Shown one piece after another: positions 1 to 64,000 of a DNA stretch of 64,000 bases (position 1 is the stretch's first letter; each line of letters starts with the position of its first letter). Made by a program: the position numbers and the translations under genes. Under the pieces are notes generated by a model. The model searched no databases and was not told where the DNA came from. It saw nothing but the letters and a program-made list of their open reading frames with translations. The stretch is from positions 868,001 through 932,000 of the forward strand of contig NZ_AP024888.1 of the NCBI RefSeq assembly GCF_024346995.1, in the 5' to 3' direction. The DNA is from Vibrio palustris (GTDB lineage: Bacteria; Pseudomonadota; Gammaproteobacteria; Enterobacterales; Vibrionaceae).

Positions 1-194
1 GCCGTTTTCTCTGGCATTAAAAGACTGAGTGATTCGCGGGCGGGTCGTCCATGAATAATGTTAAACACGGTTTGTACATTCAGATCATGACGTTTAGCTA
101 ATTGCGTCCATGAGCGCGTTACCGCCTCCAGCGAGTCAATTAACGTGCCGTCGAGATCAAATAATGCGGCTTTAAAAGGTTCCGTTTTTTTCAT
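1..194 (-). CDS. HAD-superfamily phosphatase, N-terminal part
   Basis: The gene runs leftwards off the window edge, so only about 64 residues are visible. HAD motif I, FDLDGTLID, lies at residues 12-20 with the two catalytic aspartates at 13 and 15. The following text (FNIIHGRPA) resembles the small-sugar-phosphate phosphatases of the E. coli YfbT group, which dephosphorylate sugar or polyol phosphates in the cytoplasm. The ATG at 194 has AAGGAG six bases upstream, which fixes the start. The cap domain and motifs II-IV lie outside the window, so the substrate cannot be judged. Confidence 0.85.
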   Translation of the reverse strand, partial: MKKTEPFKAALFDLDGTLIDSLEAVTRSWTQLAKRHDLNVQTVFNIIHGRPARESLSLLMPEKT

Positions 195-481
195 ACTAAC
201 TCCTTGATATATCAATCTATCATACTCGTGACTCTGTTCACTGCAAAGCGTTGACTCAAAAAGCGTCACACAACCGTGATCTTTTTATTGTCACGACACC
301 GTTGTCTTGCAACGCAGCATTATTGAGTTGTTTATTAATGAGTCACTCAATCAACTGGTGGGTACGTTCGCACTTTATCAAAAATGTATAACAATGCATA
401 AAATATGACTAGATACTTTGTAATTGGCTAGTTACCCTATAGGCCACATAACTCAGTTCTCAGCGACCTTTAGGATCAACA

Positions 482-1738
482 ATGCACCAGCTGAAACAAG
501 ACATCACTTTATTTTCAGGCATCAGTCAGCTTGCAACAACGTTGCTAGGTACGGGGTTATTTATGGTTCCGGCGATAGCATCGGGGATCACGGGCTCACT
601 GACCTTATGGGCATGGTGTATTCTTTTTATCGCGATTTGTCCCATTGCCCTTACCTTTGCCACGATGGGCAAGCATTACCCTAATGCGGGCGGGACAGCC
701 TATTTTGTGCGCAGAGCATTTAATAAACGACTAGAAAATGCGGTAGCATGGTTATTTATGAGTATCATGCCCGTGGGGATCCCTCCCGCCATTGCACTGG
801 CCGGCGGATTTTTAAAGCCCATTTTACCGAGTTTTTTAGCTCATGATTGGGCCGCGCAACTGCTTACGATTGCTTTATTATTGATCGTTAATCTCATGGG
901 CAGTAAATCTTCTGGGCAACTCCAGTCTCTGATTGCATTATGTATCTTTGCGCTGATTGGTGGATTCTTTTGGCAAGGTAATATCGGCCTAGACGATTTG
1001 GTCATGCCAACCTTACATGCCCAAGATGCTATCTCGATTGGCGAAGCATTGGCAGTGATGTTTTGGTGTTTTGTGGGCATTGAAGCATTTGCCCACATGG
1101 GCGAAGAATTTAAAAACCCACAGCGAGACTTTCCGATTGCGATTTTGGCAGGCTGTTTTATTGCCGGATGCGTATATTGGGCGTGTACCGTGGTGATATT
1201 AAAGTTTCATGCTTATGGCAGCAGTCATTTTGATAATGGCTCTATCCCTTGGCTAAGCGATCATTTGTTTGGTTCAAACATGGCCCTAGTGATCAGTATT
1301 CTGGGCTTTTTTGCCTGTTTTGCTAGTGTTAACTTATACACGCAAAGTTTATCACGCATGGTATTGTCGCAAGCTCGTCAATACCGACCTTCCAGCGCGT
1401 TGGTATCCGTGTCATCTCGAGGAGTGCCAGTACGAGCCACGTACGTGGTCTTTGCTGTGATCACCGCCTCTTGCGTTTTAGGGCTCGTGACAGAACTCGA
1501 TCTCTCGATCTTTCTAAAGCTCGCCAACAGCGTGTTTGTCATGATCTATTTACTGGCCATGCTGGCGGCAACTCGCCTATTAACCGGGAAGGCTCGTCAT
1601 CTTGCACGTTTGTCATTACTGCTGTGTACGTTAGTTTTCTTATGTTTGGGCTGGTCGATGCTTTATGCCGTGATTATTTTGCTCGTGTTTATGCGTCCTT
1701 GGCAACGCACACAGCAGCGTCATTATGCGCAGTCTTAA
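482..1738 (+). CDS. yjeH: APC-family amino-acid exporter, YjeH type
   Basis: A 418-residue hydrophobic protein with the length and segment layout of APC-superfamily permeases. Closely matching blocks to E. coli YjeH include LLGTG near residue 22, GKHYPNAGG near 63, MFWCFVGIEAFAHM near 193 and EFKNPQRDFP just after it. YjeH exports L-methionine and branched-chain amino acids across the inner membrane. The ATG at 482 follows AGGATCAACA, a reasonable ribosome binding site. The gene stands alone and ends at a strong hairpin shared with the convergent gene. Substrate is inferred from family membership. Confidence 0.88.
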   Translation: MHQLKQDITLFSGISQLATTLLGTGLFMVPAIASGITGSLTLWAWCILFIAICPIALTFATMGKHYPNAGGTAYFVRRAFNKRLENAVAWLFMSIMPVGIPPAIALAGGFLKPILPSFLAHDWAAQLLTIALLLIVNLMGSKSSGQLQSLIALCIFALIGGFFWQGNIGLDDLVMPTLHAQDAISIGEALAVMFWCFVGIEAFAHMGEEFKNPQRDFPIAILAGCFIAGCVYWACTVVILKFHAYGSSHFDNGSIPWLSDHLFGSNMALVISILGFFACFASVNLYTQSLSRMVLSQARQYRPSSALVSVSSRGVPVRATYVVFAVITASCVLGLVTELDLSIFLKLANSVFVMIYLLAMLAATRLLTGKARHLARLSLLLCTLVFLCLGWSMLYAVIILLVFMRPWQRTQQRHYAQS

Positions 1739-1777
1739 CAAGATAACTCACTTAGCATGACGTAAAAAATTCCCAAT

Positions 1778-1813
1778 AAAAAAGACATCGTGGCCTAACA
1801 CGATGTCTTTTTT
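1778..1813. terminator. Bidirectional terminator
   Basis: A perfect 15-bp stem (AAAAAAGACATCGTG and its complement) with a six-base loop and A/T runs on both sides. It lies between the convergent yjeH and metallophosphoesterase genes and can serve both. Confidence 0.9.
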
Positions 1814-1855
1814 ATATCGAAAATGTCTATATGTCAGTCACTCTCTCGTTAACGC

Positions 1856-2644
1856 TTAAGCCGATTCAAAATGTGGGACTAAATCACCAATGGCCTGCGC
1901 TTGCTCAGAAAAGTGGCACAGTTCCAACCGGCCATCTTTGTGTTCCAGAATCGCGGTACAATTTTCTACCCAATCGCCCGTATTCATATACAAGGTATTA
2001 TCGATATAACCCAACTCCGGGTTATGGATATGACCACACACAATACCATCGACTTGCGCTTGCTGAGCTCGTTGTACCGCTAATTGACGAAAACGCTCCA
2101 TCGCCGTTTCCGCTTTTTTTGAACACTGTTTAAGCGTGCGAGCCACCGACTGATATGGCCTCCCACACAAACGTCGCCCATAGTTCCACAGACTATTCAA
2201 GCCAAGCACAACATCATAGGCATAGTCGCCAAGAACTTCATCAAAACGGCTTGCACACATATCACGGTCAAAAATATCACCGTGGAGCAAAAGTAAGCGG
2301 CCATGCACAGGGCTATGATAAATATATTCTTTATGAATTTCGATATCTTGCAGACTTTCACCATCATAACGGCGCATAGGAATATCATGGTTACCGGGAA
2401 TGTACACCACTTTAGTACCTTGCTTCGCTTTATTTAATAACAGTTCATACACCTTTTGGTGCGCCTTTGGCCAGTGCCAACGGCGACGCAAGGCCTGCAT
2501 ATCAACGATATCACCGACCAGGAAAAGATACTGGCTTTCATGATTTTGCAAAAATTTTAATAAATATTCTGCTCGGCAATGTTTTTCGCCCAAATGTAAA
2601 TCGGACAACCAAATCGCATGGCAATGACGTTTGCTTGAAGTCAT
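1856..2644 (-). CDS. Calcineurin-like metallophosphoesterase (LpxH-like family)
   Basis: A 262-residue protein carrying the complete metallophosphoesterase signature: D15-x-H17 (SDLHLG), GD45xxD, GNHD at 84-87, LHGD at 120-123 and GHIHNP near residue 205. These residues bind two metal ions. The family includes UDP-2,3-diacylglucosamine diphosphatases of lipid A synthesis, and this copy belongs to the broader LpxH-related group found as an extra paralogue in many proteobacteria. The ATG at 2644 has GGGAG five bases upstream. The true substrate is not shown by the sequence. Confidence 0.85.
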   Translation of the reverse strand: MTSSKRHCHAIWLSDLHLGEKHCRAEYLLKFLQNHESQYLFLVGDIVDMQALRRRWHWPKAHQKVYELLLNKAKQGTKVVYIPGNHDIPMRRYDGESLQDIEIHKEYIYHSPVHGRLLLLHGDIFDRDMCASRFDEVLGDYAYDVVLGLNSLWNYGRRLCGRPYQSVARTLKQCSKKAETAMERFRQLAVQRAQQAQVDGIVCGHIHNPELGYIDNTLYMNTGDWVENCTAILEHKDGRLELCHFSEQAQAIGDLVPHFESA

Positions 2645-2731
2645 ATCGTCTCCCTTTAACTAGCCGACAGTATTAGACTAGTGATTTGGGTTGACGATTA
2701 GGTTACATCCCCTTGATATTTATGTGACAGC

Positions 2732-3133
2732 TCACAAGGCCCAGTCATCATCCGCAGCGCTCCGCGCCTCCCGCGCTTCACTCAGGGTACAATCCGTTTG
2801 CGCCATTAATTCTGCAATCGTTAATGCGCTGTTCTCTTTCACTAATTGTAATAGAACCGCCGATTTATCCTCGTTAGATATCATGGCAGGTTTGGACAAT
2901 TCGCCCAAAATACGAGCCACCATAGAGCACTCTGTGTCTAATCCGAGGCTTTGCCATTGCTGGCAAAATTGCTTGAGTTGTTGAGCGTTACCTTGTATTT
3001 GCCAATGGCGAGAGCGCCGAATTCGCTGCATTTCACAGCCATGCTGCTGAGCCATATCTCGCAATTGTGTGGCTCTGGTGCGCCCAACTCGCTGTACAAA
3101 GGAACGCAGCTCCACCGTTAAAGGTATATCCAT
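2732..3133 (-). CDS. Small RRF_GI-like protein
   Basis: A 133-residue protein. Residues about 1-65 contain VQRVGRTRATQLRDMA and RIRRSRHWQIQG, resembling the short Vibrio family catalogued as ribosome recycling factor, RRF_GI type. Despite the name, these proteins lack the three-helix bundle of true RRF, and their function is unknown. The C-terminal half is acidic and helical. The start follows AGGG eight bases upstream. It is transcribed in the same direction as the metallophosphoesterase but is separated by about 90 bases. The family call is from memory of the motif and is moderately secure. Confidence 0.6.
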   Translation of the reverse strand: MDIPLTVELRSFVQRVGRTRATQLRDMAQQHGCEMQRIRRSRHWQIQGNAQQLKQFCQQWQSLGLDTECSMVARILGELSKPAMISNEDKSAVLLQLVKENSALTIAELMAQTDCTLSEAREARSAADDDWAL

Positions 3134-3292
3134 CGTTTTACCCTATTCAGACACGACATAAAGACCCCATGATAATACTGATTAACCGCTCAATATCATA
3201 GTCATCGCCACGCTAAAAACTACCGAGTTTGTCCAACACCAGCTATGCTAAAACCATAATCAAATTAAGCCGCATAACTAAAGGGAGTGGCC

Positions 3293-4138
3293 ATGAAGCA
3301 ATACTTGACCGTCTGTATTGACGAGCAACAGTTACCCGATCAGTTGGTCAGTCTCACCATTTGGGCCGCGCAAAAAACGGCGCTTCCCATCCAATTGATT
3401 TATCGCACCGCCACTTGTGCTGGAGTGATGAAAGACGGTGAGGCTCGCCCTGAATTTGAAGGGCATAACGAAGCCATTGAGCCACTCCTCCACGCAGATG
3501 AACACATTGCGCAAGCACAACTCGAGCAAGAACAAACGATGCTGCAGCCGATTCATCGGCAACTTTGTGATGCGGGACTGACGTCTGACGTTATGCATAT
3601 TCATCATGGCACATGGAAACAGACACTCAGTGAGTACCAAGAAAGCACGGATTTATTTATGATTGAAAATCATCATGGTATGCAAGAAAAACTCCCTGAT
3701 TACTTAGAAAGTGTCATGACCTCTACGCAAACTGATTTATTGATCGCTCAACGACAAACAAAAGCGCCAAGCCGTTGTATCGTCGCCTTTGATGGCCGCT
3801 CTCATAACTTAGCCTTTATTCGTAAAATACTATTGATGCCACTCTTACACTCGATGCCATTGGATTTAGTTATCGTTAATGCCAATGAAGAAGAACGTCA
3901 TTATTTTCAAGATGCCGAGGCATATTGGGTTGCGAATGGGAAAGAGGTTTCTGTCACCGAATTACAAGGCAATGTCGCCCAAGAGTTGGCGAATTATCAA
4001 CTTTCACGTCCAGATTCATTGCTCGTTATTTCTGCATCACCACATTCTCGTTTTTTGAGATTTTGGCTAGGCAGTCATACTAAAGATATTTTGTGTGCGG
4101 CAGAAGGCCCGGTATTAATCATTTCAAATCAACAGTAA
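3293..4138 (+). CDS. Tandem universal stress protein (UspE-like)
   Basis: About 281 residues forming two Usp domains of roughly 140 residues each, the layout of UspE. The first runs from MKQYLTVCID; the second begins at CIVAFDGRSHN and ends LLVISASPHSR...EGPVLIISNQQ. The usual nucleotide-binding G-2x-G-9x-G-S pattern is degraded in the second domain, so ATP binding is doubtful there. Cytoplasmic role in stress survival is inferred from the family. The ATG at 3293 is preferred over an in-frame GTG six bases earlier because AAGGGAG lies just upstream with normal spacing. Confidence 0.8.
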   Translation: MKQYLTVCIDEQQLPDQLVSLTIWAAQKTALPIQLIYRTATCAGVMKDGEARPEFEGHNEAIEPLLHADEHIAQAQLEQEQTMLQPIHRQLCDAGLTSDVMHIHHGTWKQTLSEYQESTDLFMIENHHGMQEKLPDYLESVMTSTQTDLLIAQRQTKAPSRCIVAFDGRSHNLAFIRKILLMPLLHSMPLDLVIVNANEEERHYFQDAEAYWVANGKEVSVTELQGNVAQELANYQLSRPDSLLVISASPHSRFLRFWLGSHTKDILCAAEGPVLIISNQQ

Positions 4139-4331
4139 TGGGCGTAATTGCCCATTATTACCTCATAAGGTTCCCCATCATTATTCTCAAATTATGAGAG
4201 TTTGTTCGCATAGTTATTAAATAATCACCACTGACATACGTTTTTAATATGAGAATTATTTAATATCAATGTTATTTAATATAACGATGCCCTAACCACA
4301 CCATCCATTGAATACTCATTAAGGGAACTAA

Positions 4332-5420
4332 ATGATTAAAAATATTATGTTAACCATACTCACGTTGTGCTTATCGTTAAGTGCCTATGCGAAAACAGGG
4401 ATTTTTCCAACGGCAACTTTTGATAATCTCAGCTATGGCCTGTACTGGTTTGGTGCGAATAACCAATACGAAAAGTCATCCGCTGAAACCAGCCACGGTA
4501 GCCGCTTTTATGACCCCAATAAGCCAACCTTAATTTTTATTCATGGCTGGCAAAAAGGGCATATTACCGATCGCGATCGCTCGGTCTATTTTGAAGATAA
4601 TAATGGCTGGCCAGATGAAGACTTTGCCAACCTATGGCGCAGTGAAGGCTACAACGTAGGTATCTTATATTGGGATCAATTCGCCGATGAATCTGAAGTG
4701 AAAGATGCGGAAGCTAAAATCTGGACGGCCACAGGCCCACGTAATATGCGCTGGTTAGATAGCAACGGTGATTATCATCAAGGTCCGAACCAAAACGTGG
4801 TTGATATCCTGCTAGAAAGCTACGAACAAGCTATGCAATATTATACAGGACCTGAGCTTCGCCTGGCGGGACATAGTTTGGGTAACCAAGTGGCGTTACG
4901 ATTGGCAGACCAATTAGTGGCCGCGCAGCAGCAAGGCAAAGTAACAAGCTATGAAGTGCCTAATCGTGTCTCGTTACTTGACCCTTTCTACTCGAACCAT
5001 TCTAAAGACTATCTCAACGGTGCATGGGTCGGTGAAAAAGCACGTGAAATTGTTAACCGATTAAAATCAGCCGGTATGGCTATTGACTCTTACCGTTCAT
5101 CGATCGTGACATCCAGCGTATTTGCTGGCGATGAAAACAAAGAACTATCCAATTCTGTGGCATTTACAGAAATCAAAACCGGCTTCTTTAACCAGTTTCA
5201 GATCTCTGAAAAACACAGCTCTGCAGTCTGGCTTTACTTCTGGTCGATTATTTACCCCACTCCAACAGTCACCAATAGTGCGATGCCGGGGTTATCCGCA
5301 TCTTCAACGTATGATGATGTTCGCCAATGGATGTTTACCAGCGATCATTTAGTACAAACGGCTGGAGATAATACCAAAGATCCGCAAGATAACCTCTATG
5401 AGCAGCGCCCAGGGCTTTAA
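4332..5420 (+). CDS. Secreted lipase-like alpha/beta hydrolase
   Basis: A 362-residue protein with a clear 20-residue signal peptide ending AYA before KTG. The fold signature is LIFIHGW (oxyanion HG at 71-72) and AGHSLGNQ with the nucleophile Ser182. Plausible partners are Asp217 (SLLDPF) and His296, which would complete a Ser-Asp-His triad. This matches the pancreatic-type lipase (Lipase, PF00151-like) architecture rather than compact esterases. It is probably exported and hydrolyses ester bonds in lipids; the exact substrate is unknown. AAGGGA precedes the ATG. It is a single-gene unit ending at a hairpin. Confidence 0.75.
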   Translation: MIKNIMLTILTLCLSLSAYAKTGIFPTATFDNLSYGLYWFGANNQYEKSSAETSHGSRFYDPNKPTLIFIHGWQKGHITDRDRSVYFEDNNGWPDEDFANLWRSEGYNVGILYWDQFADESEVKDAEAKIWTATGPRNMRWLDSNGDYHQGPNQNVVDILLESYEQAMQYYTGPELRLAGHSLGNQVALRLADQLVAAQQQGKVTSYEVPNRVSLLDPFYSNHSKDYLNGAWVGEKAREIVNRLKSAGMAIDSYRSSIVTSSVFAGDENKELSNSVAFTEIKTGFFNQFQISEKHSSAVWLYFWSIIYPTPTVTNSAMPGLSASSTYDDVRQWMFTSDHLVQTAGDNTKDPQDNLYEQRPGL

Positions 5421-5435
5421 GGAATTAGATCACAT

Positions 5436-5458
5436 GAGCCTGCCACACCGGCAGGCTC
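5436..5458. terminator. Hairpin between convergent genes
   Basis: A perfect nine-base stem (GAGCCTGCC) with a five-base loop between the converging hydrolase and DUF2798 genes. No U-run follows on either strand, so it is a weak or unconventional terminator. Confidence 0.5.
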
Positions 5459-5466
5459 CATATCGG

Positions 5467-5919
5467 TTATGTCGCTAATTTTGATAGTGCTTTTTGCATA
5501 CGCGGCTTAACCACAAACACCATCATCATCCCAATCACATAGCCTAATGGCAGCGCTTTGAGTAACGTCATTAGCCATATTTGTAAAAACATGAATACGC
5601 TATCACTCTGCGCCGTCGTGATGGTTGCTATGAGGGATAAAATCGACTCAATACTCAATGCAATCAATAAACATTGCACAAGTTTCTGTGTGAGGAGAGA
5701 AAAGCCAATAAAACGCTTTGCCACAAATTGACCGATATTTTGCAGCATAAAGCCAACAATCGGTAAAATAACACACAGTGACACACAGAGCGCTTTCGCC
5801 CACTCCATCCAAAAGTCTTGTGTCATACCATGATTGAGGTACGTCATAAAAAAAGAAATCGTGGCGACAATACACGTTGGCGCCGTATAAATAATAAAGA
5901 ATTTTTTGATTTTCATCAT
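5467..5919 (-). CDS. DUF2798 inner-membrane protein
   Basis: About 150 residues with four hydrophobic segments arranged as two similar halves; the C-terminal half ends PLGYVIGMMMVFVVKPRMQKAL, typical of DUF2798 proteins. Function of the family is unknown. The in-frame TTG at 5925 is less likely than the ATG at 5919, which has AGAGA at suitable distance. It is divergent from a MarR-type regulator, and a double palindrome fills the shared intergenic space, so regulator control is likely. This is an inference from position. Confidence 0.75.
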   Translation of the reverse strand: MMKIKKFFIIYTAPTCIVATISFFMTYLNHGMTQDFWMEWAKALCVSLCVILPIVGFMLQNIGQFVAKRFIGFSLLTQKLVQCLLIALSIESILSLIATITTAQSDSVFMFLQIWLMTLLKALPLGYVIGMMMVFVVKPRMQKALSKLAT

Positions 5920-5934
5920 GTCCAAATCGTCTCT

Positions 5935-5979
5935 TAGTTGATATAGTCAACTATACCGATGATAGTTGACTATATCAAC
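5935..5979. promoter_or_regulatory. Paired-dyad operator, probable MarR binding region
   Basis: Two 15-base near-palindromes, GTTGATATAGTCAAC (5937-5951) and GTTGACTATATCAAC (5965-5979), are exact reverse complements of each other, centred 28 bases apart. Each is itself a dyad with GTTGA/TCAAC arms. They fill the space between the divergent DUF2798 and MarR genes, the standard position for an autoregulatory MarR operator. Confidence 0.8.
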
Positions 5980-5982
5980 CTT

Positions 5983-6411
5983 ATGACTATGACCTCTCTT
6001 GAACACCATCTACACCTAGTGAACCAACTTATTCGAGAACGGATGAGTGAACGTCTTCACGAGCAAGGTATTCCCTGCTCTTTTTTCCAAAGTATTGTGT
6101 TACTACAAATTGGACAACATCAGCCATGTACCGCACACACAATTGTAGAGATTACCGGCAAAGACAAAGCTCAAATCACGCGTTTAATTAATGAATTAGT
6201 CAAAATCGACTTACTAGAACGTCAGCAAAACCCCAATGACAAGCGTCAGTTCTGGCTCTCTTTAACGCCGTTAGGATTTGCGACATTTACACAAATAAGC
6301 GACATCCGACAAGCCTTATCACAACAGGCGTTAAACCATCTCACTCAGGAAGAGCAAAGCTTAGCAACAGAGGTCATCATATCGATGAGCAATAATCTCA
6401 AAAGCGTATAA
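5983..6411 (+). CDS. MarR-family transcriptional regulator
   Basis: About 142 residues with the winged-helix core: recognition-helix region TIVEITGKDKAQITRLINELVKIDLLERQQNPNDKR and wing DKRQFWLSLTPLG, as in MarR regulators. It should bind DNA as a dimer and respond to a small ligand. An in-frame ATG at 5959 would place the second operator dyad inside the coding sequence; the ATG at 5983 avoids this. Neither has a visible Shine-Dalgarno sequence, so a leaderless or weakly initiated message is possible. The divergent DUF2798 gene is its likely target besides itself. Confidence 0.85.
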   Translation: MTMTSLEHHLHLVNQLIRERMSERLHEQGIPCSFFQSIVLLQIGQHQPCTAHTIVEITGKDKAQITRLINELVKIDLLERQQNPNDKRQFWLSLTPLGFATFTQISDIRQALSQQALNHLTQEEQSLATEVIISMSNNLKSV

Positions 6412-6458
6412 GCCTTATCCTATTCACTGCTCACTCTGAATTACGATCTGGCAGATAT

Positions 6459-6487
6459 AAAAAAGGCAGAGCCACCTGGCACTGCCT
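6459..6487 (-). terminator. Rho-independent terminator
   Basis: Read on the minus strand, GGCAGTGCC and GGCTCTGCC form a stem followed by TTTTTT. It lies 25 bases past the stop of the substrate-binding-protein gene. Confidence 0.85.
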
Positions 6488-6511
6488 TCAATTGGTTCAC
6501 TCTTTGAGTGA

Positions 6512-7285
6512 TTAGCCACCATAGATGTCAAAATCAAAGTACTTTTTCGCAATGGCCTGATAAGTACCATCTTTATGCATCGCCGCTAGTGCTTTATTGA
6601 TTTTCGCTAGTAGCTCAGTATCGGCTTTGCGTACACCAATACCTGCGCCAACACCAAAGTATTCTGGGTCGTTGACTTCTGGGCCACTAAAGTGGAAGTC
6701 TTTGCCTACTGGGCGGTTAAGGAAACCATCACTTGCGGCAACTGCATCTTGGAATGCGGCATCCAGACGACCATTCACCAAATCCGCATACACAATGTCT
6801 TGGCTTTGGTAAGTCACAACATCCACACCTTGCTTCGCCCACATTTGCTTGGCGTAAGTCTCTGCTGTTGTGCCTTGAAATACACCGACACGCTTACCTT
6901 TGAGTGATTTTACTGTCGGTTTCAGCGTTACCTTATTCGCAGTAATCAAACGCGCTGGTGTACCATATAACTTATCAGAGAAGTTAATCTGTTTTTGACG
7001 GGCTGGCGTGATCGACATAGAAGAAAGGATCGCATCCATTTTCTTCGCTTTAAGAGCAGGAATTAAGCCATCAAAATCACTTTCAACCCAAGTACAATCT
7101 GCATCCATACGTTTACAAATCTCTTTGCCAAGGTCAATATCAAAACCTGCTAGCGAGCCATCCGGTTTTTTGTATTCGAATGGAGCATAGCCAGGATTCA
7201 CACCAAGGCGAACTTGTGTTGCTGCCATCGTCGATGAAGTAAATGCGATTCCTGCAAGTAGTACGGCAAATAGTGATTTTTTCAT
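6512..7285 (-). CDS. Periplasmic basic/polar amino-acid-binding protein
   Basis: A 257-residue extracellular solute-binding protein, family 3. The signal peptide is MKKSLFAVLLAGIAFTSS followed by TMAA. The mature domain shows RLGVNPGYAPFEYKKPDGSL, GFDIDLGKEIC, the Cys pair of the HisJ/ArgT branch (KRMDADC), and MSITPARQKQINFSD. This points to lysine/arginine/ornithine/histidine-type ligands. No permease or ATPase gene is next to it, so it is an orphan component here. The ATG at 7285 follows CTGGA and the signal peptide begins there; upstream in-frame codons are not expected to be translated. Confidence 0.85.
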   Translation of the reverse strand: MKKSLFAVLLAGIAFTSSTMAATQVRLGVNPGYAPFEYKKPDGSLAGFDIDLGKEICKRMDADCTWVESDFDGLIPALKAKKMDAILSSMSITPARQKQINFSDKLYGTPARLITANKVTLKPTVKSLKGKRVGVFQGTTAETYAKQMWAKQGVDVVTYQSQDIVYADLVNGRLDAAFQDAVAASDGFLNRPVGKDFHFSGPEVNDPEYFGVGAGIGVRKADTELLAKINKALAAMHKDGTYQAIAKKYFDFDIYGG

Positions 7286-7857
7286 AGTCATTCCAGTCAA
7301 TCCTGATTGCGAAACTGCAACCATCTGTTGATTCGTTAAGGTATGAATCCATTCTGCACAAATCACCATGCATAATCAAGTAAATAAAATGAATTTTTAA
7401 TCATTTTGAGAGTTGCGAATATATTGAACAGATTTTATACATGGATTGAAGAAAAGAAAGCCTCTTCGCTTCAAGCTTCACCGGCTACAAACGCTCAACC
7501 ACAACGTTGATGAACTGTAGATTTTACTAACCCACAACCTATTGCTGAAACGCAATATGGTCGCCAGTCTTGACTTCACCCGGTTTGGACTCATATCTAA
7601 CGCTACAAAAATCAATGGCATTATTTGAAGCAACATCATATAAAATGGCGATCATCAATGAACGATATAATGATTAACCACATACCGCTCATTTTTAAAA
7701 TATAGCGATATTATTTATTGTTTCGCAAAAATTAGCCTATTTTCCTAAGCTTAGGATTAAAGTACTTAAAAGTAATATTGCTTTTTGTTAACATATACAT
7801 CATGTTTATTTTTATTATTTATTTTTCACCAAATTGGTTTAATAGATAGAGGCTATA
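7286..7857. other. Intergenic region, 572 bases
   Basis: AT-rich DNA between the divergent binding-protein and diguanylate-cyclase genes. It must contain both promoters. I see no convincing ORF, RNA gene or repeat. Confidence 0.6.
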
Positions 7858-9216
7858 ATGTCGCTTTTTAGTTGGTCTGATACATCCATAAAGCAAAAAA
7901 TTGGCGGGTTATTTGTTTTTTTACTCAGTTTTATGCTTTGTCTCATCGTATTTTCTGTATATAAAATCAAACAAATTGAAAAAGAGATGAGTGTCGTGGC
8001 CTATATTGATATGCCATTAAGCCAATGGATGCGACAAGTCGAGTTTATCGAACTGGAGCAACATTTACGCCTTGAGCAATATCAGTTGGAAAAAGCGGCC
8101 AAAAATTCTACCGAGAGCCAATACCAACAGTTTATCTTCGAAAAACAAAAAGTAAAAAAGCTCCTCGATAAAGCCATATCATTGATTAACCATTCATTAT
8201 CAGAAAATAAAGTGTATTTACAACCAGAGGCACACCAAAAGGTTACCCACGCCATCAAACGCTATGCACAAAAAAGTGATCAATTCGAGCGCTTGCTAGA
8301 CACCATCTACAAACAAGATTCATTCACTGATCAAGAACGTATCGACGTTGAAAAAATAGCGGATGAACTTGAAGATGCACAAAAACAAATAATTTTCGAA
8401 CTGAATCAATTGGCTAGCGATGATGCAAATTATATCAATCAACATGAGAACGATCTTTTATTGATTGGCGCTTTTCTGGTGCTATGTGCCCTATTGATCG
8501 GGTTAGGCCTAACCATTTATATTGTAAAAGTTATCATGACGCGCATTACGCGCATTAAATCAAACGTAGACACATTAAATACGTCTTTTGAACAACAAGA
8601 ATTGCCAATTAATTTACCTAACCACGTTAACTCAAAAGACGAATTAGCGACCTTAGAGTATGATATTAATATCGCTATTTCGCGCTTAAATCATGAAAGA
8701 ACAAGTCATAAGAAATTTGAACAAGAACTCTTATTTTTGCTCACTCAAGATAAGCTGACAGGGGCATATAATCGCTACAAATGGGATGAACAAATTAAAA
8801 ACCAAATTAACTTGGCAGAAAATGGAGAATATCGATTTTCTTTAATTATTTTAGATGTTGATTATTTTAAGCAGGTTAATGACAATCATGGTCACCAAGT
8901 CGGTGACCAATTACTCCAATGTTTAGTGACCCAAATACAACGGCAAATCCGTAAGACCGACTTACTATTTAGAATCGGCGGGGAGGAATTTGCCATCATT
9001 GCCCCGATGTTAACCAGTGAACAAGCAAAACAATTAGCTAACAAAATAAAACAAAATATCAATGATCTACATGAAAAAGGTATCCCCAAATTTACCATCA
9101 GTTTAGGCATTACTGACTATCAATCTGATGACACGAGTGAATGTATATTTAAGCGAGCAGATGACGCACTTTATAAAGCCAAAGCACAAGGTCGTAATTG
9201 TATCATCGTCGCTTAA
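7858..9216 (+). CDS. Membrane-anchored diguanylate cyclase (GGDEF)
   Basis: A 452-residue protein that should make c-di-GMP from two GTP. Transmembrane segments lie near residues 17-37 and 196-218, enclosing a helical periplasmic sensor of about 155 residues, followed by a HAMP-like linker and a GGDEF domain from about residue 295. The active site reads GGEEF at 374-378, a functional variant. The allosteric inhibitory site RxxD (RKTD, 365-368) sits exactly five residues before it, so product inhibition is expected. AGAGG precedes the ATG. No EAL domain is present. The signal sensed is unknown. Confidence 0.93.
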   Translation: MSLFSWSDTSIKQKIGGLFVFLLSFMLCLIVFSVYKIKQIEKEMSVVAYIDMPLSQWMRQVEFIELEQHLRLEQYQLEKAAKNSTESQYQQFIFEKQKVKKLLDKAISLINHSLSENKVYLQPEAHQKVTHAIKRYAQKSDQFERLLDTIYKQDSFTDQERIDVEKIADELEDAQKQIIFELNQLASDDANYINQHENDLLLIGAFLVLCALLIGLGLTIYIVKVIMTRITRIKSNVDTLNTSFEQQELPINLPNHVNSKDELATLEYDINIAISRLNHERTSHKKFEQELLFLLTQDKLTGAYNRYKWDEQIKNQINLAENGEYRFSLIILDVDYFKQVNDNHGHQVGDQLLQCLVTQIQRQIRKTDLLFRIGGEEFAIIAPMLTSEQAKQLANKIKQNINDLHEKGIPKFTISLGITDYQSDDTSECIFKRADDALYKAKAQGRNCIIVA

Positions 9217-9234
9217 CGAGTTGTTCAAATTAAT

Positions 9235-9266
9235 GAGGCGCATCACAGCAACCCTGTTGCGCCTTA
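9235..9266. terminator. Weak hairpin between convergent genes
   Basis: AGGCGCA pairs with TGCGCCT around a 15-base loop, in the short gap between the diguanylate cyclase and the MFS gene. There is no clear U-run. Confidence 0.35.
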
Positions 9267-9289
9267 CAATTCAATCTAAGAGTGATAAA

Positions 9290-10561
9290 TCACCCGCTTG
9301 GTTGCTCAACAATCAATTGTCTTTGTTTGCGCACTAAAATATATATAAGTGATGAGGATGTTATAAGCGCACCAGAAAACATCCATGCATATTCAATAGA
9401 GAAATTATTTGCCAGATAACCTAGACATATGGAACCAGCCAGACCGCCAATTTGCATCACGAAAGACTCAAACGACAGCATTGTGGAGCGTTTTTCCGAT
9501 GGAATAGCTTCATTATATATAGTCGCATGTGGAGACTCTTTAACACCATTAATTAAAAAGAATGTCCAATATGCAATAGCAAACCCAACCTGTGTTGTAG
9601 ATATCGCCATAATAACGAGTACGGTTCCCATGAAAAGTCGCATCATAAACAATACGAATGCATAGTCATTTTTAAACAATCTACATAATGGAATTGAAAT
9701 ATAACTCCCTAATGCCCCAGCAAAAAAATACCCTGATCCTAAAATTCCTAATATACTTGTTTGAAACTCAGCACCGGCTACCTCTTTTGCTTTAGGTTGC
9801 CACAACATCTCTACGCCAGAAAGGCTAAAACTCCAAAATACGGACGCAAGAATTAACAAAAAAACTAAATGATTTTTTAGCCCATAATGAACGGAAGTCG
9901 CAATAAGGGAAGGGAACGCCATTAATCCTGATAATATCCCTTTTTCCTGATGTTCTACTATACGTTCTTCTTTGATTAACACCGATGTTAGAAGCATCTG
10001 GCATAGCGCAAGAAAGAGAGCGACCATAAAATTAAGGGAATATATGTCAAAGCCTTCTATATGAGAGATGATAATGCTTAAGCTTGACATCGGTATGTAT
10101 CCTCCTAATAAAGAGGCGCCCCCCAGTGACAACGTGACAAAAATACCGACCATTGCCAATGTCTCCTGCAAGTTTCCATCCGGATATTTTTTTTCAAATT
10201 CATCAATAAACCATGCGTCTATCGTACCTGATGATAATGAGCGACTGGCTCCTAAGAATGCAAAAGAAATAATATAGTGCCAAAATTCCTGTGAAATTAA
10301 CATTCCGAAGAAAGAGATAAACATCAAAACAACAGAGATTATAAATACCTTTTTCCGCCCGATGGTATCAGCTAAAGCCCCCGTTGGAAGCTCAAGTAAA
10401 ATAATGGACGTCGAATACACTCCCATTACGATCCCTACTTCAAATAAATCTAGACCTTTTTCAACTTGAAAAACCGTTAAAATTGGCAAAATTAAACCAA
10501 CCATAAACCACTGAAGTGATTGGTTGAGTATATAAATTTTTTTTAAGTTTTCACAAAACAT
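9290..10561 (-). CDS. MFS transporter
   Basis: About 423 residues with some 12 hydrophobic segments. The loop 2-3 signature of major-facilitator proteins, GALADTIGRKKVF, is present near residue 66. The N-terminus ENLKKIYILNQSLQWFMVGLI and ELPTGALADT resemble Gram-positive-type drug/metabolite exporters of the MFS_1 group. The substrate is unknown. ATG at 10561 is chosen because AGGGA lies five bases upstream; earlier ATGs at 10567 and 10582 are badly spaced. It is the last gene before the cassette array and shares its orientation, but no attC site follows it. Confidence 0.8.
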   Translation of the reverse strand: MFCENLKKIYILNQSLQWFMVGLILPILTVFQVEKGLDLFEVGIVMGVYSTSIILLELPTGALADTIGRKKVFIISVVLMFISFFGMLISQEFWHYIISFAFLGASRSLSSGTIDAWFIDEFEKKYPDGNLQETLAMVGIFVTLSLGGASLLGGYIPMSSLSIIISHIEGFDIYSLNFMVALFLALCQMLLTSVLIKEERIVEHQEKGILSGLMAFPSLIATSVHYGLKNHLVFLLILASVFWSFSLSGVEMLWQPKAKEVAGAEFQTSILGILGSGYFFAGALGSYISIPLCRLFKNDYAFVLFMMRLFMGTVLVIMAISTTQVGFAIAYWTFFLINGVKESPHATIYNEAIPSEKRSTMLSFESFVMQIGGLAGSICLGYLANNFSIEYAWMFSGALITSSSLIYILVRKQRQLIVEQPSG

Positions 10562-10596
10562 TTTCATCCCTAAATGGCACAATATTCCGACAGGAT

Positions 10597-10619
10597 ACTA
10601 ACAAGGCGCCCATAATATA
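10597..10619 (-). repeat. attC-adjacent 23-bp repeat, copy 1
   Basis: On the minus strand this reads ATATTATGGGCGCC followed by TTGTTAGT. The same block, with a few changes, occurs at 16523-16545 (minus), 16741-16763 (plus) and 25861-25883 (plus). Confidence 0.6.
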
Positions 10620-10728
10620 TCCATAACAAGAAACTGTACCATACATACGGCATTTTAAATGCATGGGTTTCTTATTTATTCATTTATAAGAAAACTTCTT
10701 CCCTCATTGGCGTAACGCCAATAATAAG

Positions 10729-10822
10729 AGAAAGATAGTTGTAATACTTAATTCAATGCTAAGAGACGGTGTAATGTAGAATAAGAATAGCGCCCAAAAA
10801 TTAGCTATGGACGCCAAGTCTC
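10729..10822 (+). mobile_element. 3' end remnant of an IS110-family element
   Basis: This 94-base stretch aligns with the last 93 bases of the intact IS110 element (25075-25167), including a shared run CAATGCTAAGAGACGGT, a conserved AAAAATTA segment and a terminal GACGCCA. Like the intact element it ends directly against the attC core TTGTTA (10823). The rest of the element is missing. Left of it GGCGTAACGCC at 10709 may be the other half of the same attC. Confidence 0.8.
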
Positions 10823-10831
10823 TTGTTAAGG
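10823..10831 (-). repeat. Remnant of attC-0 (R'' core)
   Basis: TTGTTAAGG, the R'' core of the attC belonging to the HAD cassette, overlapping its stop codon. The remainder of the site was replaced by the IS110 remnant; GGCGTAACGCC at 10709-10719 may be its R' half. Confidence 0.55.
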
Positions 10832-11521
10832 ATATTTTACCAATGACTCCACTTCACTTAGGCTTTCGATTTGAAAAATGCGGTCTGGAAGGTTTTCCAT
10901 CGAATGGTAACCTTTAAGTAACACTGATCGCATACCCGAATTTAGTGAGCCAATAGCATCGTTTATAGGATGATCCCCAACATACACGCACTCATGAGCG
11001 CTAAATCTCTGAGATGCCATCGTATCAACAAATACCTCAGGGTTTGGTTTTTTCTTACCTAATTTTTCTGAACTGACAACTTGGCTAATCAGTGAATAAA
11101 ATGAGGTAGCGGCTAAGGTTTGTACTCTTGAAGCGTGTGCGCCGTTAGAAATAACACCTAAAAAGTACCCCTGATCGTGCAAATTTCTCAGCAAATTCTT
11201 AGCACCAGCCATTTCTATGGCGCTTTTTGGAAAAACTTCTTTCCAAAAATCAATTAATTCTTGAGCGCTAACTCTAAGATTCCAATCGAGTTGACGGCTT
11301 AGTTCACAACCAACAGCTTCACTAATTTTTCCGTATTTTGAATCTGTAGCTAAATACCCTCCATTATCTACAAGCTTAATTATTGAGGAAATATTTTCAG
11401 TGTTGGTTATATGCAAGCGACTAGCATATTTTTCCACAAACGTAGTTACAAACCGCTCAATACTCGCTGTGCGATCTACTAATGTATTGTCTAGATCAAA
11501 ATATACTGCCTTAATAGCCAT
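10826..11521 (-). CDS. HAD-superfamily hydrolase (cassette)
   Basis: A 231-residue cytoplasmic phosphatase-like protein. Motif I is FDLDNTLVD with Asp9 and Asp11; motif II is ISNGAHAS; motif III lysine is in SSEKLGKKKPNPEVF; motif IV is VGDHPINDAIGS. The DNT variant and helical cap match the YjjG/HAD-1 nucleotidase-like branch. ATG at 11521 follows GGAG and lies just inside the cassette start, next to the attC of the neighbouring cassette. Substrate is unknown. Its own attC has been destroyed by an IS110-type insertion, so the cassette can probably no longer be excised cleanly. Confidence 0.85.
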   Translation of the reverse strand: MAIKAVYFDLDNTLVDRTASIERFVTTFVEKYASRLHITNTENISSIIKLVDNGGYLATDSKYGKISEAVGCELSRQLDWNLRVSAQELIDFWKEVFPKSAIEMAGAKNLLRNLHDQGYFLGVISNGAHASRVQTLAATSFYSLISQVVSSEKLGKKKPNPEVFVDTMASQRFSAHECVYVGDHPINDAIGSLNSGMRSVLLKGYHSMENLPDRIFQIESLSEVESLVKYP

Positions 11522-11530
11522 GTGCTTTCT

Positions 11531-11663
11531 CCATAACGCCCGCATAAGGGGCACCGAAACGTAGCGGCGATTTGGTTAAACTTGGCCGAAGCCCCAAAAC
11601 TAAATTGCCGCGTAGTTTTGGGGGCCCAGAGAGCTTGCGAGCGCCTTGATGCGATTGTTATAT
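11531..11663 (-). repeat. attC-1 (133 bp)
   Basis: On the minus strand it begins ATATAAC (R'') and ends GGGCGTTATGG (R'), with the long Vibrio-type inner arms, including CCCCAAAACTA and TAGTTTTGGGG as a self-complementary stem. It belongs to the YciI-like cassette. Confidence 0.9.
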
Positions 11664-11671
11664 GCCCGATA

Positions 11672-11956
11672 TTACAACAAAAACGCTAACTCTTTAGAAG
11701 CTTTTGTAGGCGTGATTTCTGTAACTTGATACGTTGCTATATTCTCACGATGGAAAGGATCTTGGGTAAGGATTTCTTCTAACACCTTTCTATCTTTTAG
11801 GGTTGCTAGTATTACACCTCCTGTGCGAGGGTTCTTTCGACCTGAAAGCTGAAAGTGCCCCAGATCATATTGCTCATTCAAATAATCAATGTGTTCAGGG
11901 ATAAATCGATTTACTTCTTCAAGTGGCACTTGATAATCGAGAGAAATAATGAACAT
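11672..11956 (-). CDS. YciI-like protein (cassette)
   Basis: A 94-residue protein of the YCII-related dimeric alpha/beta-barrel type: MFIISLDYQVP at the start, the central strand/loop GHFQLSGRKNPRTGGVIL and the C-terminal DPFHRENIATYQVTEI. Members are small cytoplasmic enzymes or ligand-binding proteins; a His-Asp pair (here in DPFH) is often proposed as catalytic. Function here is unknown. The gene starts 40 bases from the neighbouring attC and stops eight bases before its own, the compact packing normal for cassettes. Confidence 0.82.
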   Translation of the reverse strand: MFIISLDYQVPLEEVNRFIPEHIDYLNEQYDLGHFQLSGRKNPRTGGVILATLKDRKVLEEILTQDPFHRENIATYQVTEITPTKASKELAFLL

Positions 11957-11996
11957 GGTAAGTCCTCATTGTCAGAAATTCGGCCCATTTTGGGGC

Positions 11997-12075
11997 ATAT
12001 AACGCCGCATTAAGGTGTGAGCGAAGCAAAAAAACTGCCAAGCGTTGCGAATCACTCTTAAATACTTTGTTAACT
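11997..12075 (-). repeat. attC-2 (79 bp)
   Basis: Ends GGCGTTATATG on the minus strand and starts with AGTTAAC, which includes the stop codon of the methyltransferase gene. Its inner text (CGCATTAAGGTGTGAGCG on the plus strand) is nearly identical to attC-16. Confidence 0.88.
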
Positions 12076-12867
12076 GGCTTTTCTAGCGATCACTAAACCA
12101 TGATTACTTGAACCTAATAAACTAGGTTCATCACAATTTGTTAAGTGATAATCTAACCAAGTTTGATATTGAGATGGTGTAAAGCCATTAACACCATTAG
12201 AAATATAACGTCCAAAACCATCTGTTGCGGAGTGACCGATAACACCAAAACCATTGTCTTGAACCAAACATTCAATTTCAGCTGGTGTGGCAAAGTACCC
12301 TACATTAAAGAAACTATCTGCTTTTGAGTGTGAAACTGTGCCATACCTATTTAATTCGGTAAGTACTTCGGGCGTAATCAATTCCGGAAATTGTTGAGCG
12401 AACATCCCCGCGACAAAATAGCGTGAGATATAGGCAACAGCTAGCACCCCATTAGGCTTCAGAATACGCAAAGCTTCTTTTATCGCCAGCTCTCTTTCGT
12501 ACAGAGTTTTCAAGTGATATAGGGGCCCTAGGATCACACAAACATCTTGAGAACTACTCTCAATAAATGAAACGTCACACGCATTTCCCTCAAACACTCT
12601 TAAGTCGATGCCCTCGGATTTGGCTTTGGTATTTAGAATATCAACTTGATCAGGTACAAGCTCTACAGCAGTTACATCACAACCCATTTTTGCAAAACTT
12701 AAAGAGTAACGACCCGTAGCTGCTCCCAACTCACATACCGATTTGCCTTTTGACAAATAAGGTTCGAGTTTGTGCATTGTGGTGTCAAACTCTAACTGAG
12801 CAATATACTGTCTTGTCAGTCTTTGATCTTCATTAGCCCCCGTATATTGGGCTATTAGTTCTTCCAA
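12070..12867 (-). CDS. Class I SAM-dependent methyltransferase (cassette)
   Basis: A 265-residue Rossmann-fold methyltransferase. Motif I is VCELGAATGRYSLSFAKMG at about residues 44-62, followed by the acidic motif II TAVELVPDQVD and the later motif DVCVILGPLYHL. These bind S-adenosylmethionine. The C-terminal third has no recognisable substrate domain. The stop codon lies inside the R'' core of its attC. Similar small-molecule methyltransferases are common in environmental cassettes; the acceptor is unknown. Confidence 0.88.
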   Translation of the reverse strand: MEELIAQYTGANEDQRLTRQYIAQLEFDTTMHKLEPYLSKGKSVCELGAATGRYSLSFAKMGCDVTAVELVPDQVDILNTKAKSEGIDLRVFEGNACDVSFIESSSQDVCVILGPLYHLKTLYERELAIKEALRILKPNGVLAVAYISRYFVAGMFAQQFPELITPEVLTELNRYGTVSHSKADSFFNVGYFATPAEIECLVQDNGFGVIGHSATDGFGRYISNGVNGFTPSQYQTWLDYHLTNCDEPSLLGSSNHGLVIARKAS

Positions 12868-12887
12868 TGTTCAATACTCCTTTTGCC

Positions 12888-13015
12888 AGTTAACGCTAAG
12901 CTAAGTGGTGAGCAACGCTAACCACCGAACCTAAACCATTGTGACGTAAACACTAAAACTGAATCAAACTAAAAATGCCGAGCGTTGTGAATCCGTCTTG
13001 AACGTCTTGTTAGCT
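12888..13015 (-). repeat. attC-3 (128 bp)
   Basis: Bounded by GTTAACGC (plus strand, 12889) and TTGTTAGCT (13007). Shares the end text GCCGAGCGTTG...AATCCGTCTTGAACG with attC-4. Belongs to the DUF523 cassette, whose stop codon is within it. Confidence 0.9.
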
Positions 13016-13498
13016 ATGTTTTTCCAACACCTCTCGGAGTTTAGCTATCGTATGTTGGCTGTAGACTTTAATGTCATAACGCTCTAACAATGCAGTAGCT
13101 ACCCCTGAGCCATCGATTTTAATCCCGTTGAATGTACCATCATAAATTTTTGAACTACCACAGGAAGGGCTGCCTTCTGCGAGTACCGCATACTTTATTT
13201 GCTGTTTCTTACAAAGCTCCAAAGCGTGCTTTGCCCCACTTACAAATTGTTCAGTAACATCAATACCATCATTTCCAACTACGTTTGCCACACCATCAAG
13301 CACATCAATACCTTTACCAAAAATGATTTCTGCGGGTGCTCTAGGAATAGGTAAACCTGCTGATACTTCGGGGCAAAAGATCACTAGTTCAGCATTTGAC
13401 TTGAGCCAGAGTAACTCAGGATCAGGGATTGATAAACAGCTTGTATTGTATCTAACTTTGTTTCCGACCAAACATGAACTAACGAGAACTTTTACCAC
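13010..13498 (-). CDS. DUF523 / TudS-type protein (cassette)
   Basis: A 162-residue DUF523 protein. Three conserved cysteines are in place: Cys9 (VSSCLVG), Cys42 (VIFCPEV) and Cys113 (EGSPSCGS). In characterised members (TudS, thiouracil desulfurase) these bind a [4Fe-4S] cluster that removes sulfur from thiolated pyrimidines. Length is normal for the single-domain form. Activity on thiouracil is inferred from the family only. The stop codon overlaps the attC core. The upstream start sits close to attC-4, as expected for a cassette gene. Confidence 0.85.
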   Translation of the reverse strand: MVKVLVSSCLVGNKVRYNTSCLSIPDPELLWLKSNAELVIFCPEVSAGLPIPRAPAEIIFGKGIDVLDGVANVVGNDGIDVTEQFVSGAKHALELCKKQQIKYAVLAEGSPSCGSSKIYDGTFNGIKIDGSGVATALLERYDIKVYSQHTIAKLREVLEKHS

Positions 13499-13523
13499 TG
13501 GAACTCCCTTATATACGAGAAAT

Positions 13524-13651
13524 AGCTAACGCCGCGTTAAGTGGTGCGCAACGCTACCACAGCACTCAAGACATTATGTCATAAACACTGATGCATATCT
13601 TTGAATTGAAGCCGCCGAGCGTTGGGAGTCCGTCTTAAACGCTTGTTATGT
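13524..13651 (-). repeat. attC-4 (128 bp)
   Basis: Bounded by GCTAACGCCGC and TTGTTATGT on the plus strand, with VCR-like inner text ending GCCGAGCGTTGGGAGTCCG. Belongs to the GNAT cassette. Confidence 0.92.
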
Positions 13652-13656
13652 GCGTG

Positions 13657-14103
13657 CTAAATCTGTGCGTATAATCTCAACATGTCTTTGTGTTGAATAC
13701 CATTTTCATAGATTGGTTCTGGGTAATTCAGTAAGAAGTGATCTTTGATGATCGAGTCAACGCGAAAACCAAGGCGCTGATAATAAGTCAGTTGATAACC
13801 AAAGGTACCTGTACCCAATTCAACACGAGTGATTCCCTTACTTGGTAGCTGAGACAGAACTGACTTGAGCAATTGAGAGCCAATTCCTCGACCTTGTAAC
13901 TCGGGATATACAGAAACATTGAAGATTTCAGCAAGGTTTTGGGGCTCTGGCTTCACTATACATGCCGCCAAAATACGCTCATTATCTAGCGCAGAAAAGC
14001 ACCATGATTCGGATAAATATGATGAAATACTCGCTTCAGAAGGATCTGCTTCGAGCAGCAAATCTAGCGGAATTTGGCTACTTTTGACTTCGATAAATTG
14101 CAT
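13657..14103 (-). CDS. GNAT N-acetyltransferase (cassette)
   Basis: A 148-residue acetyltransferase. The acetyl-CoA pyrophosphate loop is VSVYPELQGRGIGSQLL near residues 72-88, and YYQRLGFRVDSI is the typical C-terminal beta-bulge/alpha region. It should transfer acetyl from acetyl-CoA to an amine. GNATs are the most common enzymes in integron cassettes, some of them resistance enzymes; nothing here identifies the substrate. ATG at 14103 is chosen because GGAGG lies six bases upstream; the in-frame ATG at 14118 would fall in the attC core. Confidence 0.87.
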   Translation of the reverse strand: MQFIEVKSSQIPLDLLLEADPSEASISSYLSESWCFSALDNERILAACIVKPEPQNLAEIFNVSVYPELQGRGIGSQLLKSVLSQLPSKGITRVELGTGTFGYQLTYYQRLGFRVDSIIKDHFLLNYPEPIYENGIQHKDMLRLYAQI

Positions 14104-14116
14104 TTTTCCTCCAAGC

Positions 14117-14235
14117 ATATAACGCCAATCTCACCGGAATATTTTACGGAGAGCGTTTTTTGTAAAAATGAAGCGTAGCGAAATACACAAAAATGAGCGT
14201 AGTAAAATTTTTCCGCGTGCAGCTTTTTGTTAGGA
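14117..14235 (-). repeat. attC-5 (119 bp)
   Basis: Bounded by ATAACGCC and TTGTTAGGA on the plus strand. Contains inverted arms GTGTATTTCGCTACG-type text typical of long Vibrio attC sites. Belongs to the HD-domain cassette. Confidence 0.85.
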
Positions 14236-14814
14236 GTCTTTCAGCCAACCTTGTTCTACCGCATATCCGATTTTTTCTATAAACCAGCTATATATCTCAG
14301 GATTTTCATTCTCTATAAATTGATGCATTTTTAGCACCTGACTTTTATGTATTCCATTGTCTTTCCATGCTCGACCTTCGCTGGTAATGTTATGAAGGAA
14401 AGGCAATAGGCGATCAATGACCTTTAGCAATTTCGCCTCTTTACTCTTACCAGTTTCTTGTTCTTCCCAAAGCTCGACAATATCACCAATTGGATTGCCA
14501 GGATGCGAGGCAATTTGTATTACGCTCTCACGTTCTTCAACGTGGGCACTATCTCTTTTGCTACTATAAAGAAATGTGTCTCCAGCGCCTATTTCACCGA
14601 GATCATGCAGTAATGCAAGCTTGATGAGTTTTGGTACATCGTAATCGTCGTTTAACATCTCAGCAAACGCCCAACATGCCATTGATAGATGCCATGAGTG
14701 TTCTGCTGAATTTTCAACCCTCTCCCCACCATTGATATAAGTCCGGCGATTTACAGATTTTAAAGCATCTAACTGAAGCATAAAATCGGATATTTTTGTA
14801 ATTCTGTTGATCAA
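14230..14814 (-). CDS. HD-domain hydrolase, YfbR/HDDC2-like (cassette)
   Basis: A 194-residue HD-domain protein. Metal ligands are visible as AEHSWH (His39, His42) and LLHDLGE (His70, Asp71), with a later Asp in KVIDRLLPFLHN. This matches the YfbR/HDDC2 group of 5'-deoxynucleotidases that hydrolyse deoxynucleoside monophosphates. It likely acts in the cytoplasm on nucleotides. The stop overlaps the attC core. AGGAGGAAAATC lies just before the ATG at 14814 and partly forms the end of the next attC. Confidence 0.85.
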   Translation of the reverse strand: MINRITKISDFMLQLDALKSVNRRTYINGGERVENSAEHSWHLSMACWAFAEMLNDDYDVPKLIKLALLHDLGEIGAGDTFLYSSKRDSAHVEERESVIQIASHPGNPIGDIVELWEEQETGKSKEAKLLKVIDRLLPFLHNITSEGRAWKDNGIHKSQVLKMHQFIENENPEIYSWFIEKIGYAVEQGWLKDS

Positions 14815-14822
14815 GATTTTCC

Positions 14823-14922
14823 TCCTAACGCTTTGCTAAGCGGCAATAAAATAGCTGGCTAAAATTAGCGAGGAACGAGCAAAAGCCAGCTATTTTTTGT
14901 CCGTTTAAGCAACTTATTAGCC
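14823..14922 (-). repeat. attC-6 (about 100 bp)
   Basis: Bounded by CCTAACGC and TTATTAGCC on the plus strand. The R'' core is GGCTAAT instead of the usual AAC, so crossover efficiency may be reduced. TAGCTGGCTAAAATTAG and AGCCAGCTA form an inner stem. Belongs to the large unknown cassette gene. Confidence 0.75.
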
Positions 14923-14933
14923 ATAGATGAATT

Positions 14934-15989
14934 TTACAACGATATATACACCTCTTTAACTGAAGCATTTAAAGAGCTTGCGTGAGATATATAATCGGAA
15001 AACAAAATAACTAAATCATTAATTGTTAAATCATAGTGATCTTCTGTTGATCCACTTGGAGAAAACCTAGATGTTTCTCTTAACCACTCTCTAAATTCCG
15101 TCTCACATTTGTAAGCAATTTGCTTGTCTTCACTCTGTCTTAATTGGACTAAGATTCCTGTATCGTTATCTTTTAATCTATTAGAGGTAAGATCCGCCTT
15201 GCCTATTTTACTTGATTTTAAACCTGTTGATTTTATATAAAAATAGGGCACATGCCTTATATCGGCAGGAAAGCCTTCGGTCGGAGTAAATTCAAATCGC
15301 ATATAATCAGAATTACCTTTAAGAGCTTTGTATTTATCAATGGTTTTATTAGATATAGCATTGCTTAAATTTAATACTTCTTTATTGAACTCTTGTTGAC
15401 TATTTGACTTATTAATAATAGGGATAATATGTTTTTCTTTTAGAATACTAGCTAAATTTTTAGCTCTAAAGACACTCGTTGGCCATTCAGTATCATGAAA
15501 TCCTTTCTTTCTAAGAGCATTTTTAACATTATTTGTTGGCCAGTACTTTTTAGTACCAATGAGTTTGGAACTGCCATTTTCATACCAATATTCATATTGA
15601 CTTTCAACAGATGTAGATACTTTCGTAGCTCTATTTGTAAAGCATCCTGGACTTTCATAAAACTCTATTTGATACGAATCACCTATTTTTTTGAACTCAT
15701 AGTTACAGCTATCATTGGTTACTTTAATATTGAGTCTTTCAGCAATCTTTGATAGGAAATCATTCCCATTTTTTTTATAATTAGACCAATTTGATCTGGA
15801 TACTTTTACGCCTGTATGAACTTCTATCAAATTTGATATGACTGTAGAATTTATCAAGTTGATGCGAGGTCCGTACCCACTATATTTTTTTATCAGTAGT
15901 GCAACTTCTTGCGTTAACGTGTCGAATGTTCTATCACATCCTAATTTTGAGCATACAGTTTCCCATTTTGCTGGTATTGTCTTACCCAT
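14934..15989 (-). CDS. Uncharacterised 351-residue cassette protein
   Basis: I do not recognise this protein. It is 351 residues, lysine/asparagine/serine rich and has no signal peptide or membrane segment. The first 90 residues are predicted helical (LTQEVALLIKKYSGYGPRI, VSRSNWSNYKKNGNDFLSKIAERLNIKV) and could be a DNA-binding or adaptor head. Later segments mix strands and helices. The gene is notably AT-rich compared with neighbours and is long for a cassette gene. No attC is seen to its right; the next 700 bases hold IS remnants. ATG at 15989 follows AGGGAAGTA. Confidence 0.6.
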   Translation of the reverse strand: MGKTIPAKWETVCSKLGCDRTFDTLTQEVALLIKKYSGYGPRINLINSTVISNLIEVHTGVKVSRSNWSNYKKNGNDFLSKIAERLNIKVTNDSCNYEFKKIGDSYQIEFYESPGCFTNRATKVSTSVESQYEYWYENGSSKLIGTKKYWPTNNVKNALRKKGFHDTEWPTSVFRAKNLASILKEKHIIPIINKSNSQQEFNKEVLNLSNAISNKTIDKYKALKGNSDYMRFEFTPTEGFPADIRHVPYFYIKSTGLKSSKIGKADLTSNRLKDNDTGILVQLRQSEDKQIAYKCETEFREWLRETSRFSPSGSTEDHYDLTINDLVILFSDYISHASSLNASVKEVYISL

Positions 15990-16424
15990 TACTTCCCTTA
16001 TATCTGATTAAAGTCATCTACAAATTTATATGGCTAACATTTTAATAGTGCGCATACGCGTTTACACATTTCTAAACTCATTCAAAAATTCTATTAACTT
16101 TCTGAAGAATAATACATTTTCATTCATATCCGCAAAAACCAAACTGGAAAAACAAGCATGCGCGTTTTCACATTTATCCACGGTCTGTTATTTCTGCTGC
16201 GTATATTCTTATTCATTGATACTAAAAGGATTTCTGAATTCGTGCCAGTACAAACCATGCACAATTGAGATATTTAAAATGGCTAAACGCGCACAAAAGC
16301 AGGTTTTTGAAAAATAAACTGTCTATCCATACAAAAATAGACGCACTGGCAGGACATCCATCATATCTACCGCGCCAACAACTGGACTCTAGAGAGGTTG
16401 AGCTTACTCTGGGGTTGAGAGCTA

Positions 16425-16510
16425 CAAAAACCGCATAAACATTGCCGTCAGCCAAAGCTTTCGAGAACATGACTGGGAAAGTTTTTACCCAGCACGCGGC
16501 GCAACGCACT
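16425..16510 (-). mobile_element. Truncated ISAs1-type element, 3' end
   Basis: Aligns with the left end of the intact ISAs1 element at 26935-27010: ACCGCATAAACATTGCCGTCA matches GCCGCATGAACGTTCCCGTCA, and CGAGAAC follows in both. On the minus strand it encodes a degenerate C-terminal tail (VRCAACWVKTFPVMFSKAL) resembling RCAMDENYLSKVLGSL. Everything upstream of that is missing. Confidence 0.7.
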
Positions 16511-16522
16511 ATTAACCTGAGT

Positions 16523-16545
16523 ACTAACAAGACACCTATAATATT
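16523..16545 (-). repeat. attC-adjacent 23-bp repeat, copy 2
   Basis: Minus-strand text ATTATAGGTGTC followed by TTGTTAGT. Inverted relative to the copy at 16741, so the two bound a 241-base segment. Confidence 0.65.
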
Positions 16546-16740
16546 CACGCACTGACGGGACAACCATAGTATTACCGTTAGTCAGCAATGACTGCATTGC
16601 CACGCCTCTATTCTACGTAAAAGACGCAAAAACAAAGTAAAGTATCCATATCCCTAACACACTCTAGAACAACTTACGAATTCAAACATCACATCACTAT
16701 GAAAACGGTAGGATGATACTTAGAACATTGCTTATTTATT

Positions 16741-16763
16741 ATAGTATGGGTGTCTTGTTTATT
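16741..16763 (+). repeat. attC-adjacent 23-bp repeat, copy 3
   Basis: Differs from the copy at 25861-25883 at one of 23 positions. It lies at the 3' end of the LysE cassette gene, where an attC core would be expected. Confidence 0.75.
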
Positions 16764-16764
16764 A

Positions 16765-17415
16765 TTATTTGGTTAATGCTGACTTTACTATTGTGAAGCC
16801 AATGAGACCTAAAATAACACCAGTACACTTGTCTATATAATAAGCTAGCTTCGAGAATTTACGACGCACCTTGTCTATTGATAGCACATAAATAACCGAC
16901 AAATCCCATACAAAAACAACTGATGTCATCCAAATACCAAGCCCCACTTTAAAACCAAAATTAACATCGTTAGTTAAGACTACAGTAAATAAGCTTAAGT
17001 AAAACAAAAGGTTTTTAGGGTTTAAAATGCCAGACATAAAACCTGTAATGAATTCTTTTGCAAATGTAGTCTCTGATTGGCGAGTTTGGTTTTCAGAAAT
17101 TTCTAGATATTTATAATCACTTTTCTTTGCTCTTAAAGCCATGACTGCTAGATAAATAAGGAATAAACCACCTGCGACTTTCAATGCAATCATTATAATT
17201 ACTGTACTTGCTAGCAATGCTCCTACACCAACTAAGCAAAGAGCAATATATAATGCATTCGCACTCGCTATACCCGCTGCAACTCCTATAGACTTTTTAG
17301 GGCCATTTTTTATTGCGCTTTTAACAACAAGAACAAAGTCAGGCCCAGGGCTTAATAACGCGAGAAAATGTGCAATAGCTACTGTTACAAATATACTAAA
17401 TAGTGCCCAATCCAT
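16765..17415 (-). CDS. LysE/RhtB-family exporter (cassette)
   Basis: A 216-residue inner-membrane protein with about six hydrophobic segments and the LysE/RhtB signature LLSPGPDFVLVVKSAIKNGPKKSIGVAAGI near residues 20-50, then FITGFMSGILNPKNLLFYLSL. Family members export amino acids or homoserine lactone-like metabolites. It is one of two LysE-type cassettes here; the other (25178) has the same fold but differs extensively. Its attC R'' core is missing and replaced by the 23-bp repeat just past the stop codon, so the cassette may be locked in place. Confidence 0.87.
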   Translation of the reverse strand: MDWALFSIFVTVAIAHFLALLSPGPDFVLVVKSAIKNGPKKSIGVAAGIASANALYIALCLVGVGALLASTVIIMIALKVAGGLFLIYLAVMALRAKKSDYKYLEISENQTRQSETTFAKEFITGFMSGILNPKNLLFYLSLFTVVLTNDVNFGFKVGLGIWMTSVVFVWDLSVIYVLSIDKVRRKFSKLAYYIDKCTGVILGLIGFTIVKSALTK

Positions 17416-17456
17416 CTTCTAATTTCCTTTTTTGCGTGTTACCAATTAGGTAAAAA

Positions 17457-17509
17457 ATATAACGCCGCAAGCATTGGTGCGTAGCATCAAATGCTTTGCC
17501 TTGTTATCC
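17457..17509 (-). repeat. attC-7 (53 bp, short)
   Basis: Bounded by ATAACGCCGC and CCTTGTTATCC on the plus strand, with GCAAGCATT and AAATGCTTTGC as inner arms. Close to the minimum size for a functional attC. Belongs to the CbrC cassette. Confidence 0.85.
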
Positions 17510-17511
17510 AT

Positions 17512-18072
17512 TTACGTATTTTGCCAAATAAACCAGTTTTTGTTGCATTGATGGCATTCAAACTTTGACACTTCATCTAACGACTCTGGCTCTAGGGTAA
17601 AGCCAGAAGACCAAAATGTTTTCCAATCTTCAGGTCCCTTGTGCCAAAATTGATAGGAATCGACTAGCACAATAGATTCATCATATGTCTTGGGGCTACC
17701 TTTAAATTCACAAAGCTCGCCGCAGCATACGACCCAATCTAAACCTTGTAAAAACAGCGGTATTGTTGGCGTAGACCTAATTTTCTCGAGTTGCTCTGCG
17801 GGGTTATTGCAATGCTTTTTAAGGATGGGTTCTATCTCCCATTCCGAAAACAACTTAATTTTTCCGGCTTTTAAGCAACTCTCACAGGCTTCATCTCTTT
17901 CAGAATTTTCCATATCTTCCGGAATATCCTGAAACTGGTATTGTCCTGGCTCTATTAACAAGCCAGTAATCTTATAAATGGGCACTCCTTTTTCTCCACA
18001 AAAAGAGCACTCATCTGAATAGTCACTTTCTTCCAACGCATCATCTGATATTAGCTCGAATATTTTTCCCAT
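17512..18072 (-). CDS. CbrC/UPF0167-family protein (cassette)
   Basis: A 186-residue protein of the CbrC (UPF0167) family. Cysteine pairs CSFCGEKG near residue 19, CESC near 60 and CHQC near 178 look like zinc-binding knuckles. Other family blocks are VCCGELCEFKGSP and the aromatic LVDSYQFWHKG. E. coli CbrC is linked to colicin E2 tolerance under the CreBC system; the molecular activity is unknown. ATG at 18072 has AGGGAAC upstream. The earlier in-frame ATG at 18102 would lie inside attC-8. Confidence 0.82.
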   Translation of the reverse strand: MGKIFELISDDALEESDYSDECSFCGEKGVPIYKITGLLIEPGQYQFQDIPEDMENSERDEACESCLKAGKIKLFSEWEIEPILKKHCNNPAEQLEKIRSTPTIPLFLQGLDWVVCCGELCEFKGSPKTYDESIVLVDSYQFWHKGPEDWKTFWSSGFTLEPESLDEVSKFECHQCNKNWFIWQNT

Positions 18073-18084
18073 TTTCGGTTCCCT

Positions 18085-18147
18085 GAATAACGCCGCCAAC
18101 AATGGCAGACTTGTGCTCGCAACTGATGTTGCTTGGTCTTGTTAAAT
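18085..18147 (-). repeat. attC-8 (63 bp)
   Basis: Bounded by ATAACGCCGCC and CTTGTTAAA on the plus strand; inner arms GCCAACAATGGC-type. Belongs to the cassette now filled by a decayed ISAs1 transposase. Confidence 0.83.
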
Positions 18148-18272
18148 CTTTTTATTCTGGTACTCAATGTACTCTTTTTGCAGATTCAACGGCTTCTACG
18201 TCGGCTTTAGGATGATTAATAACATTGACCAAGATTGCCAGCCAGTCAGGGCGCGAGCGTACTTTGATGAAT

Positions 18273-19109
18273 TTATAATCCAAAGAACACTCGGGCTCGA
18301 TAATCATCGCTCCATCCAGCTTTCTTCAACTTCACTTTCTGGCTTGGTGCTCCACAATCGCATTGCTTCAAAATGTTCATCACGAAGCGTCTAAACAACG
18401 CTATATTTTCTACCGCACCATCTAACGGGATGCCAGAGTTATCCTCTTTAAAAACAACATCTAAAATGGAATGCTGGCTGTTTTCAATTCACCAATGTTG
18501 TCGAATATAGTGCCCTAACAATTTGTGATTCGGAGACAAGGAGCTTATGTAATAAGAGGTATCTACGGTTTCTTTTCCGTTGATTACTCGATGTCGCTCT
18601 ACCGCTATAATGCTACGTACCGTTCTTCGCTACGACCATGATGCTTCTCTTTGATTTCAGTGACGATTTTTTCCTTACCTGCATCAAAGACTGCCTGAAA
18701 TTGCTCCACAACGGCGGCTCTTAACTTAGGCTGATTGTTCTTTACTTGAACGACAACATGCGCCTTTTTCTCAGCGATTTTCTCTAGCGTATCGCGCTGA
18801 CAATGTAGTGCATCAACTGTGATTACACTGTCTTTTACGTTAATAACATCAAGCATTTGGCGTACTACGCTAATCTCGCCATTCTTGTTTTCAGTCGACT
18901 GTTGACTCAGAACGAGACCACGTTCAGTGTCGTAGGCTGTCACCAATTGTAATGCTGTTTTCTTCTCCATAATATTCAATGTCTTGCCAGCCTTCACATC
19001 CAGATGCGATAGCACTGATAACAAGGAAAATCACGTCAATAAGGTCATGCTTTCGATTGATGTCAGATCGAGTATCCTCGACGACTGATAAATGTTCAAT
19101 TATGCTCAA
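18273..19109 (-). pseudogene. Decayed ISAs1-family transposase
   Basis: Fragments of an ISAs1-type DDE transposase are spread over three frames. The N-terminus is MSIIEHLSVVEDTRSDINRK (from 19109). A middle part containing LVLSQQSTENKNGEISVV and ITVDALHCQRDT (second catalytic Asp) is in another frame. A C-terminal part runs VERHRVINGKETVDTSYYIS to YRARVFFGL. At least two frameshifts (near 18950 and 18605) and an in-frame stop at the conserved W-x-IEN position inactivate it. It lies between attC-8 and attC-9, so it replaced or interrupted that cassette's gene. Confidence 0.85.
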
Positions 19110-19206
19110 AATGGCTGTCTAGCTAAGGGGTTGAAGCTATTAGATCATATCTATTAACAAAGTGCGACCCACCCTGCTCTAAACTCTTGCACTTAATCTC
19201 CTAGCC

Positions 19207-19323
19207 TTATAACGCCCTGTTAAGGGGCAAATTGTAGTTGGCTAAAATTGTGAGCGGAGCGAAACAGCCAACTGTTATTTGTCCCAACGAACGAAGAGAG
19301 TGAACTTGAGCAACTTGTTATAA
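19207..19323 (-). repeat. attC-9 (117 bp)
   Basis: Bounded by ATAACGCCC and CTTGTTATAA on the plus strand. Inner inverted arms GTTGGCTAAAATTG and CAGCCAAC. Belongs to the 115-residue unknown cassette. Confidence 0.88.
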
Positions 19324-19328
19324 GCACT

Positions 19329-19676
19329 TTACTCTAAACTCTCTAGATAATTTGACCACAAGTTTACCAAGTGGACATAGATTTCTGTTTTTGAAGTTGG
19401 TTCTCCACTACCTTGAATGGAGCTAACTTCAGCATCAAAGACTATATCCAATACCGCATCAACTTCATCAAATGACAATTCTAAAGCAACAAAGTCAGTT
19501 TGATGACCTCCTTTATGCAAAGATGGCTTCTCAACTTTTTGACTTAATATTGATTTTGCAACCAAAGAAACCTCAGGCATATTTTCTTTACGCAATAAAT
19601 CTAAGGTTTCTCTTAATTCTTCTATGCGAAAAACATTTGGTTGTTCGCAAATACTTTTATATTGCTCAGAATTCAT
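19329..19676 (-). CDS. Uncharacterised cassette protein, 115 residues
   Basis: Acidic 115-residue protein, predicted mostly helical, no membrane segment or cysteine cluster. Visible features are a leading helix (EQYKSICEQPNVFRIEELRE), a central patch KPSLHKGGHQTDFVALELSF and a C-terminal helix ending LWSNYLESLE. I do not recognise the family. It is flanked by attC-9 and attC-10, so it is a normal cassette gene. No strong ribosome binding site precedes the ATG at 19676. Confidence 0.65.
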   Translation of the reverse strand: MNSEQYKSICEQPNVFRIEELRETLDLLRKENMPEVSLVAKSILSQKVEKPSLHKGGHQTDFVALELSFDEVDAVLDIVFDAEVSSIQGSGEPTSKTEIYVHLVNLWSNYLESLE

Positions 19677-19682
19677 TGGTGC

Positions 19683-19758
19683 TTATAACGCCCAAAGCTG
19701 CGGCCGAGCGTAGCGAGGTCCAGCCCCGCAGGGGCGATACTGCCTTTGCTTGTTAGTT
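19683..19758 (-). repeat. attC-10 (76 bp)
   Basis: Bounded by ATAACGCCC and CTTGTTAGTT on the plus strand, with a GC-rich inner stem (CCGCAGGGGC region). Belongs to the acidic 121-residue cassette. Confidence 0.87.
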
Positions 19759-19760
19759 GC

Positions 19761-20126
19761 TTATTGTACATAGCTAAGATTACCGTCAACAAAGCCAACA
19801 GCAAATGCTTTTGCCGCCTTTAGCGTGTGCGTATTTTTTGAACTGGACTGAATATAGTGCTTTGCCATTGCAAGAATATTATCTTGCGCCTTCTCCCATG
19901 AGCTACCGAAGATTGAATTAGAAACGGATATTACTTGGCTTTCAGGAACCCAATCTTCGCTGCATGTCCAATCTTCATCTTCAGGGTCGAACTCACTGGA
20001 ACCAACTATTTCAATATTAAAAGGAGACTCATATATGTTGATATTGAAAGCAACAATTTGAGTGGGAAGATCCTCGTTTAATTGCCTGTCAATCCAATCA
20101 ATAAAATCCTTCTCATTTTGAATCAT
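19761..20126 (-). CDS. Acidic uncharacterised cassette protein
   Basis: About 121 residues, strongly acidic, with EFDPEDEDWTCSEDWVPESQ near residue 47 and an aromatic strand QIVAFNINIYESPFNIEIVG before it. The text resembles small immunity-type proteins found near SUKH genes but I cannot name a family. ATG at 20126 is preferred to 20147 because GAGAGA lies eight bases upstream and the earlier codon falls in the attC core. Soluble; no signal peptide. Confidence 0.65.
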   Translation of the reverse strand: MIQNEKDFIDWIDRQLNEDLPTQIVAFNINIYESPFNIEIVGSSEFDPEDEDWTCSEDWVPESQVISVSNSIFGSSWEKAQDNILAMAKHYIQSSSKNTHTLKAAKAFAVGFVDGNLSYVQ

Positions 20127-20145
20127 GCTCGAATCTCTCTTTGGC

Positions 20146-20241
20146 AACTAACGCTGAGCTCAGTTGCAAAATACATGGCGCTACACTTTGGGAACCAAAA
20201 TTCGTGACAGGTATTTTGTCAATTGCAGCGACTTGTTATAT
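20146..20241 (-). repeat. attC-11 (96 bp)
   Basis: Bounded by ACTAACGC and CTTGTTATAT on the plus strand. Inner arms CAAAATAC and GTATTTTG pair. Belongs to the DUF6508-like cassette, whose stop codon lies in the core. Confidence 0.85.
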
Positions 20242-20577
20242 ATTTATTATTTCTCTTAGCCTTTTAAATACAGGATCCAACATTCGACTTTTCAAAGAAT
20301 TCTCCCATGAACCATCACAAAACCTTTCAGCTCGACTAGCTCCTGTCAGTACTTCTCGAATTTCATCTATATTAGCTTGATCGATATTATTTAAAATATT
20401 AGAAATTTCACTTGGTCGATAAGAAATACCCCAAGGCTCTTGTGTTAACACCAGCATAAAATCGCTTATCTCTTTCGGGTAGCTTGGATAAAAATCTACA
20501 CGTTCAATTTTGTCGACATGATCCAATGCTATTTGATACTGATTCTCTAAATTTTCTAAATCTATTTTTGTTATCAT
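20236..20577 (-). CDS. DUF6508-like cassette protein
   Basis: A 113-residue soluble protein. The C-terminal block GASRAERFCDGSWENSLKSR resembles the conserved ERFxDGxW motif of DUF6508, and the preceding FYPSYPKEISDFMLVL segment fits the same family. No biochemical role is known for DUF6508. The stop codon overlaps the R'' core of attC-11. The family assignment rests on a short motif and is moderate. Confidence 0.6.
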   Translation of the reverse strand: MITKIDLENLENQYQIALDHVDKIERVDFYPSYPKEISDFMLVLTQEPWGISYRPSEISNILNNIDQANIDEIREVLTGASRAERFCDGSWENSLKSRMLDPVFKRLREIINI

Positions 20578-20595
20578 CTAAATTCCAATATGAAT

Positions 20596-20706
20596 GTATA
20601 ACGCCCAGCTAAGGCGCCGGAACGGAGTTGATTGTTTTGTGCGAGCGTAGCGAAAAAGCACAAAACGAGAAACACAGTGGAGATAGGTTTGAGCTGTTTG
20701 TTATAA
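20596..20706 (-). repeat. attC-12 (111 bp)
   Basis: Bounded by ATAACGCCC and TTTGTTATAA on the plus strand, with inner arms TTGTTTTGTGCG and GCACAAAACGA. Belongs to the SMI1/KNR4 cassette. Confidence 0.87.
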
Positions 20707-21102
20707 CTCACTTTTCAATGCCTGCATTAATGTTGTAATATTTTCTGGTAGCTCTTCAACCTCTTGGTGCTGAAATGCTACCAATTCCCAACCATTAGCA
20801 CCTGATATACAGTATGCAAACATATAACCTGAAAAATTATCTGCAACAAATTTATACTCCATTAATTCCCTTGCTGTTTCTTCGTCGAAAATGTCATCCG
20901 CATCCAGAGGATAATTATAAATTTGGAAATCGCAGTCACCAATTGATCCGAAACCAAAGTTTGTTAAGAAACTAGTATATTCTTCAGGCGCCTCTGGCTC
21001 ATACTCGCACAGCTCCAAGAATGCATTACCATTCAGGGTTTCTAGCTTTGACATCGGATATTTATTTAATACCCAATTTATAAATTCGAGATATTCGTTC
21101 AT
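20701..21102 (-). CDS. SMI1/KNR4 (SUKH) family protein (cassette)
   Basis: A 133-residue SUKH-superfamily protein. Diagnostic features are APEEYTSFLTNFGFGSIGD near residues 38-56 and the C-terminal strand region GWELVAFQHQEVEELP. Bacterial SUKH proteins are mostly immunity proteins that neutralise nuclease or deaminase toxins of contact-dependent or polymorphic toxin systems. No toxin gene is adjacent, so it is an orphan cassette-borne candidate immunity gene. Its stop codon overlaps the attC core. Confidence 0.8.
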   Translation of the reverse strand: MNEYLEFINWVLNKYPMSKLETLNGNAFLELCEYEPEAPEEYTSFLTNFGFGSIGDCDFQIYNYPLDADDIFDEETARELMEYKFVADNFSGYMFAYCISGANGWELVAFQHQEVEELPENITTLMQALKSEL

Positions 21103-21108
21103 ATTGAG

Positions 21109-21176
21109 TTATAACGCCCCAATAAGGGGCTAAAAATTGGTTGCTAAAATGTGTAGCGAAGCGAAACCGAGCAAAC
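21109..21176 (-). repeat. attC-13, left half (split by IS3 element)
   Basis: Starts ATAACGCCCC on the plus strand and runs to the IS3-type insertion. The right half with the core CTTTGTTATAA is at 22406-22423; rejoined the site would be about 86 bp. Confidence 0.82.
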
Positions 21177-21206
21177 TGATCTGCTCCAGCGAGACTGGAC
21201 ACTTCA

Positions 21207-22045
<839 letters not shown>

Positions 22046-22059
22046 AAATTCGTAGCAAT

Positions 22060-22371
22060 CTACTTTAGATTTTTCGCGAAGTAGGTGGCGGCCTTTTTTA
22101 CTATATCTAGCTCTTCAGCTTGCTCAGCCAATTGCCTTTTGAGCTTGGCGACTTCAGCGGCTAGATCTTTTTCCCTCTGACTAGTGCTGGTGTCTTTCTT
22201 GGCTGCTTTACGCCAACCATAGATCTGGGATTCGTGTAACGAGAGCTGTCTCGCTGCCGCAGCTACTCCCACTTTCTCTGCTAGCTTCAGGGCTTCTGCT
22301 TTAAATTCAGGAGAATGGATAATACGTTTTTTTTTGCTGTCATGGTTCACCTCGTTAGTGATTGTACTCAC
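22060..22371 (-). CDS. IS3-type transposase orfA
   Basis: A 103-residue helix-turn-helix protein with HSPEFKAEALKLAEKVGVAAAARQLSLHESQIYGWR near residues 19-54, then a leucine-zipper-like helix ending FAKNLK. This is the DNA-binding part of IS3-group transposases. Near its end GCGAAAAATC could support the programmed -1 frameshift into orfB (GAA AAA TCT), giving the fused OrfAB. Because orfB carries a second, unprogrammed frameshift, the full transposase cannot form from this copy. Confidence 0.9.
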   Translation of the reverse strand: MSTITNEVNHDSKKKRIIHSPEFKAEALKLAEKVGVAAAARQLSLHESQIYGWRKAAKKDTSTSQREKDLAAEVAKLKRQLAEQAEELDIVKKAATYFAKNLK

Positions 22372-22405
22372 TTAACTCGGTGTCCAAAACTGCTGGTGCG
22401 GATCA

Positions 22406-22423
22406 TGGAGCCCTTTGTTATAA
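22406..22423 (-). repeat. attC-13, right half
   Basis: CTTTGTTATAA core of the split attC-13, directly next to the stop codon of the 126-residue cassette gene at 22418. Confidence 0.8.
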
Positions 22424-22798
22424 GTTTAGCCACGACTCACCTTCTATTACACCTGATGCATCTCCAGGCTCTTCGTCTTGCCACAATAGGGATTTTTGAA
22501 AATCACCAATTGACTCCCATCTATTACGAACGACTCGATCATCATCGACTTCTACTATTTCAATAAATACTGAACCTAACTTCACGCAAAACAAGTTATG
22601 CCAGTCCCCATAAAATGGAATTAGACAATTCGTCACATCCCATTCCTCTCGCATTTCTAATGCAGATTCAATTTCTTCTATGCTCCAGAAACAAAAGATC
22701 AAAGGCTCAATGCCAGACGATGTTATAATAGAATTAAATATTTTATTTGGGCTTTCAGCTTGATTTATGAAAGTAACCAGCTCTTTGGGTATTCGCAT
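22418..22798 (-). CDS. SUKH-like cassette protein
   Basis: A 126-residue acidic protein. The segment VTNCLIPFYGDWHNLFCVKLGSVFIEIVEVDDDRVV has the strand pattern and aromatic/glycine turn of SMI1/KNR4-type SUKH domains (IPFG...LFCLDL...). It lacks the N-terminal FGFG loop of the clearer SUKH cassette at 20701, so the call is moderate. If correct it is a second candidate immunity protein without a neighbouring toxin. The stop codon overlaps the attC core at the IS3 junction. Confidence 0.6.
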   Translation of the reverse strand: MRIPKELVTFINQAESPNKIFNSIITSSGIEPLIFCFWSIEEIESALEMREEWDVTNCLIPFYGDWHNLFCVKLGSVFIEIVEVDDDRVVRNRWESIGDFQKSLLWQDEEPGDASGVIEGESWLNL

Positions 22799-22808
22799 AA
22801 TTCAGACC

Positions 22809-22865
22809 TTATAACGCCGCAAGAAACGGCGAGTTTACGAGTCCGATTTACTTGCCTTGTTAAGT
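22809..22865 (-). repeat. attC-14 (57 bp)
   Basis: Bounded by ATAACGCCGC and CCTTGTTAAGT on the plus strand. The neighbouring gene at 22835 runs about 31 bases into it. Confidence 0.85.
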
Positions 22866-23449
22866 CGCAACTCGTACTCGGTTAATTTAACGAGGAAATC
22901 ATTAATAAATGATAACTCCCTCTCTTTGCTTGCTAGTAATTTTGCAAAATTGGCCTCAGATCTAATATCTTGGCATTGTTCAATAGAGGCTCCATTCATA
23001 CCGTATAGTATCCCCGAAGGCCATTCATGCACGCAATGTGACAACCAATTCAAAATACTCTGTAAAAGCAATTCTTTACCTTCTTCTACGTTTGGATCAA
23101 TTTCGTAGCATATTCTAAAAAAGTCCATCTCAACATTAGAGCCAAGCTCTTCAAAGATACCTTTGGTTTGATATACATTCTGAATCAGCTTGCCTAGCCA
23201 CAATGTTGAATTGTAGTCTTTGCTTTCAAACCCCTTCTTTAATAGCGGATAAACAAGATCAATAAAAATCTCATACCTAATGCAGCTATGCCTGTTTTTT
23301 TCTAGATTGGGCAAATAATTCCAAACCCAGCTCTTTATTTCATCGTCATTCTCAAATGAATTAACAAATTGTTTTACCGAAGCTGCGGCCGTCTTCTTAA
23401 GCCCCAACTCTAGTTCCAATTCAAATTTTTCGAAGTATTCAATATTCAT
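22835..23449 (-). CDS. Uncharacterised cassette protein, 204 residues
   Basis: A mostly helical, acidic 204-residue protein, start MNIEYFEKFELELELGLKKT. Segments WVWNYLPNLEKNRHSCIRYEIF and NWLSHCVHEWPSGILYGMNG are distinctive, but I do not recognise the family. An earlier in-frame ATG at 23569 lies in the neighbouring gene, beyond attC-15, so it is not used. The stop codon is inside attC-14: the last ten or so residues (LNKASKSDS) are encoded by the recombination site, which is unusual but seen in cassettes. Confidence 0.65.
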   Translation of the reverse strand: MNIEYFEKFELELELGLKKTAAASVKQFVNSFENDDEIKSWVWNYLPNLEKNRHSCIRYEIFIDLVYPLLKKGFESKDYNSTLWLGKLIQNVYQTKGIFEELGSNVEMDFFRICYEIDPNVEEGKELLLQSILNWLSHCVHEWPSGILYGMNGASIEQCQDIRSEANFAKLLASKERELSFINDFLVKLTEYELRLNKASKSDS

Positions 23450-23453
23450 AGAG

Positions 23454-23514
23454 ACTTTACGCCAAGCTAAGCGGCGCAGCTTTGCTGCGTCCTTGCTTGA
23501 GCTCCTTATTAAGC
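23454..23514 (-). repeat. attC-15 (61 bp, degenerate)
   Basis: Plus-strand left end is CTTTACGCC (core GTAAAG instead of GTTA) and right end TTATTAAGC. Both cores deviate from consensus, but GCGGCGCAGC and GCTGCGTCC still pair in between. Probably impaired. Confidence 0.65.
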
Positions 23515-23516
23515 GT

Positions 23517-23873
23517 TTAGTCTCCGATAGTAAGTTGAAATGGGGCATCACCTGAAAATTCGACACCAACTACAGCCTCTGTTTCAGACTCCGTGTCAAA
23601 GTAAATGCTCCACTCGCTATCAGAGTCTATAAACGCATTTGGATTATTAAAAATTTGAGCCTCAAGCTTATATTCTGCTCGAACACTCTTAATATATTGC
23701 AGCGCAACTTCAATTTTACCGGCCCAATCTTTACATACAGCCTGAGCAAGCATTATCTGTTTGTCCGATATGCTCTCAGTTTCGATGCTTAGTATCGCAC
23801 CATCCATTGATTCGGGATTGCTTTCCCAGTAGCCACCTTCATCTTGAAATTTACCGACTTGATCTATTTGCAT
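23517..23873 (-). CDS. Uncharacterised cassette protein, 118 residues
   Basis: A 118-residue acidic protein. Its C-terminal half (SEWSIYFDTESETEAVVGVEFSGDAPFQLTIGD) is a beta-rich block, and the N-terminal half DEGGYWESNPESMDGAILSIE plus a helix resembles small uncharacterised immunity-type domains such as DUF2262/DUF6985, but I cannot assign one. The C-terminus is very close to its attC. Expression would depend on read-through from the right, where an IS110 element now separates it from upstream cassettes. Confidence 0.65.
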   Translation of the reverse strand: MQIDQVGKFQDEGGYWESNPESMDGAILSIETESISDKQIMLAQAVCKDWAGKIEVALQYIKSVRAEYKLEAQIFNNPNAFIDSDSEWSIYFDTESETEAVVGVEFSGDAPFQLTIGD

Positions 23874-23895
23874 GATTTCTCTGATTCGTTTTGAC

Positions 23896-23986
23896 GCTTA
23901 ACGCCGCATTAAGGTGTGAGCGACGCTTGGCTATACTTGAGCGAAGCGAAACTGCCAAGCGTTGGGAATCACTCTTAAATGCTTGT
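23896..23986 (-). repeat. attC-16, left part (split by IS110 element)
   Basis: Begins CTTAACGCCGCATTAAGG on the plus strand, nearly identical to attC-2, and ends AAATGCTTGT at the insertion. The core TTGTTAGTT continues at 25169-25177; rejoined it is about 100 bp. Confidence 0.87.
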
Positions 23987-24016
23987 ATGGATAATGACAA
24001 CTCAAATTAGGGTAAA

Positions 24017-24160
24017 GTGAGACCCAGGCTTTAGCTGCAACTAAAGCTCTCTATGTCGTAGTTCGATTGAACGCTGGCTCCTCTATCGAGAGACCGATAA
24101 CAAACATGAACGCGATATAGAACTCCAAGCACCAAACTCGAATACTCGACTGGGTCTCGA
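24017..24160 (+). ncRNA. Candidate bridge/seek RNA of the IS110 element
   Basis: GAGACCCAG (24019-24027) pairs perfectly with CTGGGTCTC (24150-24158), closing a 140-base domain. Just inside, GCTTTAG and CTAAAGC form a seven-base hairpin (24028-24047). Inside the domain TAACAAAC (24098-24105) is complementary to GTTTGTTA at the right insertion junction and CAAGCA (24126-24131) to TGCTTG at the left junction. IS110 elements are known to encode such guide RNAs in the leader. Guide assignment is inference; short matches could be chance. Confidence 0.6.
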
Positions 24161-24192
24161 ACCCGCATTACGCAAGCAAGAGTTAGCTTATT

Positions 24193-25149
24193 ATGAATAC
24201 AAACACACTTCAAAACATTAATGTCGGTGTCGATACTGGCAAAACAAATCTAGATATCTATATTCGTCCATTAGATATCTTTTTCTCTGTCTCTAATGAT
24301 GATAAAGGAATAAAAGAAGTAATCAGAACCATCAAAAAATATCACCCAGAACGCATCGCCATCGAGGCTACTGGCCGACTTGAAATGCCTTTTATTATCG
24401 CCTGCAACAAAGCCAATTTACCGTTTGTGATTGCCAACCCTATTCACATTAAACGCTTTGCCGGAGCGATTGGACGTAGAGCGAAAACGGATAAACTTGA
24501 TGCTCAATTAATCGCTCATTATAGCGACGCTATCCAGCCTCAACTTACCCAGTTGAAACCAGAAATTATGCAATTAATGAGTAACTTAGTCGCAAGGCGA
24601 CATCAAATATTAACGATGCAAACTATGGAGAAAAACCGTCTACAACAACTTCCTAAAGCACTTCACTCAACCATTAATCCCATTATGACTGCCTTCAAAA
24701 AGCAGATCGAAAAAATCGAAATGCTCATCATGACGCTCATCGAAAAAACACCGGATTATCAGAGCAAAAATATCATTTTACAAAGTGTTCCTGGCATTGG
24801 AAAAGTGAGCGCTGCCGCCATCATTAGCAATGCTCCTGAGCTCGGTTATATCAACAATAAACAAGCCGCTTCTCTAATCGGTGTTGCTCCCATGAATAGA
24901 GAAAGTGGCCGCTACAAAGGTAAACGAATCATCCAAGGTGGACGAGCTCAAGTTCGAACCGTTTTGTATATGGCAATGATGTCCGCTATGCAATCTAACC
25001 CCGTTTTTAAATCCACCTATCAGCGATTGCTGGAGGCAGGAAAACCCAAAAAAGTCGCCATCATCGCCTGCGTTAGAAAGATGGTTGTCATCTTAAATTC
25101 AATGCTAAGAGACGGTATTATGTGGAATGACAATATGGCGAAAAATTAA
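24193..25149 (+). CDS. IS110-family transposase (DEDD recombinase)
   Basis: A 318-residue recombinase. The N-terminal RuvC-like DEDD domain shows NVGVDTGKTNLDIY (Asp14), RIAIEATGRLE, and GRRAKTDKLDAQLIAHY. A coiled segment links to the C-terminal transposase_20 domain with SVPGIGKVSAAAIIS and AASLIGVAPMNRESGRYKGKR, which holds the catalytic Ser region, then GGRAQVRTVLYMAMM. All parts are intact, so it is probably active. It is on the strand opposite to the cassette genes. It directs insertion using a guide RNA in known relatives; attC cores appear to be the target here. Confidence 0.93.
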   Translation: MNTNTLQNINVGVDTGKTNLDIYIRPLDIFFSVSNDDKGIKEVIRTIKKYHPERIAIEATGRLEMPFIIACNKANLPFVIANPIHIKRFAGAIGRRAKTDKLDAQLIAHYSDAIQPQLTQLKPEIMQLMSNLVARRHQILTMQTMEKNRLQQLPKALHSTINPIMTAFKKQIEKIEMLIMTLIEKTPDYQSKNIILQSVPGIGKVSAAAIISNAPELGYINNKQAASLIGVAPMNRESGRYKGKRIIQGGRAQVRTVLYMAMMSAMQSNPVFKSTYQRLLEAGKPKKVAIIACVRKMVVILNSMLRDGIMWNDNMAKN

Positions 25150-25168
25150 CGATTGACGCCATACTCGT

Positions 25169-25177
25169 TTGTTAGTT
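25169..25177 (-). repeat. attC-16, core part
   Basis: TTGTTAGTT immediately right of the IS110 element, one base before the LysE cassette stop codon. Confidence 0.8.
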
Positions 25178-25798
25178 TTATTGTTTCAGCGTTGATGTAA
25201 TTGCTCCCGCGCTGACCAACATACTACCGCTAAACTTATTGAATAACTTTTGCCCTTTCTCGGAAGATACATAGCCACGAATGCGTCCACCAAAATAAGC
25301 GTAAAAACTTACACTGCAAAATGACGCTAAGATAAAAGTCATTGCCAGAATTAGCATTTGCATACCGACATTAGACTTGTCGGGTGAGATAAATAACGGG
25401 AGAAATGCTAAGAAAAATGCCAGCCCTTTGGGGTTTAACGCCGTAACTAAAAATGAATCTCGGTACACTTTCCAAGATTTACCTATCGGATAAATATCTA
25501 CGTCACCCGTAGATACGGGGCTTCGCCATGCTTTAATACCTAAATAAATAAGATATATAGCACCCATCCATTTCATAGTATTAAAAACGAACGACGAAGT
25601 CGAAAGAACAGCACCAACCCCTAGAAGAGAGAATGTCAGCGCCACTATGTCGCCAGAAATAACACCTAAAATCATAGGTACAACAGATTTACGACCATAC
25701 GCTAGACTTTGACCAATAACTAAAAGTACCGTTGGTCCCGGTGACAAAACTAATACCATTGAAGCCAATACAAAAGACATCCATATCTCAATGTCCAT
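25178..25798 (-). CDS. LysE/RhtB-family exporter (cassette)
   Basis: A 206-residue inner-membrane exporter. MDIEIWMSFVLASMVLVLSP is the first segment, followed by GPTVLLVIGQSLAYGRKSVV, the LysE/RhtB signature, and SFLVTALNPKGLAFFLAFLP in the middle. Six hydrophobic segments are predicted. It probably exports an amino acid or related metabolite. ATG at 25798 is chosen because GGAGGAAGT stands directly upstream; an earlier ATG at 25810 is inside that region. Second LysE-type cassette in the array. Confidence 0.88.
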   Translation of the reverse strand: MDIEIWMSFVLASMVLVLSPGPTVLLVIGQSLAYGRKSVVPMILGVISGDIVALTFSLLGVGAVLSTSSFVFNTMKWMGAIYLIYLGIKAWRSPVSTGDVDIYPIGKSWKVYRDSFLVTALNPKGLAFFLAFLPLFISPDKSNVGMQMLILAMTFILASFCSVSFYAYFGGRIRGYVSSEKGQKLFNKFSGSMLVSAGAITSTLKQ

Positions 25799-25812
25799 TA
25801 CTTCCTCCATAA

Positions 25813-25860
25813 AACTAACGCCGCCATCACGCGCTTGTCGCGTGCATGGCCTTGTTAGTT
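25813..25860 (-). repeat. attC-17 (48 bp, very short)
   Basis: AACTAAC at both ends (in inverted sense) with the near-perfect stem GCCATCACGCGC/CGCGTGCATGGC and a four-base loop. Shorter than most described attC sites. Belongs to the phosphotransferase-like cassette. Confidence 0.82.
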
Positions 25861-25883
25861 ATAATATGGGTGTCTTGTTTATT
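25861..25883 (+). repeat. attC-adjacent 23-bp repeat, copy 4
   Basis: Lies between attC-17 and the stop codon of the kinase-like cassette gene, which it includes. Core text GGGTGTCTTGTTTATT is shared with 16741. Confidence 0.75.
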
Positions 25884-26445
25884 TTTCTATATACGACGCT
25901 ATTTCTTGAGCACATTGTTGTGGTGAGCAGTGTGTCGTATTGACTTGAAAATGGTAGACAACACCGTTGTGTACCCGACAATTTTGTTCAACAGCAGAGC
26001 CATTGATACGATCATCTCGAAGGTTTTCTCGGTTACGTAATTCTGTGTCACTACACATAACAGCGACGAAAAGGCATTTCGTATCACCAAGAGCCTCCAA
26101 CCAAGATTGTTGCTCAATACCACCATTCATAACGTCGTCTACGATGACTTTTAATCCCAGATCAGCGAGATGTTTTACTGTAGAGTGGTACGCGTGATTG
26201 ATGTGTTCGCCATATTCGCCACTTTTTATACGCAAACTGGGTGGATTATTTCCCGATTCCGTCTGCCAATAGAACCCATCAGAAGGTATATCTGGTTCAG
26301 TTAGATTGATAGTACGCTTTGGCATCATTTCGATAAACGTATCAATACCAAGGTGCAAATAGTTATCGGGTAATATGGACTGTAGCTCTTTCGCTATCGA
26401 AGACTTGCCAGAGCTACTTGCACCGTTGAGAATGATGATGTCCAT
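25879..26445 (-). CDS. Chloramphenicol-phosphotransferase-like kinase (cassette)
   Basis: A 188-residue P-loop kinase resembling chloramphenicol 3-O-phosphotransferase (CPT) of Streptomyces. Walker A is GASSSGKSS at residues 8-16. The catalytic-region Asp35 lies in GIDTFIEMMP, matching GVDSLIEAMP of CPT, and VIVDDVMNGG and NTTHCSPQQCA near the C-terminus also correspond. CPT inactivates chloramphenicol by phosphorylation using ATP; whether this protein does so is unknown, since the family also includes kinases with other roles. It is the first cassette at the right end of the array. AAGGAAAT precedes its ATG. Confidence 0.8.
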   Translation of the reverse strand: MDIIILNGASSSGKSSIAKELQSILPDNYLHLGIDTFIEMMPKRTINLTEPDIPSDGFYWQTESGNNPPSLRIKSGEYGEHINHAYHSTVKHLADLGLKVIVDDVMNGGIEQQSWLEALGDTKCLFVAVMCSDTELRNRENLRDDRINGSAVEQNCRVHNGVVYHFQVNTTHCSPQQCAQEIASYIEK

Positions 26446-26506
26446 TAACTATTTCCTTTTAGCATATAAAGTCTCATTCAATGATGCATCTTACTACTAG
26501 TAATAC

Positions 26507-26555
26507 TGTAATCACCCCCCTTTAAATAGCGGCATACCATTTTAGGGGGATTACA
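26507..26555. repeat. 49-base imperfect inverted repeat
   Basis: TGTAATCACCCCCC at the left and GGGGGATTACA at the right can pair, enclosing about 24 bases. It lies in the gene-free space at the right edge of the cassette array. It may be a boundary structure or a remnant; no U-run follows. Confidence 0.55.
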
Positions 26556-26615
26556 TGAGATACCTGAATTTGAGAGCTAATGATAAAGGATAATACAATT
26601 TCTTGAAGCTAGTGC

Positions 26616-26957
26616 TTAAAGAAATTGTATTACTAACAGCGCTAAAAATGCTGGACATCCTGCGACAAAAAGTACTAAGCCTGTTTTATAGTTTTGCTGG
26701 TTACGATTTTGTTCATCTTCTCCAAAATCAAAGCCCTTAACCATACCATATACTTTGTCTGTTACGGGGTCATCATATCGAGAAATCTCACTATTAACAC
26801 CACCTTCCCATAGTAATTTTGCTAGCGCCCAAATTACAATCATTACAAAAAACAGAAAATCTGAAAGTGAGGTCGCTTTAAAAACCTTAATGTATCTAGA
26901 TAATATAAATACAATTAATGCCGCGACCCACGGAAGCCGCATGAACGTTCCCGTCAT
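26616..26957 (-). CDS. Small membrane protein, N-terminus replaced by IS end
   Basis: Reads as 113 residues, but the first nine codons lie in the end of the ISAs1 element, so the native start has been lost. The native part has two adjoining hydrophobic segments (ALIVFILSRYI and DFLFFVMIVIWALAKLLW), a polar middle (GFDFGEDEQNRNQQN) and a C-terminal hydrophobic tail VLFVAGCPAFLALLVIQFL. The layout and VAGxP tail recall the 118-residue protein at 30815. The new ATG overlaps the transposase stop as ATGA, so a coupled hybrid product is possible. Function unknown. Confidence 0.5.
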   Translation of the reverse strand: MTGTFMRLPWVAALIVFILSRYIKVFKATSLSDFLFFVMIVIWALAKLLWEGGVNSEISRYDDPVTDKVYGMVKGFDFGEDEQNRNQQNYKTGLVLFVAGCPAFLALLVIQFL

Positions 26958-28255
26958 TCAAGGCTTCCGAGAACCTTACTTAAGTAATTTTCATCCATCG
27001 CGCAGCGCATTCTCTTACGCTGAATACCACCTTTCGCACTCGTCTCTTGCTTCAATAAGTTAAAACAAGCTTGTCGGATCCTCGATAATTCTTCAGCTCG
27101 ATCATCTACTCTGATCCGGCATTTATCTTCTCTAAAACCCACGTCCAATTGCCAGTGCATTGACTCCACTAACCAATGACTTTTACTAGCATTATGCAGC
27201 TCTTCTGCACTCAATTTTTTCGAGCTGATATAGTAGCGTACCGACACCTCTTTCTCTGAAGCGTGCTCGCTTTCTTGTCTTACGTTGACCATGATGCCCA
27301 TACACTTCAATTCCGGCCATTCGTACTCAAGGTCACCGAGGACACTCAAGTCTTCATTAACCAGTGCACATCGAGTCTCTAATCGACCATGACTTTTGTC
27401 CTGACTTGAGTAGCTATCTCCATCAAACTTCATCAACATCGAAGGCTTGTAGTAGTCGTTAAATACCTGCTCTAAACGACCCTGATTTCCCTTCACTGCT
27501 AGCAAGTAATCAGCGCTTTTATCCACGATTTTCTGAGCTATTTTTCGTTGGCAACCCATCGCATCAATTGTGATTAAACAACCCGAAATATCTAACATTT
27601 CCAGTAGCTTAGGTATCTCCGTGATCTCGTTAGTTTTCTCGTTCACTTTTGATTGCGCCAAGCAAACACCGTTCGCTGTCGCAAACACGTTGACCATATG
27701 GACCGCTTGATTACCTTTGGCTTTATTGTAAGACCCTCTCACCGTCTTTCCATCAACCGCGACAACCTCGCCTTTCGTGAGTTCATGGCAGTCTTTCATC
27801 CAATCAATAAAGGCCGATTGGAATTCTTTCGGATTGAGTAAACCCACTACTCGTGCCACTGTATCGGCTGACGGAATACCCGCTGAAAAATCGCCATAAT
27901 GATTGAGAAAATCTCGTCTCATTTCACCAAAATCAACAATGCCTTCCCATGTATCTTGTCCCGCTAAAACTCCGCATACCGTCAGCAAAATAATGTCTGA
28001 TAATTTGTGGGTGACTTTGCCCGTTTGTCGGTAATCGGTTAAGGCTGAAAAATGCATAAATGGGTTCGTTAAATTGGTCATGAAAAAGCTCCGTTTTTTA
28101 ATACGAAACCATTAGAAAACAATGAGAATGATCGACAAATCGATCCTTTGTAAAGGTAAAAACATGCGAGAAAGGTCAATAAAATCGGGGTGATATAAAG
28201 AATTCTCTCCTTAGTTCAGCCCTTTAAAATCAAGGATGTTCATGCGGTTTCCCTG
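26929..28255 (-). mobile_element. ISAs1-family insertion sequence, intact
   Basis: About 1.33 kb with terminal inverted repeats: CACGGAAGCCGCATGAACG at the left and, reversed, CAGGGAAACCGCATGAACA at the right. It holds one full-length transposase gene. No clear target duplication is seen. It lies at the right edge of the array, between a truncated gene and a fragment of another ISAs1 copy. Confidence 0.87.
26954..28081 (-). CDS. ISAs1-family transposase (DDE)
   Basis: A 375-residue complete transposase. The N-terminal DUF4338/H repeat-associated region MHFSALTDYRQTGKVTHKLSD is followed by the DDE core: VVAVDGKTVRGS (first Asp), ITIDAMGCQRKIAQKI (second Asp) and SHWLVESMHWQLDVGF with the catalytic Glu. 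All motifs are intact and there is no frameshift, so it may be active and is a candidate source for the related remnants at 16425, 18273 and 28256, although these are diverged from it. It is transcribed leftwards toward the array. Confidence 0.93.
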   Translation of the reverse strand: MTNLTNPFMHFSALTDYRQTGKVTHKLSDIILLTVCGVLAGQDTWEGIVDFGEMRRDFLNHYGDFSAGIPSADTVARVVGLLNPKEFQSAFIDWMKDCHELTKGEVVAVDGKTVRGSYNKAKGNQAVHMVNVFATANGVCLAQSKVNEKTNEITEIPKLLEMLDISGCLITIDAMGCQRKIAQKIVDKSADYLLAVKGNQGRLEQVFNDYYKPSMLMKFDGDSYSSQDKSHGRLETRCALVNEDLSVLGDLEYEWPELKCMGIMVNVRQESEHASEKEVSVRYYISSKKLSAEELHNASKSHWLVESMHWQLDVGFREDKCRIRVDDRAEELSRIRQACFNLLKQETSAKGGIQRKRMRCAMDENYLSKVLGSLE

Positions 28256-28310
28256 ACTGTTAACCTTGGACACGCCTTTTGCACTCATTTCACGCTTCAA
28301 TCAGTGAGAG
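28256..28310 (-). mobile_element. Fragment of a second ISAs1-type element
   Basis: On the minus strand it encodes LKREMSAKGVSKVNS, matching LKQETSAKGGIQRKR near the end of the intact transposase, and at the DNA level aligns with 27020-27060. It directly abuts the intact element. Confidence 0.65.
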
Positions 28311-28531
28311 TCTATTGGGAGGGAGTTCTCTCTCAACCGATGAGGTGCTATTCCCCACGCTACCGCCATACCTTGCAAGTAACAAAGCATATGAATACCA
28401 ATCGATTGCATAAGGTTATATCAAAAATGGCATTTCATTCCCATGAAAAATCTAACAAAAGTAAACATTTGATGTGAAAAATAGACAAGAAAACTAGAAC
28501 GTCCCCAAATACCCACTGAGCGCTATATGAA
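28311..28531. other. Gene-free space before the chemoreceptor gene
   Basis: With the adjoining IS fragment and IS right end this makes about 500 bases between transposase and chemoreceptor genes without a gene. I see no attC site, attI or integrase remnant here. Confidence 0.55.
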
Positions 28532-28561
28532 AAACCATAATATCGGACAATATTATGGTTT
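28532..28561 (-). terminator. Terminator of the chemoreceptor gene
   Basis: AAACCATAATA and its complement form an 11-bp stem with an eight-base loop. On the minus strand GGTTTTTC follows, a short U-run. Confidence 0.8.
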
Positions 28562-28603
28562 CTATCTCGCTCATACCATCATTAAGACGGCGCACAAAGC
28601 GTG

Positions 28604-30604
28604 TTATATCGTAAATTTCGCGACGAGTGTTCCTTGCTCAGCGGCAAGTTTATCAAGTGAATGACTATGCTGAGCGAGGGTATGGGATTCATTCGTAATT
28701 TTATTCGCCATATCAGAAATACCGACAATATTTTCTGCCACATCTTTGGCGACCACACTTTGCTGCTCGCAGGATGTGGCAATAGAACGACTCATATCAT
28801 TAATCGTACTTAAACGATGAATCATCCCCGCAAGAGATTTATGCGTATCTTGTGTTTGTGTCACGGATTGATCGGCATATTCTTGGTTCTGAGCCATTAA
28901 TGTAACCGCGTCACGGGCTTTTTTCTGCAACGCCAGCACTTTGGTATTAATCTCGTCCGCAGATTGACGTGAATGCGTTGCAAGAGTGCGTACTTCATCG
29001 GCGACCACCGCAAACCCGCGCCCGCTTTCACCAGCGCGTGCTGCTTCAATCGCTGCATTAAGTGCTAACAAATTGGTTTGCTCAGAGACATTTTGTATCA
29101 TTTCAATCACTTGGTTAATGCTCTCCGTTTCTTGCGATAATGTTGTTATGAGTGAGGATGCGTCATCTAATGATGTTTTAAGCGATTGAATGTACTTTAA
29201 GTTACTCTGCATATTGTCGATATTGTTGTTAGCTAATGCCGTCACTTTTTCAACTTCTTGACTCGTATCACCCGAATATTTTGCCACCTCGTTGACCACG
29301 GTTTCCATCTCGGTCACGGCGGTGGCAATAGAGTTAGTTTGCTTACCTTGTGCGGCAAGATCCTGATTGTTTTTTTCAATCATCGTATGGCTATCGGTGG
29401 CAACCGAGCGCAACGTCTGTGATGAACTATGCACCGATGCAATTAATTCGTGTAACTGCTGGCCTAGAATATTAATGTCTCTCACTACCTCCCCCATCTC
29501 TGAGCGATAGTCTTCTTTAATCCGCCATGTCAAATTTCCTTGTGAGAGCTCAGCCAACGCTTTCGTAATGACGGCAAGCGGAGATTTGATCGAAAATACG
29601 ACGGTAATGGCCACAACAACGGCCACAACACATGCAATGATCGCGGAAATGATGATCGCCCATAGTGAAAATTGCGCTTGTTCGTCTGCTGATTGCCTTG
29701 CTTTCATTGCAATAGAGCGCACTTGATTAGTTAACGTTTCGGCTTGACTAATGATCGCATCAACATTACGGCTCATGTCACGTAACTTGCTCGCGCTTCG
29801 CTGTTGCAACATCAAGTAGCGCAGATGCTGTTGGAGTAAACCGTGTGGTTCGGTGATCGTACGTTTAAGAAGGTCGATATAAGGCTGTAATGTCTCTTTA
29901 CTATCCGGTGTTTCTTTAATGACATCCTGTAACTTTTGAGTAAAATCAGCTAAATGCTCATTTAACTTGAGAGTGATGTCTTTTATGGATGACTCGTCTT
30001 CAACCAGCATCACTTTTTGCAATAAATTCTGCACGCTTTTGCCTTTCTCATCCGCCACATCTAAATATATAACCACCATTTGTTGGTTATTCCATTCAGC
30101 TTGTGAGTTTAAAGCACCAAGGTCACGCGACAAGTTTTTCCAACCCAATTCGAATGCATTCAATTCTCGAGATGATTGTTTACGCGCGTCTTCTCGTTGA
30201 TTCTGTAATTTAAGGTGGTTGGTTGCTTCTTGGATCACCTGATTTGCTTGGCGATTAAGGTCACTGAGTTGCGCTGTTAATTTTGGGTAGTGTTTAAATT
30301 TACTGACAAGACTCTGATAAGATTGATGATAGTGTTTAACCGCCTCATGAAAGGCATTTTCAAGCTCTTGGCGTTGCTGGCCATCATGGGCGTTCGCATG
30401 AGATAGAGTAATACGATTAATATTTTGAATATCGACCAATAAGGTATTGGAGTTATCTAGCATTTCGGGCAAGGTCATGGACGTTAACTGCAGTTGCGTC
30501 GCCATTTTATGTTGAGACAAGTAAGACGAGAAACTGATCCCTAGTACAAACAAAATCACTACCGCAAATCCGGCGATCACACGGTGGATGAGTGACAAAT
30601 ACAT
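28604..30604 (-). CDS. Methyl-accepting chemotaxis protein
   Basis: A 666-residue chemoreceptor. The first transmembrane segment is at about 9-30, a long helical periplasmic sensor (about 300 residues) follows, the second segment is near 318-340, then HAMP ([20 protein letters not shown]). The cytoplasmic signalling hairpin has the highly conserved tip [19 protein letters not shown] followed by [15 protein letters not shown], which contacts CheA/CheW. No C-terminal CheR-docking pentapeptide is present. Ligand unknown. ATG at 30604 has GGGG six bases upstream. It stands alone, without che genes nearby. Confidence 0.94.
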
Positions 30605-30814
30605 GATAAACCCCAAAATAGAAGTAAAACGACTATCGCATACCAGTAATTAAACTAAGAGCATGCGATAACTATCTATTCTGTATATCATTTAGTTATG
30701 ACGAAAATATGTCTAGGATGGGCAGTTAATGAGCAAATAAATGATAACGCTTCATTTTTTTATGCACAGCGCTATACCGTAGCACGCCAGCATGACTTTT
30801 TATTGAAGATATCG

Positions 30815-31171
30815 TTACACTAAAACAAAGTGATAAAATATTACCAACACTAAACATGGCAACCCCGCAACTGCCAAGGGGATCGCATCTGCATGAGGTG
30901 ATGTTTCTTGCTTGTGCGCCTGCTCTTTCGCCTCACGTTTGGCTTGCATCACTTTTTGGCGATAGAGTGGATTAATACGTTGAGTCCCCTTCGCCATCGA
31001 ACGTGGCGCTAAATAAATCAATACCGCCGCAGCCCATAACATAATTAGCATAAAAAAAGCGTAATCAATCCAATGCACTATCCCAAAAAAATGCACATAG
31101 CGCTCTTCAATCCACAACAACACAAATAATGCCACGTTAGTGACAACGGTAAATTTTAGCAGTGATTTCAT
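30815..31171 (-). CDS. Small membrane protein, function unknown
   Basis: A 118-residue protein with three hydrophobic segments at about 6-24, 34-56 and 96-116 and a basic, helical middle (YRQKVMQAKREAKEQAHKQE). The tail LAVAGLPCLVLVIFYHFVL resembles that of the truncated protein at 26616. The family is unrecognised. GGAAA precedes the ATG. Located between the chemoreceptor and the YghU gene and probably transcribed on its own. Confidence 0.65.
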   Translation of the reverse strand: MKSLLKFTVVTNVALFVLLWIEERYVHFFGIVHWIDYAFFMLIMLWAAAVLIYLAPRSMAKGTQRINPLYRQKVMQAKREAKEQAHKQETSPHADAIPLAVAGLPCLVLVIFYHFVLV

Positions 31172-31233
31172 AACCAGCTTTCCTTTTCAATAACGCAGGC
31201 AGACTACCTGCCGCTGGCACATAAAACAAGAAA

Positions 31234-31266
31234 CAAAAACGCCCCAACTTTGAAAGCTGAGGCGTT
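31234..31266 (-). terminator. Terminator of the YghU-type gene
   Basis: On the minus strand AACGCCTCAGCTTT pairs with AAAGTTGGGGCGTT, followed by TTTTT. It lies 34 bases past the stop codon. Confidence 0.85.
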
Positions 31267-31299
31267 AGCGCTTATCAATGACGCTACGTTAAGAAAATA

Positions 31300-32139
31300 T
31301 TAGAGATTCTTAAAGTCGTCTTTGCTGTGACGTTCGGCTAAATGAGGTTCTCCCCATGTGCGGTTAACAATACGACCACGCTTAACGGCGGGGCGCTCTG
31401 CAATCGCTTTAGCCCAGCGAACGACGTTTGTGTAGCTGCTTGCGTCCAAGAATTCGGCTGCATCGTAAAGCTCACCAAGTACTAACGCGCCGTACCATGG
31501 CCAAATTGCCATATCGGCAATCGTGTATTCATCACCCGCCACAAATTCATGATTGGCTAATTGTTGATCCAATACATCCAATTGGCGTTTGGTTTCCATA
31601 GTATAACGGTTGATTGGGTACTCGAGTTTTTCCGGAGCGTAGCTATAGAAGTGACCAAAGCCACCACCGACAAATGGTGCGCTGCCCATCTGCCAAAATA
31701 GCCAATTGAGACATTCTGTACGATCAACGCCTTTAGGAATGAAGGCATCGAACTTCTCAGCGAGATACATCATAATCGAGCCAGATTCAAATACACGCAC
31801 CGGTTTTTCTTGAGAGAAATCCATAAGTGCGGGGATCTTAGAGTTTGGGTTAATGGCAACAAAACCACTACCAAATTGCTCGCCTTCGCCGATGTTAATC
31901 AAGAACGCATCGTAATCTGCGTCATCAATCCCTGCTTCGAGTAATTCCTCAAGCATAATGGTCACTTTTTGACCATTGGGAGTACCTAACGAATACAGTT
32001 GCAAATCATGTTCACCAACAGGCAACTCTTTCGCTTCTCGTGCGCCAGCAGTTGGGCGATTAATGCTGGCAAATTTACCACCATTTTCTGCTGATGGTGT
32101 CCACACTTTTGGTGGGACGTAAGTCGTATCTTGACTCAT
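31300..32139 (-). CDS. yghU: GSH-dependent disulfide-bond oxidoreductase, YghU
   Basis: A 279-residue glutathione-transferase-fold enzyme nearly colinear with E. coli YghU. Shared blocks include LQLYSLGTPNGQKVTIMLEE, FGSGFVAINPNSKIPAL, VFESGSIMMYLAEKF (the ES pair that binds glutathione), GGGFGHFYSYAPEKLEYPINR and RPAVKRGRIVNRTWG. YghU binds two glutathiones and reduces disulfides; it also has peroxidase activity. Acts in the cytoplasm. ATG at 32139 is fixed by AAGGAGC upstream and by the match to the YghU N-terminus; the longer in-frame reading is not used. Confidence 0.95.
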   Translation of the reverse strand: MSQDTTYVPPKVWTPSAENGGKFASINRPTAGAREAKELPVGEHDLQLYSLGTPNGQKVTIMLEELLEAGIDDADYDAFLINIGEGEQFGSGFVAINPNSKIPALMDFSQEKPVRVFESGSIMMYLAEKFDAFIPKGVDRTECLNWLFWQMGSAPFVGGGFGHFYSYAPEKLEYPINRYTMETKRQLDVLDQQLANHEFVAGDEYTIADMAIWPWYGALVLGELYDAAEFLDASSYTNVVRWAKAIAERPAVKRGRIVNRTWGEPHLAERHSKDDFKNL

Positions 32140-32301
32140 TCTTTGCTCCTTGATTGGTTTCAAAGCGTTGATGACATCATACTGAATAAAATTTGAAGAT
32201 GACAACCCATAAATTCGACAGGGGAAATCGAATAATCTGAAGGATATGGATAAAGAATCAACTGTCCATGCACACGGCGTCACTAAGACAGCGCCAATCA
32301 A

Positions 32302-33030
32302 TTAGACAGTAACGGGCTGCGGCATATAACAAGCAACAAAACGCTGTAACACCGATAATGCATCGGGGGTTTCTTTGACTCCTTGCTTTAGCATCTCTAC
32401 ATTTTCTCCCTCGTTAATTAAGTCTTCTCGGGTAATATCCAGTGACGCTTTTAATAACGCTGTCGTAAATTCAGGATGAAATTGTGTGGAGATCGCCGTT
32501 GCAGAGTAACGAATAATTTGATGAGGATCTCGCTGTGAAGCCGCGAGAACTTTGGCAGTTTTAGGCGCCTTGATGACACGCTGAGAATGGGAAAGGTGCG
32601 CGAAAAACTGTAAAGGTAAATGCTGGAGTAACGGATCGTACTGCGCTTGAGGCTGCAATGTCACAGCGAAACAGCCCATTTCTCGGCCTTTAGCAAAATA
32701 GCCAACTTCACCGCCTAGTGCATATGCCATTAACTGGTGACCATAACAAACGCCCAACATCGGCATATCCACCGCATATGCCTGACGAATCCACTCAGCG
32801 GTATACTCACTCCACGGTTCATGATCTGTCACCATCGCCCAAGACCCGGTAATAATCGCGCAATACTCAGTCGAAGGCTGAGGCAACGACTCTCCCTGGT
32901 AGACGCGAATAATCTCAACTTCGGTTTTCGCAAAACCAAGCGCTACGTAAAACCAATCGGCTAAATCGTCAAAGCGTGTCTTTAACGCTTCCGGCGCCGT
33001 TCCTGTTTCGATAATGAGTAATTTATTCAT
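32302..33030 (-). CDS. Class I glutamine amidotransferase-like protein
   Basis: A 242-residue stand-alone GATase1 domain. The nucleophile elbow is MLGVCYGHQ (Cys95), with His185 and Glu187 in STQFHPEF completing the triad. The family contains glutamine amidotransferases resembling the N-terminal domain of GMP synthase and related proteins acting on unusual peptides or gamma-glutamyl compounds. No synthase partner is adjacent, so the substrate is unknown. The stop codon is about 160 bases upstream of the YghU start, in the same orientation. Confidence 0.85.
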   Translation of the reverse strand: MNKLLIIETGTAPEALKTRFDDLADWFYVALGFAKTEVEIIRVYQGESLPQPSTEYCAIITGSWAMVTDHEPWSEYTAEWIRQAYAVDMPMLGVCYGHQLMAYALGGEVGYFAKGREMGCFAVTLQPQAQYDPLLQHLPLQFFAHLSHSQRVIKAPKTAKVLAASQRDPHQIIRYSATAISTQFHPEFTTALLKASLDITREDLINEGENVEMLKQGVKETPDALSVLQRFVACYMPQPVTV

Positions 33031-33351
33031 ACCTGCCTACCCTTGTCCGTGTTAAATACGGCACGACATACTAACTGCCTCCCCAGAAGTCAGGTACGCC
33101 GTGCCATATATATTTAAGCACAAATCGTTCCAACCCAAGGTCTAAATAAAACCGTCAAGCCTGCACACATGCTCGAGTGCTCGCACATAGTGCCTAATAC
33201 TTTACGTTTCTTATATACTTAGATGACCTATTTTGGAAACGCGTTGCACTAAATAAGAACAAAATCAGCAAAGTGAACGTGTACCTAAAATGTCAGATTC
33301 TGATAACATTCCACAGGTAGAAATGGATTGACGAATAACAAGGACCATAAC
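33031..33351. other. Divergent promoter region
   Basis: About 320 bases between the divergent amidotransferase and GhrA-like genes. It must carry both promoters. I see no ORF or RNA gene. Confidence 0.6.
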
Positions 33352-34278
33352 ATGGCTATATTACTGTACTTGGATAAAACACGCAGTTCTGCATGGAAAG
33401 ACGCTATTACTCAAGCGTTTCCAGAACTTGAATGCCGAACTTGGTCAGAGCCCGGCGATTTAAGAGAAATAGAAGTACTTATCACTTGGAAAGTTTCTAC
33501 AGAGTTACTCTCCCGCTTACCCAGCCTCAAAGCTATTTTTACGCCTTCAGCCGGTGTTGACCAAATTAATTTTGATGAGATCCCAGAGTCAATCACAGTA
33601 GTAAGGATGATAAACCCAGATTTAGAACAGCAAATGGCAGAATACGCCTGTGCAGCGGTACTGTCGGTCTATCGACAATTTCCACTTTATCGACAGCAAC
33701 ACAATGCTCATCAATGGAAGCAGCAACATATTGCTCCTGCGCATCAATATCGAATCGGCGTTATGGGATTGGGACAACAAGGTAACGCGGTTCTCAACCA
33801 ACTTGCCACCTTTAATTTTTCTCTACGTGGGTGGGCTCGCAGTCAGCATGATTTATCCGGCGTGGACTGTTATGCCGGCCACAATGCGTTACCTGATTTT
33901 CTTGAAGGATTAGATTGTCTTATCTGCGTGCTACCTCTGACCGATGCGACTCACCATATTCTCAATCGTGCCGTGTTCGATAAATTAAATACAGGTGCTT
34001 GTGTCATTAATATTGGCCGTGGTGGACACGTCGACGAAGCGGATTTAATGACAGCATTACAAAGCGGTCAACTCGGACATGCCATTCTTGATGTGGTTCA
34101 AAATGAGCCTCTCGATGAAGATAGCTCATTATGGGAGCACCCTAACTTGTTTATTACTCCTCATATTGCCGGTATTACACGTATCGACGCCGGTTTTGAC
34201 TCGATAAAAGAAAACTTGAGGCGAATGATTGACCATGAACCTTTCATTGGTGTCGTCGATAAGTCATCCACCTACTAA
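33352..34278 (+). CDS. Glyoxylate/hydroxypyruvate reductase A-like dehydrogenase
   Basis: A 308-residue D-2-hydroxyacid dehydrogenase. The NAD(P)-binding signature is GVMGLGQQGNAVLNQL near residue 138, followed by LDCLICVLPLT, VINIGRGGHVDEADLM (Arg near 225), LDVVQNEPLD (Glu) and the catalytic His in FITPHIAG. This is the pattern of GhrA, which reduces glyoxylate and hydroxypyruvate with NADPH. ATG at 33352 follows AAGGA. Monocistronic by position, upstream of the GNAT gene with a 115-base gap. Confidence 0.87.
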   Translation: MAILLYLDKTRSSAWKDAITQAFPELECRTWSEPGDLREIEVLITWKVSTELLSRLPSLKAIFTPSAGVDQINFDEIPESITVVRMINPDLEQQMAEYACAAVLSVYRQFPLYRQQHNAHQWKQQHIAPAHQYRIGVMGLGQQGNAVLNQLATFNFSLRGWARSQHDLSGVDCYAGHNALPDFLEGLDCLICVLPLTDATHHILNRAVFDKLNTGACVINIGRGGHVDEADLMTALQSGQLGHAILDVVQNEPLDEDSSLWEHPNLFITPHIAGITRIDAGFDSIKENLRRMIDHEPFIGVVDKSSTY

Positions 34279-34393
34279 CGGATGACTACCACATGTTTAT
34301 ACGGTACAACCTGCCGAATTAATGAGAAGTACTTGCATTTAGATTTCAGTAATGAAATATAGTCAGGAAAATTATTCATAGTGGAGCAGAGAA

Positions 34394-35257
34394 ATGGCGG
34401 TAAGCACGGCAACGTTGAATTATACAATACGCAGAATGTGTGCAAGTGATATCACCCAAGCATATCAACTCACACAAAATCTACAGTGGCCACATCGCCA
34501 AGAAGACTGGTTGACCATGTTTAATGTATCAGCTGCTCTCGTTATGGAACATGAAGGGAAAGTGATTGGCACCGCATGTGCGGTTGAACAAGGAGCCTAT
34601 GCAAGTATTGGCTTAGTGGTGATCGCCGATGAATATCAAGGCTATGGACTTGGTCGTAAAATTGTCACGGCAATCATGCAAGAAAGCCAATGCTCATCGT
34701 TTTTCCTTTCAGCCACAAAGGCTGGCCAACCCTTGTATGAAAAATTGGGCTTTAAAGAATATGCGCGAATTAAACAGTATCAAGGTTATGTGAGCGGTCC
34801 CGATAATCAACCACTCACTAGTACGCAACCGTTTATTAGGGAAACTCAGCCTAGTGATTATGACAACGTCATCGCATTATTGAACCAAGCGAGTGGTATG
34901 GAACGAGACAAAGTATTCAATGAGGTACTGAGCGAAACACAACAGACCATCGTTTTAGAACGCGATAATGCCATCGCTGGTGTCGCCTGCTATCGCTCGT
35001 TTGGTCGAGGTGATGCGATTGGTCCGGTCATAGCGAGCCATAGTGAGGACGCACATGCATTGTTAGCGTATTTATTGGCGAATAATGAAGGGAAGTTTGT
35101 ACGAGTAGACACTCCAGCGCAGTACCATTTAGCCGAGACACTGCAATCATGGGGGTTATCTGAAGTTGACGATATTGCCGCGATGCATTTAGGTACACGC
35201 CCAAAACCGCAATTAGCATATACGCCGTATTGCTTAATCACTCAAGCATTAGGTTAG
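34394..35257 (+). CDS. Tandem GNAT acetyltransferase
   Basis: A 287-residue protein with two GNAT domains. The N-terminal one has the complete acetyl-CoA loop ADEYQGYGLGRKIVTAIM near residue 78 and LYEKLGFKEYARIKQYQG. The C-terminal one starts at FIRETQPSDYDNV and has GVACYRSFGRGDAIGPVIA with a weak CoA motif, like the Acetyltransf_18 (YitH-like) domains. The first domain should be catalytic. Substrate unknown. GGAG precedes the ATG. Ends at a hairpin. Confidence 0.85.
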   Translation: MAVSTATLNYTIRRMCASDITQAYQLTQNLQWPHRQEDWLTMFNVSAALVMEHEGKVIGTACAVEQGAYASIGLVVIADEYQGYGLGRKIVTAIMQESQCSSFFLSATKAGQPLYEKLGFKEYARIKQYQGYVSGPDNQPLTSTQPFIRETQPSDYDNVIALLNQASGMERDKVFNEVLSETQQTIVLERDNAIAGVACYRSFGRGDAIGPVIASHSEDAHALLAYLLANNEGKFVRVDTPAQYHLAETLQSWGLSEVDDIAAMHLGTRPKPQLAYTPYCLITQALG

Positions 35258-35264
35258 TCATCAT

Positions 35265-35289
35265 GAAAGGGCGGCAACCCTGCCCTTTC
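35265..35289. terminator. Terminator-like hairpin
   Basis: GAAAGGGC pairs with GCCCTTTC around a nine-base loop between the converging GNAT and small pilin-like genes. No strong U-run. Confidence 0.6.
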
Positions 35290-35293
35290 ATCA

Positions 35294-35485
35294 TTAAAAT
35301 ATTTTGGCTATATAATCTTGCATAAAGAGCCCATAACATGAGTTAAGAAACGCAATAGCCACAGCGGCAACAGCCAAACCAATGATAACGTACTCAAGGA
35401 CTGTATTAACATTTCGACTTTTGCAGAAGGCTAACATTTGTTGATATCGTCTATACACAAGAAATTCACTCTTCATTTTTCTCAC
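35294..35485 (-). CDS. Small Flp-pilin-like protein
   Basis: At most 63 residues. The core NVNTVLEYVIIGLAVAAVAIAFLNS has the Glu-Tyr pair and hydrophobic helix of type IVb Flp pilins, where cleavage normally precedes a Gly-x-x-x-x-E-Y stretch; the preceding Gly is absent here (CKSRN). No tad/flp assembly genes are nearby. The start could be GTG at 35485 or ATG at 35476. It may be a minor pilin, a degenerate copy or an unrelated one-helix membrane protein. Confidence 0.45.
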   Translation of the reverse strand: MRKMKSEFLVYRRYQQMLAFCKSRNVNTVLEYVIIGLAVAAVAIAFLNSCYGLFMQDYIAKIF

Positions 35486-35964
35486 TTATTTCTACTACTA
35501 TCATAGGTTTACTCGTTTTATGAAAATTCAACACTTAGTAGTAACCCAACCTAGATAAGAAAATCGCTTATTATTCTATTAAAAATCAACAAAAATGCCT
35601 TATCTGGGTACAGAATAAGCTGTTTGTGCTTAATAGAGAATCACTAGAAGGGAGTATTTTATACATCTTTACAGAAAAATAACAATACGCTGTATTTTTA
35701 CGACTCAATAATAATAAGTAAATGATAATTATATTTTTTAATTTAACGTTTATAAAATTAAAAACGTGATTAGTGCCAAAAATATGATTATAAGCTTCGT
35801 GTTTTTGATCACATAACGACACAACAGTTCTACAACATAGGTCATGAATACAAAAATTTAGTGAGTCAGCTTACGAAAAGACAAGCTGATCAAAGTTATT
35901 CAGTCCTATCTATGCTTATACTATCCAATCGTTGCCTTCAAACAATATTGGAGTATGTGCCATT
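35486..35964. other. AT-rich intergenic region, about 480 bases
   Basis: Very AT-rich DNA upstream of the esterase gene. A 78-codon open frame on the minus strand has no family resemblance or binding site and is not annotated. No repeat or RNA recognised. Confidence 0.55.
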
Positions 35965-36969
35965 ATGTCGAACAAGAAGCCAAATTATCAGACTTTGCCT
36001 TCCCATAATCAATCTTTAGACGAAGCGCCTGACTTTAGGACACAAAGCTTACCGGGATATACATATGGAGCCAAAGTACTGCAAGCCGCTAAGGTTTCTG
36101 CGCCGCCTGTCGACTCAATTAGCGACGTGATTTATTCACAAATTCCTCATCAAAGTGAAAATATCCAGCTAAGAATGTCGTTATTGGTGCCGAGAACCGC
36201 TCATAAAAAACCAGCCATTGTTTTTTATCCAGGGGGCGGATTTACCAGTGCACAAAGAAATAAATTCATAGAAATGCGTATGAGCCTAGCACAGGCAGGA
36301 TTTGTGGTGGCAGCCGTAGAATACCGCGTTCTTCCCCATACATTTCCAGCCCCATTGGTTGATGGTAAATCGGCGGTGCGCTTTTTGCGCGCCAATGCAG
36401 AGGCTTATAATATCGATGTTGCTCGTATTGGCGTCTTAGGTAACTCGGCAGGCGGTTGGTTAGCAGAGATGATGGGGGCAACCAATGAAGAAGTGGAATT
36501 CGATAAGGGATGGTTTTTAGAACAACCCTCGACAGTTAATGCGGTAGCAACACTGTATGGTATTTCTAATTTATTAAATATTGGAGAAGGTTATGAAGGC
36601 AAAGCTAACGCAAGTCATCAACAGGCTAATGTTCCAGAGGCTTTACTGATTAACGGCCTCGCGTTTCATGATAAGCTTGGCGGTACCATTAATAGTGACA
36701 AACCAAAAGCGTTGTTTGCTTCTCCATTAGGTCATATGCGTGCGGGTTTACCACCTTTTCTGATCATGCATGGCAGTAACGATTCACTTGTATCACCAGT
36801 GCAAGGCGCTCAACTCTTTGAAGCATTAAAAGAGCATGGCCATAATCCGGAGTATTATCTGATTGAAGGTGCGGATCATGGTGATGAAAGCTGGTATCAA
36901 GATGCGACCATAAAAATCATTGTCGAATGGTTCTGTCAGCAACTCATGTCGCCCTGTAGCGAGCAATGA
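35965..36969 (+). CDS. Alpha/beta-hydrolase esterase (HSL/BD-FAE-like)
   Basis: A 334-residue cytoplasmic esterase-type hydrolase. The oxyanion motif appears as FYPGGGF (GGG variant of HGGG) near residue 90; the nucleophile elbow is GNSAGG near 165; late acid and His residues fit DSLV and ADHGDE. This is the layout of hormone-sensitive-lipase-like and feruloyl/acetyl esterases. ATG at 35965 has GGAG upstream; an earlier in-frame TTG at 35932 is unlikely. No signal peptide. Natural ester unknown. Confidence 0.8.
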   Translation: MSNKKPNYQTLPSHNQSLDEAPDFRTQSLPGYTYGAKVLQAAKVSAPPVDSISDVIYSQIPHQSENIQLRMSLLVPRTAHKKPAIVFYPGGGFTSAQRNKFIEMRMSLAQAGFVVAAVEYRVLPHTFPAPLVDGKSAVRFLRANAEAYNIDVARIGVLGNSAGGWLAEMMGATNEEVEFDKGWFLEQPSTVNAVATLYGISNLLNIGEGYEGKANASHQQANVPEALLINGLAFHDKLGGTINSDKPKALFASPLGHMRAGLPPFLIMHGSNDSLVSPVQGAQLFEALKEHGHNPEYYLIEGADHGDESWYQDATIKIIVEWFCQQLMSPCSEQ

Positions 36970-37048
36970 ATCTACTTACTATCTCAGACTTTCACCTATA
37001 GCGATGATAATGGTGTTTTGAAATTTTCATTCAAATACGCCATTATCC

Positions 37049-37072
37049 GTACTCGATTATTAATACGAGTAC
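37049..37072. promoter_or_regulatory. 24-base dyad upstream of the AbrB-like gene
   Basis: GTACTCG and CGAGTAC are perfect inverted arms around a ten-base AT-rich centre (ATTATTAATA), ending ten bases before the ATG. It could be an operator or an RNA hairpin affecting translation. Confidence 0.5.
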
Positions 37073-37081
37073 TCAACGTCC

Positions 37082-38155
37082 ATGCGTGGCTTTCCTTCTT
37101 TTCGTGTGCTGTTCCTGTGGCTAGCACTAATCACGGTTTCTTTACCTATCGCGATAGGATTTCATTACCTTTCTATTCCTGCGGCTTTTCTATTAGGCCC
37201 GATGTTAACGGCAATCTTTTTTGCTCAAAAAAACATAGTACTAAAACCTCATAAACAGATAATGAACATTGCCCAAGTCACATTAGGATTAATGATCGCT
37301 CAAATGCTCCCATTGCAAACACTCGGCGAGATTGGTAATCACGTTTGGTTATTCATTGGTGGGGTGTTGTCAGTGTTGATCGCCAGTACTCTTTTAAGTG
37401 CGTTATTAGCTTACCGGCGCGTGGTACCTGGCACAGCAGCCATCTGGGGTAGCAGCCCTGGCGCCGCCGCGGCTATGACATTACTTGCGCAAGAATACGG
37501 TGCGGATGTGAAAGTCGTCGCTCTAATGCAATATCTGCGTGTTATTTTGGTCACACTTACCGCCGCGATAGTCGCCCATATTTTTATGCCACTGACTCAC
37601 CATCCATCCGCCGATTTAACACTAATGGATGGCACAATAAATAGCGTAGGCTTTGTGTGCACTCTTGCGCTTATCGCTTGCATACTACTGGTTAATCAGA
37701 TCGTAAAATTTCCAGCAGGCCCGCTCATTATTGCGATTGCTGGTGGATTAGCCATCAACTATTGGCATGGTTTTTCAATTACGTTGCCCAAAATATTACT
37801 TCTATGCGCTTATGCTATTATTGGCTGGCATATTGGCGCCAAATTCACCGGCAATGCGACGCGCTATACATTACGTATTTTACCCAATATATTCCTATCT
37901 ATCGCTTTGTTAATTGGGTTCTGTGGTCTCTTATCATGGGGGTTAGTGCACTACTTTGACATTGAACCGCTCACCGCTTACCTAGCGATGAGCCCTGGAG
38001 GGGCTGACGCCATTGCTATTATTGCTTCAGGCACACCAAACATCGATTTATCTTTTGTTATGGCAATGCAGACTTGTCGCTTACTGTTTATGCTGATTTT
38101 TGGTCCCATACTCGCTATACAAGCGGCAAAATTGGTTAATCATCACCAGTCTTGA
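37082..38155 (+). CDS. AbrB-family membrane protein
   Basis: A 357-residue protein with about ten hydrophobic segments in two repeated halves. The AbrB duplication shows as IPAAFLLGPMLTAIFFA, GTAAIWGSSPGAAAAMTLLA (first half) and FPAGPLIIAIAGGLAINY, LTAYLAMSPGGADAIAIIA (second half). E. coli AbrB affects expression of aidB; a transport role is assumed for the family. No Shine-Dalgarno is visible before the ATG, and a 24-base dyad lies there. Ends at a bidirectional terminator. Confidence 0.87.
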   Translation: MRGFPSFRVLFLWLALITVSLPIAIGFHYLSIPAAFLLGPMLTAIFFAQKNIVLKPHKQIMNIAQVTLGLMIAQMLPLQTLGEIGNHVWLFIGGVLSVLIASTLLSALLAYRRVVPGTAAIWGSSPGAAAAMTLLAQEYGADVKVVALMQYLRVILVTLTAAIVAHIFMPLTHHPSADLTLMDGTINSVGFVCTLALIACILLVNQIVKFPAGPLIIAIAGGLAINYWHGFSITLPKILLLCAYAIIGWHIGAKFTGNATRYTLRILPNIFLSIALLIGFCGLLSWGLVHYFDIEPLTAYLAMSPGGADAIAIIASGTPNIDLSFVMAMQTCRLLFMLIFGPILAIQAAKLVNHHQS

Positions 38156-38195
38156 TAACCGCCATATGGTACGTTCGCTAGGATTATTTTCGCAT

Positions 38196-38226
38196 AAAAA
38201 AAGGCATTGCTTATGCAATGCCTTTT
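38196..38226. terminator. Bidirectional terminator
   Basis: AAAAGGCATTGC and its complement around the loop TTAT, with A and T runs at the flanks, 40 bases past the AbrB-like gene. Confidence 0.88.
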
Positions 38227-38602
38227 AAAGTGTCATTATAAAGTAGCATGACACCGGATGTTTCTATTTTTATTATGAGTTAAGCACTCATTATTATTAA
38301 GCCTGTTTGTCGAGCTTTCACTCATGCCTAAGCACGGTTTCGCTCTTTGACGTTGTTGTAGTTATTCTACTCAGCAGTCACGATTTAATGCGTGTAAATT
38401 GAATAATTATTTGACCTAAAGTGAAGAATGCAAATAGTTATTCCGCGTGAGTGATATTTATACTATCAGCTTCCTAATTTAGAGCAATGTGCACCGTCGA
38501 TGAATTACTCTGTTTGAGATGATAATTCACAGATTAATGTCGTTTAATGTTAATTTTCTCAATTATAAGACGATATTAATAATCAATAAGTTGCAGTGAT
38601 AA
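38227..38602. other. Intergenic region, 376 bases
   Basis: AT-rich space between the AbrB-like gene and mpaA (convergent). A small hairpin ATGAGTTAAGCACTCAT lies at 38275. No gene seen. Confidence 0.55.
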
Positions 38603-39319
38603 TTAGCGATGATTGATATCATCTACCAGTAAAGAAGATACGGTATTCAGATATTTCTCAGTAACATCGTCTGTCGCTATCGGTGGTAACTCTATTGTAA
38701 TATTTTCGATTGCTTGCTCATCACACCAAGTGCCAAAAGAACCAGGCGTGTCGTAACCGACTCCGTCCATCAGCGGTAACTCGAACATTTCAACCAGTTT
38801 TTTACCCAATTTTTTGTGTTGTCCGGCATCGATACAAGCTAAAGGCTCATGAAAACTCAAGATAAAAGTGGGCTGTAAACTGTCAATCAGCTCTATTAGG
38901 TGATGGGTTTCTGGTTCAGAGCCACCGTATTCGCCAGTGTTTAGGTATACATCGCGGGTCTCCGCATAACTATTCCAACGATATACAGTACCGTTTCCAG
39001 ACCAATTCTGGGTTGGAAAATTACGATTTAAATCGACGCCGTTCGCATTCGAACGCAGGCCTAACTGGTTACCATCGGGATTAGCCGAGACAATCACATG
39101 GTGACGTAAACGAGCATGAGCGATTGTTCTTAATCCCGCCGATAATAGGCTGATAGAAGCCGTTTCGTCTCCATGCATGCCAGCAAATAATAACCCTGCA
39201 TTTTCAGCTTGGCATTGCGCGGGAAAATAGTACAGTGGTGCGCCTAATGAAGATGTACCATATTGGATTGGCAACATTGAAAATTGCCCACGTTGTGAAC
39301 GCGTTATACATTGTGTCAT
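38603..39319 (-). CDS. mpaA: Murein peptide amidase A, MpaA
   Basis: A 238-residue zinc carboxypeptidase of family M14. Zinc ligands are His49 and Glu52 (MHGDE) and His157 (LSFHEPL); the catalytic Glu210 is in ITIELPP. Blocks SANPDGNQLGLRSNANGVDLNRNFP and TVYRWNSYAETRDV match E. coli MpaA closely. MpaA cleaves the gamma-D-Glu-mesoDAP bond of murein tripeptide in the cytoplasm during cell-wall recycling. ATG at 39319 is chosen by GAGGGAAAGGA upstream and by homology. It is divergent from an mppA-like gene, a functional pair. Confidence 0.95.
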   Translation of the reverse strand: MTQCITRSQRGQFSMLPIQYGTSSLGAPLYYFPAQCQAENAGLLFAGMHGDETASISLLSAGLRTIAHARLRHHVIVSANPDGNQLGLRSNANGVDLNRNFPTQNWSGNGTVYRWNSYAETRDVYLNTGEYGGSEPETHHLIELIDSLQPTFILSFHEPLACIDAGQHKKLGKKLVEMFELPLMDGVGYDTPGSFGTWCDEQAIENITIELPPIATDDVTEKYLNTVSSLLVDDINHR

Positions 39320-39460
39320 GTCCTTTCCCTCTGACTCTATTGTGGCATCTCTCTGATAAACGAGATTAATCATCGTGCTGCCTCTCCAATCTTTTCGTAT
39401 AAAGAGGTACACTAAATTTTATCGCAAAAATTTCGGTCGACGCTATCACAAGGACGTAGT

Positions 39461-41098
39461 ATGAATTCAAACACTAAAACATTAACCGTGGGGGCTGTTG
39501 CTTCGACGCTTTTCATGATATCAAGTTTTCCCTCTTTAGCAGCAAATGTACCGCCGAATACTCCTTTAGCCAAGCAACAAGTGTTAGTCAGAGGCAATGA
39601 TGCCGAAGCGGCGACTCTTGACCCAATGAAAGCTGAAGGTATGGCAGAAATGCATATACTACGCGATCTTTTTGAAGGTTTAGTGATTCAGGATAAAAAT
39701 GGCAATGTCGTGCCAGGTGTCGCTTATCGTTGGATCAATGAAGATAATACCACTTTTACGTTTTATCTACGCAAAGATGCTCAGTGGTCAAACGGCGATC
39801 CCGTCACTGCTCAAGATTTTGTCTACAGTTTACGTCGTGTGGTTGATCCTGCTTCGGCGTCCCCTAATGCTTGGTATCTCAAGCTTTCATCGATTAAAAA
39901 CGCCAAAGCCATTATTGAAGGAAAGAAAAAGCCCAGCAAGCTTGGAGTTATTGCATTAAATGCTCACAAACTCCAATTCACATTAGACAAACCCGTCCCC
40001 TACTTTATCGCTATGACCGGGCATACCTCGATGATGCCAGTCCCACACAAATTAGTAGAAAAATTTGGCGATAAATGGGCCAAGCCAGAACATATGATCT
40101 CCAATGGAGCTTATAAGTTACAAAAATGGGTCGTCAATGAACGGGTTGAACTAGAACGTAATCCGTACTACTGGAATAACGACAAAACCAAAATTAATCA
40201 CGTGACTTATATTCCTTTCGAGCAACAATCTACTGCGGTAAACCGTTATAGAACAGGTGAAGTCGATATTACATCAGATGTTCCGCCACAGCTTGCCACG
40301 AAATTGAAAAAAGACATGCCAAATGCCTATACGGTAACGCCGTTACTGTGCACTTATTATTATGCGTTTAACACTAAGCATAAACCATTTGATAACCCTA
40401 AGGTGCGTAAGGCGCTATCTTATGCGATTCGCCGTGATGTCATCACCAATGGCATCACTCAAGTGGGCAATATTCCTGCTTATACATTTGCTCATAAAGA
40501 CGTGGCTGGTTTTAAGGCCAAACAACCGGCGTACGCCAAACTCACACAACAACAGCGCATTGAAAAAGCCAAAGCATTATTAAAAGACGCGGGCTATGAC
40601 AAACAGCATCCATTAACAGGCACCTTGTTATACAATACGAGTGAAAGTAATAAAGCGATTGCGGTGGCCATCACATCGATGTGGAAAAAAGAACTCGGTG
40701 CTGATATCACACTCGAGAATCAAGAATGGAAGTCGTACTTAAGCTCTCGTAAACAAGGCCAATTCGACATTATGCGCGCCTCATGGTGTGGCGACTATAA
40801 CGAAGCCTCAACATTCTTAAGTCTATTTTCTTCCAATAATGAACAGAACTATGCGTTTTACGCCAATATAAAGTACGATTCAGCGCTGAAAAAAGCGCAA
40901 ACAGCCACAGATAAAGGTGAACGCAATCATCATTATAACTACTTGGAGAGTCTGTTGAGCCGAGATATGCCCATAGCTCCCGTGTATTTTTACATGCAAG
41001 CGCGTCTCATTAGGCCAACCGTGGGTGGGTTTCCTCTTCATAATGCAGAAGGGAAAATATACACCAAGGATTTATACATAAAATCTCTCTCTCAATAA
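39461..41098 (+). CDS. Periplasmic murein-peptide/oligopeptide-binding protein (MppA-like)
   Basis: A 545-residue family-5 extracellular solute-binding protein. Residues 1-28 form a signal peptide ending SLAA. Family text includes EAATLDPMKAEGMAEMHILRDLFEGL, YSLRRVVDPASASPNAWYLKL and NPYYWNNDKTKINHVTYIPF. It resembles OppA and MppA; MppA hands murein tripeptide to the Opp permease. The divergent mpaA makes the murein-peptide role likely, but the Opp subunits are not in this window and sequence alone does not separate MppA from OppA. Confidence 0.85.
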   Translation: MNSNTKTLTVGAVASTLFMISSFPSLAANVPPNTPLAKQQVLVRGNDAEAATLDPMKAEGMAEMHILRDLFEGLVIQDKNGNVVPGVAYRWINEDNTTFTFYLRKDAQWSNGDPVTAQDFVYSLRRVVDPASASPNAWYLKLSSIKNAKAIIEGKKKPSKLGVIALNAHKLQFTLDKPVPYFIAMTGHTSMMPVPHKLVEKFGDKWAKPEHMISNGAYKLQKWVVNERVELERNPYYWNNDKTKINHVTYIPFEQQSTAVNRYRTGEVDITSDVPPQLATKLKKDMPNAYTVTPLLCTYYYAFNTKHKPFDNPKVRKALSYAIRRDVITNGITQVGNIPAYTFAHKDVAGFKAKQPAYAKLTQQQRIEKAKALLKDAGYDKQHPLTGTLLYNTSESNKAIAVAITSMWKKELGADITLENQEWKSYLSSRKQGQFDIMRASWCGDYNEASTFLSLFSSNNEQNYAFYANIKYDSALKKAQTATDKGERNHHYNYLESLLSRDMPIAPVYFYMQARLIRPTVGGFPLHNAEGKIYTKDLYIKSLSQ

Positions 41099-41110
41099 CC
41101 GCAACTAAAA

Positions 41111-41142
41111 AACAGAAGCCCAACTTTGGCTTCTGTTTTTTT
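41111..41142 (+). terminator. Rho-independent terminator
   Basis: AACAGAAGCC pairs with GGCTTCTGTT around a seven-base loop, followed by T residues, just after the MppA-like gene. Confidence 0.92.
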
Positions 41143-41331
41143 ATTGATGTCTGGTTACTATTTCTTTCAGTTCACTGTCAATCTAATCCAGCTTATTGTC
41201 AGAATGTGATTAAGTACCAAATGCTGTCAATTGAATGACGATTTTTATAGAAGTTTACTGCTTTGCAACAATAATAGTAATTTAGATAACAACAAATCAA
41301 ATAATTTGAACGCTCCCACACTGGAGGATTT

Positions 41332-41607
41332 ATGTTCAGAAGAGATGTCTGCGCATTTATATCATTGGCAAAGCATGAGTTACCAACTTTCCATAATTTT
41401 ATTCAATTATTTGAAGAGGAAGTGAATCAATTAACCGAGGAAGATATTCTTCATTTCCACCTTCGTGATAAAACCCTTCCTGATGTGATTGATGATATAT
41501 GCAACCGATCTATTTTAATTAATATTGAATACACTGGGCATGATATTCGGCACATGATTAAACAATTTAGTAAGACCTTAATCACACCGTCGACGTGGCT
41601 TCACTAA
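41332..41607 (+). CDS. Uncharacterised 91-residue protein
   Basis: A 91-residue, mostly helical soluble protein (MFRRDVCAFISLAKHELPTF; QLTEEDILHFHLRDKTLPDV). GGAGG lies four bases before the ATG, which supports translation more strongly than the overlapping frame starting at 41231. I do not recognise a family. It ends just before a terminator shared with the converging cysA. A regulatory or adaptor role cannot be inferred. Confidence 0.55.
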   Translation: MFRRDVCAFISLAKHELPTFHNFIQLFEEEVNQLTEEDILHFHLRDKTLPDVIDDICNRSILINIEYTGHDIRHMIKQFSKTLITPSTWLH

Positions 41608-41615
41608 TAATAAAC

Positions 41616-41650
41616 AATCCCAGTCTTCATTCAGGCTGAAGACTGGGATT
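41616..41650. terminator. Bidirectional terminator
   Basis: AATCCCAGTCTTCA and its complement form a 14-bp stem with a seven-base loop between the 91-residue gene and cysA. Confidence 0.85.
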
Positions 41651-41682
41651 GAACTTTTTATCACTCTAGTATGTAACTTGTG

Positions 41683-42813
41683 TTAAATCTCAAACATCAC
41701 GGTATCTTTTTCTAAGAATGGCCAAGTAAGCTGATACGGCGTATCAGAACCTTCAGGGAAAAAGTAACCGGCATGTGGAATAAGGAACACGTCTTCGCCG
41801 CGCTTAATCTTATTCGGGTCAAAGTGTTGATGAGATAACGTGATCTCCCAAAAATCATCGGCTTGCCAACCAATAGGCGCCACTTCAACACGCACTTCAG
41901 CACCGACAGGCGATACTGACATAATTTTAGCGGGCAAATTGATCTGTGGGCTGGCTTTATCCGAAAGTGTCAGCTCATGGCTACGTACAAAAAGCTGACC
42001 ATTTTGTTGAAACTCTTTTTTATCATGAGGAATCACCCAAGCTTGATCGTTTGACCACTGCTTTTTGCCGTCCCATTGGCTTTTGAATACATTAACGTTA
42101 CCAAGAAAGTTAAACACAAACTGACTATTTGGCTGGGCAAATAACTGGGTTGGCGTATCGACTTGCTCAATGCGACCATTACTCATCACCACGACGCGGT
42201 CGGACAATTCCATGGCTTCATCTTGGTCATGAGTGACAAAGACACTGGTAAATTTCATCTCATCGTGCAAGCTACGTAACCAACGACGTAACTCTTTACG
42301 CACTTTTGAATCCAAAGCCCCAAAAGGCTCATCAAGTAACAATACTTCCGGACGTGTCGCCAAAGCACGCGCTAGAGAAATGCGTTGCTTTTGTCCCCCA
42401 GACAACTGTTCCGGGTAGCGCTTAGCAAGGTGTCCAAGTTGTACCACTTCTAGTAGGTGTGCAACACGCTTGGTGACCTCTTGGGCAGAAGGCCGCTGAG
42501 CTTTATCCATGACACGTAAGCCAAAAGCGACATTGTCTTCAATCGTCATATGACGAAATAACGCATAGTTTTGAAAAACAAACCCAACATGACGCTCTCT
42601 TACATGCAGTTGCGTCACGTCTCGCTCGCCAAATAAAATCGACCCACTATTGGCGTTCTCTAAGCCCGCAATAATCCGTAATAGCGTGGTTTTTCCTGAC
42701 CCTGATGGCCCCAAAAGCCCAATCATTTCTCCATCTTGGATCTGAAGGTCTAATGGGGTTAATGCCTGAAACTGACCGAAATTTTTCGATAAATTATTAA
42801 TAGATATACTCAT
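41683..42813 (-). CDS. cysA: Sulfate/thiosulfate ABC transporter ATPase, CysA
   Basis: A 376-residue ABC ATPase. Walker A GPSGSGKTT near residue 36, Q-loop FVFQNYALFRHMT, signature LSGGQKQRISLARAL, Walker B VLLLDEPFGALD, and the H-loop VFVTHDQDEAMELSD match CysA, and the C-terminal beta domain (from about 240) is the regulatory TOBE-type part. It powers sulfate and thiosulfate import. ATG at 42813 matches the CysA N-terminus (MSISINNLSKNFG). It follows cysW within six bases, last gene of the cysPTWA operon. Confidence 0.95.
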   Translation of the reverse strand: MSISINNLSKNFGQFQALTPLDLQIQDGEMIGLLGPSGSGKTTLLRIIAGLENANSGSILFGERDVTQLHVRERHVGFVFQNYALFRHMTIEDNVAFGLRVMDKAQRPSAQEVTKRVAHLLEVVQLGHLAKRYPEQLSGGQKQRISLARALATRPEVLLLDEPFGALDSKVRKELRRWLRSLHDEMKFTSVFVTHDQDEAMELSDRVVVMSNGRIEQVDTPTQLFAQPNSQFVFNFLGNVNVFKSQWDGKKQWSNDQAWVIPHDKKEFQQNGQLFVRSHELTLSDKASPQINLPAKIMSVSPVGAEVRVEVAPIGWQADDFWEITLSHQHFDPNKIKRGEDVFLIPHAGYFFPEGSDTPYQLTWPFLEKDTVMFEI

Positions 42814-42818
42814 AAAAC

Positions 42819-43679
42819 TCACTCATTTTTGGCATTATCAATACGTAGAGACCGCTCTTGACGCCACTCAACCAACGCTTTTAACCCGAGGGTAATCAAG
42901 GCAATAAATGCTAATAACGAGGCGCTAGCAAACGCAGCTTGAGATTGATATCCCTGATATAATGCTTGCACATTTAAAGGAAGCGTATTGGTTTCCCCAC
43001 GAATTTGCCCTGACACCACAGAAACCGCACCAAACTCACCTATTGCACGTGCATTGGTTAAAATGACACCGTAAATTAATGCCCACTTAATATTGGGTAA
43101 CGTGACTTTGCTAAAAAGTTGCCACCATGATGCCCCTAGTACCACTGCGGCTTCTTCATCACTACGCCCTTGCTGCTGCATTAAAGGAATGAGTTCTCTT
43201 GCAACAAATGGGCAGGTCACAAAGATTGTCACCAGTACGATGCCTGGCCACGCAAACATAATTTGTAGATTATGCTCAAATAACCAAGACCCCAGCCATC
43301 CGGTACGTCCATACAATAATATGTACATTAAACCTGCGACGACCGGCGAGACCGCAAACGGAATATCAGTCAGGGTAATCAATAGCTTACGACCTGGAAA
43401 CTCAAAACGTGTCACTGTCCACGCCAAAAGTACCCCGAAGATTAAGTTGATAGGAACCGTCAAGATTGCAACACCGAGTGTGAGCAAAATGGCATGCTGA
43501 GTATCTTTATCTTCAAAATACGAAAAGTATTGAACAATGCCATCAGTAAACGCATGTCCAAAAATACTCAGTAGTGGTACTAAAAGTAAAATGAATGCCA
43601 TGATCACAGCGACACCAATTAAGAGCGCTTTAATGAGTGGGTGATCCCCAACACGGCGTACATTGTTATCTGAATGCAT
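42819..43679 (-). CDS. cysW: Sulfate/thiosulfate ABC permease, CysW
   Basis: A 286-residue inner-membrane permease with about six membrane segments. The cytoplasmic EAA loop reads EAAVVLGASWWQLFSKVTLPNIKWALIYG, and FGAVSVVSGQIRGETNTLPL is typical of CysW. It pairs with CysT to form the channel. ATG at 43679 follows GAGGG and starts nine bases after the cysT stop, so the genes are translationally close. The in-frame upstream reading lies within cysT. Confidence 0.94.
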   Translation of the reverse strand: MHSDNNVRRVGDHPLIKALLIGVAVIMAFILLLVPLLSIFGHAFTDGIVQYFSYFEDKDTQHAILLTLGVAILTVPINLIFGVLLAWTVTRFEFPGRKLLITLTDIPFAVSPVVAGLMYILLYGRTGWLGSWLFEHNLQIMFAWPGIVLVTIFVTCPFVARELIPLMQQQGRSDEEAAVVLGASWWQLFSKVTLPNIKWALIYGVILTNARAIGEFGAVSVVSGQIRGETNTLPLNVQALYQGYQSQAAFASASLLAFIALITLGLKALVEWRQERSLRIDNAKNE

Positions 43680-43687
43680 AGATCCCT

Positions 43688-44545
43688 CTAATGACCATGA
43701 ATACGACGTAAGTAGCGGCTTTGCCACACGTTAATGCTCATAAGCAAAATCAGTGACACGATAAGAATAACGGAAGCAATGGCACTCGCGCCGGCATTAT
43801 CAAACTCTTGTAAGCGGTCTAAAATCATTAACGAGGTAATTTCTGTTTTGTATGCCATGTTACCTGCAATAAATATAACAGCCCCGAACTCTCCTAAACT
43901 ACGCGTGAACGACAAGGCAATACCGACCAATAATGCCGGCCATAATGAAGGAAATATCACCCGCTGAAAAACTTGCCAGTCGGATGCTCCTAGCGTCATC
44001 CCGGCTTCTTCTTCTTCCGCGGACAGCTCCTCTAATACCGGTTGCACCGTACGAACCACAAAGGGAATGCTCGTAAACGCCATCGCGAGAATAATCCCCA
44101 ACGGGGTATACGCGACTTTAATTCCCCATTCTGCAAGCACACTACCAAACGCACCTTTACTTGAATATAACGTCGCGAGTGTGATACCCGCTACGGCTGT
44201 CGGTAACGCAAAAGGTAAGTCAACAAGTGCATCTAATAAACGCTTCCCCGGAAAGCGATAACGCACGAGAACCCAAGCGAGTAATAGTCCAAATACCCCA
44301 TTGAATAATGATGCAGCAATCGCACTGAGCAACGTGATTTTATAACTCGCGACAACCCGAGGATCGGTAATGGCAAACCAGTAGTCACCCCATGTCATCC
44401 CACTGATTTGTGCAATCATCCCTGTCATTGGTAAAAGTAAGATCAAACTAATAAAAAATAGTGAGGTACCTAAGCTAATGCCAAAACCGGGTAACACATG
44501 CTTAGAACCAGTGGGAATCGAAAGGAACCCCAATTGTTTTTTCAT
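43688..44545 (-). CDS. cysT: Sulfate/thiosulfate ABC permease, CysT (CysU)
   Basis: A 285-residue permease with six membrane segments and the EAA loop EEEAGMTLGASDWQVFQRVIFPSLWPALLVG. LGEFGAVIFIAGNMAYKTEI near the C-terminus is the CysT form of the motif also seen in CysW. It is the second gene of the operon, 78 bases after cysP. A weak AGAG lies before the ATG. Function: half of the transmembrane channel for sulfate/thiosulfate. Confidence 0.94.
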   Translation of the reverse strand: MKKQLGFLSIPTGSKHVLPGFGISLGTSLFFISLILLLPMTGMIAQISGMTWGDYWFAITDPRVVASYKITLLSAIAASLFNGVFGLLLAWVLVRYRFPGKRLLDALVDLPFALPTAVAGITLATLYSSKGAFGSVLAEWGIKVAYTPLGIILAMAFTSIPFVVRTVQPVLEELSAEEEEAGMTLGASDWQVFQRVIFPSLWPALLVGIALSFTRSLGEFGAVIFIAGNMAYKTEITSLMILDRLQEFDNAGASAIASVILIVSLILLMSINVWQSRYLRRIHGH

Positions 44546-44623
44546 AATGACTCTTTACACTCATCCATACATGTCAACCACATGATGCCCGTAAATCTAT
44601 ACAGGCATCATACAGTTATACGT

Positions 44624-45631
44624 TTAACGACGCTGTAATTGATCTAAGCGCGCACCACGTGAGAATTGCGTTTTCATCGCATTCGGCCAACCGCCGGTGA
44701 TTTGTTTCACTGTCATCAGATCCACTTTAGGGAATCGATCGGCTTCTTCAGCCAACACATCTTTATCATCAACACGATAATTAAAGCTAGCCAATAGGCG
44801 TTGTGCAGGTTTGCTATATAAATAATTCAAATATTCATGCGCTAATTTTTCAGTGCCATGGCTTTTCGCGTTGGCATCAACCACAGCGACGGGAAACTCA
44901 GCAAGAATCGAGGTTTTAGGTACAACCACTTCGTATTTGTCGGAACCATATTGATCACGAATGTTATTCACTTCAGATTCAAACGTAAGTAACACATCGC
45001 CTAAGCCACGTTCCACAAAAGATGTCGTTGCACCACGACCACCGGTATCAAAGACGGCAACATTACGCAGCATTTTTTTCAAATACGCATTTTGGTCAGC
45101 AATATCGTCTTTACCAAAGGTCTTTTGTGCATAGCCTAACGCGGCCAAATAGGTATAACGTCCATTACCCGAGGTTTTTGGGTTAGGAAATACCGATGAT
45201 ACGCCATCACGGGCTAAATCTTTCCAACTGTGAATATTTTTAGGATTTCCCTTACGAACTAAAAATGCGGTGGTCGAATAATACGGTGAACTGTTGTTTG
45301 GGAATTTAGATTGCCAGTTTGCTGGGATCAAATTACCTTTATCATGCAAAACTTGAACGTCTGTTACTTGATTAAATGTGACCACATCTGCTGGCATACC
45401 TTGCAAAATAGCACGCGCTTGGGTTGATGAACCTGAGTGGGATTGTTTAATCGTGACATCATTACCTGTTTCTTCTTTCCAGTGTTTTTTAAACAATGGG
45501 TTGTAACTGGCAAATAGCTCGCGGGCAATATCATAAGATGAGTTAAGTAACGTTTGTTCTGCCGCTGATGCTGCAAAGCTGCTCGCCAGTAACACGCTCG
45601 CTAGCAACGTTTTGGAAAATGGATATTTCAT
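44624..45631 (-). CDS. cysP: Thiosulfate/sulfate-binding protein, CysP
   Basis: A 335-residue periplasmic binding protein with signal peptide ending SAAE. Blocks [60 protein letters not shown] and [19 protein letters not shown] follow CysP more closely than Sbp. ATG at 45631 follows GGAG. It is first in cysPTWA; in E. coli the equivalent operon also contains cysM, which here is divergent. CysB control is expected for the family, but I could not identify its site with confidence. Confidence 0.94.
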
Positions 45632-45865
45632 GAATACTCCGTATACGGTGTTGTTCCTATTATTCACAACAGAGTATTAGAATTTCTAAGAATGATAAAT
45701 CCAAACAATATAACCTTTTGATATAACACCTTACCAAACCTTGTAGTTTCTAGATTTAATCCTTGTTTTTTATATTAAAGAACTTTTTAATAACCGCTAG
45801 CTCAAACATAATGACGCTTGTTAATCGGATTATCGACTCCATCAATACTACATAAGGACTTCTTC

Positions 45866-46747
45866 GTGTCAGAATTTCCAACTATCGCCGATTATATCGG
45901 TCATACCCCACTCGTTCGCTTACAGCGTTTGGCAGGTAATACCACGAGTACCGTATTAGTGAAGCTGGAGGGGAATAACCCTGCAGGCTCTGTCAAAGAT
46001 CGTCCGGCGTTTAATATGATTCAGTGTGCTGAAGACCGCGGAACAATTAAACCTGGTGATACGTTAATTGAAGCCACCAGCGGCAATACTGGTATCGCTT
46101 TAGCTATGGCCGCAGCCATAAAAGGCTATAAAATGATACTGATCATGCCACAGTCTTCTACCCAAGAAAGGGTCGATTCAATGAAGGCTTACGGAGCCGA
46201 ACTTATTTTAGTTGAAGGGATGGAAGTGGCGCGAGATCTTGCCTTGAGTATGCAACAAAATGGCCAAGGCATCGTGCTCGACCAATTTAATAACCCCGAT
46301 AATCCCGAGGCCCATTTCAAATCAACCGGTCCAGAAATCTGGCAACAAACGCAGGGTAAAATTACTCACTTTGTATCGAGTATGGGAACCACTGGCACTA
46401 TTATGGGTGTTTCTCGTTACCTCAAATCACAAAAACCTGATGTCACAATTGTGGGTTTACAACCATCTGAAGGGAGTAAAATCCCGGGTATCCGTCGGTG
46501 GCCGGCCGAATATTTACCCGGTATTTTTGATGCGGCGAACGTTGATCAAGTGATTGATGTTGAAGAGCAGGACGCAATAAAGACCGCCCGTGAACTTGCT
46601 AGTTTAGAAGGCATTTGTGCGGGAGTTAGTTCAGGTGGCGCTGTGAGTGCAGCCATAAAAATTGCCGATGAAAACCCAGGCTCTATTGTGGTTGCCATTG
46701 TGTGTGACCGCGGCGATCGTTACTTGTCATCTGGGCTATTTTCATAG
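45866..46747 (+). CDS. cysM: Cysteine synthase B, CysM
   Basis: A 293-residue PLP enzyme. The Schiff-base lysine is Lys44 in NNPAGSVKDRP, the phosphate loop is EATSGNTGIALAM, and the FVSSMGTTGTIMGVSRYLK and GIRRWPAEYLPGIFD stretches match E. coli CysM, which makes cysteine or S-sulfocysteine from O-acetylserine with sulfide or thiosulfate. The start is GTG at 45866, with AAGGA seven bases before; no suitable ATG matches the family N-terminus. Divergent from cysP across 234 bases, giving a thiosulfate uptake and assimilation unit. Confidence 0.95.
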   Translation: MSEFPTIADYIGHTPLVRLQRLAGNTTSTVLVKLEGNNPAGSVKDRPAFNMIQCAEDRGTIKPGDTLIEATSGNTGIALAMAAAIKGYKMILIMPQSSTQERVDSMKAYGAELILVEGMEVARDLALSMQQNGQGIVLDQFNNPDNPEAHFKSTGPEIWQQTQGKITHFVSSMGTTGTIMGVSRYLKSQKPDVTIVGLQPSEGSKIPGIRRWPAEYLPGIFDAANVDQVIDVEEQDAIKTARELASLEGICAGVSSGGAVSAAIKIADENPGSIVVAIVCDRGDRYLSSGLFS

Positions 46748-46773
46748 TACATCGATAAACAAGAATTGACGTA

Positions 46774-46811
46774 AAAAAGGGCGTACGCAACATCATGCGG
46801 ACGCCCTTTTT
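46774..46811. terminator. Bidirectional terminator
   Basis: AAAAAGGGCGTACGC pairs with GCGGACGCCCTTTTT around an eight-base loop, between cysM and the aldo/keto reductase gene. Confidence 0.92.
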
Positions 46812-46870
46812 AGCTCATGTGTTTTAAGCGAAACCGTTAACCTTCCGCTCACCGAGCAATAGTTACATGA

Positions 46871-47695
46871 TTAATTGAATGTTTCTGGATCGGGTCCGAG
46901 GCGTTCACCACGCTCTAACGACGCAATTGCAGTAATATCATCTTGATCTAATGAGAAATTAAACACATCTCCGTTCTCTTTTATACGTGACGGCGTCACT
47001 GATTTAGGGATAACGACATTCCCAGATTCAATGTGCCAACGAATGATGATTTGTGCTGGCGTTTTGCCATGCTTTTTCGCGATCGTTTCGATAACGCTAT
47101 CGCTGAGTGCATTATTTTGTGCCAACGGACTCCACGACTCTGTGACCACTCCCATTGACTCGTGCGCTTGCTGCATCGCTTGTTGCTGCATATAAGGGTG
47201 CAGCTCAATTTGGTTGATCACAGGTTTCACACCAGTATCTGCAACTAAATGCTTGAGATGACCTTCGGTAAAGTTAGACACACCGATGGACTTAACTAAT
47301 CCCTGTTTTTGCATTTCGATGAGCGCTTGCCAAGTTTCGACATATAAACATTTATTCGGTCTTGGCCAATGAATCAGCAATAGATCAACGTAGTCGGTAC
47401 CTAGCTTTTTAAGACTTTGCTTAATAGCTTCCCACGCCGCATCATAGCCTTGCGCATCATTCCATACCTTAGTGGTCAGAAAGAGATCTTCACGCGAAAT
47501 ACCGCTTTGTCTAATGCCTTCACCAACGCCTTCTTCATTACCATAAATCGCGGCCGTATCAATGTGTCGATACCCACATTGTATCGCTTCTTTTACTGCT
47601 AATGCCGCCTGCTCATTGGACGCTTTCCATACGCCTAAACCAAGTTGCGGTATTGAGTGACCATCGTGAAACTGAATTCGTGCTGCTGATGTCAT
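46871..47695 (-). CDS. Aldo/keto reductase (DkgA-like)
   Basis: A 274-residue (beta/alpha)8 NADPH reductase. The catalytic tetrad is Asp46, Tyr51 (HIDTAAIYGNEEGVG), Lys76 (LTTKVW) and His109 (LLIHWP). The cofactor loop NVVIPKSVTPSRIKEN is present. It belongs to the AKR5 group with 2,5-diketo-gluconate and methylglyoxal reductases. Physiological carbonyl substrate unknown. GGAG precedes the ATG. Single gene between cysM and cyuA. Confidence 0.9.
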   Translation of the reverse strand: MTSAARIQFHDGHSIPQLGLGVWKASNEQAALAVKEAIQCGYRHIDTAAIYGNEEGVGEGIRQSGISREDLFLTTKVWNDAQGYDAAWEAIKQSLKKLGTDYVDLLLIHWPRPNKCLYVETWQALIEMQKQGLVKSIGVSNFTEGHLKHLVADTGVKPVINQIELHPYMQQQAMQQAHESMGVVTESWSPLAQNNALSDSVIETIAKKHGKTPAQIIIRWHIESGNVVIPKSVTPSRIKENGDVFNFSLDQDDITAIASLERGERLGPDPETFN

Positions 47696-47859
47696 GAGAA
47701 CTCCTTAAGTGGCGGTGATGGTGTAGAACACTGCAATGCTCTGAGATTCGTTCCTACACAATCGACCAAAATATACGTTCTCACCGTATCATACTGACGT
47801 ACTAAATCTACCACCCAGTTCAAATCATGGCACTGTGTCACAACCTAACCTAAGATAAC

Positions 47860-49164
47860 CTACACTGACTTGCTAACCATAATATCGAGAATTTGGACGT
47901 CTGTTTGCATCATCGAGCCATTGGCTAACGCTGATAAATTAGCGATAGAGTCATCCACATTATTGGCTACGATGCCTTCTTGACCCGAAACAAACTGATT
48001 ATCAATCGCCATTAGGGCTGCTTTAAGAGCCGCCCCCGCTGATGAGGAGACTTTCATCGCACATGCGGTTTTGGCGCCATCACAAATTACTCCGGCGACG
48101 TCCCCTATCATGCTGCTGACGGCATAACTGACTTGTTGATAATCGCCGCCCAATAAATAAGTAATACCCGCAGTTGCGCCCATTCCTGCCGTCGTTGCGC
48201 CACACAGAGCAGATAATTTGTGTTGCTGCGCTTTAATATAAATGGCCATCAAATTGGTGAGCACAAGCGCACGTAATGTTTGCTCACGAGTTGCATTGAT
48301 AAATTGTGCAGTGGCCACCACAGGCATTGTTGCCGCAATCCCTTGATTACCTGAACCAGAGTTACTCATGGCGGCTTTCATCGCGCCATCCATTCGAGCA
48401 TCGGACGCCGCCGATGTGCGCATCAACACTTGGGTGAGTAAATCGTTCGACAACAAGCCACGGTCAATATTGCGTTGTAACGTCGCGCCAATCTGTAGAC
48501 CATAATCGCCCTGCAAACCTTCTTTGGAAAGGGCATCATTTAATTGCTGGGCTTGCTCTATAAATTCAATATCAGCAAGTGGCGCATGACGGGCAAACTC
48601 ATCAATATCTTGCGCCTTCGCATCCGACATAATTGCGGTGACGTTTAACATTGCTGAGGTTTCGCAAGACTCAGAGGTAACAGGCGCTTGATACATCGTA
48701 AGCCCATTTTCCTCGATTGAAATTACGTGAGTATGCGCGTCGGCAATCGTGACCGCCACATTATTATCACCATCACTGACCGTCACTTTGGCATAAAGAA
48801 TATGATTGACGGGCGCGACTGTCATCGACACCGCTTGCGCGTCGACTAATTGCTTGGCTTGCTCTACATCATGCGGGGTAATCGCTTCTAATACTTCTAG
48901 ACCAGCATTAGGGTTACCCGCAATCGCGCCAAGCGCCGCGGCAATAGGTAGGCCAACCATCCCTGTCCCTGGAATGCCAACGCCCATACCATTTTTCATC
49001 AAATTAGGAGAAACATTGACCGTAATACATTGAGTCGGCGCCGATAAGCGTGCCGCACCGATAGCGGCAGCAAGCGCAACAGAGACCGGTTCTGTGCACC
49101 CTAATGCTGGCACCACCTCATGTTGCAGAACTTTAATAAAGGGAGTCCAAAGTTGTGTATTCAT
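47860..49164 (-). CDS. cyuA: L-cysteine desulfidase, CyuA (YhaM)
   Basis: A 434-residue UPF0597 enzyme. The leading block EVVPALGCTEPVSVALAAAI with the conserved Cys, VNVSPNLMKNGMGVGIPGTGMVGLP, RTSAASDARMDGAMKAAMSNSGSGNQG and SMIGDVAGVICDGAKTACAMKVS (cysteines of the 4Fe-4S site) match E. coli CyuA, which breaks L-cysteine to pyruvate, ammonia and H2S. ATG at 49164 is preferred over 49170 by AAGGA spacing. Placed beside cysteine synthesis genes but on its own transcript; the transporter CyuP is not present. Confidence 0.93.
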   Translation of the reverse strand: MNTQLWTPFIKVLQHEVVPALGCTEPVSVALAAAIGAARLSAPTQCITVNVSPNLMKNGMGVGIPGTGMVGLPIAAALGAIAGNPNAGLEVLEAITPHDVEQAKQLVDAQAVSMTVAPVNHILYAKVTVSDGDNNVAVTIADAHTHVISIEENGLTMYQAPVTSESCETSAMLNVTAIMSDAKAQDIDEFARHAPLADIEFIEQAQQLNDALSKEGLQGDYGLQIGATLQRNIDRGLLSNDLLTQVLMRTSAASDARMDGAMKAAMSNSGSGNQGIAATMPVVATAQFINATREQTLRALVLTNLMAIYIKAQQHKLSALCGATTAGMGATAGITYLLGGDYQQVSYAVSSMIGDVAGVICDGAKTACAMKVSSSAGAALKAALMAIDNQFVSGQEGIVANNVDDSIANLSALANGSMMQTDVQILDIMVSKSV

Positions 49165-49420
49165 AAACATTCCTTACCGCCAGTTGTCGTTACGCCGCAT
49201 TGCGCTGATAACCAACTATAACCTCAGTAACGAATAATTATTTCACTATATTTCCTATTAAATTAATCAAATATATAAATAAATTTTTCTTTAAATATAA
49301 ATAATAGAAAAATTTTCTATTAAAACTATTGATCATGATAGATAAGCCAATGGCGTGCCGAGATCTTAGCGTGATGGAAGAGGCCCAGCGAGCGCAAAGA
49401 TGTCCCAAATAGACAAGCAT
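49165..49420. other. AT-rich intergenic region
   Basis: Upstream of cyuA and downstream of the ybiT terminator; includes the cyuA promoter. A minus-strand frame of 77 codons here has no support. Nothing else seen. Confidence 0.55.
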
Positions 49421-49453
49421 AAAAAAAGAGCAGTGATAACACTGCTCTTTTTT
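49421..49453 (-). terminator. Terminator of ybiT
   Basis: AAAAAAGAGCAGTG and CACTGCTCTTTTTT with the loop ATAA, 40 bases past the ybiT stop; symmetrical, so active on both strands. Confidence 0.92.
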
Positions 49454-49491
49454 AAGTTGTGATGAAAACACTCATCCATCAAACCAATGGC

Positions 49492-51087
49492 TTAGCCCGC
49501 TAAGCCTTGCTTAGCAAGATACTCATCGTACGTACCATGGAAGTCGTTGACACCTGCATCGGTGATTTCAATAATGCGCGTCGCGATAGAAGAAACGAAT
49601 TGACGGTCATGAGACACAAACATCAACGTTCCCTTGTAGTTTTCTAACGCAAGGTTAACGGCTTCGATTGACTCCATATCCATGTGGTTGGTTGGCTCAT
49701 CCATCAATAAGATATTTGGACGTTGCATGATAAGTTTACCAAACAACATACGGCCCTGTTCACCACCCGACAGGACTTTGACTGATTTCTTGATATCATT
49801 TTGTGAAAACAGCATACGACCAAGAATACCACGTAGGGTTTGCTCGTCATCGCCGTCATTTTTCCATTGACCCATCCAATCCAGTAAGGTCATATCTTCA
49901 CTGAAATCATGAGCATGGTCTTGAGCATAGTAACCAATGTTGCTGTTTTCAGACCATTTAATATTACCTGCTTTCGGTTCCATCACCCCAGCTAGCGTAT
50001 TAAGCAAGGTTGATTTACCAATACCGTTAGCACCGATAACGGCAATGCGCTCACCTACTTCCACCATAAGGTCAACGTCTTTGAAAAGCATGTTGTCATC
50101 GTAACCTTGCGTTAGACCTTTTACTTCTAGCGCATTACGGAATAATTCTTTTTCTTGATCGAAGCGAATAAATGGCGATTGACGGCTAGACGGTTTCACT
50201 TCATCCAGCTGAATTTTATCTAATTGCTTTTGACGAGAGGTCGCTTGCTTCGCTTTTGATGCGTTTGCAGAGAAACGACTTACGAACGTTTTCAGCTCCG
50301 CAATTTGTGCTTTCTTCTTCGCGTTATCGGCATGTAGACGTTCGCGAGCTTGCTCCGCTGCAATCATGTACTCATCATAGTTACCGTGGAAAAGGCGCAA
50401 TTCACCGTAATCCAAATCAGCCATGTGAGTACACACAGTGTTAAGGAAGTGGCGGTCGTGGGAAATGATGATCATGGTGCAGTTACGTGCTAACAAAATC
50501 TCTTCCAACCACGCAATGGTATGCATATCCAAGTTGTTGGTCGGCTCATCAAGTAACATGATTTCTGGTTCAGCAAACAGCACCTGTGCTAGCAAAACAC
50601 GTAATTTAAGGCCTGGAGCAATTTCACTCATCAAACCGTAATGCTGCTCTTCAGGAATACCTAAACCAAGCAACAATTCTCCGGCACGCGCATCGGCAGA
50701 ATAGCCATCCATTTCTGCGAATTCGACTTCCAAATCACCCACACGCATGCCATCTTCGTCAGACATTTCTGGCAAAGCGTAAATACGGTCACGTTCTTCT
50801 TTTACTTTCCATAAATCTTTATGGCCCATGATGACAGTATCAATGACTGAGTAATCTTCAAATGCAAACTGATCCTGACCTAGCTTCGCCATGCGTTCGT
50901 TTGGATCGGTGATAACCGTCCCTGACGATTGTTCCAGTTCACCGCCTAAAATTTTCATAAAGGTCGATTTACCACAACCGTTCGCGCCGATAAGGCCGTA
51001 ACGATTGCCATTGCCAAATTTTATTGAGATGTTTTCAAATAATGGCTTATCGCCAAATTGCATGGTGATGTTTGCAGTTGATAGCAC
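49492..51087 (-). CDS. ybiT: ABC-F ATPase YbiT
   Basis: A 531-residue soluble ABC-F protein with two nucleotide-binding domains. Walker A motifs are GANGCGKST and GANGIGKST; signatures are [20 protein letters not shown] and [14 protein letters not shown]; the linker [24 protein letters not shown] is the ribosome-reaching P-site tip of the YbiT type. YbiT works at ribosomes and is not a transporter. The start is GTG at 51087 with AGGA seven bases upstream, matching the family N-terminus ([11 protein letters not shown]); the earlier in-frame ATG is not used. Confidence 0.95.
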
Positions 51088-51444
51088 AAGAAATCCTAAA
51101 TTGGAGGTCAAAAACGTAAAAAGCCATTATAAGTGGCTTGTGAATGTGAGCATAATAACAGTTTTTATCCACGCTATCAGCTCTAATCGGGGCTTAGAAC
51201 AATAACAATCGCGGGCAGAATGCGAGTAAAATGCAATAACATTGTGTTTTTGTTCGATCTTTCTACCAAATACTATCTTATTCAAATATTCGGTTGCTAT
51301 TCTCGGTTGTTTTTTATCTAATAGCGTCCATATAAAAGGGACTTCTAAACCAAAGCAAGGTTTGCCTCATTCACGCGAAATTGTTGTAATGACAGTGTCG
51401 TATTCAAATTGTTTAAATTATTAAGTAAAAGGTTGGGACGGTGA
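51088..51444. other. Divergent intergenic region
   Basis: About 357 bases between ybiT and the 162-residue gene, holding both promoters. No gene or structured RNA recognised. Confidence 0.55.
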
Positions 51445-51933
51445 ATGTCTGACGTATCCACAAATACAAGCAGTACCGCGTCTGTTATGCAGTCGGTATT
51501 AGATTTTATGAATTCAGGCTGGGGCTATTCAATCGGGGGAATTATCCTGGTTGTCGCGGCTGGCTACTGGGGTGTGCGTAAACTCAACACACCAAGCTTT
51601 GTGATCAAACAGATCCGCAAGCGCAACATGAAAGAGATGAAGAAACAAGGCGCAGAAACCAACGAAGCCATGCAAGATATGGATCGTTTATTAGACTCGG
51701 TTGAGAAATATGCCAACAAGCAAGGCATGAAAGGCTCAGAAATGGCAAAACTACTGACGCCACTGCAGCAAACCAAGTCGAACCCATCTGCCGCTAACTT
51801 TTACCAATCAATGGCACATATTGCGAGAAACATTAACGACACTAACTTGTCGAACAAATTGTTGAAAAAAGGTAAGCAAGTAAAATCAAGCTCAGCCTTG
51901 ATGGCAGGCCTTCTTAAGCGTGCGGGTATTTAA
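51445..51933 (+). CDS. Single-pass membrane protein, function unknown
   Basis: 162 residues with a short Ser/Thr-rich head, one transmembrane helix at about 25-44 (YSIGGIILVVAAGYWGVRKL) and a basic helical cytoplasmic part (QIRKRNMKEMKKQG, then DMDRLLDSVEKYANKQGMKG). I do not recognise the family. It may be an adaptor anchored in the inner membrane. A GGGACGG precedes the start. A strong terminator follows. Confidence 0.65.
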   Translation: MSDVSTNTSSTASVMQSVLDFMNSGWGYSIGGIILVVAAGYWGVRKLNTPSFVIKQIRKRNMKEMKKQGAETNEAMQDMDRLLDSVEKYANKQGMKGSEMAKLLTPLQQTKSNPSAANFYQSMAHIARNINDTNLSNKLLKKGKQVKSSSALMAGLLKRAGI

Positions 51934-51947
51934 TTCCCAGCATTGCA

Positions 51948-51981
51948 AAAAAACCGGCGCTCATTGAGCGCCGGTTTTTTT
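51948..51981. terminator. Bidirectional terminator
   Basis: AAAAACCGGCGCTC and its complement with a three-base loop and T-run, between the 162-residue gene and the ABM gene. Confidence 0.95.
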
Positions 51982-52018
51982 ATGCCTGATTGTAAACACT
52001 CATTACCGAGCCAGCAGG

Positions 52019-52369
52019 CTAGTCAAAAATAGGCGCATCGTAATCATAACCTTCATCGGTATACGCTGTGACCATCGCATCAGCGACTAAGCCATGTTCA
52101 TCCGCCACATGAGTTGCAAAGAAATCATGGATTTGCTGACGGCGACCATGGGCAGCCCACGCGTCACTATTTTGCCAAATTTCATTGAACACAATCGGAT
52201 AATCGTTGTTCATCGCGCTCGGGTGGCTAATTTGACGCGTCACAGTATATTGAATACAACCATCTTCTCTGTGTGCATCCGGCTCTAATGCTTTTAGTAC
52301 TTCGAAAAGTTCCGCTTCTTTGCCTTCTTTTGGTTTAAATTGCGCAAACACATAGACTTTACTCGACAT
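52019..52369 (-). CDS. ABM-domain monooxygenase-like protein (YgiN-like)
   Basis: A 116-residue dimeric ferredoxin-like-fold protein of the antibiotic biosynthesis monooxygenase group: VYVFAQFKPKEGKEAELFEVL at the N-terminus, REDGCIQYTVTRQ in the middle and NEIWQNSDAWAAHGRRQQIHDF before the acidic tail. Members such as YgiN are quinol monooxygenases. AAGGAAAG precedes the ATG. The cofactor-free oxidation of quinols is possible but not shown. Confidence 0.8.
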   Translation of the reverse strand: MSSKVYVFAQFKPKEGKEAELFEVLKALEPDAHREDGCIQYTVTRQISHPSAMNNDYPIVFNEIWQNSDAWAAHGRRQQIHDFFATHVADEHGLVADAMVTAYTDEGYDYDAPIFD

Positions 52370-52490
52370 ATACTTTCCTTTCGATTTAATAAATACACTT
52401 AAGACTCATTCACCGCAGACGATTTACTCGCTAAAGGCCGTCACAAATACGGGCTTGTGCGATTAGGTCAAATGCAACTGACCGGGTAAA

Positions 52491-52784
52491 TTAGAGAAAC
52501 TTGGCACGCTCTTCAAGACATTCATAAGAAGCTACTTCGAACTCTCGGCATATCCACGGACGGTTTTCATAAATCGTACACATGTAGGTGTCTCTGTCCA
52601 TGGCAGAACACCAGCCATCCTCTAACCGTAACATGGTTTCACCGCCCCACTCATCACGCTTGATGTGTTTTTCTGGCACACCCGTATCGGAAATGATCAT
52701 CACTTCTAGGCGGCAACAACATGCTTCACAGTTTGAGCACGCCACTTCTTCTGGCGGTAAATCGGTTTTAATCGGTATATTCAT
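52491..52784 (-). CDS. YkgJ-family cysteine-cluster protein
   Basis: A 97-residue protein with eight or more cysteines: CSNCEACCCRLEV near residue 17-29, WCSAM, MCTIYENRPWICREFEV and YECLEE. This matches the YkgJ zinc- or iron-binding cluster family, often called Fe-S oxidoreductase-like. Metal identity is unknown. ATG at 52784 is chosen because AAGGT lies at normal spacing; the earlier ATG at 52814 is not supported. In same orientation as the ABM gene but with a 120-base gap. Confidence 0.8.
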   Translation of the reverse strand: MNIPIKTDLPPEEVACSNCEACCCRLEVMIISDTGVPEKHIKRDEWGGETMLRLEDGWCSAMDRDTYMCTIYENRPWICREFEVASYECLEERAKFL

Positions 52785-52998
52785 GAGGACCTTAAATCTT
52801 GGACATACTAGCATGATACCTGATTTACGAGCTGATCATAGAGGCAAGCTTTCACACAGCAGGTCTTTATTATATTCGCGTTAATCACGTTCACTTATTG
52901 GCTGTTACAATTTGAAACAAACTAATGATTGTGACGCTAGCGGTTGATTATATTGATATGTTATAACATCTTTAAATTAACCTAATGACGATCATTCA

Positions 52999-53835
52999 GT
53001 GCCTGAATTACTACCCTCTTCCTGTATTTTACATGTCGACAATTTGTCCCTTGCGATAAGTCATCAAGAACTGGTAAAAAACATCAGTTTTCAGCTTCAC
53101 CAAGGTGAGCGCGTGTGTCTGCTCGGCGCATCGGGATCGGGGAAGTCACTGACGGCGCGAGCGTTAAGTGGCACCTTGCCACCGCATTGCCAAATTTCAG
53201 GAAAAGTGACAGTCAATGGGCATGACGTCACCCACCAGCCGATACTACAGCGCTCTAATTTAGGCCGTGTCGCGACGGTTTTTCAAGACTCTTTTGGTGC
53301 CCTCAATCCATTAATGAGTGTCGGCAAGCAATTATCCCTAAGTACTCATATTGGTTCCCAGCATGAGCTCTCATCTTTATTGGAAAAAATGCACATCACC
53401 GATAGCGATACATTGCTATCTCGTCTGCCTGCCGAATTGTCAGGTGGACAACGTCAGCGTTTGTGCATCGCACTGGCTTTGCTCAGTGGCGCCAATCTAC
53501 TTGTAGCGGACGAGCCTACCACCGCATTGGATGTACTTAATCAACAGCAAGTGGTCGATTTGCTCAAACAATGTACAAAAAATAACGCGTGTGACCACAG
53601 TGAGCACTTACACGGCACACCGCTTTCATTGCTATTTATTACCCATGATATTCACGTTGCGGCGCAGCTTTGCGAGCGAGCCATAGTATTGTACGACGGT
53701 CAAATTGTTGAGCAAGGCTCGATGGAAAACCTGTTAACGGCCCCGCAACACCCGTATACACAACGGTTGGTTGCCGCGGTAAAAACCACCGATGAATACA
53801 TTGCGCCCTTTATCCATAAGGTACAACCAGCATGA
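52999..53835 (+). CDS. ABC transporter ATPase 1, nickel/peptide type
   Basis: A 278-residue ATPase of the Dpp/Opp/Nik branch. Walker A is GASGSGKSLTARAL near residue 43, the Q-loop is VFQDSFGALNPLMSVG, the signature is LSGGQRQRLCIALAL, Walker B LLVADEPTTALDV, and the C-terminal HPYTQRLVAAV is the peptide/nickel family tail. It is NikD-like by position. It is first in a four-gene operon whose genes overlap or nearly touch. Substrate is undecided between nickel chelates and peptides. Confidence 0.9.
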   Translation: MPELLPSSCILHVDNLSLAISHQELVKNISFQLHQGERVCLLGASGSGKSLTARALSGTLPPHCQISGKVTVNGHDVTHQPILQRSNLGRVATVFQDSFGALNPLMSVGKQLSLSTHIGSQHELSSLLEKMHITDSDTLLSRLPAELSGGQRQRLCIALALLSGANLLVADEPTTALDVLNQQQVVDLLKQCTKNNACDHSEHLHGTPLSLLFITHDIHVAAQLCERAIVLYDGQIVEQGSMENLLTAPQHPYTQRLVAAVKTTDEYIAPFIHKVQPA

Positions 53836-54659
53836 GTCTCTCTTCTACGTTTTTGCAACTATCCAATGTGACTTTTGCTCCGCAAGCCACGCCGATCATC
53901 GCTGATTTATCATTGGCTTTGACGCATAAAGAGCGCGTGGGCTTAGTGGGCGCATCAGGAAGTGGTAAATCCACCCTACTAAAGCTGATGTTAGGTCTTG
54001 TGCGCCCAAACGGTGGTACTTTAACATGTCAACAACGCGTCATTGATGCTCGTCCATGGCGTTCACTTAATTGGTATCGCCAGCAAGTACAATACATACC
54101 TCAAGATCCGCATCATTCTTTGCCGCCCCAGCAAACAGTGCAACAAGTATTGATAGAGCCAATGAAGCGTTTAAAGCGCCGCATGCCTAGCGCACAAGAC
54201 TTACACAATGCCGTCGAACAAGTCGAATTACCTCATAATGTATTGCAAAAAACCATTGGGGAATTGTCTGGCGGACAAGCCCAGCGCATTGCATTAGCGC
54301 GCGCGCTTATCATCAAACCGCAATTTTTATTAGCTGATGAGCCCACCAGCGGATTGGATTTTCCGTTACGTGAGCAAATGAAAACACTGCTTGGTAATGT
54401 CTGCGAGCAGCATCACATGGGGCTACTTGTCGTCACACACGATATTTCAATGGTTGCAGGATTATGCGATCGGTTATTGGTCATGAATCAGGGTCATGTA
54501 GTCGAAGACCGCCACACTCAAGAAGTACTGCAAGCGCCACATCATCCGTATACACAACAATTATTGGCAGCGGTGCCATGTATGCCATGCCATATTCACC
54601 ATTTAACCCATCATCGGCCATTATCGAGCCATCTAATACAAGGACATTCTCATTCATGA
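53832..54659 (+). CDS. ABC transporter ATPase 2, nickel/peptide type
   Basis: A 275-residue ATPase partner, NikE/DppF-like. Walker A GASGSGKSTLLKLMLG near 44, IPQDPHHSLPPQQTV Q-loop, signature LSGGQAQRIALARAL, Walker B FLLADEPTSGLDF, tail HPYTQQLLAAVP. The start ATG overlaps the stop of the first ATPase (ATGA), giving translational coupling. The C-terminus is His-rich (CHIHHLTHHRPLSSHLIQGH), which could bind metal and mildly favours nickel transport. Confidence 0.9.
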   Translation: MSLSSTFLQLSNVTFAPQATPIIADLSLALTHKERVGLVGASGSGKSTLLKLMLGLVRPNGGTLTCQQRVIDARPWRSLNWYRQQVQYIPQDPHHSLPPQQTVQQVLIEPMKRLKRRMPSAQDLHNAVEQVELPHNVLQKTIGELSGGQAQRIALARALIIKPQFLLADEPTSGLDFPLREQMKTLLGNVCEQHHMGLLVVTHDISMVAGLCDRLLVMNQGHVVEDRHTQEVLQAPHHPYTQQLLAAVPCMPCHIHHLTHHRPLSSHLIQGHSHS

Positions 54660-56197
54660 AATCAACGCATTATAAAACATGGTCACTGTTAGGCCTCATG
54701 GTGTCCGTCACGACCTTGAGTGGGTGTTTTGATAATACCGATAACACGAGTGCCACCGCTCAACAATCCGCGGTGACTGACTCCGGGCGTTTACGTTTAG
54801 CCATGCTGCAACCGCCGCGCTCAGGTCTCACGCCATTAAGTGATGATGCGTTTAAACTGTCACGTTGGAGCACGGCAGAAACCCTAACTGTGTTAGACAA
54901 AGACGGCCAATTACAACCCGCTCTCGCCAAACAATGGGAACAAATAAGTCCGACTCAGTGGCGCTTTGAGCTACGTCCTGAGGTTACGTTTCATGATGGA
55001 GAGTCACTGACAGCCGTCAGTGTAGTAAATGCGCTACAAGCCGCCACGCAAGCGTCACCTAAGCCGCGTATTCTTGATGGTGTTGATTTAACAATTAAAG
55101 CCGATGGTGACAATGCTGTCCTTGTGACGAGCAAAGTGGCAGACCCATTATTAGCACAACGCATGACAAGTCCTCAGCTTGCAATTTTATCGCCTAACGC
55201 ATACGGAAAAAATGGCATCATTAATCCGATAAAAGCGGGCACTGGCCCCTTTGTATTAACCAAAATACAAGGCACGAGTGGCGCCACGTTAGATCGCTAT
55301 GACCACTATTGGGGTGATAAAGCACAGGCGTCAGGTATTGATGTCAGTTTCGTACCAGATGGTATCGCCCGCGCGGCGGCATTACGTACTAACAACGCTG
55401 ATATTGTGGAAGCGATTCCGGTATCACAAGCCCCATTATTAGATCCGGCTTTAGTACACGAAGTTCCAATGCCACGTACCAACACTTTGTACCTTAATAC
55501 CAAGCGTGGTGTCATGAAAGATCCGGCGATGCGTGCAGCGGTACGTGATGCGATTAATCGTCAAGTCATCGTCAATAACGTTTATGAAAAACGCGCTGAT
55601 ATTGCCACCGGATTGCTTGGGCCTGCGATACCTTGGGCGGCTAAACTGCGCCACCCCGTGGCTAATCCAACAAAAGCAGGTAATCCTCAGGGAAAAACCA
55701 TTACCCTTGCAACCTTTACCGATCGGACCGAATTACCGGAAGTCGCCGTGTACCTTGCCCAGCAACTCACCCAAGCCGGCTTTAACGTTAAGCAGGATGT
55801 CCGTGAATACTCCCAGATAGAATCTGATGCGTTAGCTGGCAAGTTTGATGCCTTCATATTGTCACGAGCGACCGTGTTAGACTCAGGCGATCCGGTGGCT
55901 TATATGTACAGCGACTTTGCTTGTAATGGTTCATTTAATATTGCTCAGCTGTGCCAAGCTAATATCGACCAAGCACTGCATAAGGCCAGTCAGCTACCTG
56001 CAGGAAAAGAGCGTCAAGCCGCTATTATGGCAGCAGAACGTCTTATTCTTAAAAGCGATGCCGCGATCCCAATGTTGCATGAACGAGTTATCCAAGGTGA
56101 ATCTTTACAGGTAAAAGGGGCGCTGCGCGATCCTCGTGAACGCGTATTAATTGATAGCGCGACTCATCTTGTCGATGACAACATTACAACGCCTTAA
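54656..56197 (+). CDS. Substrate-binding lipoprotein, nickel/peptide type
   Basis: A 513-residue family-5 binding protein with a lipoprotein signal: a hydrophobic stretch ending VTTLSGC, so Cys is lipidated. Family text includes LQPALAKQWEQISPTQWRFEL, VTFHDGESLTAVSVVNAL and GTGPFVLTKIQGTSGATLDRYD. It resembles NikA and peptide-binding proteins but is divergent, so the ligand is unknown. ATG at 54656 overlaps the upstream stop (ATGA). An in-frame extension further upstream is inside the ATPase gene and is not used. Confidence 0.88.
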   Translation: MKSTHYKTWSLLGLMVSVTTLSGCFDNTDNTSATAQQSAVTDSGRLRLAMLQPPRSGLTPLSDDAFKLSRWSTAETLTVLDKDGQLQPALAKQWEQISPTQWRFELRPEVTFHDGESLTAVSVVNALQAATQASPKPRILDGVDLTIKADGDNAVLVTSKVADPLLAQRMTSPQLAILSPNAYGKNGIINPIKAGTGPFVLTKIQGTSGATLDRYDHYWGDKAQASGIDVSFVPDGIARAAALRTNNADIVEAIPVSQAPLLDPALVHEVPMPRTNTLYLNTKRGVMKDPAMRAAVRDAINRQVIVNNVYEKRADIATGLLGPAIPWAAKLRHPVANPTKAGNPQGKTITLATFTDRTELPEVAVYLAQQLTQAGFNVKQDVREYSQIESDALAGKFDAFILSRATVLDSGDPVAYMYSDFACNGSFNIAQLCQANIDQALHKASQLPAGKERQAAIMAAERLILKSDAAIPMLHERVIQGESLQVKGALRDPRERVLIDSATHLVDDNITTP

Positions 56198-56220
56198 CTT
56201 CTTAGAGATAATCTGATTTT

Positions 56221-57975
56221 ATGACGAGCTTTACCGCGTTCCGTTCTTTACGTTTTATAACGTTACTCTCTAGCCTTTCACGCCTGCTAACACTAGCAGG
56301 CGTTGTGGTTGTCGTCGCTCTGCTTCCTTGGCTGTCCGGCCACGATCCTGCTCTTGCATTATTGCGGGCTCGCTCTGCTGAGCAAAACCCGAGCCCTGAG
56401 GCACTGCAAGCGATCCGCGATGCACTGGGTCTAGACCAAGGTCCTATGCACCTTATGATGAGTTGGCTACAAGGCCTCCTACATGGTGATGCCGGCGTAT
56501 CTTGGGTATCAGGAAGGCCTATTATGGATGGTATGCTCAATGCAGCGAGTGTGTCATTGAGTTTAATGGGCTTTGCGCTCACGGCAGCACTAGTCATTGC
56601 TTTAGTAATAGCCGCTCCTACTATCAAACGGGGTTTACAAGGTGATGCGTATCGTAGTCATGGTATTATCGCCGTTATTTTCACCGCGTTACCTGAATTT
56701 CTGTTGGCTTCCTTATTACTTCTGATCGGTGCTATTTGGTTGCAGTGGTTTCCACCATTTGGCTGGAAAAGTGTCCACTATGCGGTGCTGCCTGCGCTCT
56801 CTCTTGCGATACCCGCGGGCGGATATTTAGGTCGATTACTTTCTGACACCATCGCTCACGTTTTTACTGAACCTTGGATTGCCACTTGGAGTGTTGCCGG
56901 TATCAGTCGCTGGCACATCACTATTGCTGTATTAAAGCGTGCGATTGCCACCGTATTACCCTTGATGGGACTGGTGTTAGTGTCATTAACGGGCGCGGCA
57001 ATTGCGGTCGAGAAAGTGTTTGCTATTCCTGGCTTAGGCCGTGCCACTTTGGGGGCCGCGATTGCTAAAGACATGCCAACACTGCAATTGGGCATACTGT
57101 TTATTCTTACCATCGCGTTTATCACTGGTATTAGCGTTAACCTTTTGCGCTACCTGCTTTTGGGTCGTGCGCTGCGCTTAGGGGCTTTACCACCGGCGAA
57201 AGAGCACACCACAACACCATCAGGCAAAGCCCGCTCTCTCCCGTGGATTTGTTTACTGCTGCTCAGTCTTGTTATTGCGGTAGGAATATTTAGAGATCCC
57301 TTTATGATCCAATACGCTCGATTAGCTGAGCCATCATGGCAACTGCCGTTTGGCGCTGATGCAATGGGAAGAGATATTCTCGCGCGCGTTGCCCATGGCA
57401 GTTTTTATACCTGCTTAGTCGCATTAACCATTGCTGTACTGTGTTTAGTCATTGGCTTCATCATCGGGCAATTTCCGCGCCTTATGGCCGGTCCCATTGA
57501 AATGGCCAATGCGCTACCGCCGGTTATTACAGGGCTATTGATTGTCGCCGTCTCTGGGCCGGGAATGATTGGCGCAAGTATTGCCGTCTTATTAGTCAGC
57601 TGGGCACCGTTAGCGGCGCACGCAGCGGCGCTGACAGAAGAAGTCAAAGCGCGATCTTATATACAAATGTTACCACTTATCGGGGTAGGCACAATAAGAC
57701 GCCAACTGTGTTATGTGTTACCGGCGATTTTTAAACCCTTGCTACGCCATGCCATGCTGCGTGTCCCTGGGATGGCATTAGCTTTAGCCTCACTCGGCTT
57801 TCTTGGTTTAGGAGCCATGCCACCAAGCCCAGAATGGGGGCGCATTTTAGCTGAGGGCATGCCTTATGTGGAACGCAGTTATTGGGTGGTACTGGCTCCG
57901 GCATTGTCATTAATCACTTTGTCGGTTTTCGCGGTCAGTGCCGCAAGTATTTGGGGGCAGCCGCGTCGCCGCTAG
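56221..57975 (+). CDS. Fused ABC permease (NikB-like plus NikC-like)
   Basis: A 584-residue inner-membrane protein joining two permeases. Residues about 1-320 are a DppB/NikB-type unit with SLRFITLLSSLSRLLTLAGV and the EAA-like loop TWSVAGISRWHITIAVLKRA and IAVEKVFAIPGLGRATLGAAI. Residues about 345-584 are a DppC/NikC-type unit with LPFGADAMGRDILARVAHG, EVKARSYIQMLPLIGVGTIRRQL and LGAMPPSPEWGRILAEG. These are normally separate genes. No frame problem joins them; the linker (residues 320-345) is polar. It forms the whole channel for the operon's transporter. Confidence 0.9.
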   Translation: MTSFTAFRSLRFITLLSSLSRLLTLAGVVVVVALLPWLSGHDPALALLRARSAEQNPSPEALQAIRDALGLDQGPMHLMMSWLQGLLHGDAGVSWVSGRPIMDGMLNAASVSLSLMGFALTAALVIALVIAAPTIKRGLQGDAYRSHGIIAVIFTALPEFLLASLLLLIGAIWLQWFPPFGWKSVHYAVLPALSLAIPAGGYLGRLLSDTIAHVFTEPWIATWSVAGISRWHITIAVLKRAIATVLPLMGLVLVSLTGAAIAVEKVFAIPGLGRATLGAAIAKDMPTLQLGILFILTIAFITGISVNLLRYLLLGRALRLGALPPAKEHTTTPSGKARSLPWICLLLLSLVIAVGIFRDPFMIQYARLAEPSWQLPFGADAMGRDILARVAHGSFYTCLVALTIAVLCLVIGFIIGQFPRLMAGPIEMANALPPVITGLLIVAVSGPGMIGASIAVLLVSWAPLAAHAAALTEEVKARSYIQMLPLIGVGTIRRQLCYVLPAIFKPLLRHAMLRVPGMALALASLGFLGLGAMPPSPEWGRILAEGMPYVERSYWVVLAPALSLITLSVFAVSAASIWGQPRRR

Positions 57976-58004
57976 TAGTATGCCGCTTGGCGCAACCTAT
58001 CATT

Positions 58005-58035
58005 CGGCCGTATTCTTAAGCACAGAAGACGGCCG
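58005..58035 (+). terminator. Hairpin after the permease operon
   Basis: CGGCCGTATTCT pairs with AGAAGACGGCCG (one bulge) around TAAGCAC. There is no U-run, so factor-dependent or weak termination is possible. Confidence 0.5.
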
Positions 58036-58135
58036 ACTCTAGTATCGTGAAGTATGCTGGATATGAATCACGATTAAGGCGCAGTCGTGATGACAACAAT
58101 CAGGTGCTACACAGCAAGGAAATCGGTATGGCACT

Positions 58136-58810
58136 TTACTGATTCTCATCGGATGAAGTGACTAACCAACGGAACAATGAAAACTGACTCGGTAAGTAAA
58201 AAAGATATTCTGGGTGCCATTGCACGCCAAAAATAGCCTTATCATCGGTACTTTCAATGGCTTGAACAAAGCTATCAAGATCGCGACCAACAATACGCAA
58301 ACCATTCCCCACCTCTTTAATCGCTTGATGATGTAAGCTATTAACACGTAACTTAGGTTTACCACATACCGTAAATAACGTAGAGCTTCTATCTATGAAC
58401 ATTTGTTTGGTGGGCAATAATCCTGGACGATTATAGGTAAGATTACGTAACTTGGAGATGTCTTCATATAAGTTTCCGCCGCGAACCACATTCACAAGCT
58501 GCGATCCTCGGCATATCCCTAACACCGGAATATTGTGGTTTAATGCCCACTCTATCCACTGGATTTCGAGCTGATCTCGCTCCGGATCGAATTTATCTCT
58601 TTCCCCAAACGTTTCGCCATAATGTTCCGGATCAATATCATCGCCGCCGCCGATGATTAAGCCATCAAAACGGTTCCCAGACCACGGATGTTGAGTGCTA
58701 ATCCGCTCAGGATGTGCACCGGCTAATTTCAATGCAAACCGAGTGCACCACCACGACGGAGACCAACGCCGATGACTTCCCGTTACCCCTATTCTTGGCT
58801 TTTTATCCAT
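58136..58810 (-). CDS. Class I glutamine amidotransferase-like hydrolase (peptidase C26)
   Basis: A 224-residue C26 hydrolase of the PuuD type, which cleaves gamma-glutamyl bonds. The nucleophile is Cys100 in LGICRGSQLVN, and His199/Glu201 lie in VQWHPEYLF. IGGGDDIDPEHYGE near residue 53 is the typical oxyanion region. The start is 22 bases inside the upstream amidoligase gene, with AGGGAAATAA before it, so the pair is co-translated. Probably it removes or edits gamma-glutamyl groups made by the amidoligase; the product is unknown. Confidence 0.87.
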   Translation of the reverse strand: MDKKPRIGVTGSHRRWSPSWWCTRFALKLAGAHPERISTQHPWSGNRFDGLIIGGGDDIDPEHYGETFGERDKFDPERDQLEIQWIEWALNHNIPVLGICRGSQLVNVVRGGNLYEDISKLRNLTYNRPGLLPTKQMFIDRSSTLFTVCGKPKLRVNSLHHQAIKEVGNGLRIVGRDLDSFVQAIESTDDKAIFGVQWHPEYLFYLPSQFSLFRWLVTSSDENQ

Positions 58811-59757
58811 AGATTTATTTCCCTAATCCACTCACTTCGTTTGACGCCAATGACAGGCAAAGACATCTCTTTAAAACGACGAGATAAAAACGCCAATGCA
58901 TCTGGATCGGCAGCCAAGACTTCGACCTTATGCCAAATATTCCATGAAGAGGCAAAGCTCCATCCGGTGTGTTCAATTAAGCAGTTAGGCAAGCGATAAT
59001 GAAACGTTGGTCTGGCATTGACCTTACTATCCGTGATTACTTTTTTAACTTTATCTTCATTCACATACGCAAACAGCGGCAGCATATCTAAAGCCCGATT
59101 GCGGCTTGGGTTGTGCGCGAGGTAATCATCAATCAACTCATCCAAATCTTCATAGTTTTTGGCGAGAAGGCGCTCCACATAATCTTCTGAGTAAAGCTTG
59201 ATATATGGGCTCATTTTACGCGCAAAATTGACTTCATGAGACTCATTAAGCCACCATTGGAGCAACCCAAAAGCACGTAAATACGCTTGGAACGTCGCCA
59301 CATCTAGCGATGGAATTTCAGGGTTGATATGAACACCAAACGCCGCCACGACTGAATCATCGGTGCCTCTTGCCCCCGCTTCTCGCAGCGCGATAATGAT
59401 CTCATCAAGCTTATCTAATTTATCTAATGGGAAGGGCGGGAATACGATTTCGAGAGGCACCACAGACAATGCCATCTGATGTAAGAACTCAACACGTTTG
59501 TGCCGATGGTCGTTCATTTTCGCTTCTAAAGCGGCATTTTTGAGAAACTCCCAATCGAGCTCTACTTTAAATTTACCATACTCTGAAGTGTGCAACTCAT
59601 ACTCAACTTCAGATTTTTGCTTGAGTTCGCCGCCAAATACATTGGACAAAATACTGGTGACATGGGTGAGTGTGAGTCCTGTAAATTCGATTTCAAATCC
59701 AACGTTGCGAACGTCATCAGTATCCGTCGTTTTTATAGGAGGAACGTTAAAAGCCAT
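58789..59757 (-). CDS. Amidoligase-family enzyme
   Basis: A 322-residue protein of the amidoligase family (glutamine-synthetase-like fold, PF12224-type). The first core strand NVGFEIEFTGLTLTHV and the acidic KVELDWEF block are typical metal/ATP ligands; AAFGVHINPEIPSLDVAT and NRALDMLPLFAYV follow. Such enzymes use ATP to join an amine or amino acid to a carboxylate, making peptide-like bonds. GGAGG precedes the ATG at 59757. It overlaps the downstream C26 hydrolase gene by 22 bases. The amine and acid substrates are unknown. Confidence 0.82.
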   Translation of the reverse strand: MAFNVPPIKTTDTDDVRNVGFEIEFTGLTLTHVTSILSNVFGGELKQKSEVEYELHTSEYGKFKVELDWEFLKNAALEAKMNDHRHKRVEFLHQMALSVVPLEIVFPPFPLDKLDKLDEIIIALREAGARGTDDSVVAAFGVHINPEIPSLDVATFQAYLRAFGLLQWWLNESHEVNFARKMSPYIKLYSEDYVERLLAKNYEDLDELIDDYLAHNPSRNRALDMLPLFAYVNEDKVKKVITDSKVNARPTFHYRLPNCLIEHTGWSFASSWNIWHKVEVLAADPDALAFLSRRFKEMSLPVIGVKRSEWIREINLWIKSQE

Positions 59758-59970
59758 ATTGCCTCCGATCTCTAAGAATGAACAGAATCGAAAAGTTTCT
59801 TCTTATTCCTATTGGTATCATAAACACCGATGAGAAATAAACAACAAACCCTATAACAATCGATTTGTTGTTTATTTATTGTCAAATTAGGCCACTCACC
59901 ACCGTTTAGCGTACTTCACACTTTAACCCATCAAGGTCACGGCTTCAGTATGTGTCAATAATGAGCTCAT

Positions 59971-60741
59971 CTATACCGACGAGAGCGGATGAATACTTCG
60001 AAATCCATCCGACCCAACAAACACCTCACAATTGACCCCATAACTTTTGGCAATTTGCTCGGACGTCAGCACCTCGTGGGTGTCTCCTGCGGCCGCAATA
60101 TCGCCCGACTCTAAAATCATGGTTTGATCGGCAAAGCGATGCGCCAAATTTAAATCATGCAATACCATAATCGTATAAATATCATGCTCTTTGGTATAAT
60201 CACGCACGACCTGTAGCAACTGTAGTTGATTCGATAAATCTAACGCAGATGTCGGCTCGTCTAACAATAATAGTTTAGGTTTATGAATTAAGGCTAATGC
60301 CAATGCTACCATTTGACGTTGTCCGCCTGACATTTCACTCAACATACGATCACTCAAATGCGCTAGGCCCAGCCTATCCAGCATTTCTTGAGCTAATACC
60401 AGACTTTCTGGCGAAGCACGAAAACTCATATTTTGGCTATTTTGCGCCAATAGAAGCAATTCAAACACACACAAGCGAACACTAGTAGAAGAAAAATCTT
60501 GTGCGACATAGCCAATGATTTGACTACGATCTTTGGCCGTCATGTCATTAATGGTCAAGCTATCCACTTTCGTCATGCCGGTTGATTTAACCAAGCCCGC
60601 TAATCCTTTCACCAGCGTCGATTTTCCTGCCCCGTTACGCCCTAATAGCGCCAGAGATTGACCTGCATCTAAATCAAAACTTACAGGTTTTAAAATCTCA
60701 TTGCGACCAATCGTGACGGCTAATTGATTGACACTGAGCAT
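59971..60741 (-). CDS. Iron-complex ABC transporter ATPase (FecE/BtuD-like)
   Basis: A 256-residue ABC ATPase: Walker A GRNGAGKST near residue 35, VAQDFSSTSVRLCVFEL Q-loop region, signature MSGGQRQMVALALAL, Walker B LLLLDEPTSALDLSNQ, H-loop VLHDLNLAHRFADQ. This is the siderophore/heme/B12 group. Its ATG overlaps the permease stop by one base (TAATG), so translation is coupled. It energises uptake through the adjacent permease. Last gene of the three-gene transporter operon. Confidence 0.93.
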   Translation of the reverse strand: MLSVNQLAVTIGRNEILKPVSFDLDAGQSLALLGRNGAGKSTLVKGLAGLVKSTGMTKVDSLTINDMTAKDRSQIIGYVAQDFSSTSVRLCVFELLLLAQNSQNMSFRASPESLVLAQEMLDRLGLAHLSDRMLSEMSGGQRQMVALALALIHKPKLLLLDEPTSALDLSNQLQLLQVVRDYTKEHDIYTIMVLHDLNLAHRFADQTMILESGDIAAAGDTHEVLTSEQIAKSYGVNCEVFVGSDGFRSIHPLSSV

Positions 60742-61811
60742 TATCGTCTCCCCATGCTACGTCCGAAGACTAACCAAACGAAAAATGGCACTCCCAATAG
60801 CGATGTCACCATCCCAATAGGTAAAATCACGCCGGGAATCAGAAGTTTACTGATGATCGATGATACCGTCATAATTAATGCGCCAATAATCATCGTCATT
60901 AGCTGGGTGAAACGCTGATCTTCGCCGACGAGCATGCGCGCCACATGAGGCGCCACCAAGCCAATAAACCCAACCACACCAATGGTGGCGGTAATCGCAC
61001 TCGCCAATAGCGCGGCAAAGACTAATAGCAACATACGTAAGCGAGCCACTGAAATACCAAGCACTTGTGCTTGCTCACCAAAACCGCGTAGTGCCGAAAT
61101 TTGCCACGATAAAAACAGCAATATAGGCACAATGATAACCGTTATCGTGGTATTAATGCCCACTTGGGTCCATGTGCTCTTTTGCAGAGAACCCATCAGC
61201 CAGAATACAAGAGACTGCAGTTGGTCTACATCGGCCACATATTGCGCAAGCCCAAGTAACGCTGAAAACACGAAATGCACCGCTATACCAAGCATGACAA
61301 TCATCTCGACCGACAAGCCTTTACGCGCAGAGAAAATCCCAATAAATAATACGGTCGCCAATGAAAACACAAACGCATTAGCGGTCAATAAATAGTCAAC
61401 CGGAAGAAAGCTAAATAACGTCGTTTGAAAGACAATGACCAGCGCGGCACCAAACCCCGCGGCCGAAGAAATTCCCAAGGTAAATGGTTCTGCTAATGGG
61501 TTATCTAGCACGGTTTGCATTAATAACCCTGCCAATGCCAAACCAATACCGGAAATGACCGCGGTAATAGTCACTGGCATACGCAAATCCCACATGACGA
61601 CCTGTACCATACGTGAGACACGCTCAGGATGAACCAGTGCTTCAAACGCCTGTGACCAAGGAAGCGTTCCTGAACCTGATAATAAATCAACAGCGATGGC
61701 GATTAAGGTTAAAACAAAACAGCCCGCTAACAGCACGACTTTACGACGAACATTACTTTTATAAACGTGATAACTGGGCACGTGGCCCAGTGTTTGAGAG
61801 ACATCATTCAT
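60741..61811 (-). CDS. Iron-complex ABC permease (FecCD family)
   Basis: A 356-residue permease with about ten membrane segments and the FecCD signatures LRMPVTITAVISGIGLALAG, GISSAAGFGAALVIVF and GFIGLVAPHVARMLVGEDQR, the last contacting the ATPase. A single permease implies a homodimeric channel like BtuC. It is preceded by a binding-protein gene nine bases upstream and followed by the ATPase. Ligand likely a siderophore, heme or cobalamin-like iron complex. Confidence 0.93.
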   Translation of the reverse strand: MNDVSQTLGHVPSYHVYKSNVRRKVVLLAGCFVLTLIAIAVDLLSGSGTLPWSQAFEALVHPERVSRMVQVVMWDLRMPVTITAVISGIGLALAGLLMQTVLDNPLAEPFTLGISSAAGFGAALVIVFQTTLFSFLPVDYLLTANAFVFSLATVLFIGIFSARKGLSVEMIVMLGIAVHFVFSALLGLAQYVADVDQLQSLVFWLMGSLQKSTWTQVGINTTITVIIVPILLFLSWQISALRGFGEQAQVLGISVARLRMLLLVFAALLASAITATIGVVGFIGLVAPHVARMLVGEDQRFTQLMTMIIGALIMTVSSIISKLLIPGVILPIGMVTSLLGVPFFVWLVFGRSMGRR

Positions 61812-61820
61812 AGGAAATCG

Positions 61821-62969
61821 TTATTCCTTCGCGTGTGAAAATAACGTCAAGTGGTCATCACGCTTAATATCGGTGAAACGAGTTAAGATGGTTTGATACG
61901 TTTCTGTTGGGTCGATATTTTTAAATTGCTCTGGATAGAAATCTTTCGCTAGCCCTTCAATGGCAACGATATTGTAAGGATGGTTATAGAATTGGTGGTA
62001 AACACCGTATATACGCTGGTTTTTGTACGCCGCCATTTGTTTAAAACCGGGACGTGAAAGTAAGTGAGTGAACGATGTTTGTACACTTTGTTCTTTAACA
62101 TCATACCCTAGTGGTAGGGCAATAGATTTACTCTTACCACGCCACTGACTGCCAGTCATCACATACACTTGTGGATCAAGCGCGAGAACTTTTTCCATCG
62201 CGACTACGCCCGTTGGGCCTTTCAGTAGCTCAGAACCTAAATTGTGACCGCCTGCGGCTTCAACTAAATCAGCCCAACCAAAATGATTATGGGTAAAGCA
62301 GCAATCATTCGCGCCTTTTAGTCCCGCATGAGCTTCAATAAATACGTTAGTACGCTTACCGCCTTGCATAGCAACCGCCGCTTTTACGCCTTCTTTAACA
62401 TGCTTTAAATGAGCTTGGTAAAAATCGTAGTAAGCTTGACCGTTCGCTTCTTTGTTCAACACCTTGCCTAATAATTTAACGCTTGCTGGAGCATTTTTAA
62501 TTGGATGCTCTGCCGTATCAATAAACAGTACTGGCACATCTAATTTTTTCAGTGTACGTATGACACCACCTTGCTCAAGCGCTGGCTTTGAACGCAATTC
62601 AGCAACGAGTAAATCAGGGCGATGCGTTAATACTTCTTCTAAATTTAACTCACCACTATCCCCAAAGTTCATATCAAGAATGTCGTTGCCTTTAGGCCAT
62701 TGCTTGACTAAGCGTGTCCATAGACCCACATCATTTTTTTTCAGAATATTGTTCCACGCCACCACACGTTTAAATGGTGCATCTTTATCTAATACGGCGA
62801 GCATCATCGCATCGCGACCATCTTGTAACACTAAACGTTGTGGTTCAGAGTTAATTTTAACGTGTCGTCCGGCCATGTCTGTCACTGTAAGCGGGTATGT
62901 TGTGGCGTATGAGCACACAGAAAATAAACTGCTCAATACCACAACAAGACTGACTACTAAATTTCGCAT
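61821..62969 (-). CDS. Iron-complex substrate-binding protein
   Basis: A 382-residue type III periplasmic binding protein with signal peptide MRNLVVSLVVVLSSLFSV and cleavage near YA-TTYP. VTDMAGRHVKINSEPQRLVL is the start of the mature domain, and LVEAAGGHNLGSELLKGPTGVVAMEKVL the later lobe. These bind ferric siderophores, heme or B12. ATG at 62969 follows GGAAG, matching the signal peptide; the longer upstream reading is rejected. A Fur-box-like site lies about 70 bases upstream. Confidence 0.9.
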   Translation of the reverse strand: MRNLVVSLVVVLSSLFSVCSYATTYPLTVTDMAGRHVKINSEPQRLVLQDGRDAMMLAVLDKDAPFKRVVAWNNILKKNDVGLWTRLVKQWPKGNDILDMNFGDSGELNLEEVLTHRPDLLVAELRSKPALEQGGVIRTLKKLDVPVLFIDTAEHPIKNAPASVKLLGKVLNKEANGQAYYDFYQAHLKHVKEGVKAAVAMQGGKRTNVFIEAHAGLKGANDCCFTHNHFGWADLVEAAGGHNLGSELLKGPTGVVAMEKVLALDPQVYVMTGSQWRGKSKSIALPLGYDVKEQSVQTSFTHLLSRPGFKQMAAYKNQRIYGVYHQFYNHPYNIVAIEGLAKDFYPEQFKNIDPTETYQTILTRFTDIKRDDHLTLFSHAKE

Positions 62970-63804
62970 GATTAACTTCCTTAAAAACAATCTCTTAGCT
63001 ACATTGCCAATATAGATGCATCCTTGCATTATAAACGCAAATTGTTCTCATTCAAGCGCTGTTGTTCTTCTCTGAAAAATAAATTAATTCTTTGAATTAA
63101 ATATAAATATCATAATTAAAACAGAGTTTTATTGATTGGCCTGGTGAATTATAACCATCATTAATACATGCGGTGGAAGCGGCATTAAACCATCAATAGA
63201 TTCGTTCTATTGGCGGTTCGAAATGACCCTATATAGAAAAGAAGTCGCACTCTTCGATAATGACTCAACAGTCTCATGGATCGCCTCAATAAGGATGTCG
63301 AAACATTCAGGTCACGCTAGTGACGCTTGCTCTGAAAACTATCACTTTACAAGCTTTGGCCTAATTTACGCACCAACACACCAAAATACTAAGTAACCAT
63401 AGATAAAACTTATCATTTGGCACCTTCAATGCCTGCACCCAAAGAACCCATATACTTTAGCCGTTTTTTCTTGGTTTTATAAAAACAAGAAACACCAGAC
63501 ATAACCCAGCAAATAGTATTCGCAAGTTATGACTTTCATTAGGTTTATAAGGCCAGTAGCAATTTAATCCATATTTAAGACAAAATCGTCATAAAATCAT
63601 AGCAAGAGTTAATTTAAGTTCTTATCGCCGATGTGTGACTAAATACATAATTCCGAACACTTATTACCCTCTTTTTGTGAGGTATTGTACTTTTCTAAGC
63701 GAAACAGCTACTCAGATTAATAATATGAGTCATATGATAACCACCGGAACATTACTTAATTACTCGACACACCCTATAAAAGATAATAAAAAGGAAAACC
63801 GTTC
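62970..63804. other. Divergent intergenic region, 835 bases
   Basis: Between the iron-transporter operon and the rightmost ATPase gene. Apart from a Fur-box-like site near 63034, I see no gene. A 61-codon frame at 63635 on the plus strand ends at the ATPase gene and lacks support. Confidence 0.55.
63034..63052 (-). promoter_or_regulatory. Possible Fur box
   Basis: On the minus strand the text AATGAGAACAATTTGCGTT resembles the Vibrio Fur consensus AATGANAATNATTNTCATT, with mismatches in the second half. It lies about 65 bases before the iron-transporter start, a position suiting iron repression. Confidence 0.5.
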
Positions 63805-64000
63805 ATGGCATCTTCTATAGAGATTAAAAATTTAACTAAAGAATTTGGTGATACAACCGTCCTCAACGATATCTCTTTTAACATTAAACAAAATGAATTT
63901 GTCGTATTTTTAGGGCCATCTGGCTGCGGAAAATCAACTTTGCTGCGTATGATTGCTGGTCTTGAAAGCCTCTCAGATGGGGAGATTTGGATGGATGGGC
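63805..64000 (+). CDS. ABC transporter ATPase, MalK/UgpC type, N-terminal part
   Basis: The first 65 residues before the window ends. [20 protein letters not shown] is the standard start, and Walker A is [18 protein letters not shown] at about residues 38-55, with the [10 protein letters not shown] loop following. This pattern is typical of sugar or glycerol-phosphate importers (MalK, UgpC, MsmX). AAGGA lies nine bases upstream. The rest, including the regulatory domain, is outside the window, so the substrate is open. Confidence 0.85.

Follow-up and report, generated by a model that had tools for sequence, protein, structure and literature searches.

The window analysed here, 64,000 nucleotides of Vibrio palustris DNA (contig NZ_AP024888.1, positions 868,001 to 932,000), carries an IS110-group element located inside an integron attC site. 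We hold, with a probability of about 0.9, that the leader of this element contains a predicted bridge RNA that would use one of its loops to pair with the R'' arm of attC and the other to pair with the joined ends of the element itself, the DEDD/Ser transposase likely recombining both at a CT/TT core. Sequence comparison establishes the ends of the element, its location in attC, its fixed orientation, the helices of the RNA and the guide/target and guide/donor matches that change together. The class of mechanism is ordinary; it is the target, the record of guides and the design of the leader that are unusual. Features lie on the plus strand of the window unless stated otherwise.

The element and the interrupted attC site

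The insertion sequence extends from 23984 to 25169, from the base after the left core through the right core included, its ends having been aligned across relatives. It is made of a leader of 209 bases, a gene encoding a transposase of 318 amino acids (24193-25149) and a tail of 18 bases that ends with ATACTCG at 25167 and is followed by the core TT. The transposase combines the domains DEDD_Tnp_IS110 (PF01548) and Transposase_20 (PF02371) and matches the NCBI model NF033542 "IS110 family RNA-guided transposase" (E 4e-62). Its residues 11-312 align with ISCro4 (E 4e-30) and IS621 (E 1e-28), and D14, E58, D100, D103 and S238 occupy the catalytic places in the alignment with these two proteins, giving the RuvC-like DEDD domain and the Transposase_20 domain with its catalytic serine that characterize the IS110 group. 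The genome holds one intact copy of the element and pieces of three more; by eye, the decayed copy L002 also starts within attC.

An IS1111 element with its guide downstream of the transposase gene would show the same preference for attC as that reported for ISKpn4 and ISPst6 (PMC11187229). The probability of this reading is negligible, as the tail of 18 bases leaves no room for a guide while the leader holds covarying ones, and as the subterminal repeat read at the ends is only 5 bp long (CCATA/TATGG), against the 11-13 bp (7-17) of the inverted repeats by which the IS1111 family is recognized (PMC11187229, PMC11208160). Furthermore, a second transposase of IS1111-type appearance, located beside the relative L006, aligns to that of the window at only 21% over 166 positions. 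The assignment to IS1111 was therefore rejected. A long left end of 209 non-coding bases that carries the guide and a right end of 18 bases are those of the IS110 group, and the closest solved relatives are ISCro4 and IS621. As judged from its sequence, the element is thus firmly regarded as a complete IS110-group insertion sequence and not an IS1111 one, which settles the question of the group that the earlier note on this DNA had left open.

The left flank reads ..TTAAATGCTTGT|ATGGATAATG and the right end ..CCATACTCG|TTTGTTAG. A core dinucleotide (C/T-T) is shared by both junctions, this copy having CT on the left (23982-23983) and TT on the right (25168-25169); its register was set by the guides in 84 elements, and a CT core is known from IS621 (PMC11208158). 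The attC flanks that had been described at the junctions are present, but the element ends at 25167, followed by the shared core, and not at 25177. Because TTGT/TGT is common to the target and to the element, the cut site is not placeable to one base from the sequence. The right end of the element, ATACTCG (25161-25167), is the left donor half-site, and TGTTA (25170-25174), the R'' end of attC, is the right target half-site. Most of the interrupted attC, from R' (GCTTAAC, 23896-23902) to the L'' side, lies at 23896-23986 on the minus strand, its R'' end being at about 25171-25177; in an arm test anchored on R', this site scores 8.

In the window, eight attC-like pattern matches, two of which share one end, occur on the minus strand between 10700 and 20700 and none elsewhere; the array is therefore patchy or the pattern too strict. 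No integron integrase exceeds the cut-off in the genome of origin. A distance of about 11 kb (G000:C1:924902-936723) separates the strongest match, which covers residues 17-140 with 122 bits, from a weak match to residues 1-42 (28 bits). The integrase of this genome may therefore be broken, and the element remnant L004 lies between these two matches. Other integrase matches may be ordinary recombinases, since control genomes match too. A search of 196 genomes for an uninterrupted version of the attC/LysE cassette found none: matches were obtained in 12 genomes, but apart from the genome of origin they extended over a long stretch in only two, and inspection of the excerpts by eye revealed no attC.

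Other ends were noticed in the loci compared. Ends reading TACATGGAYTCCC follow ..GGC directly in 9 of 11 motif matches, where by eye the R' of attC begins; they are found in L006 (about 2182), L093 and L139, and also in L011, L029, L035, L039, L055 and L068. Behind such an end, L006 encodes a transposase of 338 amino acids and L093 one that is cut by the locus end, both IS110/IS1111-like. In L006, L093 and L139, a single attC is occupied on both sides, by the TACATGGAYTCCC end at R' and, at R'', by a relative of the window element. Another end, TATGTGGACTCCC, lies at the right junction of relatives of the window element in L004 and L037, directly after the core, and is perhaps that of a further guided element using the same box.

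The predicted bridge RNA and its guides

At E <= 1e-60, 5080 protein clusters match the transposase. Of 134 encoding loci in species genomes, the best 80 were retrieved, and 16 further stretches were added from a search of 394 genomes belonging to the same order, 35 of which gave a match at E <= 1e-60. After removal of identical copies, 99 elements with the guide motif were retained (the window copy included), 92 of them with the left end and 84 with both ends read; these 84 were used in the guide/end counts, the other 15 having no recognised or readable end. Changes were counted on a tree of 65 open-frame elements, frameshifted copies being excluded, whose proteins are 45% to 99.7% identical (median 72%). 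Early comparisons relied on 66 of the 80 loci plus the window copy, i.e., 67 (14 truncated or overlooked loci being left out), and then on 53 sites, as 12 lacked both ends and 2 had an incomplete guide. Leaders were aligned twice: alignment A1 contains 66 leaders, after removal of identical ones and of 20 motif matches outside the extraction pattern, and alignment A2 contains 79 leaders extended to the start codon, without L026, L083, L099 and L142 (insertions) and L123 (a second reading of the window copy).

The leader has a predicted fold that none of 200 shuffles equals in stability (z = -5.3), and the window has no Rfam match at the gathering score among 4227 families. In A1, the 5' stem-loop, the target loop with its inner hairpin and an outer stem described below pair in 95.2% of cells, against 28-42% in slid controls, with two-sided changes in 17 of 35 helix pairs. 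The 5' stem-loop (24028-24047) is the 7-bp hairpin pointed out previously (24028-24034/24041-24047), and 5 of its 7 pairs show two-sided changes. It is followed by the predicted target-binding loop (24052-24119), whose stem (24052-24064/24108-24119) has two-sided changes in 7 of 12 pairs and whose inner hairpin (24076-24095) is nearly invariant (1 of 7). The predicted donor-binding loop (24127-24189) is made of a basal stem, AAGC/GCTT and ACTC/GAGT, and of a hairpin, GGGT/ACCC (24152-24155/24161-24164). In A2, its three helices are paired in 96%, 80% and 99% of cells and jointly in 90.8%, against 19-44% in controls slid by 1-3 columns (79 rows); a shuffle control is close, composition alone giving 90.1%, and two-sided changes occur in only 4 of 13 pairs, against 2.1 in the shuffles. 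The pair 126-177 is broken in 57 of the 79 rows and 127-176 in 22. CTC/GAG and AAGC/GCTT are both kept but nearly invariant, which leaves little for covariation to reveal; in the hairpin, a single pair (146-152) covaries strongly, with changes on both sides in 19 rows.

As modelled, the leader shows the layout of the IS621 bridge RNA, with two internal loops holding guides for both strands as in the IS110 group. Three of the four guides covary with DNA, the right donor guide being placed by motif and position only; the helix of the target loop covaries and those of the donor loop are mostly invariant. Stems without covariation in relatives, which had been named beforehand as an argument against a guide RNA, were not what was found: helices covary across the aligned leaders.

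Guide positions were assigned from the description of IS621 in PMC11208158. The left target guide, TTGAACGCT (24067-24075), reads the L'' side of attC (TTRARYG), and the right target guide, TAACAAA (24098-24104), followed by the handshake base C24105, reads the R'' end (TTTGTTA). Over 87 sites and with an offset of one base allowed, left target guides match their own sites at 486 of 609 bases, against a mean of 353.6 (sd 9.3, maximum 392, 0/10000) for permuted sites, a permutation that leaves shared ancestry in. A stricter test in exact register, without the one-base offset, is weaker and still positive (272/477, permuted 225.7, 0/20000), and one extra spacer base in attC appears to be tolerated. 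The guide of the window copy matches 5 of 7 bases, 14 of the 53 compared sites fitting better, while that of L022 matches only 2 of 7. On the other side, the TAACAAAC at 24098 that had been noticed as complementary to the right junction is indeed present, and the right target guide located there matches core and right flank at 7/7 bases in 78 of 84 elements (the misses being L037, L050, L051, L084, L096 and L149). Core base and right target guide change jointly in 4 of 4 cases on the tree, the guide following the core base in all 65 elements, and the handshake base of the target loop pairs with donor position 7 in 53 of 65.

The attC nature of the sites was assessed by reading from the R'' side, with an L' arm expected just before CGTTA/G. 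Among 87 distinct sites, 41 score at least 6, against 2.0% of random positions from the same loci; the corresponding values are 34 against 0.7% for a score of at least 7, and 45 against 5.8% for a score of at least 5. Right flanks read outwards as a control give 0/87 at 6 and 2/87 at 5, from which it follows that judgeable insertions share one orientation. A version of the test without the R' anchor was discarded as too permissive (at 7.5, 38/87 against 14% of random positions). By eye, several of the 46 sites that fail the strict test look like attC sites that are decayed or whose R' end is lost or occupied, and others are clearly not attC. These failures and the near-constant right half-site TGTTA are what would be seen if the element preferred any TTGTTA-like site and owed its frequency in integrons solely to the fact that cassette arrays are permissive regions rich in transposons; this is highly unlikely, given the 34 sites scoring at least 7, the failure of all outward right flanks at 6 and left guides that match their own sites far above permuted ones. 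Several of the sites that are not attC match altered guides.

L041, L051 and L084 have guides TATCCTWAT at TATCCYTAT|TGT sites, which are not attC by the test, and in L056 the guide and its attC, the latter with unusual letters, both read ACATTGCTT (9/9). Two right guides are compensated, those of L039 (CTTATTA/UAAUAAG) and L041 (TTCGTTA/UAACGAA). Relatives at other targets thus carry changed guide letters, which is the opposite of the outcome that had been stated to speak against guidance, namely the same loop sequences at unrelated targets. Guides for TATCC(T/C)TAT-like sites that fail the attC test are found in L041, L051, L084 and also L113, and by eye the site of L051 and L084 adjoins a short GGATAAGG/CCTATCC hairpin. 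In genome G105, the copies L087, L135 and L145-L147 have one left target guide (ATTGATTGCT) at several different sites, which gives a measure of the tolerance of left guides.

The left donor guide, ATACTCG (24142-24148), is repeated at 25161, as had been observed, and its equivalents are identical to the right end of their own element in 79 of 84 copies (exceptions: L012, L065, L091, L096 and L149). Coordinated changes occur at four positions: on the tree of 65 elements, d2, d4, d5 and d7 changed 1, 3, 1 and 4 times in the donor and 1, 3, 1 and 5 times in the guide, with 1, 3, 1 and 5 joint changes. The neatest example is L086, where right end and guide both read ATAGCCC. The right donor guide, ATTACGCAAG (24167-24176), with the handshake bases CA (together 24167-24178), is a loose motif consistent with the IS621 guide (PMC11208158): AT..CAAN is found in 78 of 79 rows, 66 of which end with CAAG and 20 of which read ATTTGCAAG. 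As right donor half-sites hardly vary, this guide has no covariation test. It is one base longer in this copy than in the IS621 layout, and the handshake base of the donor loop fits target position 7 in 38 of 73 cases, which gives no clear support. The CAAGCA at 24126, proposed in the earlier note as the guide to the left junction, is present, but the same letters at 24173-24178 are a better candidate and those at 24126 probably belong to the basal stem. A right donor guide at 24123-24130, around this CAAGCA, which would give a permuted donor loop, was dropped: with the motif at 24167-24176 the order is again that of IS621, and the relatives L105-L109, at 50% identity, do not conserve CAAG at 24126.

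It could also be imagined that protein contacts of the transposase read the folded attC hairpin or the TTGTTA box, the leader being a structured 5' UTR that only regulates translation. attC folds on one strand, the orientation of insertion is fixed, and the fold predicted to be most stable for the leader differs from the bridge fold. Nevertheless, letters of the leader change together with those of target and donor, and elements whose guide differs (L041, L051, L084 and L039) occupy sites that the test does not class as attC, which makes recognition by protein contacts very improbable. Covarying stems and guide letters changing with targets support, at the level of sequence, a guide RNA aimed at attC, as had been suggested.

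A competing fold and the proposed mechanism

The perfect 9-bp stem, GAGACCCAG (24019-24027) with CTGGGTCTC (24150-24158), that the earlier note took as closing the guide RNA is real, with 92.2% of cells paired and two-sided changes in 4 of 9 pairs. However, it constitutes an alternative fold (24019-24158) and not the frame of the bridge RNA: the GGGT of the donor-loop hairpin is part of its 3' strand, which makes the two mutually exclusive. For the leader alone, the predicted energy is -57.8 kcal/mol with the outer stem and -46.9 kcal/mol with the donor loop (about 11 in favour of the outer stem), and in 70 of the 79 leaders aligned the lower energy is likewise that of the outer stem. Ten bases upstream of the start codon lies a GAG that the outer fold leaves mostly unpaired (0.75-0.99); it is paired in the bridge-fold calculation, since the basal stem was imposed there. 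As this ribosome-binding GAG would be free in the outer fold and would form the 3' strand of the donor-loop basal stem in the bridge fold, one transcript could be message or guide, not both. It is tentatively suggested, as a rather doubtful possibility, that the leader is an RNA switch of this kind in an IS110 clade that has specialised in attC sites at their R'' arm and complements the IS1111 elements, which take the R' arm. Binding of the transposase would have to pay the energy cost of the bridge fold. The two competing conserved folds make the control of a bridge RNA between message and guide directly testable.

The hexamers GATAAT (-10, 23990-23995) and TTGACG (-35, 25153-25158, at the right end) are joined only in a circle. 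Joined right and left ends give TTGAC[GA]-17-GATAAT in 69 of 84 elements, the other 15 lacking this exact pattern, and TTGACG-17-GATAAT in this copy; they likely form a circle promoter, in keeping with the circle-junction promoters reported for the IS110 family (PMC11187229). The 130 bases upstream of the integrated leader showed no promoter-like site on the plus strand.

By analogy with IS621 (PMC11208160, PMC11208158), the element would excise as a circle whose joined ends would act as a promoter transcribing the guide; the leader RNA would then bind the transposase, and top strands would be exchanged at the core. Upon insertion, attC loses its R'' box beside the rest of the site, and the cassette is therefore likely no longer excisable there. 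The modelled bridge RNA likely directs the element, together with its marine relatives, to a single defined arm of attC, tying a natural RNA-guided recombinase to the sites by which integrons shuffle genes. Moreover, nature provides dozens of guide/target pairs, including a few retargeted ones, in which guide letters are readable against their sites.

Comparison with known systems

IS621 reportedly targets REP sequences, according to the title of Choi 2003, whereas the window element targets the R'' arm of attC. Like IS621 and ISCro4, it has a DEDD/Ser transposase of 318-341 amino acids, a guide RNA (predicted in this case) in the left end, target and donor loops each arranged as left guide, hairpin and right guide, a core dinucleotide, a handshake base and an ATA/TAT repeat around the donor (PMC11208160, PMC11208158). 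The linkers of the donor loop are, as in IS621, 2, 2, 2 and 1 bases long (G121-G122, A131-U132, G155-U156 and U168) when 8 bases are attributed to the left donor guide. Unlike both elements, this copy has a TT core at the donor. In the clade of the window element, the donor-loop hairpin also has a conserved competitor, the alternative helix with which it is incompatible.

IS492 of Pseudoalteromonas atlantica has the target CTTGTTA. It belongs to the same short-transposase branch of the IS110 family as IS621 (PMC11187229).

Published work already describes the bridge RNAs of IS110-group elements and how they act (PMC11208160, PMC11208158), as well as attC targeting by the IS1111 members ISKpn4 and ISPst6 (PMC11187229). 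A survey of Shewanella integrons mentions IS110 copies in arrays and no insertion sequence detected interrupting attC (PMC9229058). IS110-group elements guided to attC were not described in the literature searched (among the titles and starts of abstracts listed, with subscription journals sparsely covered), which is weak evidence of absence. As far as this literature goes, an IS110-group clade apparently aimed at the R'' arm of attC is new, as are two mutually exclusive conserved folds predicted upstream of a transposase start.

The IS1111-attC group is reportedly treated by Tetu and Holmes (2008) and Post and Hall (2009). Like the window element, its members ISKpn4 and ISPst6 combine site-specific insertion at one end of attC, a DEDD transposase and a guide RNA (PMC11187229); in contrast, their guide lies downstream of the gene and their subterminal repeats are long. 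The IS1111-looking copies found among our loci sit at the R' end (GGC|TAC), the end of attC opposite to that used by the window element. This suggests that attC is hit at opposite ends by guides of two separate transposase branches, and that the inactivation of cassettes by guided transposons could therefore be predicted from sequence.
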